The position numbers and the translations under genes are program-made. Under the pieces are notes generated by a model. That model saw only the letters and a list, made by a program, of their open reading frames with translations. It made no database searches and was not told the origin of the DNA. A stretch of 37,566 bases of DNA from Faecalibacter macacae. Its GTDB lineage: Bacteria > Bacteroidota > Bacteroidia > Flavobacteriales > Weeksellaceae. Positions 1 through 37,566 of this stretch are shown here, piece after piece. The stretch spans positions 1 through 37,566 of the forward strand of contig NZ_RDOJ01000023.1 of the NCBI RefSeq assembly GCF_003687725.1, written 5' to 3'. How positions within the stretch are numbered: the stretch's first letter is position 1; each line of letters opens with the position of its first letter.

Positions 1-52
1 GAATTTGAGATAGAAAATAGTTCGAAAAACTTGGATGCCCGAAACTGCAATT

Positions 53-249
53 GCGTATAACGGGCTGCGGCTTGGCGAAGTGCGGGCTTGAATTGAGCGA
101 AAGTTCAATTCAGACCGAGACGTAGCCAAAGCTGTGAGCCTTTTGGTAAATTTAATAAAAAAACAAAAGCAAACAGCTTTTGGCGGATAAAAAGGCGAGA
201 AGTTCAATTTTGAACTTAACCCCGCATTTTGCCAAGCCGATGTTAGCTG
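53..249 (-). repeat. attC-like palindrome, site 1 (type A)
   Basis: The outer boxes are TATAAC (56-61) and GTTAGC (242-247). They do not pair with each other beyond AAC/GTT, because each belongs to a different cassette. Inside, GGCTTGGC pairs with GCCAAGCC, flanked by 7 unpaired bases on the left and 3 on the right. GCGGG/CCCGC extends the stem. Two lateral hairpins (TGAATTGA/TTCAATTCA and AAGTTC/GAACTT) and an apical stem (CCAAAGCTGT/ACAGCTTTTGG) follow. It is nearly identical to sites 4 and 5. It closes the 179-aa cassette at its 3' side. Confidence 0.75.
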
Positions 250-257
250 TAGTTTCT

Positions 258-797
258 TTATTTCTCGTTCGTATCTGGTTTTTGGTAAATCACATTGTCA
301 TTCATATCCAATACTTGATGGTTTTTACAGTCAAATAATCTGTGCTGAATTCCGATATTAGTTAGGATTTTTTCAGCTGACTTTTTTACTTCAAACCATT
401 TCTCGTGATTATCAATAAATTCATAATCCCAAATTTCGTTTGGAATTTCATCAACTTGATTTTTAAATCTTAGAAGTTGTTCTTTAAATTCTATATCAAT
501 TTTAGCATTTCTAAATACAGTTTCAAAACAAACAGGTAAAAAGGCGTAATCTAACTCTTCGTATAATTCAGTTAATGGATCAATTAAAATTGGTGCTAAG
601 CTTTCAAGTTCAATTGAATTATAGGTATAAAGTATTAATGAGTTAATTAGATTTGTGTAATAAAAATCAACATTTTTATCGTATTCCATTAATTCATTTT
701 TTAATAGACCTAATTCATCTAATTCTTCTGCTTTTTTATCCATTGAATCAGAATTTTTATTGTTTCGGAATATTGATTTGAAAATATTGAATTTCAT
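258..797 (-). CDS. Cassette 1: hypothetical protein (179 aa)
   Basis: I do not recognise the family. The protein starts MKFNIFKSIFRNNKNS, has an acidic, charged N-terminal third and a mixed helical body with several Trp/Tyr residues (IWDYEFIDNHEKWFEV). No signal peptide or membrane segment is evident. A longer in-frame start at 893 would put 32 residues inside the next palindrome. That stretch (MLERTNLSF…) is shared with another cassette because it is translated palindrome, so the ATG at 795-797 is preferred; it lies about 27 nt inside the cassette boundary. The TAA stop is 11 nt from the left palindrome. There is no promoter of its own in the short leader, so expression probably depends on readthrough from upstream cassettes. 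Confidence 0.6.
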   Translation of the reverse strand: MKFNIFKSIFRNNKNSDSMDKKAEELDELGLLKNELMEYDKNVDFYYTNLINSLILYTYNSIELESLAPILIDPLTELYEELDYAFLPVCFETVFRNAKIDIEFKEQLLRFKNQVDEIPNEIWDYEFIDNHEKWFEVKKSAEKILTNIGIQHRLFDCKNHQVLDMNDNVIYQKPDTNEK

Positions 798-819
798 ATG
801 AGTACTGTTTTTGAAATTA

Positions 820-1015
820 CAGCTAACGAGCCGAGTATTTGCGAAGAACGGGAGAGAATTTGAGCGAAAGCTCAAGTTCGTTCGTTCAAGCAAATTGCTC
901 TTTTCTAAAACTAATTTAGGTTAATGTTTTTAGAAAAGCAATTTTGCGAGCGGAAAAAGATAGGCTGAAAGTTTACTTTCAGCCCGTTTTTCGCGAAATA
1001 CTATGTTGTACGCAG
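820..1015 (-). repeat. attC-like palindrome, site 2 (type B)
   Basis: Outer boxes are CAGCTAAC (820-827) and GTTGTACGCAG (1005-1015). The basal stem is GTATTTGCG with a near-complement CGCGAAATAC, with the 7-nt and 3-nt unpaired spacers. The left lateral hairpin is TTGAGC-GAAA-GCTCAA and the right one CTGAAAGT/ACTTTCAG. The apical stem pairs TTTTCTAAAAC with GTTTTTAGAAAA. The left box pairs with the right end of site 1 (GTTAGCTG), so both flank the same gene. Confidence 0.75.
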
Positions 1016-1016
1016 T

Positions 1017-1403
1017 TTATTTAATAATCTCGGTCTTTTTTAAAATATTTTCAATTTCAGCATTAGTATATTTTTCTACTGGATCTACTTCTTTATCATC
1101 TCCTTTATGATGATATTCTCCCGTATCAAAAGCATTAAAAATTTTCCAAGAAACCTCAGGGAAAGTATAATTTTTGAAGAAATTTTCATTCGTTAAATAA
1201 TATCCAAATAGATTTGAAATTAAGTCATTAGCAGTGGAATAATCTAAGTCTTTTTTCCAATAATTATGCGCGATTTTAATAGATAAACTTTCAATTATTT
1301 TAGATGGAAATTTTGAAGGATGATTTAAAATTTCTTCAATCTCTTTTTCAGATTTAAGTAATTCTAAGTAAATATATTGTATTTCAATATTTGTAAAATC
1401 CAT
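1017..1403 (-). CDS. Cassette 2: hypothetical protein (128 aa)
   Basis: This is a small soluble protein of unknown family, mostly predicted helical, rich in Ile, Asn, Lys and aromatic residues (YIYLELLKSEKEIEEIL; NEIF-type aromatic middle NLFGYYLTNENFF). No signal peptide, membrane helix or recognisable catalytic motif is seen. The ATG is about 29 nt inside the cassette edge (AAC at 1431-1433) and the stop codon (TTA at 1017-1019) is one base from the end of the repeat-flanking box GTTGTACGCAG. The cassette termini GTTGTACGC and GCGTACAAC match perfectly. Confidence 0.6.
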   Translation of the reverse strand: MDFTNIEIQYIYLELLKSEKEIEEILNHPSKFPSKIIESLSIKIAHNYWKKDLDYSTANDLISNLFGYYLTNENFFKNYTFPEVSWKIFNAFDTGEYHHKGDDKEVDPVEKYTNAEIENILKKTEIIK

Positions 1404-1424
1404 TTATTGAGAGTTGGGATAATT

Positions 1425-1623
1425 GCGTACAACGTTTCGGGGCTTGGCGTCAGTGGCGGAAATTGAAGCGAAAAGTTTCAATTTAGCGACACAGTAAGCA
1501 AAAGCCAATTAATTGAATAAATTTATGAAAAAAGTCAATATAATTGGCTTTTTGCGGAATAGAAAGCCGAAACTTCAAATTATAGCCTTAACCCGCCATT
1601 GCGCCAAACCCTTGTTAGCTGCA
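1425..1623 (-). repeat. attC-like palindrome, site 3 (type C)
   Basis: Outer boxes are GCGTACAAC (1425-1433) and GTTAGCTGCA (1614-1623). The basal stem is GGCTTGGCG with CGCCAAACC (one mismatch), again with a 7-nt (GTTTCGG) versus 3-nt (CTT) spacer. The left lateral hairpin is AAATTGAA/TTTCAATTT around the loop GCGAAAAG. The apical stem is GCAAAAGCCAATTA with TAATTGGCTTTTTGC. The sequence differs from types A and B, but the layout is the same. Confidence 0.72.
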
Positions 1624-1627
1624 GTAT

Positions 1628-2389
1628 TTATTGTAGTATTGTAATAATTTTATGAACAGAATTTGAAAATCTTTTATAATCTAAATCTATTAAAGTTTTA
1701 AATAAAGCCTGATAGTACGTGAAGTTTTCTTTTCTTATAGATTTTAGATGTATTAAATCATTCCTTATGTCATTTAATGTAATTATATTTTGATAATCAT
1801 CATTGTAATCTTCAAACAGATTTATTCCGCTAATTTCTGGAAGAATGTAACGATACTTTTCTTTAAATTTTTGCCACTCAATGTCTTTTTTTGTAAGATT
1901 TTTGCCGTTTAAATTTAGTTCAATATCATCAGGTATTAGTTGATTAAAAAGAGCTTCGAGGGACATTAAAAGTTGTGTGATTCCTTGGAATGATTCACTA
2001 AAAAATGAAATAAATTCATTATATAAATCAATAGGACTCCAAGAATTATTAATGATTTTTGCTTGTAATTCCAAAGACGTTTCTATATGAGCAATTGCGC
2101 AATTATAATATATTGTTACTGGATTTGGTTCTGTAAATACTAGTGGATTATTCTTAGCTTTACTAGGGATTATTCTTGCCATTACATAAGATTCAGAACC
2201 TGAACTCTGGGCTAAAATAATTTTTCCACTATCTTTTAATTTACCAATTTCTTGAAAAAGCTTTTTTAAAAGTTCTTCTTGCTCATTTGGAGGTAATTCA
2301 GATTTTGTCAAATCTACCTTTTTAGTTGATTGAACTTGAATAGGTAGTTTACTAAATTCTGTTAAGGGTTTATTTTCAATTATTTTCAT
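1628..2389 (-). CDS. Cassette 3: HEPN-like hypothetical protein (253 aa)
   Basis: The protein is cytoplasmic by appearance, with no signal peptide or membrane helix. The N-terminal 60 residues are charged (KSELPPNEQEELLKKLF). The C-terminal half is helical and contains LNDIRNDLIHLKS, with Arg209 and His214 forming an R-x4-H motif of the kind found at the active site of HEPN ribonucleases. An upstream helix (ITQLLMSLEALFNQL) would be the second HEPN helix. HEPN proteins are often toxins or abortive-infection effectors, but no antitoxin partner is encoded in the same cassette, so a HEPN fold without toxic activity is equally possible. Start ATG at 2387-2389 is about 30 nt inside the boundary. 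Termini TTAGCTGCA and TGCAGCTAA match perfectly. Confidence 0.6.
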   Translation of the reverse strand: MKIIENKPLTEFSKLPIQVQSTKKVDLTKSELPPNEQEELLKKLFQEIGKLKDSGKIILAQSSGSESYVMARIIPSKAKNNPLVFTEPNPVTIYYNCAIAHIETSLELQAKIINNSWSPIDLYNEFISFFSESFQGITQLLMSLEALFNQLIPDDIELNLNGKNLTKKDIEWQKFKEKYRYILPEISGINLFEDYNDDYQNIITLNDIRNDLIHLKSIRKENFTYYQALFKTLIDLDYKRFSNSVHKIITILQ

Positions 2390-2412
2390 ATGGGTGAAGG
2401 TCTGTCGAATAT

Positions 2413-2610
2413 TGCAGCTAACGGGCCGCGGCTTGGCGAAGTGCGGGCTTGAATTGAGCGAATGTTCAATTCAGACCGAAACGTAGCCAAAGCTGTGAGC
2501 CTTTTGTAAATTTAATAAAAAAACAAAAGCAAACAGCTTTTGGCGGATAAAATAGGAGAGAAGTTCAATTTTGCACTTAACCCCGCATTTTGCCAAGCCG
2601 ATGTTACCTG
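2413..2610 (-). repeat. attC-like palindrome, site 4 (type A)
   Basis: Outer boxes are TGCAGCTAAC (2413-2422) and GTTACCTG (2603-2610). The core stem is GGCTTGGC/GCCAAGCC with 7-nt and 3-nt spacers, lateral hairpins and an apical stem CCAAAGCTGT/ACAGCTTTTGG as in site 1. It differs from site 1 at a few positions and has a one-base deletion in the apical loop (TTTTGTAAAT instead of TTTTGGTAAAT). Confidence 0.75.
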
Positions 2611-3305
2611 CTGTGCATATTTTTTATTCGTTTGTTTCTTTTAATGATTTTGTCGATTGTTTCGTCCTTATAAGACTTATATTCTTCAATATTTTGTGGC
2701 AAAGGAGAACGTTCAAAATTGTCAAATGGAAGACAAAATTTTACTTCGTAATTTTCAGTTACAAAATCTTGAAGTAAAAAGAAGTTTATGTAATTTTCAA
2801 AGTTTACGAAAAGTTTGAAAAAATCTTCATATCGACTAATTGCATTATAAAGTGGACTTTGTTCATTCAAGTAAAATAATCTAATACATTCAAGTGTTAA
2901 GTCAAATCTATCGCTTATTTTTCGGTTTACACCTCTAGCTTGATTAATTGTGAAGCCATTTTTCTTATGTGCAGGAAAAACAATATGTCCTCCAATTGTT
3001 CTTGCAATGTGTTTAAAATCTTCTCTTTCTTTTTCAGTTAACCAATCGTCAAATCGACCTTTGTATTTACCAACAAAATGAGGACACATTCTATCGCTAG
3101 AAAGATTATCAATTAAATTATTTTTTAAAACAATTCTGCCGAATTTACCACCGATTTTTAATGTTTCAAATAAGATTGATTGTTCAGAAGGAAGCTTTTT
3201 ACTCCATAAGAATTTATGAATTTCATAAAGTTTTGGACTATCAGAATCTGGATCGCCACAAAGGCTATCTTTTCTAAAATCAAAATTTATGTCGATTTCA
3301 ATCAT
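2604..3305 (-). CDS. Cassette 4: DUF6994-like protein (233 aa)
   Basis: The sequence has the pattern I associate with the DUF6994 family: an N-terminal DFRKDSLCGDPDSDSP…YEIHKFLWSKKLPS, a central GGHIVFPAHKK and INQARGVNRKISDRFDLTLECIR, and a C-terminal aromatic RYEDFFKLFVNFENYINFFLLQDFV. The family has no established biochemical function that I know. It lacks a signal peptide. The ATG is at 3303-3305, about 46 nt inside the cassette edge. The stop codon TAA (TTA at 2604-2606) is formed by the recombination box itself, so the reading frame ends exactly at the palindrome. The private termini differ at one base (GTTACCTG versus CAGCTAAC). Confidence 0.68.
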   Translation of the reverse strand: MIEIDINFDFRKDSLCGDPDSDSPKLYEIHKFLWSKKLPSEQSILFETLKIGGKFGRIVLKNNLIDNLSSDRMCPHFVGKYKGRFDDWLTEKEREDFKHIARTIGGHIVFPAHKKNGFTINQARGVNRKISDRFDLTLECIRLFYLNEQSPLYNAISRYEDFFKLFVNFENYINFFLLQDFVTENYEVKFCLPFDNFERSPLPQNIEEYKSYKDETIDKIIKRNKRIKNMHSR

Positions 3306-3344
3306 TTAACGTTTCAGTATTATACGCAATTTTTGGATGCATTA

Positions 3345-3543
3345 CAGCTAACGGGCCGCGGCTTGGCGAAGTGCGGGCTTGAATTGAGCGAAAGTTCAAT
3401 TCAGACCGAGACGTAGCCAAAGCTGTGAGCCTTTTGGTAAATTTAATAAAAAAACAAAAGCAAACAGCTTTTGGCGGATAAAAAGGCGAGAAGTACAATT
3501 TTGCATTTAACCCCGCATTTTGCCAAGCCGATGTTAGCAGAAG
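3345..3543 (-). repeat. attC-like palindrome, site 5 (type A)
   Basis: Outer boxes are CAGCTAAC (3345-3352) and GTTAGCAGAAG (3533-3543). The interior is almost identical to site 1 over about 190 bp, including the 7-nt/3-nt spacers, lateral hairpins and apical stem. It belongs to the cassette carrying the 194-aa gene. Confidence 0.75.
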
Positions 3544-4118
3544 GTTTTTTGTTTTCGTAATTCCTTTTCAGCCAACAATTCATTCATTTTATTTCGTGAC
3601 AATTTTCGACCTTTTAAATATCTTCCGTTTATAGAATTTTCGTAATAATAATCAATAAAATACTCTAATTCATAGTCCTTCATTTCGCTCGGTTTTAGAA
3701 ATCTTTTATCATCAGTAATTTGAGAGTCAGATTCATATTTTTGATTTTCCATTTCAATAAATTTTGAAATTGGAATTTCCTCGATAACATCAATAATTTC
3801 ATAGTGACTTAAATTTAATGTTTGAGCACCAATAATTTTAAGATATTCATTTAGAATTCGTTTTTCGATGAAAATTTTTCCTCCACCGAATTTATGTCTA
3901 TCTTTTTGATTTTTCTTTACTCCTGAAATCCAATACTCATCTCCGTTTTCAATATCAAAAAAATTCCCTGCAATTCCATTTCCATTTAATGTTTGAAATG
4001 CTTTTCCGTCAAAATAAATGGTTTTTCCGCTTTTTGAAAATGAAACAAGTGCAATCCAGGCAGGACCATTATCACTAAATCCTGATTTGAGTTCAATATA
4101 TTTTATTTCGGATTTCAT
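3534..4118 (-). CDS. Cassette 5: conserved hypothetical protein (194 aa)
   Basis: The N-terminal part (IKYIELKSGFSDNGPAWIA followed by FSKSGKTIYFDGKAF and GNFFDIENGDEYWISGVKKN) has the look of a conserved soluble Bacteroidota family of unknown function with a predicted beta-rich N domain. The C-terminal part is acidic and helical. No signal peptide or catalytic motif is clear. A start at 4217 would add 33 residues that come from translating the neighbouring palindrome, so the ATG at 4116-4118 is chosen, about 27 nt from the cassette edge. The TAA stop overlaps the recombination box GTTAGCAG. The cassette termini agree over TTAGCAGAA. Confidence 0.65.
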   Translation of the reverse strand: MKSEIKYIELKSGFSDNGPAWIALVSFSKSGKTIYFDGKAFQTLNGNGIAGNFFDIENGDEYWISGVKKNQKDRHKFGGGKIFIEKRILNEYLKIIGAQTLNLSHYEIIDVIEEIPISKFIEMENQKYESDSQITDDKRFLKPSEMKDYELEYFIDYYYENSINGRYLKGRKLSRNKMNELLAEKELRKQKTFC

Positions 4119-4144
4119 TTCTGCGGTTTGTTGGTTAAAACTTT

Positions 4145-4338
4145 CTGCTAACGAGCCGAGTATTTGCGAAGAACGGGAGAGAAATTGAACAAAGTTCAAG
4201 TTCGTCCGTTCAAGCAAATTGCTTGGCTAAAACTAAATTAGTGTATTGTTTTAAGAAAAGCAATTTTGCGAGTGGAAAATTATGACAAAAAAGTTAGCCT
4301 TCAACCCGTTTTTTCGCAAATACTTTGTTAGCAGAAGT
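4145..4338 (-). repeat. attC-like palindrome, site 6 (type B)
   Basis: Outer boxes are CTGCTAAC (4145-4152) and GTTAGCAGAAGT (4327-4338). The basal stem GTATTTGCG pairs with CGCAAATAC. The left lateral hairpin is TTGAAC-AAA-GTTCAA, where site 2 has TTGAGC/GCTCAA: a compensatory A-T for G-C exchange. The apical stem is weaker than in site 2. Confidence 0.72.
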
Positions 4339-4342
4339 ACTT

Positions 4343-5125
4343 TTAGTAAATTGTTAAATGATCTTTTAGAATCCAACCAATAGTTTTCTTTCCACTACTA
4401 TTATAAAATTCAGTATAAACGAAATATTTAGATTCAGCAATTGAATTAATCATATCTCCATAGACCAAATAAGACGTTTTTTTACTATTTATATTAGGTG
4501 AGTTACAAAAATGAGTTTTCGAGGCAATTACCATATATTTTTTTTGTACATTTTTTTCATAATTATTATAAATAATCTCGTTTGAATTATTAGAATTACT
4601 TAGAAATCTACTATTTATATAACCTATGTTGTTTTCATAAGAATTTGAATATGAGTTATATGTTTTTACGATTACTTTATCCCAATAACCTACTTTGTTT
4701 AAAAATTTTATTTCTTCTCCGTATGATAGTTCACCAATAATATTATTACCTGTATTTGGAGTACTTCTAATGTTTACTTTTTGGGTATTTACATACTTCT
4801 TTGAACTATATCTAGAATTGTCAGAGTTGGAATAATTTGAGTTCTTTTTTGTTTCAGAATTATTATAGTTATTGTAATTAGAATTATTTGATGAACTATT
4901 TAATCTAGAGTTATTATAATTTGAATTATAATTTGGTTTATTGTATTCTAAGTTAGGATTATAATTTCCCGGATAACTATAATTGTCTGTTACAGTATTG
5001 TTAGGATAAGTTCTAACGTGAGGTCTTACATATGTTCCATCTTTTCTGTAATATCCTTTGACGTTTACTTGTGAAAATATGTAAATTGGAGTTATTAAAA
5101 AAAATATTAATAAAAATTTATTCAT
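4343..5125 (-). CDS. Cassette 6: secreted Asn-rich protein with SH3-like domain (260 aa)
   Basis: An N-terminal signal peptide (MNKFLLIFFLITPIYIFSQ) predicts export. It is followed by a motif common in Bacteroidota exported proteins, YYRKDGTYVRPHVRTYPN with a later SYPGNYNPN. Residues of about 60-110 are a low-complexity Asn/Ser/Tyr linker. Residues of about 112-180 resemble a bacterial SH3 domain (KVNIRSTPNTGNNIIGELSYGEEIKFLN…GYWDKVIV…IGYINSRFL), a fold that often binds cell wall or surface polymers. The last 65 residues may be a second, weaker SH3-like unit ending in IGWILKDHL. The ATG is about 21 nt inside the boundary. No enzyme domain is seen. Local composition (AAT/AAC runs) is extreme even for this AT-rich DNA. 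Confidence 0.75.
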   Translation of the reverse strand: MNKFLLIFFLITPIYIFSQVNVKGYYRKDGTYVRPHVRTYPNNTVTDNYSYPGNYNPNLEYNKPNYNSNYNNSRLNSSSNNSNYNNYNNSETKKNSNYSNSDNSRYSSKKYVNTQKVNIRSTPNTGNNIIGELSYGEEIKFLNKVGYWDKVIVKTYNSYSNSYENNIGYINSRFLSNSNNSNEIIYNNYEKNVQKKYMVIASKTHFCNSPNINSKKTSYLVYGDMINSIAESKYFVYTEFYNSSGKKTIGWILKDHLTIY

Positions 5126-5146
5126 TTATTCAGGTTTAAAGTATTT

Positions 5147-5338
5147 CTGCTAACGAGCCGAGTATTTGCGAAGAACGGGAGAGAAATTGAACGAAGTTCA
5201 AGTTTGTCCGTTCAAGCAAATTGCTTGGCTGAAACTAAATTAATTGAAAGTTTTAAGAAAAGCAATTTTGCGAGCGGAAAAAGATGGGATAAAAGTTTAC
5301 TTTCAGCCCGTTTTTTGCGAAATACTATGTTGTACGAT
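5147..5338 (-). repeat. attC-like palindrome, site 7 (type B)
   Basis: Outer boxes are CTGCTAAC (5147-5154) and GTTGTACGAT (5329-5338). The basal stem GTATTTGCG is opposed by TTGCGAAATAC (one extra base). The left hairpin is TTGAAC-GAA-GTTCAA and the right one AAAGTTTACTTT. It is near-identical to sites 2 and 6. Confidence 0.72.
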
Positions 5339-5341
5339 GTC

Positions 5342-5764
5342 CTATTCTTTCACAAAATAATAGTTCTCACCATTTTTAAATTTAACAATAATAGTATCAT
5401 TTTTTAAATCTTCTAATATTTTTGACTCATTTTTAGATTTAAATTTATTAACAAATACTACAATAGAATCTTTATTATATTGATATAATCCATTAATTGG
5501 TAAAGTTTTATTAATTACACCAAATTTAGATGAGTTAATTTCTAAGATATCATTTTCAATTTTTTTATTTGCAATTACAACTAAACCTTTCTCTTTTTCT
5601 TCGATAAATTGGTTTAGAAATCCAATATTTAAAATTTTGTTATCTATAGAAAATTTAGAATTCATAGAATTACCAATGTATTTATATTCGAAAAAATGAT
5701 GTGATGGGCAAGCGATTAAAACAAAAAAACTTGGAATTGTTAATAAGAATTTTATATTTTTCAT
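5342..5764 (-). CDS. Cassette 7: predicted lipoprotein (140 aa)
   Basis: The N-terminus MKNIKFLLTIPSFFVLIAC is a lipoprotein signal peptide with lipobox L-I-A-C, so Cys19 should be lipidated and the protein anchored in the inner or outer membrane. The mature part is about 120 residues, with alternating hydrophobic patterns that suggest beta structure and a C-terminal IIVKFKNGENYYFVKE. I do not recognise the family. The ATG at 5762-5764 is about 30 nt from the cassette boundary; the TAG stop is 3 nt beyond the box GTTGTACGAT. Termini GTTGTACGAT and ATCGTACAAC match perfectly. Confidence 0.65.
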   Translation of the reverse strand: MKNIKFLLTIPSFFVLIACPSHHFFEYKYIGNSMNSKFSIDNKILNIGFLNQFIEEKEKGLVVIANKKIENDILEINSSKFGVINKTLPINGLYQYNKDSIVVFVNKFKSKNESKILEDLKNDTIIVKFKNGENYYFVKE

Positions 5765-5785
5765 TTATGAGGTCTCAATTAGGAT

Positions 5786-5981
5786 ATCGTACAACGAGCC
5801 GGGTATTTTGCGAAGAACGGGAGGAAATTGAACGAAGTTCAATTCGTCACGAACTGAGCAAATTGCTCTTTTGTTTTGATAAATTTAAGAAATAAATTGA
5901 AACAAGAGCAATTTTGCGAGAGAAAAACATAGTCTGAAAGTTTACTTTCAGACCGTTTTTCGCAAATACCATGTTACACGC
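5786..5981 (-). repeat. attC-like palindrome, site 8 (type B)
   Basis: Outer boxes are ATCGTACAAC (5786-5795) and GTTACACGC (5973-5981). The basal stem is GTATTTTGCG with CGCAAATAC. The left hairpin is TTGAAC-GAA-GTTCAA and the right one CTGAAAGT/ACTTTCAG. The apical stem pairs AAATTGCTCTTTTGTTT with AACAAGAGCAATTTT. Confidence 0.72.
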
Positions 5982-6508
5982 TTTTGCGTAGCTGTATGAA
6001 AAATTTTGAATTGAACATTTGAAAACAGAATTTGCAGCTTGATATTCTTATAATTTAATGGAAAAAGCGGAAGTTTCAATTTTGGAAAAAGCACAGTTTT
6101 TTAAGAAAGCGATAAGTTTCAGAAAATAATAGAAAACATAATCTCGGAATATAAAATTTCGGTAAAAAATCGAGTTTGAAAAAGCAGAAAACGACGCTAA
6201 AAAATACAAAGCGGAATTTGTTCGAAAAATAAAGAAAATTAACTTTTGAAATATGAAAAGTGTGTTTGTTTTTTAAACTAAATTTCAAGAAAACGAAAGA
6301 ATTTTGTTTTTATAAAATCCCAAAATCTTAAACAAAACTTCAAGAACGTTTAAATAATACTGAAAATGTAAAATTAGAAAACATCAAATTTTCGGTTCAT
6401 AAACTAAGTATGAAAATAACTAAATCCGAGGTTTGAAAATTGTGAAAAATCAAAAATAAAATCGGTAAAAAAAGAAGTTCAAACATTACAGAAACCCATT
6501 TGGCAATT
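5982..6508. other. Cassette 8: no credible gene (527 bp)
   Basis: The cassette has matching private termini (GTTACACGC / GCGTGTAAC) and its own palindrome (site 8). Its interior is AT-rich, with an A-rich plus strand and many stops. The only readings are a Phe-rich 70-codon frame on minus (6076-6288), which looks like the complement of Lys-rich sequence, and a 24-codon plus-strand frame from 6059. Neither resembles a real protein. It could be a decayed gene, or a cassette that carries a non-coding RNA or promoter. Confidence 0.55.
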
Positions 6509-6710
6509 GCGTGTAACGTTTAGGGTATTGCCGAAGGCGGGGAAATCGAAGCGATAAGTTTCGATTTTGCACCGAGGCGAGCCAAAACGAATTATTAAGA
6601 GTTAAATTTATAAATTAAAAACGAATAAAATTCGTTTTTGGCGGAGATAGAAGCACAAAGCTTGAATTTAGCACTTTAGCCCCGCTTTTGGCAATACCTT
6701 GTTAGCAGTA
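6509..6710 (-). repeat. attC-like palindrome, site 9 (type D)
   Basis: Outer boxes are GCGTGTAAC (6509-6517) and GTTAGCAGTA (6701-6710). The basal stem GTATTGCC pairs with GGCAATAC, then GCGGGG with CCCCGC, with spacers GTTTAGG (7) and CTT (3). The left lateral hairpin is AAATCGAA/TTTCGATTT around GCGATAAG, a compensatory variant of site 3 (AAATTGAA/TTTCAATTT). The apical stem is GCCAAAACGAATT with AATTCGTTTTTGGC. Confidence 0.74.
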
Positions 6711-6711
6711 G

Positions 6712-8124
6712 TTATAATAATTTAAGAGTTTCACTTATGTTTTTTACTGTATGCTCTCCGTGAAAAAACTTATTGATAACTTTTGAGTAATCTTTTTCAT
6801 TTCCAATTACTTCTCGCAATGTACTCTTCATAAAATCCTTATCGGAAGTTGGTGTGTCACTCTTTAATAAAAGTCGAATCCACTGTTTCATTTTTTCTTT
6901 CCCGATTTCTTTTTCTATGCTAAATAAAATCAAAGGTTGATAATCATAACCGTAAGTTTCTCTGTCGTTAATGTCAGCTAAACTGGAAATCTCACCGATT
7001 GGTTTAAATTTAAAATCTTCATCTTCTACATACTCCAAACTACTTTTGAGCGATTCTTTAACTTTCTGTTCCATTCCTATGCTCTCAGCAAATTTTAAAG
7101 ACATAAATTCCGCAAAACCTTCGTCAAGCAAATTCTCTAATGTAGTGTTACAATTTTTTATTGTTCCAAAATAATAATGGCTCAATTCGTGTGCCAATGT
7201 CAATAAAAATCCCCCTTCCAATTGTTTGTCAAAAGTTGCCTTCAAATCACTTGGCGGATTACCACAAAGTGTAAAAGTTGGATTACTAGCAAAAGCAAAA
7301 TAACCTTTTTCATTTGCGGTCAAATACGCCTGTACCCAATGTACTTTTTCGAGGTATGGGATATTGGTATAAGAGCTCAAAAAATCTACAACCTTGCCAT
7401 TAATTTTATCAAATTCAGCAACCTGATTTTTCGTGAAATTTGCATTTAGCAACGTAATATTTTCGGCTTCTTGTATATCATATTTTCCGATGAAAATATA
7501 AGGTTCTCTTGGGCTTTCGCTTACGAAATGTCCTCTTTTGGCATTTATAGGTTTTGAGCCATTAATGTAAATTTGTTCGCAGTCTTCACAAATGAGTTCA
7601 ATATCATATTTTACAAGTTCGTATTGAAAGTCATTGTCAATATCATACAATGTAGGAAACCAAGCAGATTGATAGCCATCCATTCGTAATAATCCATTCA
7701 TAAAGGCTATATTGCCTCTCCAATCGGCTTTTTGATAATTTTCAGAAATGGTATCATTAATAACTGGAAATTTGCCAACATATCTAAAGCGTAATTTTTT
7801 TGGTAGAAATTTTTGACCTTTCACATCAGCTGGAAAATAGTACGAAACCGATTCGTAAGTTTGTAAGCTATCCGACAATTCACGTTTATATCCAAGTAAA
7901 AACTCGTTAGGTTCTACACTTTGTATATTAACGATATTCATTCCCTTATTTAGGCGTATAAGATAGTTGCTGATTTGAGAATAGTCACTTAAAATAATAT
8001 CACACTCAATTGTCCCGTTTTCAACTGAAAATTTTGCCGTACCTGATATTTTTGGGATTTTATCTTGAGCATTTGTTGTTAAACTCAATAATAAAGATAA
8101 AAGAATAATAAAATTTTGTTTCAT
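6712..8124 (-). CDS. Cassette 9 (first in array): secreted M1-like zinc metallopeptidase (470 aa)
   Basis: A signal peptide (MKQNFIILLSLLLSLTTNAQ) predicts export. His312-Glu313-Leu-Ser-His316 is the zinc-binding HExxH, and Glu335 follows after exactly 18 residues in LLDEGFAEF: the HExxH-x18-E signature of the gluzincin (M1/M61-like) aminopeptidase clan. The N-terminal 250 residues are beta-rich, like the N-terminal domain of M1 enzymes. The usual GAMEN exopeptidase motif is replaced (FAFASNPTFTLCG), so the specificity may differ or it may be a structural relative. The frame could start upstream at 8160 or 8175, but 8175 overlaps the predicted transcription start, and the signal peptide fits the ATG at 8122-8124. 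It sits next to the array-head promoter and should be the most strongly expressed cassette. Termini match over TTAGCAGTA with one later mismatch. Confidence 0.85.
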   Translation of the reverse strand: MKQNFIILLSLLLSLTTNAQDKIPKISGTAKFSVENGTIECDIILSDYSQISNYLIRLNKGMNIVNIQSVEPNEFLLGYKRELSDSLQTYESVSYYFPADVKGQKFLPKKLRFRYVGKFPVINDTISENYQKADWRGNIAFMNGLLRMDGYQSAWFPTLYDIDNDFQYELVKYDIELICEDCEQIYINGSKPINAKRGHFVSESPREPYIFIGKYDIQEAENITLLNANFTKNQVAEFDKINGKVVDFLSSYTNIPYLEKVHWVQAYLTANEKGYFAFASNPTFTLCGNPPSDLKATFDKQLEGGFLLTLAHELSHYYFGTIKNCNTTLENLLDEGFAEFMSLKFAESIGMEQKVKESLKSSLEYVEDEDFKFKPIGEISSLADINDRETYGYDYQPLILFSIEKEIGKEKMKQWIRLLLKSDTPTSDKDFMKSTLREVIGNEKDYSKVINKFFHGEHTVKNISETLKLL

Positions 8125-8160
8125 TTGTTTGGAGATGTTTCTACTACGTATGTCGGTCAT

Positions 8161-8175
8161 AATTACTGCTAACAC
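8161..8175 (-). other. Array head: attI-like junction (half site)
   Basis: The private terminus of the first cassette ends here as TTACTGCTAAC (8163-8173), but no palindrome follows; instead it joins AT-rich chromosomal DNA (ACTCAAATATACG). On the minus strand this is …GAGTG then TTAGCAGTA, the arrangement expected where cassettes insert at a primary attachment site. That this is an active attI is inference. Confidence 0.5.
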
Positions 8176-8176
8176 T

Positions 8177-8207
8177 CAAATATACGAATATAGATAATAT
8201 ATACAAA
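8177..8207 (-). promoter_or_regulatory. Promoter reading into the cassette array (Pc-like)
   Basis: On the minus strand there is TTTG (8204-8207), a 19-nt spacer and TATATTTG (8177-8184). This is an exact match to the Bacteroidota housekeeping consensus (-33 TTTG/TTG, 19-21 nt, -7 TAnnTTTG). The predicted transcription start falls on or next to the GTT crossover at 8171-8173, so whatever cassette inserts there is transcribed. This parallels the Pc promoter of integrons. Confidence 0.75.
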
Positions 8208-8501
8208 TTATTTTTTATTACTCAAAATTCTCATTATTAGTACATTTTTGTTAAGTTAATAAATATCAAAGATTAGATATTTATCTTCGTAAATACAACT
8301 TCGTATATCTTAATATAATAATATTTGAAATGTTAAAGTTTTATTATCATAAAATATAACAGAGTAAATTATTTACAACAAAATATATTATTAGTAAAAT
8401 TTTTTCGATAAGCTTAGAATGACAAGACCAGTAAAACATTTATCGTTTCGGTCAACAAAACAGGCCTAACAATTAGTAGGCGATCATCAATTCATTAATT
8501 C

Positions 8502-8537
<36 letters not shown>

Positions 8538-8565
8538 GAATGCTTGAAAAATTGCATTGAAATAG

Positions 8566-8730
8566 TAAACGTTAAAAAAATAAATAGAAGAAGAGAAAAG
8601 AATGATTTAGCGAACGATAAAGAGTTATTTAAATTATTCCTCGGATGAAATTTATTTTTAGATGTAGATTTAAGCAATGTCTTGCTTGTGCTGAGCTAGC
8701 CGAAGTATTGGTTCGTTTTTTTGACATTTG
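8566..8730 (+). repeat. Dispersed intergenic repeat, family 2, copy 1 (degenerate)
   Basis: It shares an ordered set of words with 15930-16103, 17503-17631 and 17756-17901: ACGTTAAAAA, GCGAACGATAAAGAGTTATTT, then GATTTAAGCAATG…CTTGCTTGTGCTGAGCT and TTGGTT. This copy lacks the closing TTACTTTTTT hairpin that ends the others. Confidence 0.5.
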
Positions 8731-8872
8731 AGATTAGTTTGTGAATAGAAGCAATGCAATTAAAAATAGTTTATTCATATTGTGATTATTTCTTATCGAA
8801 TTTAGCTGATAATTTCCAATTTTATGGTGTTTTTTTAAACTCAGAATTGTTAATTTTTATTAGATTAAAACT

Positions 8873-8880
8873 TAACTTTG
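8873..8880 (+). promoter_or_regulatory. Peptidase E promoter, -7 element
   Basis: TAACTTTG matches TAnnTTTG and lies 18 nt before the ATG at 8899. It overlaps the alternative TTG start at 8878, which argues for translation from 8899. The -33 element is not clear: a TTG lies upstream, but at about 23 nt spacing. Confidence 0.5.
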
Positions 8881-8898
8881 TTCAAAATAAATTACAAA

Positions 8899-9618
8899 AT
8901 GATCAATCCAAATTATCGTTTACTTGTGATTAGTACAAGTACAATTCATGGTAGTGGATATTTAGAATATATTCGTGAAGAGATTTTAGACTTTTTACAA
9001 ACCGACGAACTACTTTTTATTCCTTTTGCACGTCCTTCAGGGATTTCGCATGATGATTATACACAAAGTGTAAAAGATGCGTTAAATCCTTTTGGAATCA
9101 AGGTTTCTGGAGTTCATAGTTATGATGATCCAAAAGAAGCTGTAAATAATGCGAAAGCTATTTTTATTGGAGGTGGAAATACATTTTTATTACTTAAAAC
9201 TTTGTACGAATTAGGTTTGGTTGAGGTTTTAAGAGAAGTTGTCGCAAACGGAACGCCATATATGGGAAGTAGTGCAGGTAGTAATATGACTGGTTTGACG
9301 ATTGGTACAACGAACGATATGCCTATTGTTTATCCGCCAAGTTTTGACGCTTTACAATTTTTACCGTTTAATATTAATCCGCATTATTTAGATCCAGATC
9401 CAAATTCGACGCATAAAGGAGAAACGAGAGAAACACGTATTAATGAGTTTCATAAATTCAACGAGCAAACTGTTATAGGTTTACGCGAAGGAAGCTGGTT
9501 ACGTGTGGAGAATTCTACAATTGAATTAAAAGGAAATTTAACGGCTCGAATTTTTAAACCAAATCAAGAACCGGTTGAAGTTGAATCAGGTATTTTAAGT
9601 GAAGAGATTTACATTTAA
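8899..9618 (+). CDS. pepE: Dipeptidase E (peptidase S51), 239 aa
   Basis: A cytoplasmic serine peptidase that removes N-terminal Asp from dipeptides (Asp-Xaa) in the characterised enterobacterial enzyme. The nucleophile motif GSSAGSN carries Ser125; Asp140 (TNDMPIV) and His162 (NPHYLD) sit at spacings equal to those of the E. coli Ser-Asp-His triad. A GGGNTF loop at 91-96 is typical of the family. Length is close to the usual 229-240. The ATG at 8899 is preferred to a TTG at 8878, which falls inside a promoter element. It is a single gene followed by its own terminator. Confidence 0.93.
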   Translation: MINPNYRLLVISTSTIHGSGYLEYIREEILDFLQTDELLFIPFARPSGISHDDYTQSVKDALNPFGIKVSGVHSYDDPKEAVNNAKAIFIGGGNTFLLLKTLYELGLVEVLREVVANGTPYMGSSAGSNMTGLTIGTTNDMPIVYPPSFDALQFLPFNINPHYLDPDPNSTHKGETRETRINEFHKFNEQTVIGLREGSWLRVENSTIELKGNLTARIFKPNQEPVEVESGILSEEIYI

Positions 9619-9633
9619 ATTCTTACAATATAT

Positions 9634-9665
9634 GGCGAACAGAGATGTTCGCCTTTTTATTTTTA
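9634..9665 (+). terminator. Terminator of pepE
   Basis: GGCGAAC-AGAGAT-GTTCGCC hairpin followed by TTTTTATTTTT, 15 nt after the stop. Confidence 0.85.
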
Positions 9666-9696
9666 CTACATTTATAAAAAGAAGTAAATCTACTGC

Positions 9697-10128
9697 ATGG
9701 AAAATTTTTATTTGTCAGAAACAATATTAAATGTGATTAGAAAACTGGATTATATCTCGGTTGATTCAGAAAATGAAGAGCAAAAACAACTAATAACCGA
9801 ATGTAGAAATCAATTGTTTAAATTTTTTCCTCAAACCCAATTGTCTCAGAAATTTAAAGGTAAAATTGAAGATATTATCATTGAAATGAATGAGAAATAT
9901 AGCAATCGTATTGAAGATATTAATGAAAAATTTTCGATTACGATGGATGTATATTGTCCAAAAGAATCTGAGTTATCTTTTGGTGATATTCATTTATTAA
10001 ATGATTGTATTCAAATCCATTTTCCGAATTGTGATTTTAAATTATCTGTTTTCAATTCGGATGCAATTAATACGGACGAACTTTTAATTCTTGTAAATTT
10101 CCCAACTAAAATTGATGATAATGATTAG
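9697..10128 (+). CDS. Hypothetical protein (143 aa)
   Basis: Soluble, acidic protein of unknown family. The N-terminal 90 residues are helical and charged (LITECRNQLFKFFPQTQ; IIIEMNEKYSNRIEDINEKF). The C-terminal part is more mixed (SFGDIHLLNDCIQIHFPNCDFKLSVFNSD). No signal peptide or membrane helix. The ATG follows an AAGAAG purine stretch at a distance normal for a binding site. It is flanked by two strong terminators and so is probably transcribed alone. Confidence 0.65.
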   Translation: MENFYLSETILNVIRKLDYISVDSENEEQKQLITECRNQLFKFFPQTQLSQKFKGKIEDIIIEMNEKYSNRIEDINEKFSITMDVYCPKESELSFGDIHLLNDCIQIHFPNCDFKLSVFNSDAINTDELLILVNFPTKIDDND

Positions 10129-10245
10129 AATATAAATACACTTATTTTATGATATTGAGTCAACTAAAATATAATAAATTAAGATGAACAAATCTATATA
10201 TGTAATAGAAGTATAAATTATGTAATTTTTTGTTTATTAATAATT

Positions 10246-10277
10246 AAAAATCCAGCTTTAAAGCTGGATTTTTTTAT
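10246..10277. terminator. Bidirectional terminator
   Basis: AAAAATCCAGCTTT-AAAGCTGGATTTTTTT: a nearly perfect stem with A- and T-tracts on both sides. It serves the 143-aa gene on plus and the broken membrane-protein gene on minus. Confidence 0.85.
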
Positions 10278-10287
10278 TTTATTTAAC

Positions 10288-10672
10288 CTAAGAAAAAAAC
10301 GCCATTAAACAAACAATAAACGCTGTAATTCCTGTATAGAATAGTCCAATAATTACAAAATATCCAAATATTTTATGATTTTTAGAAAATGTTCCTGGTA
10401 ATTCTTTGTTTTTATTTTGTTTCCCAGATTTAAAAATTGTGTAAGCCCAAACAACATACGTTAAAACTGCACCTATAACATGTGCCCAAAGTAGATATCT
10501 GAAAAAAGGTGTTTCTAAATATGGACTATTTTTAACTAAACTTCCAGATCCTCCTGAAAATCGTATGGTTAATTCTAAAAGAATTACTCCAGTAACACAG
10601 GCATAGTTATTAATAAAAAAGCACCCTAAAATAGCTTTAGTTTTTGTTTCTGCATACAGTAAATATGCTATT
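10288..10672 (-). pseudogene. 5'-truncated membrane protein gene (remnant)
   Basis: A minus-strand frame without start codon encodes about 128 residues. It reads (N to C) AYLLYAETKTKAILG, then a hydrophobic stretch FFINNYACVTGVILLELTI, a loop, then RYLLWAHVIGAVLTYVVWA, a charged loop KSGKQNKNKELPGTFSKNHK, and IFGYFVIIGLFYTGITAFIV before the stop. These look like three membrane helices of a small integral membrane protein. There is no ATG until the last few residues, and an in-frame stop precedes residue 1, so the N-terminus is missing. The break abuts the remnant of a LytTR regulator on the opposite strand. Confidence 0.7.
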
Positions 10673-11108
10673 CATCGGTTTAAAGTTTCAGCTACTGATT
10701 TTCTTTTAAAACCTTATAGTTATCAAGATTTTGAAAAAACAGTTGAGAAAATTAAGCTACAAAAACGTTTAGAAATTCTAAATGAAAAAGAAGAGATTTT
10801 TATATTTCTTAAAGTCGATTCAATAAAAGTAAAAATTCGTATTTCAGAAATTTTATATGCTGAAAGTATGAAGGATTATGTAAAAATTTATACAGAAAAT
10901 AGGTTAATACCATATATACCACTAATGACATTAAAAAAACTATCTGAAATTTTAAATGATGATCTAGTACAAGTGAATCGTTCTCAGATTGTTAATTTTA
11001 AAAAAAATAGAGTCTTTCCGTAAAAATAGTTTAATACTGAATAATAAAGAATTTATAATTTCTGAAAAATATAAATCTGATTTTTTTAATAAAGTAAATA
11101 GTCTTTGA
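10640..11108 (+). pseudogene. 5'-truncated, frameshifted LytTR response regulator
   Basis: The plus strand begins in the middle of a receiver domain (VFVSAYSKYAIHRFKVSATDF, then LLKPYSYQDFEK), lacking the part with the phosphorylated Asp. It continues into a LytTR DNA-binding domain (KIRISEILYAESMKDYVKIYT…VQVNRSQIVN). In an A-run at 10997-11007 the frame is lost: frame 1 stops at once (KKNRVFP-stop), while the next frame continues as KKIESFRKNSLILNNKEFIISEKYKSDF to TGA at 11106. Loss of the 5' end plus the frameshift make this a dead gene. The intact form would be the regulator of a LytS-type two-component system, of which no partner is seen. Confidence 0.85.
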
Positions 11109-11148
11109 TTATTTATTAAATTTATTCTTAAAATAATTAGATTTTATA

Positions 11149-11496
11149 ATGATGAATACTAAAGTTTTTAAAATGTCTTTTGCCAGTGTGTATCCACATT
11201 ATGTAAAGAAAGTGGAGACAAAAGGCCGAACGATTGCAGAATTACATCAAGTAATTGAATGGTTAACGGGTTATACAACTTCTGATCTAACTCGAATTAT
11301 CGAGAATAAAATTGATTTTGAAACCTTTTTTGCTGAAGCAAAATTAAACCCTAATGTAGATAAAATTAAAGGTGTAATTTGTGGTTATAGAGTAGAAGAG
11401 ATAGAAGATCCTTTGTATCAAAAGATTCGTTATTTAGATAAATTAATTGACGAATTGGCGAAAGGAAAATCGATGGATAAGATTCTTAGGGAATAA
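11149..11496 (+). CDS. DUF2200 family protein (115 aa)
   Basis: The sequence [24 protein letters not shown]…EWLTGY is the typical start of the DUF2200 family, small cytoplasmic proteins widespread in bacteria whose biochemical role is unknown. The C-terminal part includes [34 protein letters not shown], also typical. Length fits the family (about 115-120). Two adjacent ATGs (11149, 11152) are possible starts. Transcribed alone and followed by a terminator. Confidence 0.85.
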
Positions 11497-11525
11497 ACCT
11501 CAACTATTTCGTTGAGGTTTTAAAT
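11496..11525 (+). terminator. Terminator of the DUF2200 gene
   Basis: AACCTCAAC-TATTTC-GTTGAGGTTTT, overlapping the stop codon. The A-rich left arm could give weak termination in the other direction for the HEAT-repeat gene. Confidence 0.75.
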
Positions 11526-11526
11526 A

Positions 11527-13074
11527 TTATTTGAAATACATGGTTAAATTTTCGGTAGGATTTTCATTGAAATATTTTCTTTCTTTTAAAACAGAATCCA
11601 CGTAAAGTAAAGATTCTTTTGCTTTTTCAATCTGATAGTTTGTTGGAACTGAATAATATTTATTCATATTGGTTTTCCACTTCATGATGTAATTTTGTGC
11701 AATATTCCTTACATTCTCGTTTTCATCAATCAAACCGAACATCAAATCATTTATTGTATCATAATTTCCAATTTTCGAGAATAATTTTAGCATAGATACT
11801 TTTAAATCTTTACCATTATTAATGAAAACTTCTCGTGCTTTTTCAATAACTTCATTTGTAGGATAGTTTTCTAAATAATCTACAATCAAATTTCTAAGCC
11901 CAATTAATTCTGTATTTAGATTCTCTAATGCAAATTCAAATGCTGATTTTGATTCCAATTTTTGAAGTGCTAAAAATGCTATTTTTTTAATTTTAACATT
12001 TTTAGAGTATAAATAATCATTAATTAAGGATTCGTATTCTTTAGCATTTAATTCGGCTAAACCACAAATTGAACCATTTATATTTTCTTTTTTTATCAAA
12101 TTTTGATGGTAAATTTCGATAAAATTTATGTTTTTATTTCGAAGAGTAAATCTTGCGAAATTTCTAATTAAAGCTGATTCATCTACAATATATTGCTCAA
12201 TTATTTTTTCAAAACCAGGTGAATCTTTTAATAAATACAACGTTTCATATCTGATTTTTGCAGCTTTTTCGTTTAAGAATTTTTGTATTTGATTGTGATC
12301 AAATAATTCAAATCGCTTAAGAGAAATATGACGAACAATCAAAGATTTATGATTAATAAAATAGCTAAGTTCTTGATTTGTAATATCAGCAATTTGAATA
12401 AATTCTTTAGCTATAATTCGAACAGATTTTTCATTAAATTGGTTTAAATTCTCTAAAATATACTTCCTGTTTTCTATGGTTAGAAAATGAATAACCTCAT
12501 TGTAAATGGGTTTTAAATCAACCCTTTCTACTTGTTGTAACCAATAAAATTGATTCAAATTCTCAACAATATACTTACTATTTTCTGGTTTTAGAAAGGT
12601 TTTAAACGAATTATGTGCTGTTATTCTTACGTTTTCTACCCAATCTGCTAAACGAAAAATAAAATAAGGTAAAGTCTCTGGATTTTGAATTTCGGTCAAT
12701 TTAGTTAAAGCATATTCGCGTATATATCCATTATAATTCAAAGATGCAATAGTTAAAATTGACGTAAAATCTTGTTCATTAAATAGATCTTCAGCTTTAT
12801 TTAAATCATTTAGTTTGATTTCACAATTTCTTGCAGTTTGATAAATGTCTTTTTTGGAAATCGTTTGATTAAATAAGTTTAAAATTATTTTAAGTGAAAT
12901 ATCTCTAATTTCTTTATTCGAATCCAATATAAAAGGAAAAATATGTGAAATATAAGTTGGAGTTGCTCTTGTTTTGATTTCTATTAAAGCATCAATCCTT
13001 TCTGACGTATTAATTTCTCTAAAAAATAATGTTTTTTTATATTTTACAATATTTAGTAATTGCCAAATTTCCAT
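11527..13074 (-). CDS. HEAT-repeat protein (515 aa)
   Basis: The protein is built of successive pairs of amphipathic helices with conserved Arg/Asp patterns (SNKEIRDISLKIILNLF; GYIREYALTKLTEIQNPETLPYFIFRLADWVENVRITAHNSFK; LIVRHISLKRF; ENVRNIAQNYIM), which is the HEAT/PBS-lyase-like repeat pattern. Such solenoids act as protein-binding scaffolds. It has no signal peptide, no membrane helix and no enzymatic domain. Partner and role are unknown. It is a single gene between two terminators, convergent with the DUF2200 gene. Confidence 0.78.
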   Translation of the reverse strand: MEIWQLLNIVKYKKTLFFREINTSERIDALIEIKTRATPTYISHIFPFILDSNKEIRDISLKIILNLFNQTISKKDIYQTARNCEIKLNDLNKAEDLFNEQDFTSILTIASLNYNGYIREYALTKLTEIQNPETLPYFIFRLADWVENVRITAHNSFKTFLKPENSKYIVENLNQFYWLQQVERVDLKPIYNEVIHFLTIENRKYILENLNQFNEKSVRIIAKEFIQIADITNQELSYFINHKSLIVRHISLKRFELFDHNQIQKFLNEKAAKIRYETLYLLKDSPGFEKIIEQYIVDESALIRNFARFTLRNKNINFIEIYHQNLIKKENINGSICGLAELNAKEYESLINDYLYSKNVKIKKIAFLALQKLESKSAFEFALENLNTELIGLRNLIVDYLENYPTNEVIEKAREVFINNGKDLKVSMLKLFSKIGNYDTINDLMFGLIDENENVRNIAQNYIMKWKTNMNKYYSVPTNYQIEKAKESLLYVDSVLKERKYFNENPTENLTMYFK

Positions 13075-13104
13075 TGGATAAAATTAGGTAATATAAAATC
13101 AAGA

Positions 13105-13131
13105 AAAAAGCCTTTCCATTATGAAAGGCTC
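13105..13131 (-). terminator. Terminator of the DUF2798 gene
   Basis: On minus: AGCCTTTC-ATAATG-GAAAGGCT followed by TTTTTTCTTG, 20 nt after the stop of the 76-aa gene. Confidence 0.85.
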
Positions 13132-13150
13132 AATTTTTTAGTATTTGAAA

Positions 13151-13381
13151 TTACTTATAGTTTTTATTTTCGCACATTTCAGTCAGTTTTTTAGCTAAAG
13201 GAGAGAATAAAAGGGCTGAACAATATGCAACAGGAAACATAATTGTCCGAGATTTTAAAAACAGTAAATACCAATTTTCGGTAAAGCCAAAATTTCTAAA
13301 TACACCTACTAAAGCCATAACTATTGACATTGGAAATACGATAAATAATAGACTTAAAAATTTGATATGTTTTTTTTTCAT
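13151..13381 (-). CDS. DUF2798 family membrane protein (76 aa)
   Basis: A very small inner-membrane protein with two hydrophobic segments (about residues 7-27 and 46-64) and a positively charged N-terminus (MKKKHIKF). The pattern FLSLLFIVFPMSIVMALVGVFRNFGF…PVAYCSALLFSPLAKKL fits DUF2798, a family of short two-helix proteins without known function. Length is typical. Independent transcription unit with its own terminator. Confidence 0.75.
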   Translation of the reverse strand: MKKKHIKFLSLLFIVFPMSIVMALVGVFRNFGFTENWYLLFLKSRTIMFPVAYCSALLFSPLAKKLTEMCENKNYK

Positions 13382-13428
13382 TATTAGTAAAATTTATATT
13401 ACAAAACTACTTTCTTAAGAGATTTTTA

Positions 13429-13550
13429 TATGTAAATCACTTTAAAATGCTTTGTGAAGTTGAAATAAATTCAGCTTGATAAATGTAATGTTATCCTGAA
13501 TTTATTTCAGAATCTCATTTTACTAACGTTTTATTCAGAATTTCATCATA
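13429..13550. repeat. Dispersed intergenic repeat, family 1, copy 1
   Basis: The first ~55 bp (ATGTAAATCACTTTAAAATGC, the palindrome GAAATAAATTC and AGCTTGATAAATGTA) recur almost unchanged at 16162-16220. The part TTTATTTCAGAATCTCATTTTACTAACG followed by ATTCAGAAT recurs near 15812-15860. No gene in this stretch. Confidence 0.7.
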
Positions 13551-13566
13551 TTTGGTACAATACAAT

Positions 13567-13591
13567 AAAAGCATCTATAAAAGATGCTTTT
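13567..13591 (-). terminator. Terminator of the SDR gene
   Basis: AAAAGCATCT-ATAAA-AGATGCTTTT, directly beyond the SDR stop on the minus strand, with T-rich sequence after it. Confidence 0.8.
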
Positions 13592-13596
13592 AAAAT

Positions 13597-14355
13597 CTAT
13601 GATGAAGTAAATCCACCATCTAATGCAATTGCTTGTCCATGTAAAAGACTAGCTTTATCAGAAAGAGCCCATGCTACAAATTCTCCAATTTCTTCAGTGG
13701 TTCCTAAACGTCCTATTGGTTGTAAATGTGCCCATTCTTCTTCAGTTCCCATCGTACCGGATTTAATTAGCTGATCTAGCATTTCAGTTCGAATAATTCC
13801 TGGACATACTGCATTTATTCTGATGCCTTTTTTCCCATACTCTAAAGATGCTGTTTTAGTTAAACCAACTACTCCATGTTTAGCAGCTATATAAGCTGAT
13901 ATACCAGGTTTGCCTACTAGACCTCCAATACTTGCAGTATTTATTATAGCTCCTTTAGTTTCTTGTTTTAGCATTTGATTAATTTGTAATTTCATCGAGG
14001 TCCAGACTGATTTTAAATCAGTTTGGATGATCTTATCAAATTCTAAATCATCATAATCTTTAAACTCAGAAGATGGACCAGAAATCCCAGCATTATTAAA
14101 AGCACCATCAATTCTTCCAAATTTTAAAACGATAGTTTCCATCATAAGTTTTAAGTCATTTTCTTTGGAGACATCAACAACTAAACTCTCAATTTTTTCA
14201 TTGGAATCTATTAATTTTATAGTTTCTTGCAGTGAATCGGAATTAATATCTGTTAAGAATAAAATAGCCCCTTCACGTGCTAAAACCTTTGAAGTTCCAC
14301 GACCAATTCCTGAACCAGCACCTGTAACTAATATAACTTTATTATGTAAAAGCAT
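13597..14355 (-). CDS. Short-chain dehydrogenase/reductase (252 aa)
   Basis: A classical SDR: NAD(P)-binding TGAGSGIG (11-18), structural NNAG (87-90), catalytic Ser142, Tyr155 and Lys159 in the YxxxK form, and a C-terminal GQAIALDGGFTS. An Asp at the end of the second strand (Asp36, LFLTD) suggests NAD(H) rather than NADP(H). The substrate cannot be read from the sequence. The gene follows a cupin gene with a 5-nt gap and is surely co-transcribed with it, suggesting oxidation or reduction of a small carbonyl/hydroxy compound processed by the same pathway. Cytoplasmic. Confidence 0.9.
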   Translation of the reverse strand: MLLHNKVILVTGAGSGIGRGTSKVLAREGAILFLTDINSDSLQETIKLIDSNEKIESLVVDVSKENDLKLMMETIVLKFGRIDGAFNNAGISGPSSEFKDYDDLEFDKIIQTDLKSVWTSMKLQINQMLKQETKGAIINTASIGGLVGKPGISAYIAAKHGVVGLTKTASLEYGKKGIRINAVCPGIIRTEMLDQLIKSGTMGTEEEWAHLQPIGRLGTTEEIGEFVAWALSDKASLLHGQAIALDGGFTSS

Positions 14356-14360
14356 AAAAT

Positions 14361-14876
14361 TTATTTTAAAGGTTCTTGTATGTATCCAACTACTGTTGTT
14401 TGTGAAGTTGCATTATTTTGTTTAGCTAATTCATAATGTAGTTTAGCATCAGCAACAACAACCATTTTACCCTCATGATATCCTGCAATCGGTCCAAACA
14501 TAATTCCCAACATCACACATCCTTCATCTGAAAAAGGTTGATGAACACTTCCGCCAGTTTCACAAGTATAGCAGTTTGATATATCTCCAATATCTCCTTT
14601 GTCATAGTAAAAGCTTCCTTTTAGAATATAAGCTTGTGCTGTACCAAAATGCCAATGTACACTTGCTTGGACACCAGCTTCAACTTCTAATAGAATTGTA
14701 AAAAATCCAGATGCTAAATCACAATATAATAATTTAAACTTTGTTCCTGGCATCAACCAATCAGTCCATGGTATATCATCAGGATTAACAAATTCTTTTA
14801 CATTATTTTCTTTATGAGTTAATTTAGGTTCAGTCATCCAATAAAATGGAGTGATTTCTTTTAATTGTTCATTCAT
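14361..14876 (-). CDS. Cupin, 2,4'-dihydroxyacetophenone dioxygenase-like (171 aa)
   Basis: A single cupin domain with two metal-binding signatures: HWHFGTAQAYILKGSFYY (motif 1) and GGSVHQPFSDEGCVMLGIMFG (motif 2). An N-terminal segment (FVNPDDIPWTDWLMPGTKFKLLYCDLASGFFTILLEVEAGVQ) matches proteins annotated as 2,4'-dihydroxyacetophenone dioxygenase family, which cleave an aromatic ketone C-C bond using Fe(II). This assignment is by resemblance only; many members have no tested substrate. It is first gene of a two-gene unit with the SDR. A Crp/Fnr-type regulator is encoded just upstream on the same strand. Confidence 0.75.
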   Translation of the reverse strand: MNEQLKEITPFYWMTEPKLTHKENNVKEFVNPDDIPWTDWLMPGTKFKLLYCDLASGFFTILLEVEAGVQASVHWHFGTAQAYILKGSFYYDKGDIGDISNCYTCETGGSVHQPFSDEGCVMLGIMFGPIAGYHEGKMVVVADAKLHYELAKQNNATSQTTVVGYIQEPLK

Positions 14877-14982
14877 AATTTTTGTTATTTGTGGTTATAA
14901 TAACAAAGATGAATTAACTAGATTAGGTAAAAAAGATTCTAAATCAAATTTTTATATGATCTACTATTTTGGTTTATTCAAT

Positions 14983-15570
14983 TTATTTTTGTATAATAAG
15001 TTCTCTTTTAAGTCGACTAATTGTTTCAGGTACGACTCCTAAAAATGAAGCTAGATGTTGTGATGAAATTCGATTTCTTAACATCGGATAATGTATATTA
15101 AATGATTGGAATCTATCCTTTGAACTTAAATTTGGATGATATAATTGTTGTATTCTTATCATAGCTTCAATATATCTTTCTTCAGCATGAATTCGACTAA
15201 ATTTTTCTAATGAAGGTATTTGATGATGAAGTCGGATAACATCATCTATATGTAATGAATATAGTTCGCAATCTTCTAAAGTTTCAATGTTTATTTGGCT
15301 AAGTGCCTTTTCTTGTAATGATTTTAAGTCAACAATCCATGTGTTTTCATAACAAAATTCAAAAGTTTGTTCTTCGAATTTGTTAGTAGTTGTATACATA
15401 CGAAGCAATCCTTTTTCAATAAAAAAAAAATGTTGCATTACAGAATTTTCGACATGAATTAATTTGTTTTTTTTAACTTTTTTATAAACTAAAGCCGAAC
15501 AAAATAGTTTTAATTCATCTTCTGATAATTCTACTCTTTTCGTCAAATTTTCTTTTATAGAATTAATCAT
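14983..15570 (-). CDS. Crp/Fnr-family transcriptional regulator (195 aa)
   Basis: The N-terminal ~115 residues form a cyclic-nucleotide-binding-like beta roll (KNKLIHVENSVMQHFFFIEKGLLRMYT…FEFCYENTWIVDLKSL…LEDCELYSLHIDDVIRL). The C-terminal helix-turn-helix is RISSQHLASFLGVVPETISRLKREL. The canonical cAMP-contacting residues are not seen, as is usual for the many Bacteroidota proteins of this type. It lies 107 nt upstream of the cupin-SDR pair on the same strand, so it may control that pair; this is inference from position. Confidence 0.85.
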   Translation of the reverse strand: MINSIKENLTKRVELSEDELKLFCSALVYKKVKKNKLIHVENSVMQHFFFIEKGLLRMYTTTNKFEEQTFEFCYENTWIVDLKSLQEKALSQINIETLEDCELYSLHIDDVIRLHHQIPSLEKFSRIHAEERYIEAMIRIQQLYHPNLSSKDRFQSFNIHYPMLRNRISSQHLASFLGVVPETISRLKRELIIQK

Positions 15571-15929
15571 AATTAGTTGAAGTTTAAATTAGTATTTAAA
15601 TATAATAATAAGTCTAACTAAAAAAGTAATTAATATATAAAAAGACTAAGTATTAGATTTTATTTAAAATTTCAACTCAACAGTTGAAGTTTTTTAGAGA
15701 CGTTTAAGAATAAAGTAAATGCTACTCCAAGGAATAAGGAATCCTAAGATTTAGAAAGAATGACATGGTTAAATCTAAATAGTTTAAGATTATTAATTAG
15801 TATAACTCTGATTTCATTTCAGAATCTCATTCCACTAACGATTCATTCAGAATGACATGATGAGTAGAATCTAAAACTTATAAAGTATTACCTATAATCT
15901 AAAACGTATATAGACTGGCCTCTAAATCT

Positions 15930-16103
15930 ATGACGTTAATAAATTAAATTTTAAGTAGGAAAAGTATGAATTTGCTAACGATAGAGAGTTATTTAATTTA
16001 TACCCGTATTAAAATTTAATTTTAGTCAAATAGATTTATAGCCTTGATTGCTTGTGCTGAGCTTGCAGAAGAATTGGTTACTTTTTTATCAAGAAAAAAG
16101 TAA
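15930..16103 (+). repeat. Dispersed intergenic repeat, family 2, copy 2
   Basis: Begins GACGTTAATAAATTAAAT, contains GCTAACGATAGAGAGTTATTT, AATTTAATTTTAGTC, TAGATTTATAGCCTTGATT, GCTTGTGCTGAGCTTGC, and ends with the hairpin TTACTTTTTT-ATCAAG-AAAAAAGTAA (16078-16103). Confidence 0.7.
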
Positions 16104-16161
16104 TAAATCATTTAAAAATTTACTAAACGCTGCTATTCTAAGTCTGTCGAAGAATCTTTTC

Positions 16162-16220
16162 ATATGTAATTCACTTTAAAATGCTATGTGAAGCTGAAAT
16201 AAATTCAGCTTGACAAATGT
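16162..16220. repeat. Dispersed intergenic repeat, family 1, copy 2
   Basis: About 55 of 59 positions agree with the copy at 13429-13487, including the palindrome GCTGAAATAAATTCAGC. The similarity stops near 16220, just before the IS110-type element. Confidence 0.7.
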
Positions 16221-16261
16221 ATAGTCATTCTATGTTTGTAAAAGATTAAATTAGAATCGTA

Positions 16262-16443
16262 AACATATAAGAAAAGACCAGGGTAAAGAAAAAAACTATA
16301 GTTTGTCATTTGTCGTCGTAGACCGTTCGGGATGTTAGTTCCTTTACCCTTCCTACAAAAATTTGAACAAAACTTTAGGTAATAAAACCTGTATTTAGAA
16401 TAGATAAATTAATGTAGAGATCTTTTTGATTAAAACATTTGTT
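16262..16443 (+). ncRNA. Candidate bridge RNA in the IS110 left end
   Basis: In IS110 elements the non-coding end next to the transposase encodes a bridge RNA with two loops that specify donor and target DNA. Here the left end holds a stem AGGGTAAAG (16280-16288) with CTTTACCCT (16342-16350) enclosing a 53-nt loop, plus a short palindrome AACTATAGTT (16293-16304) inside it. The loop assignment cannot be made without other copies; the call rests on position and the one clear stem. Confidence 0.4.
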
Positions 16444-17400
16444 ATGAATAAAATTATAGGAATTGACATTATTAAACAAACATTTGATGTAAGTTTTCTT
16501 GAAAATGAGAAGTGGCAACACTTAATTTTTGAGAATAATCAAAAAGGTTTTAAAGCCTTAAACAGATTGATTAATCAAGACGATTGGGTGGTGATGGAAG
16601 CCTCTGGTAGCTATTATTTTGGGCTAGCAAGTTATCTATTTCAAAAGCATATTCAAGTTTGCGTAGAAAATCCATTGGTGATCAAACGTTTCAGTCAGAT
16701 GATGCTCTATCGAGCTAAAACAGACAAAAAAGATTCCAAAATCATAGCAGAATTTGGAATGAAAAACGATTTGAAATTATGGAAATTAGAAAGTAAAAAT
16801 AATATAAAGCTTCGACAACTTTATACCCGATTAGAGCTTATAAACAAGCAGATTCATCAGAATAAGCATCAGTTGGAGTCTTATATTAGCAGTAGATGTT
16901 TAGATTCATTTTTAGAAAAAGAACTTAAAAAAGATATATGTTATTTAGAAAAATCAAAAGAGAAAATAGAGCAACAAATGCTTTTATTGTCTAAAGCTGA
17001 ATATGGAGAAACATTAGCACATTTAGAATCTATTCCAGGAGTTGGTCCCAAAACAGCTATGATGATGGCTTTGATCACAGATAATTTCAGGAAGTTTGAT
17101 AATTATAAACAACTCATCGCTTATATCGGATTTAGTCCACGGATCTATCAAAGTGGAAGCAGTGTTCGAGGGAAAGGACATATTTGTAAAATGGGTAAAG
17201 CTCAACTTAGAAAATTACTTTATTTATGCAGTTGGTCAGCCAAATATTATAATAAATCTTGCAAAGAAATGTACGATCGATTAAAAGCGAAAGGTAAACT
17301 TGAACGAGTAATAAAAGTTGCTATAGCAAATAAACTAATCAAACAGATTTTTGCTATTGGTAAATCTAACCAAAATTATAGTGAAAATTTTTGTTTATAA
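16444..17400 (+). CDS. IS110-family transposase (318 aa)
   Basis: An N-terminal RuvC-like DEDD domain: Asp in IIGIDIIKQTFDV, Glu in VVMEASGSYYFG, and an Asp/Lys-rich motif RAKTDKKDSKIIAEFG. A coiled-coil linker follows (LELINKQIHQNKHQLESYI; LEKSKEKIEQQMLLL). The C-terminal Transposase_20 domain has LESIPGVGPKTAMMMAL and AYIGFSPRIYQSGSSVRGKG with the Ser pair expected for the serine nucleophile of this family. The ATG at 16444 is used; a TTG at 16426 would add six residues. The frame is complete, so the element may be active. Confidence 0.93.
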   Translation: MNKIIGIDIIKQTFDVSFLENEKWQHLIFENNQKGFKALNRLINQDDWVVMEASGSYYFGLASYLFQKHIQVCVENPLVIKRFSQMMLYRAKTDKKDSKIIAEFGMKNDLKLWKLESKNNIKLRQLYTRLELINKQIHQNKHQLESYISSRCLDSFLEKELKKDICYLEKSKEKIEQQMLLLSKAEYGETLAHLESIPGVGPKTAMMMALITDNFRKFDNYKQLIAYIGFSPRIYQSGSSVRGKGHICKMGKAQLRKLLYLCSWSAKYYNKSCKEMYDRLKAKGKLERVIKVAIANKLIKQIFAIGKSNQNYSENFCL

Positions 17401-17502
17401 ACACAGAACATTCCGAGGTATCGAGGAATCTCATCAAACCCATTCTTCAATTTAATCAAGCAGTAAACCCGGCATTAAATTCTTGCGTTAAGAAAAATTA
17501 GA

Positions 17503-17631
17503 AGAAAGTCGTTAAAAACAATTTACTGACCGTAGGGAATGATTTAAATTGTTTAGACTTTAGAACTTATTTTTTAGCTAAAGGATTTACAGCCTTGATT
17601 TTTTGATTACTTTTTTATCAAGAAAAAAGTA
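17503..17631 (+). repeat. Dispersed intergenic repeat, family 2, copy 3
   Basis: Shares GTTAAAAA, GATTTACAGCCTTGATT and the terminal hairpin TTACTTTTTT-ATCAAG-AAAAAAGTA (17607-17631) with the other copies; the middle is divergent. Confidence 0.55.
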
Positions 17632-17755
17632 TTGACTATATAATATAAGTCAAGTCCTCCTAAACTCATTTCAGAATCGTATCTTAATCTTACCTTTATC
17701 ATGCTTAGCTTGTCGAAGCGTTTATATATAATAAACTGACATTTAAATCTAAGAC

Positions 17756-17901
17756 GTTAAAAAATTAAATAGAATGAAGGATAAAAATGAATTAGTGACT
17801 GAAAGGAAACATTTAATTCATTTCCGAAATGATATTTAATTTTAGTCTAATAGATTTACAGTCTTGATTTTTTGATTACTTTTTTATCAAGAAAAAAGTA
17901 A
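17756..17901 (+). repeat. Dispersed intergenic repeat, family 2, copy 4
   Basis: Runs from ACGTTAAAAAATTAAATAG through ATTTAATTTTAGTC, TAGATTTACAGTCTTGATT to the hairpin TTACTTTTTT-ATCAAG-AAAAAAGTAA (17876-17901). The closing hairpin is perfect, as in copy 2. Confidence 0.7.
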
Positions 17902-18059
17902 TGTCATCCTGATTTCATTTCAGGATCGCATTCAATATATAAATAATCAGTTCAAGTTTTTATTACGAGAAATAAGATACACACTGTCATTCAGAGCTTG
18001 TCGAAGAATCCCCGTAATTTCTAATGATATTCGTTGCGTTAGCAAAAGAAAATTATATA

Positions 18060-18088
18060 AAAAAAATCCTCTCATTACGAGAGGATTT
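18060..18088 (-). terminator. Terminator of the first subtilase gene
   Basis: On minus: AAATCCTCTC-GTAAT-GAGAGGATTT followed by TTTTT, 23 nt after the stop codon. Confidence 0.85.
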
Positions 18089-18110
18089 ATAATTATATCT
18101 TTCAAAAATA

Positions 18111-19721
18111 TTATTTCTTTGAAGCCATTTTATCAGCTAATTGAACAGCCTTATAAGCATCAACAACACCACCTGTTACAGAAATATCAGTTAACTGATC
18201 ATTTTTGTTTACTGACTCCATAATGATTTGTTTTACTTGTACTGCAGTTAAAGTAGGGTAGTGTGACCAAACCAAAGCAGCTACACCAGCAACAACAGGA
18301 GAAGCCATAGACGTACCAGAATTTGATTTATAAACACCATCTCGTGTTGGGATTGCTGAATAAATCTCAGAACCTGGAGCGAAAACATCTACTGATTTTT
18401 TACCATAATTAGAGAAACTTGATTTTAATACTGCCGAATCACTTGTAGAAGATCCTACAGTAATAACATTATTAGAAACTGCTACACCTTTGTCGTTATA
18501 AACTGTTGGATAGTGGATATCTGTATCAATATTTAAATCGTCGTTACCAGCCGCTTTAATTAATAATGCACCTTTATCTGCTGCATATTTGAATGCTTCC
18601 CAAACTGTTTCTTTGTCTGGTGAATATGCTTTACCAAAAGACATATTTAAGATTTTTGCTCCATTATCTACAGCATAACGAATCGCATTTGCAACGTCTT
18701 TATCACGTTCGTCACCATTAGGAACAGTACGCACAGACATAATTCTTACATTTCCATCTCCAGCAATTCCGTCAATTCCTAAACCGTTACCACGTTTAGC
18801 AGCAATAATTCCTGAAACATGTGTTCCGTGATTTGAATCTGGGCCATCAACATCAGCATTTCCGTATGATTTTTCTTTGATATTTGAATAATCATCACCA
18901 ACAATAGAACGAGGATCAAAATCTAAGTTTAAATTGTATTTTTCTTGCTCAGAATAGTGTTTGTAACCTTCGTTAATTTCATCTAATATTTCTTTGCCAA
19001 AAACTTTCATTGTTTTACCAGCCCAAGCTTCTTTAGGAACCATTGCAAATAACATCATTCCTTGTTTGGCTTCTTGTGATTTTGGTTCGTAAGTTAACAT
19101 GAACTCTTCTGTTAATTTTTGATCACCTAATTCAGCGATTAAAACATCTAAAGGTTTAGATAAATTATCAGAAATCATCTTCATTTGAGAAGACATTTGT
19201 TTAGCTTCAGCAAATTTGGCTTCGTATTCTTTCTTTAATTCAGTATATTTTTCATATTCAGCTGGGAACTTCGTTTTATTCGTAGCAGCATCTTTACTCG
19301 TTTCGAATTTTTCTTTTGCTTTTTTGAATAACCGTGTTAATTCTAATGTATCAGCATCAACATTTTTACCGTCTTTTCCTCCAATAAAATTCCATCCATG
19401 AATATCATCAATGTATCCATTTTTATCGTTGTCTTTTCCGTCCTTCTTTTCGTTCGGATTAACCCAAACATTATCTTTTAAATCTTCATGAGTTACTTCG
19501 ACACCAGAATCTAAAACACCAACGACTAATGTTTGTGCTTTTTTATTTTTTTGTTTTAAAAAATCCAATGCTTTTTGTGTATTTACTCCATAAACACCAG
19601 ATTGTTCAACTGATAAATGTTGCCATGATTTTAAATCAATTTCTTCTCTTGGCGTTTGTTGAGCAAAAGCTGATGTAGCAACCATCAATGCTACAGCTAA
19701 ACTGTATACTATTTTTTTCAT
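18111..19721 (-). CDS. Secreted subtilisin-like serine protease (S8), 536 aa
   Basis: Signal peptide MKKIVYSLAVALMVATSAFA, then the S8 catalytic triad: Asp71 (VVGVLDSGVE), His298 (NHGTHVSGI) and Ser471 (SGTSMASPV). An insertion of about 200 residues between Asp and His is Lys/Glu-rich and helical (EKYTELKKEYEAKFAEAKQ), a feature of this Bacteroidota subgroup of subtilases. There is no type IX secretion C-terminal domain, so the protein is probably periplasmic or exported by another route. Possible function is protein turnover in the envelope. It is a paralogue of the gene at 19859-21463 and lies 137 bp downstream of it, behind that gene's terminator, so it should have its own promoter. Confidence 0.93.
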   Translation of the reverse strand: MKKIVYSLAVALMVATSAFAQQTPREEIDLKSWQHLSVEQSGVYGVNTQKALDFLKQKNKKAQTLVVGVLDSGVEVTHEDLKDNVWVNPNEKKDGKDNDKNGYIDDIHGWNFIGGKDGKNVDADTLELTRLFKKAKEKFETSKDAATNKTKFPAEYEKYTELKKEYEAKFAEAKQMSSQMKMISDNLSKPLDVLIAELGDQKLTEEFMLTYEPKSQEAKQGMMLFAMVPKEAWAGKTMKVFGKEILDEINEGYKHYSEQEKYNLNLDFDPRSIVGDDYSNIKEKSYGNADVDGPDSNHGTHVSGIIAAKRGNGLGIDGIAGDGNVRIMSVRTVPNGDERDKDVANAIRYAVDNGAKILNMSFGKAYSPDKETVWEAFKYAADKGALLIKAAGNDDLNIDTDIHYPTVYNDKGVAVSNNVITVGSSTSDSAVLKSSFSNYGKKSVDVFAPGSEIYSAIPTRDGVYKSNSGTSMASPVVAGVAALVWSHYPTLTAVQVKQIIMESVNKNDQLTDISVTGGVVDAYKAVQLADKMASKK

Positions 19722-19804
19722 ATTGTTAGTTTATTATATCATTATCAAATTAGTAGCTTAAAAGTAAAAAATGTTACTTAATAATCCTACAATCTAATTA
19801 AAAC

Positions 19805-19832
19805 AAAAAAGGCTCCAAACTAAGTTGGAGCC
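19805..19832 (-). terminator. Terminator of the second subtilase gene / end of the par-lep operon
   Basis: On minus: GGCTCCAAC-TTAG-TTTGGAGCC with TTTTTT after it. Confidence 0.88.
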
Positions 19833-19858
19833 TTGAATATTATTAAAAATCTAAAAGA

Positions 19859-21463
19859 TTATTTTAATTTTCTTTGTTTGTAGATTTCCTCTGCACGTTG
19901 TACAGCTTTGTAAGAGTCTACAACACCACCAGTTACAGAAATATCTGATAACTGCTCGTTTTTATTAACTGTTTCCATTAAAATTGTACGGATATCAGCA
20001 GCAGTTAATTTTGGGTAGTGAGACCAAACTAATGCAGCTACACCAGCAACAGCAGGAGAAGCCATAGAAGTTCCGTTTAAGAAACGGTATACATCAACAC
20101 CAGGATATGTAGCGTAGATTTCTGCTCCAGGTCCAAAAACATCAACAGATTTCTTACCAAAGTTAGAGAATCCAGCTTTTAATTTATCTGAATTACGTGT
20201 TGAAGCACCAACAGTTAAAACTGCATTTGATACAGTTGATCCATCAGCTCTAAAGTTAGTTGGGTAGTGGATGTGTGTATCAATATCTTCGTTACTGTTT
20301 CCAGCAGCTTTAACGATTAACACACCTTTATCCGCAGCATATTTAAATGCATCCCATACAATATCTTTATTTGGAGAATATGCTTTACCAAAAGACATAT
20401 TTAAGATTTTTGCTCCGTTATCTACAGCATAGTAAATAGAGTTTGCAACATCTTTATCTCTTTCGTCACCATTTGGAACTGTACGAACAGACATGATTTT
20501 TACGTGGTTACCTCCAGCAGTACCTTCATTACCAATTTTATTACCGCGTACAGCAGAAACAATTCCAGCTACGTGTGTACCGTGAGAAGACTCAGGTCCG
20601 TTAGAATCTCCGTTACCGTAAAATCTTTCTTTTAAATCGTTTGGATTGTCAACATTTTTACGATCAACTAAATCTAAGTTGTAGTGAGAAGTTAATCCAT
20701 CAGCTTTCGCTTGACGACGAGCCATTCCTAAGTAAGAATTAGCAACTTGAGCCATAGTTTTTCCAACCCATTGCTCTTCTTTTAACTCACCAAAAATCCA
20801 TAAAGATTCAATAACTTGGTTATCTACTGGTTGGTAGTTAGCGATAATATCTTTTGTTAATTTAGTATCACCAAATTCTAAAACCATTTTATTTAAACCT
20901 GGCTCAATAGCATTTAATTTAGCTTGAGCAACTTGTTGGTTGTATTTAGTTTTACCTACAGTTTCTAAGTACTCTCTTTTGATTTTTACGTATTCTGCAT
21001 ATTCAGTAGGAATTTTAACGATAGCATCGTGATTTTTTTGTTGATCAAATGTATCGTATTTTTCAGCTAAACTTTTGTAGATACGAGTTAATTCAACTGA
21101 ATCGTCATTATAGTTAATTCCTTTTGCAGTACCTAAGAAAGACCATCCGTGTACATCATCAATGTAACCGTTTTTGTCATCGTCTATACCGTTTCCTGGA
21201 ATTTCTTTTTTATTTACCCACATGTTTGCTTTTAAATCCTCGTGGAAATGTTCCACACCAGAATCTAATACACCAACAACTAATGTCTGTGGTTTTCTAT
21301 TTTTTTGTTTTAAGAAATTTAAAGCTTTTTCAGTATTAACACCGTATACACCTGTAGTTTCAACATCTGCATGGTACCAAGTTTCTTTTGGAACTTCAAC
21401 TGATTGAGCTTGTGCAAAACCAAATGAAAAAGCAAATGAAAGAGCTAAAACTAATTTTTTCAT
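19859..21463 (-). CDS. Secreted subtilisin-like serine protease (S8), 534 aa
   Basis: Signal peptide MKKLVLALSFAFSFGFAQAQ; catalytic Asp67 (VVGVLDSGVE), His294 (SHGTHVAGI) and Ser466 (NGTSMASPA). It shares the long helical insertion between Asp and His with its neighbour and has near-identical segments (ILNMSFGKAYSP, KIMSVRTVPNGDERDKDVAN). It begins 12 nt after the wbqC stop, so it probably belongs to the parA-wbqC operon. It is an envelope or exported protease; substrate unknown. The two genes clearly arose by tandem duplication. Confidence 0.93.
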   Translation of the reverse strand: MKKLVLALSFAFSFGFAQAQSVEVPKETWYHADVETTGVYGVNTEKALNFLKQKNRKPQTLVVGVLDSGVEHFHEDLKANMWVNKKEIPGNGIDDDKNGYIDDVHGWSFLGTAKGINYNDDSVELTRIYKSLAEKYDTFDQQKNHDAIVKIPTEYAEYVKIKREYLETVGKTKYNQQVAQAKLNAIEPGLNKMVLEFGDTKLTKDIIANYQPVDNQVIESLWIFGELKEEQWVGKTMAQVANSYLGMARRQAKADGLTSHYNLDLVDRKNVDNPNDLKERFYGNGDSNGPESSHGTHVAGIVSAVRGNKIGNEGTAGGNHVKIMSVRTVPNGDERDKDVANSIYYAVDNGAKILNMSFGKAYSPNKDIVWDAFKYAADKGVLIVKAAGNSNEDIDTHIHYPTNFRADGSTVSNAVLTVGASTRNSDKLKAGFSNFGKKSVDVFGPGAEIYATYPGVDVYRFLNGTSMASPAVAGVAALVWSHYPKLTAADIRTILMETVNKNEQLSDISVTGGVVDSYKAVQRAEEIYKQRKLK

Positions 21464-21475
21464 TCTATGTTTTTT

Positions 21476-22075
21476 TTATAAATTTTTTAAATAGATAGCC
21501 GCTTGTGGCCCTTCACTAAATAAGATGTCTAAAATACTTAAACCTGGAGTGAAACCAAATTTTTCGTCAAATACTTGTACATATTCAGGAAAATGAACAT
21601 TGGCCTCTTTCTTCGCATTGTATTTATTTCTGAAATCGAATGCTTCATCAATTAGTTGATAAGATTCTGTTTTTGTTACAACCGTATCAACTTTTAATTT
21701 TGATAAAATAAATTCGACAGTTTTGATATTTAAATCTAATAAATATTTCTCTTGTTTTTCGTAAAATGATGCAATTTCGTCTTCATAATATTCAAAATAT
21801 GGAGAACTCTGATAGGCAGATCTTAATGATTTGAAATGTTCTTTTTGCCAATTATGATCGTAGGATAGTTTGATGTCTTTCATGCGACGATTTCCGTCGT
21901 GTACTAAAGGAATTGTTAATGATAATTTACCATTAGCTCCTAAAATATTTGTACGACTTCTATAGGTTTGTTTCTGAAAGTTTTCGCAAACTTCTAAATC
22001 AATAGTTTCACTTTTTACTATATCAGCAAAGTAATCAATCGGTCCAAAGTAAAAAGCTGGAAATGTATTTTTCAT
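21476..22075 (-). CDS. WbqC-like family protein (199 aa)
   Basis: The sequence has the WbqC pattern: an N-terminal FYFGPIDYFADIVKSETIDLEVCENFQKQTYRSRTNI, then LSLTIPLVHDG…MKDIKLSYDHNWQKEHFKSLRSAYQSSPYFEYYED. WbqC-like proteins are found in polysaccharide loci in some bacteria, but in Bacteroidota the gene sits next to lepB and its role is not established. Cytoplasmic, no signal peptide. It starts 14 nt after the lepB stop and precedes the second subtilase, in the same operon. Confidence 0.88.
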   Translation of the reverse strand: MKNTFPAFYFGPIDYFADIVKSETIDLEVCENFQKQTYRSRTNILGANGKLSLTIPLVHDGNRRMKDIKLSYDHNWQKEHFKSLRSAYQSSPYFEYYEDEIASFYEKQEKYLLDLNIKTVEFILSKLKVDTVVTKTESYQLIDEAFDFRNKYNAKKEANVHFPEYVQVFDEKFGFTPGLSILDILFSEGPQAAIYLKNL

Positions 22076-22089
22076 TTCAATTATTAATC

Positions 22090-23655
22090 TTAATATTTAT
22101 TTTTTTGTTTTTCTTTTCTTGCTTTCCAGATATCATATCCAATCCATCCAATAAAAGCAATTAACACATAAATTCCGTATGAAGTTTTGTTTGGATTATC
22201 GTTGTTGATAGATGTAAACCATCTGTCCCAAATAAATTTCTTAGGAGCTTGTTCAAATAAACCATTCATATTTGCCCAAATTAAAATTGGACGTCCTACG
22301 ATATGATCTTCTGGTACATATCCAAAGAAACGCGCATCTAATGATTGGTTTCTGTTGTCACCGACCATAAAGTAATAGTTTTGTTTGATTTCGTATTTAT
22401 CAACTTTTTGATCATTTACGAAAATATCAAACTTACCATTTGCTGAGTCTACGCGTAATGTATTTTGTTCGTATTTACGAATTACATTAATATATTGTGG
22501 TAAAGTTTCTTTGTTAATATCTACAATATCACCTTTCTTAGGAATGTATAACTTACCATATTGATCTTCATTCCAGTTTTTATTTACAGGGAAAATAGTG
22601 TAAGTACTATCAATTTGGTTTCCGTAACGAATACGTTCTGTTTTTTCTCCTTTAGCTTTTAAAGCTGGTTCAACACTGATAATGTTAGAGTTATTTTTGA
22701 ATGCAGTTACGTGCGCTTCAGTTAAAGCTGGGAAACCGTATACAAAAGTGCTTCCTTCTTGGTAAGATGTTCCTTGGTAATCTGTTGGGATTAAACCAAA
22801 ATCTTGGTATAAAACAGCTGGAGATAATTGAATTTTAGATACAACTTTATAAGAATGTTGAACTAAAGCATCTAATTTAGGTTGGAATTTTTTTCCGTCC
22901 ACGTATAAAATTCCGTTGCTAATTTCTACAGTTTCACCTGGCATACCAACTAAACGTTTTACATAGGCATCTTTACGATCAATTGCAGAGTAAACCGAAT
23001 CAGTAGGGTAGTTGAAAACAACAATGTCATTCGATTTTAAATCTCTCCAACCTGGTAAACGCATGTAAGGTAAACGCGCTTTGTCTACGAATGCATCACG
23101 ATTGATAAATTCTGAAAAAGGAATTCCTAATGGAGTAGAAGGTACACGAGCACCAAAACTTACTTTTTCTACAAATAAAGCATCACCAATTTTAATTGTA
23201 TTTTCCATAGATCCAGTAGGTACAATCATTGGTTGTATAAACCAGTTATGTACTAAAGTAGCTAAAACTAAGGCGAATAATAAAGATGAAACGATAGTAG
23301 AAGTACGTTTTTCAGCACCTAAATATTTTGGGTTATCTGAATAGTTAATTGCGAAAATGTATAAACCTAAAGTTAAAACCATGATGATTTTATCCTTTAA
23401 TTCTATTTTTCCGTACGAATCAGCTAAATCTACATACATTACTAACCAAAAAATTGGTCCAACGATAGGTAGGTAGAATAAAATAATCCACCATTTTGGT
23501 CTATCAATAATTTGTAGTCCGTTCCATATATTTAAAAATGGAACAAATGCTGACCATGCAGGTTTTCCAGCATTTTTAAATAATTTCCATGTACCAGCTC
23601 CAAAAAGGATGTTGTATAGTACAAAACCAATAATCCAATAAATGATTAGTGACAT
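22090..23655 (-). CDS. lepB: Signal peptidase I (521 aa)
   Basis: A membrane-bound protease that removes signal peptides from exported proteins. Ser149 in MIVPTGSMENTI and Lys233 in DAYVKRLVGMPGE form the Ser/Lys dyad. A third conserved box, YYFMVGDNRNQSLDARFFGYVPEDHIVG, lies near residue 430. There are several N-terminal hydrophobic segments (residues 1-30, 52-75, 90-110, 123-140) and one at the C-terminus (about 495-512). At 521 residues it is much longer than E. coli LepB (324) but normal for Flavobacteriia. It lies between dapB and wbqC with gaps of 21 and 14 nt. Confidence 0.95.
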   Translation of the reverse strand: MSLIIYWIIGFVLYNILFGAGTWKLFKNAGKPAWSAFVPFLNIWNGLQIIDRPKWWIILFYLPIVGPIFWLVMYVDLADSYGKIELKDKIIMVLTLGLYIFAINYSDNPKYLGAEKRTSTIVSSLLFALVLATLVHNWFIQPMIVPTGSMENTIKIGDALFVEKVSFGARVPSTPLGIPFSEFINRDAFVDKARLPYMRLPGWRDLKSNDIVVFNYPTDSVYSAIDRKDAYVKRLVGMPGETVEISNGILYVDGKKFQPKLDALVQHSYKVVSKIQLSPAVLYQDFGLIPTDYQGTSYQEGSTFVYGFPALTEAHVTAFKNNSNIISVEPALKAKGEKTERIRYGNQIDSTYTIFPVNKNWNEDQYGKLYIPKKGDIVDINKETLPQYINVIRKYEQNTLRVDSANGKFDIFVNDQKVDKYEIKQNYYFMVGDNRNQSLDARFFGYVPEDHIVGRPILIWANMNGLFEQAPKKFIWDRWFTSINNDNPNKTSYGIYVLIAFIGWIGYDIWKARKEKQKNKY

Positions 23656-23676
23656 AAGTATTTTTATTAGTAGTTG

Positions 23677-24381
23677 TTAATTCAGTTCTAAAACGTCTTT
23701 CATAGAAAAGACACCTTTTTTATCTGCAATCCATTCTGCTGCAATAACAGCACCTAAAGCAAATCCTTTACGAGAATGTGCTGTATGTGAAATTTCAATC
23801 GTATCAACTTCACTTGTGTATTGTACGATATGTGTTCCAGGAACATTTTCGATACGTTTTGCTTCAATCGGAATAATAGATTCACCTTGTTCTTCCATAG
23901 ACCAATTATTGTAAGATGTGTTATCAATAATTCCTTCAGCAATTGTAATAGCAGTTCCTGATGGTGCGTCTAATTTTTGTGTGTGATGAATTTCTTCTAA
24001 ATTGATATTGTATTCAGCTCTGTATTTATTCATCATACGAGCTAATTGTTGATTTAATTCAAAAAATAAATTAACTCCTAAACTAAAGTTAGATGCATAT
24101 AAAAAAGCAGTATTGTTAGCTAAAGTTAATTGATTTACTTCTTCTTGTTGATCTAACCAACCTGTTGTTCCACAAATAGTTGGTGTGTTTGATTCAAGTA
24201 AAACTTTAAGATTGTCGTATGCGTATTCAGGACGAGAGAATTCAATCGCTACGTCTATATCTTTTAATTCTTCAGGTGTTGGAGTATGAGAAACTTTTAA
24301 AACAACTTCATGTCCTCTTTCTACTACAATTTCTTCAATGGCTTTACCCATTTTACCATATCCAATTAATCCAATTTTCAT
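23677..24381 (-). CDS. dapB: 4-hydroxy-tetrahydrodipicolinate reductase (234 aa)
   Basis: Second enzyme of the diaminopimelate branch, making tetrahydrodipicolinate for lysine and peptidoglycan. The Rossmann motif GYGKMGKAIEE is at 8-18. The DapB signature IHHTQKLDAPSGTA has His132, His133 and Lys136. GTTGW at 71-75 is the nucleotide loop. The length matches the shorter Bacteroidota form (E. coli has 273 residues). The start is an ATG 15 nt after the DUF5683 stop, consistent with one operon. Confidence 0.95.
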   Translation of the reverse strand: MKIGLIGYGKMGKAIEEIVVERGHEVVLKVSHTPTPEELKDIDVAIEFSRPEYAYDNLKVLLESNTPTICGTTGWLDQQEEVNQLTLANNTAFLYASNFSLGVNLFFELNQQLARMMNKYRAEYNINLEEIHHTQKLDAPSGTAITIAEGIIDNTSYNNWSMEEQGESIIPIEAKRIENVPGTHIVQYTSEVDTIEISHTAHSRKGFALGAVIAAEWIADKKGVFSMKDVLELN

Positions 24382-24396
24382 AATGTAATTAATTTC

Positions 24397-24963
24397 TTAA
24401 AATTTAAAATTTAAGTTTAAACCCATAACAGGTTGATAAGTATATTGATCTTGAATGATTACTGGTTTCCAAGTAAAATCAGGATCATTTTTTATACTAA
24501 ATAAGTGTGCATCAACAGTAGCATCAACAATGTTTAATACATATGCTAAAATAGTTAATGCCATACTGTAATCACGATTTCTTTTGTATTCGTCTTGATA
24601 AACAGCTAATTGTTCTGCATTTAAAATGCCAGAATATTCATGTTGTCTACCTTCTAATTCTGCGATATATGCAGATCTAAATTTGTTTTGTAAACCATTG
24701 TAATATGCTGTAAATCCAATACCTGTTCCAACTAAACCTAACGCAATTGGTGCTTTCCACCATTTTTTATTATACAATTGTCCAGCTCCTGGTAATACTG
24801 CTGAGTATAATGAGGCTTTGATTGGACTTTTGTCCTTTAACGTAAAATTGTTAATCGAGTCAGTTTGTACTGTATCTACGACGATTTCATCCGTAATAAT
24901 TTGTTGTCCGTACCCAAATTGAGATAGGAAAATAAATGATAGGATTAAAATTTTAGTTTTCAT
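24397..24963 (-). CDS. DUF5683 domain protein (188 aa)
   Basis: N-terminal signal-like segment (MKTKILILSFIFLSQFGYGQQ) and a central region SPIKASLYSAVLPGAGQLYNKKWWKAPIALGLVGTGIGFTAYY that is typical of DUF5683. Two hydrophobic stretches (about 70-85 and 135-150) suggest membrane association. The function is unknown, but the family is consistently found between parB and dapB in Flavobacteriia. Its start codon overlaps the end of parB by 11 nt, so translation is probably coupled. Confidence 0.88.
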   Translation of the reverse strand: MKTKILILSFIFLSQFGYGQQIITDEIVVDTVQTDSINNFTLKDKSPIKASLYSAVLPGAGQLYNKKWWKAPIALGLVGTGIGFTAYYNGLQNKFRSAYIAELEGRQHEYSGILNAEQLAVYQDEYKRNRDYSMALTILAYVLNIVDATVDAHLFSIKNDPDFTWKPVIIQDQYTYQPVMGLNLNFKF

Positions 24964-25852
24964 TTAAAAAACTTCTTAAGCGTTCAAATTCTTCATCTGA
25001 AGCAAAATCGATAATGATTTTACCTTTTCCATTCTTAGCACGTTGAATTTTAACACCTGTATTTAAACGTTGTTGGAAACGATCCATCGCAGTTTGGTAG
25101 TGTTCAGGTAATTCAACTTTTTCCTTCACTTTATCTTCAGGTTGTAAACCTTCTTTTACTGCTTTGATTAATTTTTCAGTATCACGAACTGATAAATTAT
25201 CACGAACAATTCTTTCATAAATTTCGAATTGTTTATCAGCATCATCAATTGCCATTAATGCACGTCCATGTCCCATAGAAATCATACCATCACGAATTCC
25301 AGTTTGGATAATAGGATCAAGTTTTAATAAACGTAAATAGTTTGTGATAGAAGAGCGATCTTTCCCAACACGCTTACTTAATTCTTCTTGCGTTAATTTA
25401 ACCTCATCGATTAATTGTTGGTAAGAAAGAGCAATTTCTATTGCATCTAAATCCTGGCGCTGAATATTTTCAACTAATGCCATTTCTAACATTTCCTGGT
25501 CATTCGCTAAACGAACGTAAGCAGGAATTGTTCTTTTATTGGCTATTGTTGAAGCACGAAAACGACGTTCACCAGAAATTAATTCATAAGTGCCGTCGTT
25601 TTTCTTTCTAACTGTAATAGGCTGAATAACGCCTAAAGCTTGGATAGAAGTAACTAAATCTTCTAAATTTCTTTTATCAAAATTAGTCCTTGGTTGCCAA
25701 GGATTTGCTGTAATCTTATTTAAATCAATTTCGATAATGTTTCCTACTAATTTCTTAGCACCATCATCAGAAGCTGAATGCACAGTTGGTTCATCTTTTA
25801 ATAAGGCTGATAATCCTCTACCAAGACGATTATTCTTATTAGATTTTGCCAT
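24953..25852 (-). CDS. parB: Chromosome partitioning protein ParB (299 aa)
   Basis: A parS-binding CTPase that loads onto DNA and works with ParA in chromosome segregation. The N-terminal GRGLSALL motif (11-18) is the ParA-interaction segment; ITANPWQPRTNF and GERRFRAS form the ParB/Srx nucleotide-binding domain. The HTH is LTQEELSKRVGKDRSSITNYLRLL. The C-terminal dimerisation part is KIIIDFASDEEFERLRSFL. It follows parA with a single base between. No parS was found by eye in this window. Confidence 0.95.
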   Translation of the reverse strand: MAKSNKNNRLGRGLSALLKDEPTVHSASDDGAKKLVGNIIEIDLNKITANPWQPRTNFDKRNLEDLVTSIQALGVIQPITVRKKNDGTYELISGERRFRASTIANKRTIPAYVRLANDQEMLEMALVENIQRQDLDAIEIALSYQQLIDEVKLTQEELSKRVGKDRSSITNYLRLLKLDPIIQTGIRDGMISMGHGRALMAIDDADKQFEIYERIVRDNLSVRDTEKLIKAVKEGLQPEDKVKEKVELPEHYQTAMDRFQQRLNTGVKIQRAKNGKGKIIIDFASDEEFERLRSFLNEN

Positions 25853-25853
25853 A

Positions 25854-26627
25854 TTATACGGTATCGTTGTTATTAATTAAAAATTCTCGAGCTAAATTTA
25901 AGTAATTTTCAGCTCCTTTACTTCCTGCATCATATTGTATAATTGTTTCTCCAAAACTTGGCGCTTCAGATAAACGTACATTACGAGCAATTATCGTTTT
26001 GAAAACCATTTGAGGAAAGTGATTACTTACTTCATCTAAAACCTGATTAGATAAACGTAAACGAGAATCGTACATCGTTAATAAAAGACCTTCAATATCT
26101 AAGTCTTTATTATGATGTTGTTGAATTCCTTTTACGGTATTTAATAATTTACCTAAACCTTCTAATGCAAAATATTCACATTGTATAGGTATAATAACAG
26201 AATCTGCAGCAGTTAAGGCATTTAATGTAATTAAACCTAAAGAAGGAGCACAGTCAATAACGATATAATCGTAATTATCTTTGATTTCTGCTAAAGCAGT
26301 TTTCAACATATATTCACGATTTTCGTAATCAACAATTTCTATCTCAGCAGCAACTAAATCTAAATGAGCTGGCATTAAGTCTAAATTTGGAGACTCAGTT
26401 TCAAAAATTGCTTCACTCGCAGCAATTTGATTTTCTAAAACTTCGTATGTACCACATTCAATGGTTTCCAAATCGAAACCCAATCCAGATGTTGCATTTG
26501 CTTGTGGATCGGCGTCAATTAATAATACTTTTTTCTCTAATACTCCTAATGAAGCTGCTAAATTAACAGAAGTCGTAGTTTTACCTACACCACCTTTTTG
26601 GTTGGCTACTGCAATTATTTTCCCCAT
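25854..26627 (-). CDS. parA: Chromosome partitioning ATPase ParA (257 aa)
   Basis: A deviant Walker-A ATPase that binds DNA non-specifically and drives segregation of ParB-parS complexes. Walker A KGGVGKTTTS (11-20; Lys11 is the signature lysine), switch I region DADPQANATSGLG, Walker B-like YDYIVIDCAPSLGLIT. Length is typical. First gene of the operon parA-parB-DUF5683-dapB-lepB-wbqC-S8, in which gaps are all under 25 nt. Confidence 0.96.
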   Translation of the reverse strand: MGKIIAVANQKGGVGKTTTSVNLAASLGVLEKKVLLIDADPQANATSGLGFDLETIECGTYEVLENQIAASEAIFETESPNLDLMPAHLDLVAAEIEIVDYENREYMLKTALAEIKDNYDYIVIDCAPSLGLITLNALTAADSVIIPIQCEYFALEGLGKLLNTVKGIQQHHNKDLDIEGLLLTMYDSRLRLSNQVLDEVSNHFPQMVFKTIIARNVRLSEAPSFGETIIQYDAGSKGAENYLNLAREFLINNNDTV

Positions 26628-26648
26628 ATTTTACATTCAAAATGATTT

Positions 26649-26656
26649 CAAAAATA
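26649..26656 (-). promoter_or_regulatory. parA operon promoter, -7 element
   Basis: TATTTTTG on minus matches TAnnTTTG and lies 21 nt upstream of the parA ATG. No good -33 TTTG is seen at 19-21 nt, so the call rests on the -7 box and position. Confidence 0.45.
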
Positions 26657-26821
26657 CAATAATTCAGTTATCGAAACCATTAGATAAACAGAAATTTATA
26701 AACAGATTTAAAGAAATATTATCTGTATAGTTATTTAAGTGTTGGTTTTCAATTCATAAATTGTAAGTGAAAGTAAATAAATTTTACGATTAATTTATCA
26801 TTCATACTCTTTTAAATTCTA

Positions 26822-26829
26822 TATATTTG
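26822..26829 (+). promoter_or_regulatory. speA promoter, -7 element
   Basis: TATATTTG matches TAnnTTTG. It would start transcription near 26835 and give a leader of about 240 nt before speA. The -33 region has only a weak match. Confidence 0.55.
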
Positions 26830-26835
26830 CAAAAG

Positions 26836-27078
26836 CAAAAGTTTTTTAATTATTAATGGGTGTTGACCTTTTATTCGAGAGAACTGAGGTAGGGAAGAAC
26901 CTAAGTTTTCTGGCTTTTCAAAAAAGTAGCGGATTAAAAAAAATCTCTTCTCAAAATTTACTTCATCAAGTATATTATGCTATACGTGTTTAATGGTAAT
27001 TTCTATAGAGAAATCTATTAGAAAAGCATACTTATTACCATTTTTTTACACGTAACATTTTTTAAATATTAAAGCATA
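26836..27078 (+). promoter_or_regulatory. Structured 5' leader of speA (possible cis-regulatory RNA)
   Basis: Between the predicted promoter and the speA ATG are about 240 nt without a gene but with two strong stems. Stem 1 (about 26877-26914) pairs AGAGAACTGAGGT with ACCTAAGTTTTCT (13 pairs with one mismatch). Stem 2 (about 26984-27054) pairs ACGTGT and AATGGTAAT with ATTACCATT and ACACGT, and encloses a small hairpin ATTTCT-ATAG-AGAAAT. No T-run directly follows stem 2, so it is not a simple terminator. Such a leader could sense arginine, agmatine or polyamines; this is inference from position only. Confidence 0.5.
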
Positions 27079-28467
27079 ATGAAAACTAAATATATCGACT
27101 TAATCACTCAATCATTTGATTTCCCACAAGAAGAATTCACATTAGACGGAGAGTATTTAAAATTCCACGGAATCGACTTAATGAAATTAGTTGAGGAACA
27201 TGGAACACCTTTAAAGTTTACTTATTTGCCTAAGATTTCTCAGAACATTCAGAAAGCAAAAGGTTGGTTTGAAAAAGCTCGTGAAGAATTAAACTACGAA
27301 GGAAGTTACAACTATTGTTATTGTACAAAAAGTTCTCACTTTAAACATATCGTTAAAGAAGCATTGAAGAATGATATCCATATCGAAACTTCATCAGCTT
27401 ATGATATTAATATTGTTGAGAGTTTATTGGAAGAAGGATTAATGAACCATGACCAATATGTGGTTTGTAATGGTTTTAAACGTGAAGAATATGTAGAGAA
27501 TATTGCACGTTTAGTTAATAACGGACACCGTAAAACAATTACAGTAATTGATAATTACGAAGAAGTAGATTTATTTTCTGAAGCAATTGAAGGCGATTTC
27601 GAAATCGGAATTCGTATTGCTTCTGAGGAGGAACCAAAATTCGAATTCTATACTTCTCGTTTAGGAATTGGGTATAAAGATATCGTTCCTTTTTATCAAA
27701 ATATGGTAAAGCCAAATGATCGCATCAAATTAAAGATGTTACATTTCTTTATCAATACAGGTATTAAAGACAACTCTTATTATTGGAATGAATTAACTAA
27801 ATGTTTACGTGTATATGTAAACTTAAAGAAAGTTTGTCCAGAATTAGATAGTTTAAATATCGGTGGTGGATTCCCAATCAAATCATCATTAACTTTTGAT
27901 TATGATTACGAATACATGGCCAAAGAGATTTTATCTCAAATTCAATCAATTTGTGAAGAAGAAGGGATTCCTGTTCCTAATATCTTTACAGAGTTTGGAT
28001 CTTTCACAGTTGGCGAATCTGGAGGTGTGGTTTACAAAATTTTATACCAAAAGAAACAAAACGACCGTGAATATTGGGATATGATTGATTCTTCTTTCAT
28101 GACAACATTACCAGATGCTTGGGCAATTTCTAAGCGTTTTATTATGTTGCCAGTAAACCGTTGGTACGATAAATACGAACGTGTTTTATTAGGAGGATTA
28201 ACTTGTGATTCTGATGATTATTACAACTCAGAGCAACATACAAATGCCATCTATTTGCCTAAATACGATTCGGCAAAACCATTGTACATTGGTTTCTTTA
28301 ATACAGGAGCTTACCAAGATAATATTGGTGGTTTTGGTGGTGTACATCACTGTTTAATTCCACAACCAAAATATGTCTTAATCGATGAAAACTACGAGAC
28401 TAAAGTTTATTCGGAAGAACAAGGACATGAAGGAATTTTAAAAACATTAGGTTATACAGTTAAATAA
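27079..28467 (+). CDS. speA: Arginine decarboxylase, PLP-dependent (462 aa)
   Basis: Converts arginine to agmatine, first step of the agmatine route to polyamines. It is an alanine-racemase-fold decarboxylase: the PLP lysine is probably Lys84 in NYCYCTKSSHFKHI; the phosphate-binding glycines are in LNIGGGFPIK; TEFGSFTVGESGG and LTCDSDDYYNSE supply the C-terminal PLP and substrate contacts. The length (462) is the short Bacteroidota form, not the ~650-residue E. coli SpeA. It is followed after 17 nt by a deoxyhypusine synthase-like gene, probably in one operon and one pathway. Confidence 0.88.
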   Translation: MKTKYIDLITQSFDFPQEEFTLDGEYLKFHGIDLMKLVEEHGTPLKFTYLPKISQNIQKAKGWFEKAREELNYEGSYNYCYCTKSSHFKHIVKEALKNDIHIETSSAYDINIVESLLEEGLMNHDQYVVCNGFKREEYVENIARLVNNGHRKTITVIDNYEEVDLFSEAIEGDFEIGIRIASEEEPKFEFYTSRLGIGYKDIVPFYQNMVKPNDRIKLKMLHFFINTGIKDNSYYWNELTKCLRVYVNLKKVCPELDSLNIGGGFPIKSSLTFDYDYEYMAKEILSQIQSICEEEGIPVPNIFTEFGSFTVGESGGVVYKILYQKKQNDREYWDMIDSSFMTTLPDAWAISKRFIMLPVNRWYDKYERVLLGGLTCDSDDYYNSEQHTNAIYLPKYDSAKPLYIGFFNTGAYQDNIGGFGGVHHCLIPQPKYVLIDENYETKVYSEEQGHEGILKTLGYTVK

Positions 28468-28484
28468 ATAAAAAAAATAATAAA

Positions 28485-29459
28485 ATGAGTAAAGGGCCAA
28501 TCAGTCAATTTATTGAGCATAACTACCGTCACTTTAATGCTGCGGCTTTAGTTGATGCTGCTAAAGGTTATGAAGCACACTTAGATGCAGGAGGGAAAAT
28601 GTTAATCTCTTTAGGAGGTGCAATGTCTACTGCAGAGTTAGGTGTATCATTAGCTGAAATGATTCGTCAAGATAAAGTTCATTTCATTTCTTGTACGGGT
28701 GCAAACTTAGAAGAAGATGTAATGAATTTAGTTGCACACTCTCACTACAAGAGAATTCCTAACTATAGAGATTTAACTCCAGAGCAAGAGCGTGAATTAT
28801 TAGATCAACACTTCAACCGTGTGACAGATACTTGTATCCCAGAAGAAGAAGCATTCCGTCGTTTACAACAACACTTAGAAGATGTATGGCACGCTGCTGA
28901 AGCTAAAGGTGAAAGATATTTACCACACGAATACTTATACCAAGTAGTAAATTCTGGAGTATTAGAGCAATACTACGAAATTGATCCTAAAGATTCTTGG
29001 ATTGTAGCTGCTGCAGAGAAAAATTTACCAATCGTTTGTCCAGGATGGGAAGATTCTACAACAGGAAACATCTTCGCTTCAAACGTAATTAAAGGAAACT
29101 TAAAAGCTGATACAGTAAAATCAGGTATTGAGTACATGATTTACTTAACAGAGTGGTACCGTGCAAATTCAGACGGACACGGAGTTGGTTTCTTCCAAAT
29201 TGCTGGTGGTATCTCTGGAGATTTCCCAATTTGTGTTGTTCCAATGATGTATCAAGATTTAGAGTGGACTGATGTTCCTTTCTGGTCTTACTTCTGTCAG
29301 ATTTCTGACTCTACAACATCTTACGGTTCTTATTCAGGAGCTGTTCCAAATGAGAAAATTACTTGGGGTAAATTAGATGTTGATACACCTAAATTCATGA
29401 TCGAATCTGATGCTACAATTGTTGCACCTTTAGTATTCGCTTACATTTTAGGTCAATAA
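28485..29459 (+). CDS. Deoxyhypusine synthase-like protein (324 aa)
   Basis: NAD-dependent aminobutyl-transfer enzyme of the deoxyhypusine synthase (DHS) family. Recognisable parts: GAMSTAELG and SCTGANLEED (NAD site), DGHGVGFFQIAGGISGDFPICVVPMM, SDSTTSYGSYSGAVPNEKITWGKL. Lys296 in ITWGK corresponds to the active-site lysine of eukaryotic DHS. Bacteria have no eIF5A substrate of the eukaryotic kind, and bacterial members are thought to act on small polyamines instead, for example as homospermidine synthases. Its place directly behind speA suggests a polyamine product made from agmatine or putrescine; the exact reaction is not readable from sequence. Confidence 0.9.
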   Translation: MSKGPISQFIEHNYRHFNAAALVDAAKGYEAHLDAGGKMLISLGGAMSTAELGVSLAEMIRQDKVHFISCTGANLEEDVMNLVAHSHYKRIPNYRDLTPEQERELLDQHFNRVTDTCIPEEEAFRRLQQHLEDVWHAAEAKGERYLPHEYLYQVVNSGVLEQYYEIDPKDSWIVAAAEKNLPIVCPGWEDSTTGNIFASNVIKGNLKADTVKSGIEYMIYLTEWYRANSDGHGVGFFQIAGGISGDFPICVVPMMYQDLEWTDVPFWSYFCQISDSTTSYGSYSGAVPNEKITWGKLDVDTPKFMIESDATIVAPLVFAYILGQ

Positions 29460-29485
29460 TAGAACATTCTATTTTAATATATTTA

Positions 29486-29517
29486 AAAGCGGTTACTTTT
29501 TGTAATCGCTTTTTTTA
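29486..29517 (+). terminator. Terminator of the speA operon
   Basis: AAAGCGGTTAC-TTTTT-GTAATCGCTTT (with one G-T pair) followed by TTTT. Confidence 0.88.
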
Positions 29518-29572
29518 TATAAATTCATATTAAATTCTTTAGATAGAAGAAAAGAGTATAAAAATCCTTTAG

Positions 29573-30175
29573 ATGAAACAAAAACTAAACGTAAATCAAA
29601 TCCCTGCTTTAAAACAAGAAATTCTTGATTTACCCGAAAAAGAAAAAAATCAATTGCTAATTCGATTGATTAATAAAGATCAGGTATTGATAGAGCAGCT
29701 TCACTTTAAATTATTAGAAGATGAATATGATTTAATTAAACGTTTTGAAGATTTAAAAGCTGAAATTGAAACTACATTAAAAGATAATTTTGATTCAATT
29801 ATTAATTCAAAATATACAGATAAAGGAAAGTTATACTTGCGTATGATTCGTAATTTATCATCAAGGATTAATCATTATGCCAAGGTTACAAAAGATGTAA
29901 ATGGCGAATTGCGTTTGCGTACAATTTTGTTAATAGATTCTTCTGCTAAATATAAATCAATTCAAAATGAAGATTCAGTTATTGGTTATAAAGCAAGATT
30001 GTATCAAGTATCTAAAATTAAAACGATGATCACTCTTTTTGGTAAATTACATGAAGATTTAAAATATGATTATTCGGATGATTTTTATGAATCGATTGAA
30101 GATACAATAGTGTCTAATCTACAAATAGAAATCATTCAATCTAAACTAAAATATAAAACGCTTTCTAACGAATAA
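29573..30175 (+). CDS. Conserved hypothetical protein (200 aa)
   Basis: A soluble, highly helical protein (LLEDEYDLIKRFEDLKAEIETTLKDNF; GKLYLRMIRNLSSRINHYAKVTKDVNGELRLRTILL). It probably forms coiled coils. No signal peptide, membrane helix or catalytic motif. I do not recognise a named family. Start ATG follows a purine stretch; the next gene has its own promoter within 30-50 nt. Confidence 0.7.
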   Translation: MKQKLNVNQIPALKQEILDLPEKEKNQLLIRLINKDQVLIEQLHFKLLEDEYDLIKRFEDLKAEIETTLKDNFDSIINSKYTDKGKLYLRMIRNLSSRINHYAKVTKDVNGELRLRTILLIDSSAKYKSIQNEDSVIGYKARLYQVSKIKTMITLFGKLHEDLKYDYSDDFYESIEDTIVSNLQIEIIQSKLKYKTLSNE

Positions 30176-30209
30176 GTCTATAATAAAGGGAAAAGTTATA
30201 GATTTACTT

Positions 30210-30217
30210 TATCTTTG
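30210..30217 (+). promoter_or_regulatory. Promoter -7 element of the 119-aa gene
   Basis: TATCTTTG (TAnnTTTG) overlaps the alternative GTG start at 30217 and lies 17 nt before the ATG at 30235, which supports the latter as the start. Confidence 0.55.
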
Positions 30218-30234
30218 TGACTTTAAAGAATAAA

Positions 30235-30594
30235 ATGGCAGATATATTAAATTTAGGTGAAGAGCAAATCCGTATTAGTCAAAAAGTTTACGGACAAATC
30301 GAATATACTATTACAAAAGGTAGAACTTGGAAAATGCGTTTTAAAGGTGATTACCAAGTAGGAGAGTTTAAAGATTTAGTAGATCTTGGGCCTGTGATTT
30401 TAGCAATTGCTGAAAAAGGAATATTCTTTTCTTGTGATAACGGAAACAGTTGGGAAAGACGCTTTAAGCCGAATGCATTTACAGGAGAATTTATTAAATT
30501 CAATTTTAATGGAACTCATTTATCTGCAGAAACAACTCGTGGAATTCGTTATTCTCCAGATGAAGGTCGTCGTTGGGAGAAAAATCCAAGATAA
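30235..30594 (+). CDS. Small protein with Asp-box-like repeats (119 aa)
   Basis: The protein contains three similar short units, ITKGRTWKMRF (about 22-32), SCDNGNSWERRF (about 62-73) and SPDEGRRWEK (about 107-116). These resemble the Asp-box motif (SxDxGxTW) found in sialidase-type beta-propellers, but the chain is far too short for a propeller. It has no signal peptide. The start is placed at ATG 30235, not GTG 30217, because of the promoter. The next gene starts 3 nt after the stop, so they form a pair. Confidence 0.72.
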   Translation: MADILNLGEEQIRISQKVYGQIEYTITKGRTWKMRFKGDYQVGEFKDLVDLGPVILAIAEKGIFFSCDNGNSWERRFKPNAFTGEFIKFNFNGTHLSAETTRGIRYSPDEGRRWEKNPR

Positions 30595-30597
30595 TTT

Positions 30598-31089
30598 ATG
30601 AAAAAAATCTTCTTTATAATTTCGCTTATTAGTAGTTTTTCTTTAGCTCAGGTTTCTCAACAAGAATTTGAGTTAATAAAAACATATAAGCAAAATTTGG
30701 TAGATAAAGATATGAATCAAACAATTCAGTCTTTAAAAAACTTAATTGACTATTATAAAGGAGAAACGCAATATCATATATCATTAGGCTACATTTATCA
30801 GTTACAACGTAATCGTAAGTTAGCTAAACAACATTTAGAAAAGGGGCGTACCTATGTCATGGATCAGTTAATTAATTCAACAAAACTGTCTATGTCTAAT
30901 AAACAAGCTATGGATCATGTTGTTGCCTTGTGTTTTGCAGGTTTTGAAAAAGATTGCGCAGAAATGTTTATGTTGATTGAAGCCCGATTCGTAGAAGATG
31001 AATATTATATGACTTATGATTTTGATACTATTAAAAAGTTGGCCGAGAAACAACGAAACAGTATGAAAGAATATTTTACAACAAAATAA
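30598..31089 (+). CDS. Exported TPR-like protein (163 aa)
   Basis: Signal peptide MKKIFFIISLISSFSLAQ, then helical repeats with tetratricopeptide-like spacing (MNQTIQSLKNLIDYYKGETQYHISLGYIYQLQRNRKLAKQHLEKGRTYV). Two Cys residues (CFAGFEKDC) could form a disulfide in the periplasm. The function is unknown. It is co-transcribed with the preceding Asp-box-like gene and ended by a strong terminator. Confidence 0.72.
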   Translation: MKKIFFIISLISSFSLAQVSQQEFELIKTYKQNLVDKDMNQTIQSLKNLIDYYKGETQYHISLGYIYQLQRNRKLAKQHLEKGRTYVMDQLINSTKLSMSNKQAMDHVVALCFAGFEKDCAEMFMLIEARFVEDEYYMTYDFDTIKKLAEKQRNSMKEYFTTK

Positions 31090-31090
31090 T

Positions 31091-31122
31091 AAAAAGGATT
31101 ACCAAACGGTAATCCTTTTTTT
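31091..31122 (+). terminator. Terminator of the Asp-box/TPR pair
   Basis: AAAAGGATTACC-AAAC-GGTAATCCTTTTTTT immediately after the stop. Confidence 0.9.
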
Positions 31123-31144
31123 ATTGATGTTGATTTTTCTAAAT

Positions 31145-31220
31145 AAAAAAGCCCCGAAGATAGTCGAGGCGCTAAATGTTTTCACAACGGAATAATCCTT
31201 ATTGTGAATTCCTTTCAATT
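31145..31220 (-). ncRNA. tracrRNA of the type II-C CRISPR system
   Basis: On the minus strand the transcript begins in an anti-repeat AATTGAAAGGAATTCACAA (31202-31220), which pairs perfectly over 19 nt with the 5' part of the crRNA repeat. A nexus-like hairpin GGA-TTAT-TCC follows, then a linker with GTTGTGAAAACATTTAG, and a terminator hairpin GCCTCGA-CTATCT-TCGGGGC with a T-run at 31145-31150. It is divergent from cas9. It should guide processing of pre-crRNA with RNase III and form the guide duplex in Cas9. Confidence 0.85.
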
Positions 31221-31221
31221 C

Positions 31222-31229
31222 CAAATATA
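31222..31229 (-). promoter_or_regulatory. tracrRNA promoter, -7 element
   Basis: TATATTTG on minus, an exact TAnnTTTG, lies immediately upstream of the anti-repeat. Transcription would start within a few bases of 31218, so the tracrRNA has essentially no extra 5' leader. Confidence 0.65.
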
Positions 31230-31333
31230 TAAAATATTATTTAATCTAAAAGATTAATAAACAATATTCTATAATTTATTTTTTTACTATATTGTATTAT
31301 TTATTTTATCCTAATTAACTCAACTAACAATAT

Positions 31334-34300
31334 ATGAAAAAAATATTAGGTCTTGATCTTGGTACTAACTCTATTGGGTGGGCTTTGATTGACCAAAACT
31401 TTGAAAGTAAAGAAGGACAAATCCTTGGAATGGGATCACGTATTATTCCAATGTCTCAAGATGTTTTAGGTGATTTTGGAAAGGGAAATTCAATTTCACA
31501 AACTTCTGAACGTACAGGTTATAGAGGCGTTCGTAGATTAAGAGAACGCCATTTATTACGTAGAGAACGTTTGCATCGTGTATTACATATTCTAGGCTTT
31601 CTTCCCAAACATTATGAGGATTCCATAGATTTTACAAAGAGATTTGGAAAGTTTAAGGCAGAAACTGAACCTAAACTATCATTTGATAAAGAATTTCTTT
31701 TTAAAGATTCTTTTTTAGAAATGATGAAAGATTTTAAGTTAAATCAACCTGATTTTTTGATTGATAAAAATGATGATGCTTGTCTTGTACCTTATGATTG
31801 GACAATTTATTATCTACGAAAAAAAGCATTAACTGAAAAAATACATAAAGAAGAATTAGCTTGGTTGATTTTGAATTTTAATCAAAAACGTGGTTATTAT
31901 CAGTTAAGAGGTGAAGAAGAAGATGAGAATCCAAACAAAAAAATAGAGTTTCATTCCTTAAAAGTTGTGGAAGTTGTAGCTGATGCAGAAGTTAATAAAA
32001 AAGGCGAGACTTGGTATTCTGTTCATTTAGAAAATGACTGGATTTACAGACGCTCAAGCAAAATTTCGCTGGATGATTGGAAAGATAAAACACGTGATTT
32101 TATTGTAACAACTGATATTAATGAAGATGGATCTGATAAATTAGATAAAGAAGGGCAAGTTAAACGTAGTTTTCGCGCTCCAAGTGCAGATGATTGGACT
32201 TTATTAAAGAAAAAGACAGAACAAGATATTACTCAAACTAAAAAAACGGTTGGTTCTTATATCTACGATAATTTACTCCTAAATCCAAAACAAAAAATTA
32301 AAGGTAAACTTGTTCGTACAATTGAGCGTAAGTTTTATAAAGAAGAATTAGAGCTAATTTTAAGAAAACAACAAGAATACCATACAGAATTGCAAAGCAA
32401 ACAACTTTTGCATGATTGTGTTCGTGAATTGTATAAAAATAATGAACAGCATCAGCAATCATTAGAAGCTAAAGATTTTGTTCATTTATTTTTGAATGAT
32501 ATTATTTTTTATCAACGACCTTTAAAAAGCCAAAAGTCTTCAATTTCTAATTGCACATTAGAATCTAGACAATCTAAAGATGGAGTTGTGTTTCCTATCA
32601 AAGTAATATCAAAATCAAATCCATATTATCAAGAATTTCGTTTGCTACAATGGTTGCAGAATTTAGAAATTTATACTACTGATGATGACACTAGAGTAAC
32701 TACTAATTTTATCACTTCTTTAGAAGATAAAGAAGCTTTATTAAATTTCTTAAATTCTAAAAAAGAAGTTGAGCAAAAACATGTTATTGAGTTTCTAATA
32801 AAACATAAAAACGGAGGAAAAAAACTTGCAAAAGGTGAAATTGAAAAATACCGTTGGAACTACGTTCAGGATAAAAAATATCCAATGAACGAAACTCGTT
32901 ATTTAATTCAATCAAAACTGTATAAAGTTGCTGACATTCCTATTGATTTTTTAACTACTGAAAGCGAATTCTCATTATGGCATATCATTTATTCTGTTAA
33001 TGATAAAATAGAATATGAAAAAGCATTAAAATCATTTGCTAATAAACATAATTTAGACGTTGAATCATTCGTTGAATCCTTCAAGAAATTTCCACCTTTC
33101 AAATCTGATTACGGAAATTTTTCTGAAAAGGCTATTAAGAAGTTGTTACCATTAATGCGATTTGGAAAAAATTGGAATTACGAAACGATTTTAACTACTT
33201 CTAAAGAGCGAATTGATAAAATTATTACAGGAGAATATGATGAAGCAATTAAAAATAGAATTCGAGAAAAAGCAGCTCAATTTAATTTAAATAAAGAAGA
33301 AAATTTTCAAAACTTGCCACTTTGGTTAAGTCAATATATTGTTTACGGTCGACATTCAGAAGCTGCGGTTGTAGGAAAATGGAATTCGATTTCTGATTTA
33401 GAGAATTACCTAAAAGAATTTAAGCAACATTCTTTACGTAATCCAATTGTAGAGCAAGTTGTAACTGAAACTTTGCGCGTGGTAAAAGATATTTGGCAAC
33501 AATACGGCAATGGTGCTAAAGATTTCTTTGATGAAATTCATATCGAATTAGGTCGAGAAATGAAAAACACAGCCGATGAGCGTAAACGTTTATCATCAAT
33601 CGTAACGGATAATGAAAATACCAATCTTAGAATTAAAGCATTATTAGTTGAATTAGCTTTAGATAATTCTGTAGAAAATGTTCGTCCGTATTCGCCTGTT
33701 CAACAAGATATTTTAAAAATTTATGAAGAAGGGGTTTTAAATTCTGTTTCAGAAATTGAAGATGATATTTTAAAAATTAGCAAATCGGCTCAACCATCCA
33801 GTTCCGATTTAAAACGTTACAAATTGTGGTTAGAACAGAAATATCAGTCGCCTTATACAGGACAAATTATTCCTTTGAATAAGTTGTTTACTTACGAATA
33901 CGAAATTGAACACATCATTCCTCAAAGTAGATATTTTGATGATAGTATGAGTAATAAAGTGATTTGTGAAGCCTCGGTAAATCAATTAAAAGGCAATCAA
34001 ATTGGTTTGGCTTTTATTAAAAATCATCATGGAGAAAAAGTTAATTTAGGAAATGGGAAAGTAGTTCAAATTTTTGAAGTTGAAGCTTACGAAAATTTTG
34101 TAAAACGTGTTTACGATAAAAATAGGGGAAAACGTAATAAACTTTTAGCTGAAGATATCCCTGAAAAAATGATTGAGCGTCAACTGAATGATACACGATA
34201 CATTAGTAAATATATTTCTCAATTATTATCTAATATTGTTAGAGATGACAAGCCAGATTCCAAAGATGATGGTTTAAATTCAATTAATATTGTTCCTGGA

Positions 34301-35695
34301 AATGGTAAAATTACAACTCGTTTAAAACAAGATTGGGGATTGAATGACGTTTGGAATGGTTTGATTCTACCGCGTTTTGAACGAATGAACCAGTTGACTA
34401 ATTCTACTGATTTTACATCTGTTAATACTCATGGTAAATTGATACCAACCGTACCGATAGATTTATCCAAAGGATTTAATAAAAAGAGAATAGACCATCG
34501 TCATCATGCGTTAGATGCTTTAGTAATTGCATGTGCAACAAAAGATCACATTAATTTATTAAACAACGAATCGGCATTACCTAAAAAGGGAAGAAGCAAA
34601 GAAGATAAAAAATCTTATCGTTTCGATTTGCAAAATAAACTTCGAAACAAAGAATCCTATATTGATCCACAAACAGGAAAATCTAAAGAGAAGTTTGCTG
34701 ATTTTAAAAAGCCATGGAATACTTTAACAGAAGATAGTAGATCCGCTTTAAAGAAAATTGTAGTCAGCTTTAAACAAAATACACGAGTAATTAATAAAGC
34801 AACCAACTATTACGAAAGCTATAAAGATGAAAATGGTAATTTACGTTTAAGTAAAGATGGAAAACCTAAAAAGGATTTTGTAGAACAAAAAGGTACAAAT
34901 TGGGCAGTTAGAAAAGCATTGCATAAAGAAACTGTTTCAGGACAAGTACGTTTAGATAGAGTTAAAGTAGCCAAAGGTAAAATATTAACCGCAACTCGTA
35001 AATCATTAGATAGTTCGTTTAATGAAAAAACTATAAGTTCTATAACTGATACTGGTATTCAGAAAATATTATTGAATTTTTTAAAAGCAAAAGGTAATAA
35101 TTCTGAAGTTGCATTTTCTCCAGAAGGAATTGAAGAGATGAATAAAGATATCAAACTATATAATGAAGGAAAAAATCATCAACCAATTCTTAAAGTCCGT
35201 GTATTTGAACAAGGTTCAAAGTTTGCTTTAGGGGAAACTGGTAATAAAACACAAAAGTTTGTAGAAGCAGCAAAAGGTACCAATTTATTCTTTGGTATTT
35301 ATCAAGATAAAACAGGTAAACGAAGCTATGATACAATCCCTTTGAATCTTGTAATAGAAAGGCAAAAGCAAGGTCTTTCACCAGTACCAGAAACCAATGA
35401 AAAAGGACATGCTTTATTGTTTTATTTATCACCGAATGATTTGGTTTCTATTCCGAATGAGAATAATGAAATTGAGAGTGAAAATGTATATAAAATGGTA
35501 AGTTCTACTGGAAGCGAGTGTCATTTCATAAAAGCAAATATTTCAACATTAATTAAAAATTATGACGCTAAATCCAAAATAGGTGAACTTGGAAGTTTAA
35601 ATAAATTAGAAGTTACGATTGATTCAAAATACAGAATAAAAGAAGTTTGTGTAAAATTAAAATTAGATCGTTTAGGAAATATAACAAAAGTTTAA
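31334..35695 (+). CDS. cas9: CRISPR-associated endonuclease Cas9, type II-C (1453 aa)
   Basis: RNA-guided double-strand DNA nuclease. RuvC-I: Asp8 in ILGLDLGTNSIGWAL. Arg-rich bridge helix: TGYRGVRRLRERHLLRRERLHRVL (about 60-82). RuvC-II: Glu738 in IHIELGREM. HNH: YEIEHIIPQS with His860, and Asn883 in SVNQLKGN. RuvC-III: His1058 and Asp1061 in HRHHALDA. All catalytic residues are present. The size is at the large end for type II-C but normal for Bacteroidota. The C-terminal ~350 residues are the PAM-interacting part; PAM cannot be deduced. Followed after 3 nt by cas1, and there is no csn2 or cas4, which defines subtype II-C. Confidence 0.97.
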   Translation: MKKILGLDLGTNSIGWALIDQNFESKEGQILGMGSRIIPMSQDVLGDFGKGNSISQTSERTGYRGVRRLRERHLLRRERLHRVLHILGFLPKHYEDSIDFTKRFGKFKAETEPKLSFDKEFLFKDSFLEMMKDFKLNQPDFLIDKNDDACLVPYDWTIYYLRKKALTEKIHKEELAWLILNFNQKRGYYQLRGEEEDENPNKKIEFHSLKVVEVVADAEVNKKGETWYSVHLENDWIYRRSSKISLDDWKDKTRDFIVTTDINEDGSDKLDKEGQVKRSFRAPSADDWTLLKKKTEQDITQTKKTVGSYIYDNLLLNPKQKIKGKLVRTIERKFYKEELELILRKQQEYHTELQSKQLLHDCVRELYKNNEQHQQSLEAKDFVHLFLNDIIFYQRPLKSQKSSISNCTLESRQSKDGVVFPIKVISKSNPYYQEFRLLQWLQNLEIYTTDDDTRVTTNFITSLEDKEALLNFLNSKKEVEQKHVIEFLIKHKNGGKKLAKGEIEKYRWNYVQDKKYPMNETRYLIQSKLYKVADIPIDFLTTESEFSLWHIIYSVNDKIEYEKALKSFANKHNLDVESFVESFKKFPPFKSDYGNFSEKAIKKLLPLMRFGKNWNYETILTTSKERIDKIITGEYDEAIKNRIREKAAQFNLNKEENFQNLPLWLSQYIVYGRHSEAAVVGKWNSISDLENYLKEFKQHSLRNPIVEQVVTETLRVVKDIWQQYGNGAKDFFDEIHIELGREMKNTADERKRLSSIVTDNENTNLRIKALLVELALDNSVENVRPYSPVQQDILKIYEEGVLNSVSEIEDDILKISKSAQPSSSDLKRYKLWLEQKYQSPYTGQIIPLNKLFTYEYEIEHIIPQSRYFDDSMSNKVICEASVNQLKGNQIGLAFIKNHHGEKVNLGNGKVVQIFEVEAYENFVKRVYDKNRGKRNKLLAEDIPEKMIERQLNDTRYISKYISQLLSNIVRDDKPDSKDDGLNSINIVPGNGKITTRLKQDWGLNDVWNGLILPRFERMNQLTNSTDFTSVNTHGKLIPTVPIDLSKGFNKKRIDHRHHALDALVIACATKDHINLLNNESALPKKGRSKEDKKSYRFDLQNKLRNKESYIDPQTGKSKEKFADFKKPWNTLTEDSRSALKKIVVSFKQNTRVINKATNYYESYKDENGNLRLSKDGKPKKDFVEQKGTNWAVRKALHKETVSGQVRLDRVKVAKGKILTATRKSLDSSFNEKTISSITDTGIQKILLNFLKAKGNNSEVAFSPEGIEEMNKDIKLYNEGKNHQPILKVRVFEQGSKFALGETGNKTQKFVEAAKGTNLFFGIYQDKTGKRSYDTIPLNLVIERQKQGLSPVPETNEKGHALLFYLSPNDLVSIPNENNEIESENVYKMVSSTGSECHFIKANISTLIKNYDAKSKIGELGSLNKLEVTIDSKYRIKEVCVKLKLDRLGNITKV

Positions 35696-35698
35696 TTT

Positions 35699-36924
<1,226 letters not shown>

Positions 36925-36936
36925 AATAATAGAAAC

Positions 36937-36978
36937 AAAAAAACCGATAGAATTATTAAAGTGTTCTATCGGTTTTTA
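36937..36978. terminator. Bidirectional terminator between cas2 and the CRISPR array
   Basis: AAAAAAACCGATAGAA (36937-36952) pairs with TTCTATCGGTTTTT (36964-36977). A- and T-tracts on both sides allow it to stop the cas operon and the convergent CRISPR transcript. Confidence 0.85.
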
Positions 36979-37041
36979 AATTTTTACAATCCTAATTTGA
37001 ACGCTCAATACCTTTATTTTAAAGGTCTCATCAAAGATGAG

Positions 37042-37566
37042 GTTGTAATTGCTTTAGTAAAAATACCAAATTGAAAGGAATTCACAACGGTTTTTCACCC
37101 AGACTCAAGCCCTTTAAAGTTGTAATTGCTTTAGTAAAAATACCAAATTGAAAGGAATTCACAACGGGATCGACCTCCCCAAGTTACGAGTTAAGGTTGT
37201 AATTGCTTTAGTAAAAATACCAAATTGAAAGGAATTCACAACGAGGGTCAATCTGTTGTATCAATCGTTAAGGTTGTAATTGCTTTAGTAAAAATACCAA
37301 ATTGAAAGGAATTCACAACTAACTTCATTTCGTTTCAATAACGTTAATAGTTGTAATTGCTTTAGTAAAAATACCAAATTGAAAGGAATTCACAACAGTC
37401 GATAAGCGTCTGAACTGTATTACGGTGTTGTAATTGCTTTAGTAAAAATACCAAATTGAAAGGAATTCACAACTAGCCTGTATATTTCATACAATCATCT
37501 CTGGTTGTAATTGCTTTAGTAAAAATACCAAATTGAAAGGAATTCACAACTAGAAACCCTAATTAT
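37042..37566 (-). CRISPR. CRISPR array, type II-C: seven 47-bp repeats, 30-bp spacers, runs off the window
   Basis: Identical repeats at 37042-37088, 37119-37165, 37196-37242, 37273-37319, 37350-37396, 37427-37473 and 37504-37550. The six complete spacers are exactly 30 bp; a seventh begins at 37551 and is cut by the window end. Repeat ends are GTTGT…ACAAC, so direction cannot be read from the ends alone. The tracrRNA anti-repeat pairs with the minus-strand repeat starting GTTGTGAATTCC, so the crRNAs are read on minus, toward cas2, and the leader should be to the right, outside the window. None of the spacers has an evident match inside the window. Confidence 0.97.

What the first reader, a model, noticed from the sequence alone, without database searches (positions are those of the whole stretch)
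1..8172. Integron-like gene cassette array in a Flavobacteriia genome, without an integrase
Nine one-gene cassettes, all recognisable genes in the same orientation, are separated by ~195-bp palindromes with invariant AAC…GTT ends. Each gene fits tightly between boxes and has almost no leader. This is the layout of integron arrays, but the sites are much longer and more branched than typical attC sites, and no IntI is present. Integrons are rarely reported in Bacteroidota, so this may be an unusual or separate cassette system.
Basis: partly seen in the sequence, partly recalled or inferred. Interest (0 to 1): 0.9.

Follow-up and report, generated by a model that had tools for sequence, protein, structure and literature searches.

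The report
A second, Bacteroidota-type integron system
This stretch is part of a gene-cassette array laid out like an integron, and a recombinase unlike the usual integron enzyme, encoded beside a sister array in the same genome and beside such arrays in related bacteria, likely moves the cassettes; some plasmid segments with the same cassette ends hold genes annotated as antibiotic-resistance genes.

Summary
In detail: nine 180-189-nt AAC...GTT hairpin boxes separate cassettes on one strand, 8 of 9 with a clear gene. The decisive feature is elsewhere: the two ENDS OF EACH CASSETTE are ~15-nt inverted repeats peculiar to that cassette, with a constant mismatch at position 11, while the two ends of one box match only by chance. 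Exchange at G|TT would leave just that. The array ends in an attI-like site with a promoter-like motif. It lacks a recombinase, but a sister array in the same genome starts 139 bp from a divergent 354-aa tyrosine recombinase; the layout recurs in 29 of 35 relative loci (164 of 164 upstream sites divergent). Two near-identical elements from two genera show one cassette gained or lost at G|TT. The recombinase lacks the IntI insert (75 of 75 relatives) and scores below the IntI cut-off: not a canonical integron. Sites occur in 116 of 276 genomes of the order, and on plasmids, where lnu(H), catB and mef(C)-mph(G) lie between such ends. A 2026 Riemerella paper reports homology-free integration of a gene with 27 bp before and 140 attC-like bp after it, within the range of these cassettes. 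Recombination is untested. New variant of a known kind.

The parts
59..244 (-). attC-like site (box 1), 186 nt
245..824 (-). cassette gene segment, ORF 258-800 (180 aa, no Pfam hit), inverted ends
825..1007 (-). attC-like site (box 2), 183 nt
1008..1430 (-). cassette gene segment, ORF 1017-1403 (128 aa); a 96% identical unit in G021 has other neighbours and both borders at GTT
1431..1616 (-). attC-like site (box 3), 186 nt
1617..2419 (-). cassette gene segment, ORF 1628-2389 (253 aa)
2420..2605 (-). attC-like site (box 4), 186 nt
2606..3349 (-). cassette gene segment, ORF 2604-3305 (233 aa, DUF6994); ends match imperfectly
3350..3535 (-). attC-like site (box 5), 186 nt; a 95% identical site lies on Empedobacter stercoris plasmid pLPY03
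3536..4149 (-). cassette gene segment, ORF 3534-4118 (194 aa)
4150..4329 (-). attC-like site (box 6), 180 nt
4330..5151 (-). cassette gene segment, ORF 4343-5125 (260 aa, SH3_3)
5152..5331 (-). attC-like site (box 7), 180 nt
5332..5792 (-). cassette gene segment, ORF 5342-5764 (140 aa)
5793..5975 (-). attC-like site (box 8), 183 nt
5976..6514 (-). cassette segment without a convincing gene; ends still inverted repeats
6515..6703 (-). attC-like site (box 9), 189 nt
6704..8173 (-). first cassette of the array, next to the attI-like site: ORF 6712-8124 (peptidase M1-like), inverted ends
8174..8206 (-). attI-like site with promoter-like motif: TTG (8204-8206), 19 nt, TATATTTG (8177-8184), AGT, then GTT of the first cassette
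   Evidence: same in C18 and relatives
8286..8303 (.). 18 nt shared with the leader just before the recombinase start on C18; no recombinase follows here
   Evidence: alignment of two sequences; tblastn of the recombinase on 8101-8950 gave one hit at E 9.8

Best explanation
This is a cassette array of an integron-like system in which a XerA-like tyrosine recombinase (not IntI) likely excises and inserts single-gene cassettes at a G|TT point beside long hairpin sites, and a promoter-bearing attI-like site is predicted to receive and express the newest cassette. Shown by sequence: a cassette is TT...gene...AAC, hairpin body, G; its two ends are complementary over about 15 nt; arrays begin at a conserved TATATTTGAGT|GTT site; in 22 of 30 loci the recombinase start lies 134-235 bp from that point, divergent. 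Inferred: one strand of a free cassette folds into R arm, unpaired 2/6-nt spacer, L arm and branched tip (the attC plan), the recombinase binds the two arms and exchanges one strand at G|TT, and the constant mismatch at position 11 sets strand and direction. The window array has the attI-like site but no recombinase of its own and would be served in trans from C18.
For: Own genome, 39 complete cassettes: end positions 4-9 match in 36-39, 12-15 in 33-37, position 11 in 0. Relatives, 102 distinct end pairs: 90.9% of ten positions match against 47.7% in 2000 permutations (927 matches, highest permutation 536); across a box 48.9% in 89 pairs. 35 loci with a recombinase: 29 have sites upstream, 164 of 164 divergent, 2 sites downstream. 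attI motif directly before GTT in 19 of 30 loci, with TTG exactly 19 nt further up in 11 of those 19. One extra cassette at G|TT between elements L114 and L115 of two genera, blocks 99.9-100% identical. Shared-unit alignments end within 10 nt of a cassette head in 26 of 62 left and 26 of 62 right ends, random 1.5%. In 80 named loci the strict cassette signature is strand-specific: upstream 54 against 0, downstream 47 against 2, from 44 of the 80 loci. Catalytic R, K, H, R, H in 17 of 17 aligned recombinases, Y in 16 of 17. Genomes with the long recombinase (E <= 1e-80) have sites in 52 of 55 cases, others in 56 of 93, p = 2e-6 (my count; test). Outside support, section 11 of PMC13148043: in Riemerella a gene integrated without homology together with 27 bp before and 140 bp after it, the tail attC-like. 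Here leaders are mostly 25-49 nt and trailers to AAC mostly 11-20 nt; with a 124-nt site the tail up to G|TT would be about 128-141 nt.
Against: No recombination was observed. The long recombinase is rare outside the family: 4 of 296 phylum genomes and 9 of 276 order genomes, so 107 of 116 site-bearing order genomes lack it. In 28 site-bearing genomes I picked, a recombinase of 39-54% identity lies within about 11 kb of a listed site in 16, six of those with stops or cut short; 12 show none near a listed site (lists are truncated; my count). 36 of 80 named recombinase loci show no strict cassette signature, some with 10 kb held on both sides (e.g. L189, L194, L199, L244). 6 of 35 family loci have no site upstream. 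The attI motif is missing in 11 of 30 loci, 7 of these with an implausible first-cassette call, and 8 of the 19 lack TTG at that spacing; the motif may be kept for transcription alone. Many loci are not independent (L114, L115, L116 share near-identical parts). Alignment ends also cluster at AAC (5 left, 11 right of 62); part of this is an IS91-like element at AA|C. The Riemerella fit is by length and fold only: I did not hold that sequence nor check that strain for the recombinase.
Confidence: 0.85

Rival explanations
1. A canonical integron remnant (CALIN): ordinary attC sites whose IntI was lost and which an IntI moves in trans.
For: Same layout, AAC/GTT ends, hairpin sites; true IntI is present in 84 of 296 phylum genomes.
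Against: No TIGR02249 match over cut-off in the own genome (best stretch 106 bits; whole protein 185.5 bits, cut-off 265). The array-side recombinase lacks the IntI insert: 41-42 residues in 75 of 75 against 83 in 8 of 8 IntI. In one search only one IntI genome is labelled same class. Pairing runs to position 15, and 77 of 119 5' ends have C or T at position 6, against GTTRRRY.
Confidence: 0.05
2. Cassettes are moved by homologous recombination between the repeated boxes, and the recombinase has another job.
For: Full-length boxes of one type are 76-93% identical within the genome, so homologous exchange is possible.
Against: Borders of shared units concentrate at GTT; in L114/L115 the two boxes around the extra cassette differ in sequence yet the change is exact at G|TT. 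Homologous exchange does not make cassette-specific complementary ends. Recombinase and attI motif occur together.
Confidence: 0.07
3. The palindromes are MITE-like elements inserted between fixed genes.
For: Repeated, hairpin-forming, non-coding, spread over at least eleven contigs.
Against: Units shared between genomes are gene plus box with GTT at both borders; gene ends, not box ends, carry matching inverted repeats; sites beside recombinases point one way, 164 of 164.
Confidence: 0.02

Closest known systems
Integrons (IntI / attI / attC; class 1 and chromosomal)
   Same: Tyrosine recombinase divergent from tandem single-gene cassettes, attI-like start, exchange at G|TT, hairpin sites with R arm, unpaired spacer, L arm and variable tip, promoter-like motif reading into the first cassette.
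   Different: Recombinase lacks the IntI insert and has a ~75-residue N-terminal extension; outer arm ~15 nt with constant mismatch at 11 and core GTTRNNNG rather than GTTRRRY; the promoter-like motif lies in the attI-like site; sites up to 189 nt. (Integron properties partly recalled.)
XerA-type recombinases (NF040815; PDB 4a8e, 5hxy)
   Same: Best family score 214.5 bits, cut-off 220; 4a8e is the best PDB hit by sequence.
   Different: XerA resolves chromosome dimers at dif (recalled); here the gene sits beside cassette arrays. By fold IntI4 2a3v ranks first and XerA 5hxy second at near-equal E, TM-scores 0.45-0.53.
CALIN (attC clusters without integrase)
   Same: Arrays without an adjacent recombinase, as in this window.
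   Different: Core and outer arm differ from canonical attC as far as tested.
Homology-independent aph(3')-IVb integration in Riemerella anatipestifer (PMC13148043)
   Same: 27 bp before and 140 attC-like bp after the gene, no homology, same family Weeksellaceae; the paper says lnu(H) behaves likewise, and lnu(H) on pLPY03 lies between ends matching at 10 of 10 positions.
   Different: Section 11 names no recombinase or attI and calls the mechanism not fully elucidated.
Treponema-type integrons with inverted integrase (recalled)
   Same: Some Flavobacterium, Cytophagales and other loci have the array downstream of and co-directional with the recombinase.
   Different: Other recombinase family and sites.

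Membership tests
Canonical integron | IntI integrase with the IntI-specific additional domain | tested here: not met
   Segment at query 243-283: 41-42 aa in 75 of 75 recombinases, 83 aa in 8 of 8 IntI; TIGR02249 185.5 bits, cut-off 265
Canonical integron | Tyrosine recombinase gene beside the array | tested here: met
   C18 of the own genome; 29 of 35 relative loci. Not met by the window array itself
Canonical integron | attI insertion site between recombinase and first cassette | tested here: met
   Motif before GTT in 19 of 30 loci, 22 of 30 at 134-235 bp; by sequence only
Canonical integron | attC core GTTRRRY / RYYYAAC | tested here: not met
   Position 6 is C or T in 77 of 119 5' ends; pairing runs to position 15
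Canonical integron | attC fold: R arm, unpaired spacer, L arm, variable tip, extrahelical or mismatched base | tested here: met
   Predicted fold of three joined free-cassette junctions; L-arm pairs with double changes 17 of 17 in the predicted consensus of 46 sites
Canonical integron | Cassettes gained or lost exactly at G|TT | tested here: met
   L114 against L115, one case; 26 of 62 left and 26 of 62 right ends at cassette heads
Canonical integron | Detected by the IntegronFinder attC model | not tested
   Model not available; Rfam scan of the window gave 0 matches at gathering score
Canonical integron | Recombinase recombines folded attC with attI | not testable with these tools
   Needs a bench test
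Canonical integron | Promoter reading into the first cassette | tested here: inconclusive
   TAnnTTTG in 19 of 30 loci, with TTG at 19 nt in 11; the Bacteroidota promoter consensus is recalled, transcription not shown
MITE / repeat insertion | Box moves alone between fixed genes | tested here: not met
   Shared units are gene plus box; no strain series of one species was available

The most novel reading that the evidence does not exclude
Bacteroidota run their own integron: a cassette-exchange system built on a XerA-like recombinase without the IntI domain, arrived at separately from classical integrons, spread through Flavobacteriia, Cytophagales, Sphingobacteriaceae and Chitinophagales, and the unnamed machine behind homology-free uptake of resistance genes in Riemerella and its kin.
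Probability: 0.5. Interest if true: 0.95.

Novelty: new variant of a known kind. Interest (0 to 1): 0.9.

Why it matters
Integrons are defined by IntI. Here the whole layout recurs with another recombinase and another site in a class where, in my sample, only one genome had true IntI. It offers a candidate enzyme, attI and site for an open observation in Riemerella, would explain gene turnover and broken assemblies at these repeats, places genes annotated for resistance between such cassette ends on plasmids, and gives a natural comparison for how folded single-strand sites could be recognised without the IntI insert.

Tried and rejected
Rfam scan of the window: no match. tRNA scan: none. Recombinase remnants in window 8101-8950: one hit at E 9.8. 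A pattern for one box type found 17 sites on 8 contigs. SOS-type motifs in the 300 bp before 36 recombinases: CTAA-N5-TTAG 0, GGA-N5-TCC 6, no case for SOS control. Phage collection: no site match. Plasmid collection with the recombinase: 415 records, all under 60% identity. Literature: ten searches showed no description of this system; the library lacks most subscription journals and preprints. Seen of papers: PMC13148043 section 11 and passages; passages of PMC9668308, PMC9024848, PMC8618304, PMC8565304, PMC4961963; all others listings only. Tree (quick method, 50 rows): IntI is one clade with support 100 on a long branch, but the new recombinases are not shown to be one clade apart from it, so separate origin is undecided. 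The first thought that exchange might lie at AAC (from L114/L115) was dropped: those two junctions are 2416-bp IS91-like insertions. Rows dropped: one search kept 62 of 104 alignments (at least 85% identity, different sequences, ends not at a sequence end); one search left out 5 of 80 recombinases (stop or under 330 residues) and 2 of 10 IntI loci. One search keeps some wrong site calls (e.g. L122), which lowers its match rates. Model E-values are rough, hits per genome were capped (18, 12), and no shuffled-genome control was run for them.
Full report
What is there. The window (G000:C16:1-37566) begins inside an array. Nine boxes of 180-189 nt, AAC...GTT, lie at 59-6703; of the nine segments between them and up to 8173, eight hold a clear gene, all on the minus strand. 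Pfam over its cut-off names three of the eight: DUF6994, SH3_3 and peptidase M1; PADLOC names none. The array runs off the contig end.

The key signal. In gene direction each cassette starts GTTNNNNNNNANNNN and ends with its near-complement. In the window this holds for the nine cassettes, with extra mismatches in three. In 13 stretches of the own genome chosen by earlier hits, 52 box hits (two antisense ones left out) lie on 11 contigs, 44 of them full or nearly full; seven of these contigs are 3-13 kb long. In 39 complete cassettes positions 1-3 never vary, 4-9 match in 36-39, 12-15 in 33-37, position 10 in 27, position 11 in none: the 5' end always has A, its partner never does. In 119 cassettes from 22 loci of relatives: 4-9 in 108-115, 12-15 in 96-110, position 10 in 91, position 11 in 1, chance beyond 15. 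Permuting partners among 102 distinct pairs gives 47.7% matches against 90.9%; the two sides of one box match at 48.9% in 89 pairs. So the complementary ends belong to the gene unit, and a box in an array borders two different cassettes. That is the logic of integron cassettes, where R'' and R' of one free cassette pair (recalled).

The site. Joined as in a free circle, three window cassettes fold with a 10-bp arm including AAC/GTT, in two of the three followed outward by the mismatch and 4 more pairs; then 2 and 6 unpaired nt, a stem of 7-12 bp, and branches (RNA parameters). The inner stems covary: 16 of 22 pairs in 44 own boxes, 17 of 17 in 46 sites of the ~124-nt class from many genera (structure predicted from the same alignment, no slide control there). 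Of 90 sites in relatives 53 are 123-125 nt, 6 are 156-159, 19 are 180-189, 12 other.

The recombinase. The best IntI-profile match in the genome is a 354-aa protein on C18, 139 bp from the start of the first cassette of a sister array, divergent; a dinB-like gene follows (my reading of the translation). It scores 214.5 for XerA/NF040815 (cut-off 220), 193.1 XerC, 185.5 IntI (cut-off 265), 180.5 XerD. It lacks the IntI insert and has a ~75-residue N-terminal extension, modelled as a small alpha/beta domain (pLDDT 84, pTM 0.54); the best PDB matches by fold are IntI4 and XerA. Catalytic residues are kept. Its closest relative with a name is from Faecalibacter bovis, 88%.

Linkage. Of 40 stretches fetched from family members, 35 hold a recombinase (44-88% identity); 29 of these have sites upstream, all 164 on the strand pointing away, median 1.07 kb to the nearest; 2 sites lie downstream. 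The single-contig genome G021 has 42 sites in two blocks (about 1981-1988 and 2016-2043 kb), the second ending beside the recombinase. In 80 named genome contigs (several are the same genomes) the strict signature occurs upstream 54 times against 0 on the other strand and downstream 47 against 2; 44 of 80 loci contribute, 36 show none, many of these with little sequence on the array side but some with 10 kb on both. The downstream cases are co-directional arrays, e.g. Flavobacterium enshiense and F. difficile. In the family sample 52 of 55 genomes with the long recombinase (E <= 1e-80) and 56 of 93 others have sites (my count; Fisher p = 2e-6). In the order sample sites occur in 116 of 276 genomes and the long recombinase in 9, all 9 with sites; in the phylum sample the long recombinase is in 4 of 296. 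Of 28 site-bearing genomes that I picked without the long form, 16 have a recombinase of 39-54% identity within about 11 kb of a listed site, six of them with stops or cut short; 12 have none near a listed site (lists truncated).

attI. The array starts at ...TATATTTGAGT|GTT. In 30 loci examined (C18 plus 29 relatives), the distance to the recombinase start is 134-235 bp in 22; the TAnnTTTG form directly precedes GTT in 19, with TTG exactly 19 nt upstream in 11 of them. This fits the Bacteroidota promoter as I recall it, so transcription would begin at the edge of the first cassette. The window has the same sequence and, further up, 18 nt of the recombinase leader of C18, but no recombinase: a second attI-like site, served in trans (inference).

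Movement. L114 and L115, from two genera (codes g5 and g26), share blocks of 99.9-100% identity; L115 has one extra cassette of about 1.04 kb with both junctions at C|GTT, and two 2416-bp IS91-like insertions. Units shared between the window's genome and G021, G044 or another genus mostly begin and end at GTT with different neighbours. Over 62 alignments (not independent) 26 left and 26 right ends fall within 10 nt of a cassette head, 1.5% expected; 5 and 11 fall at AAC.

Plasmids and print. Sites match plasmids of Empedobacter, Chryseobacterium, Myroides, Flavobacterium and Riemerella: 8 records with a 124-nt query, 3 of them over at least 80% of it, and 3 with a 186-nt query, of 72,556. lnu(H) on pLPY03, catB on pRA0846 and mef(C)-mph(G) on p1681-tetX lie between ends matching at 10 of 10 positions; in the latter two the genes run antisense. 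PMC13148043 (section 11) reports that aph(3')-IVb entered Riemerella without homology with 27 bp before and 140 bp after the gene, the tail folding like attC, mechanism not elucidated. Here leaders are mostly 25-49 nt and trailers mostly 11-20 nt including AAC, measured in 77 cassettes of the own genome and G021; with a 124-nt site the tail to G|TT would be about 128-141. This is a fit of length and fold, not an identity test. [quoted passage not shown] in my phylum sample true IntI is in 84 of 296 genomes, one of them labelled as the window's class.

Verdict. It works like an integron (0.85). By the IntI and core-site tests it is not a canonical one. Recombination, strand choice and transcription are predictions.

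Noticed in passing
L115:7958-10373 and 11396-13810; L251: A 2416-bp element with an IS91/Y2-type transposase frame (my reading) and a tyrosine recombinase is inserted twice at AA|C of two sites; an annotated IS91 transposase plus tyrosine recombinase lies beside a site on a Myroides plasmid. It may specialise in these sites.
   Followed up: partly
window:31334-36924: Type II-C-like CRISPR-Cas operon (Cas9-like 1453 aa, then Cas1- and Cas2-like frames), judged from the translations only.
   Followed up: no
window:18111-21463: Two similar subtilisin-like proteases of 536 and 534 aa in tandem, judged from the translations only.
   Followed up: no
window:16444-17400: IS110-family transposase (Pfam).
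   Followed up: no
L038:2194-4187: One C18 cassette carries a type II restriction pair: methyltransferase antisense, restriction enzyme sense (PADLOC).
   Followed up: partly
L247, L248, L249: catB, lnu(H) and mef(C)-mph(G) on Weeksellaceae plasmids lie between cassette ends matching at 10 of 10 positions.
   Followed up: partly
G109, G113, G054, G008, G203, G453 and others: Recombinases of about 40% identity to the one here, some short (277-302 aa), others full length, stand near arrays in genomes without the close form.
   Followed up: partly
L176, L214, L198, L225: Array downstream of and co-directional with the recombinase, the inverted layout.
   Followed up: partly
sites overall: Site lengths cluster near 124, 158 and 186 nt, steps of about 30 nt, unexplained.
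   Followed up: no
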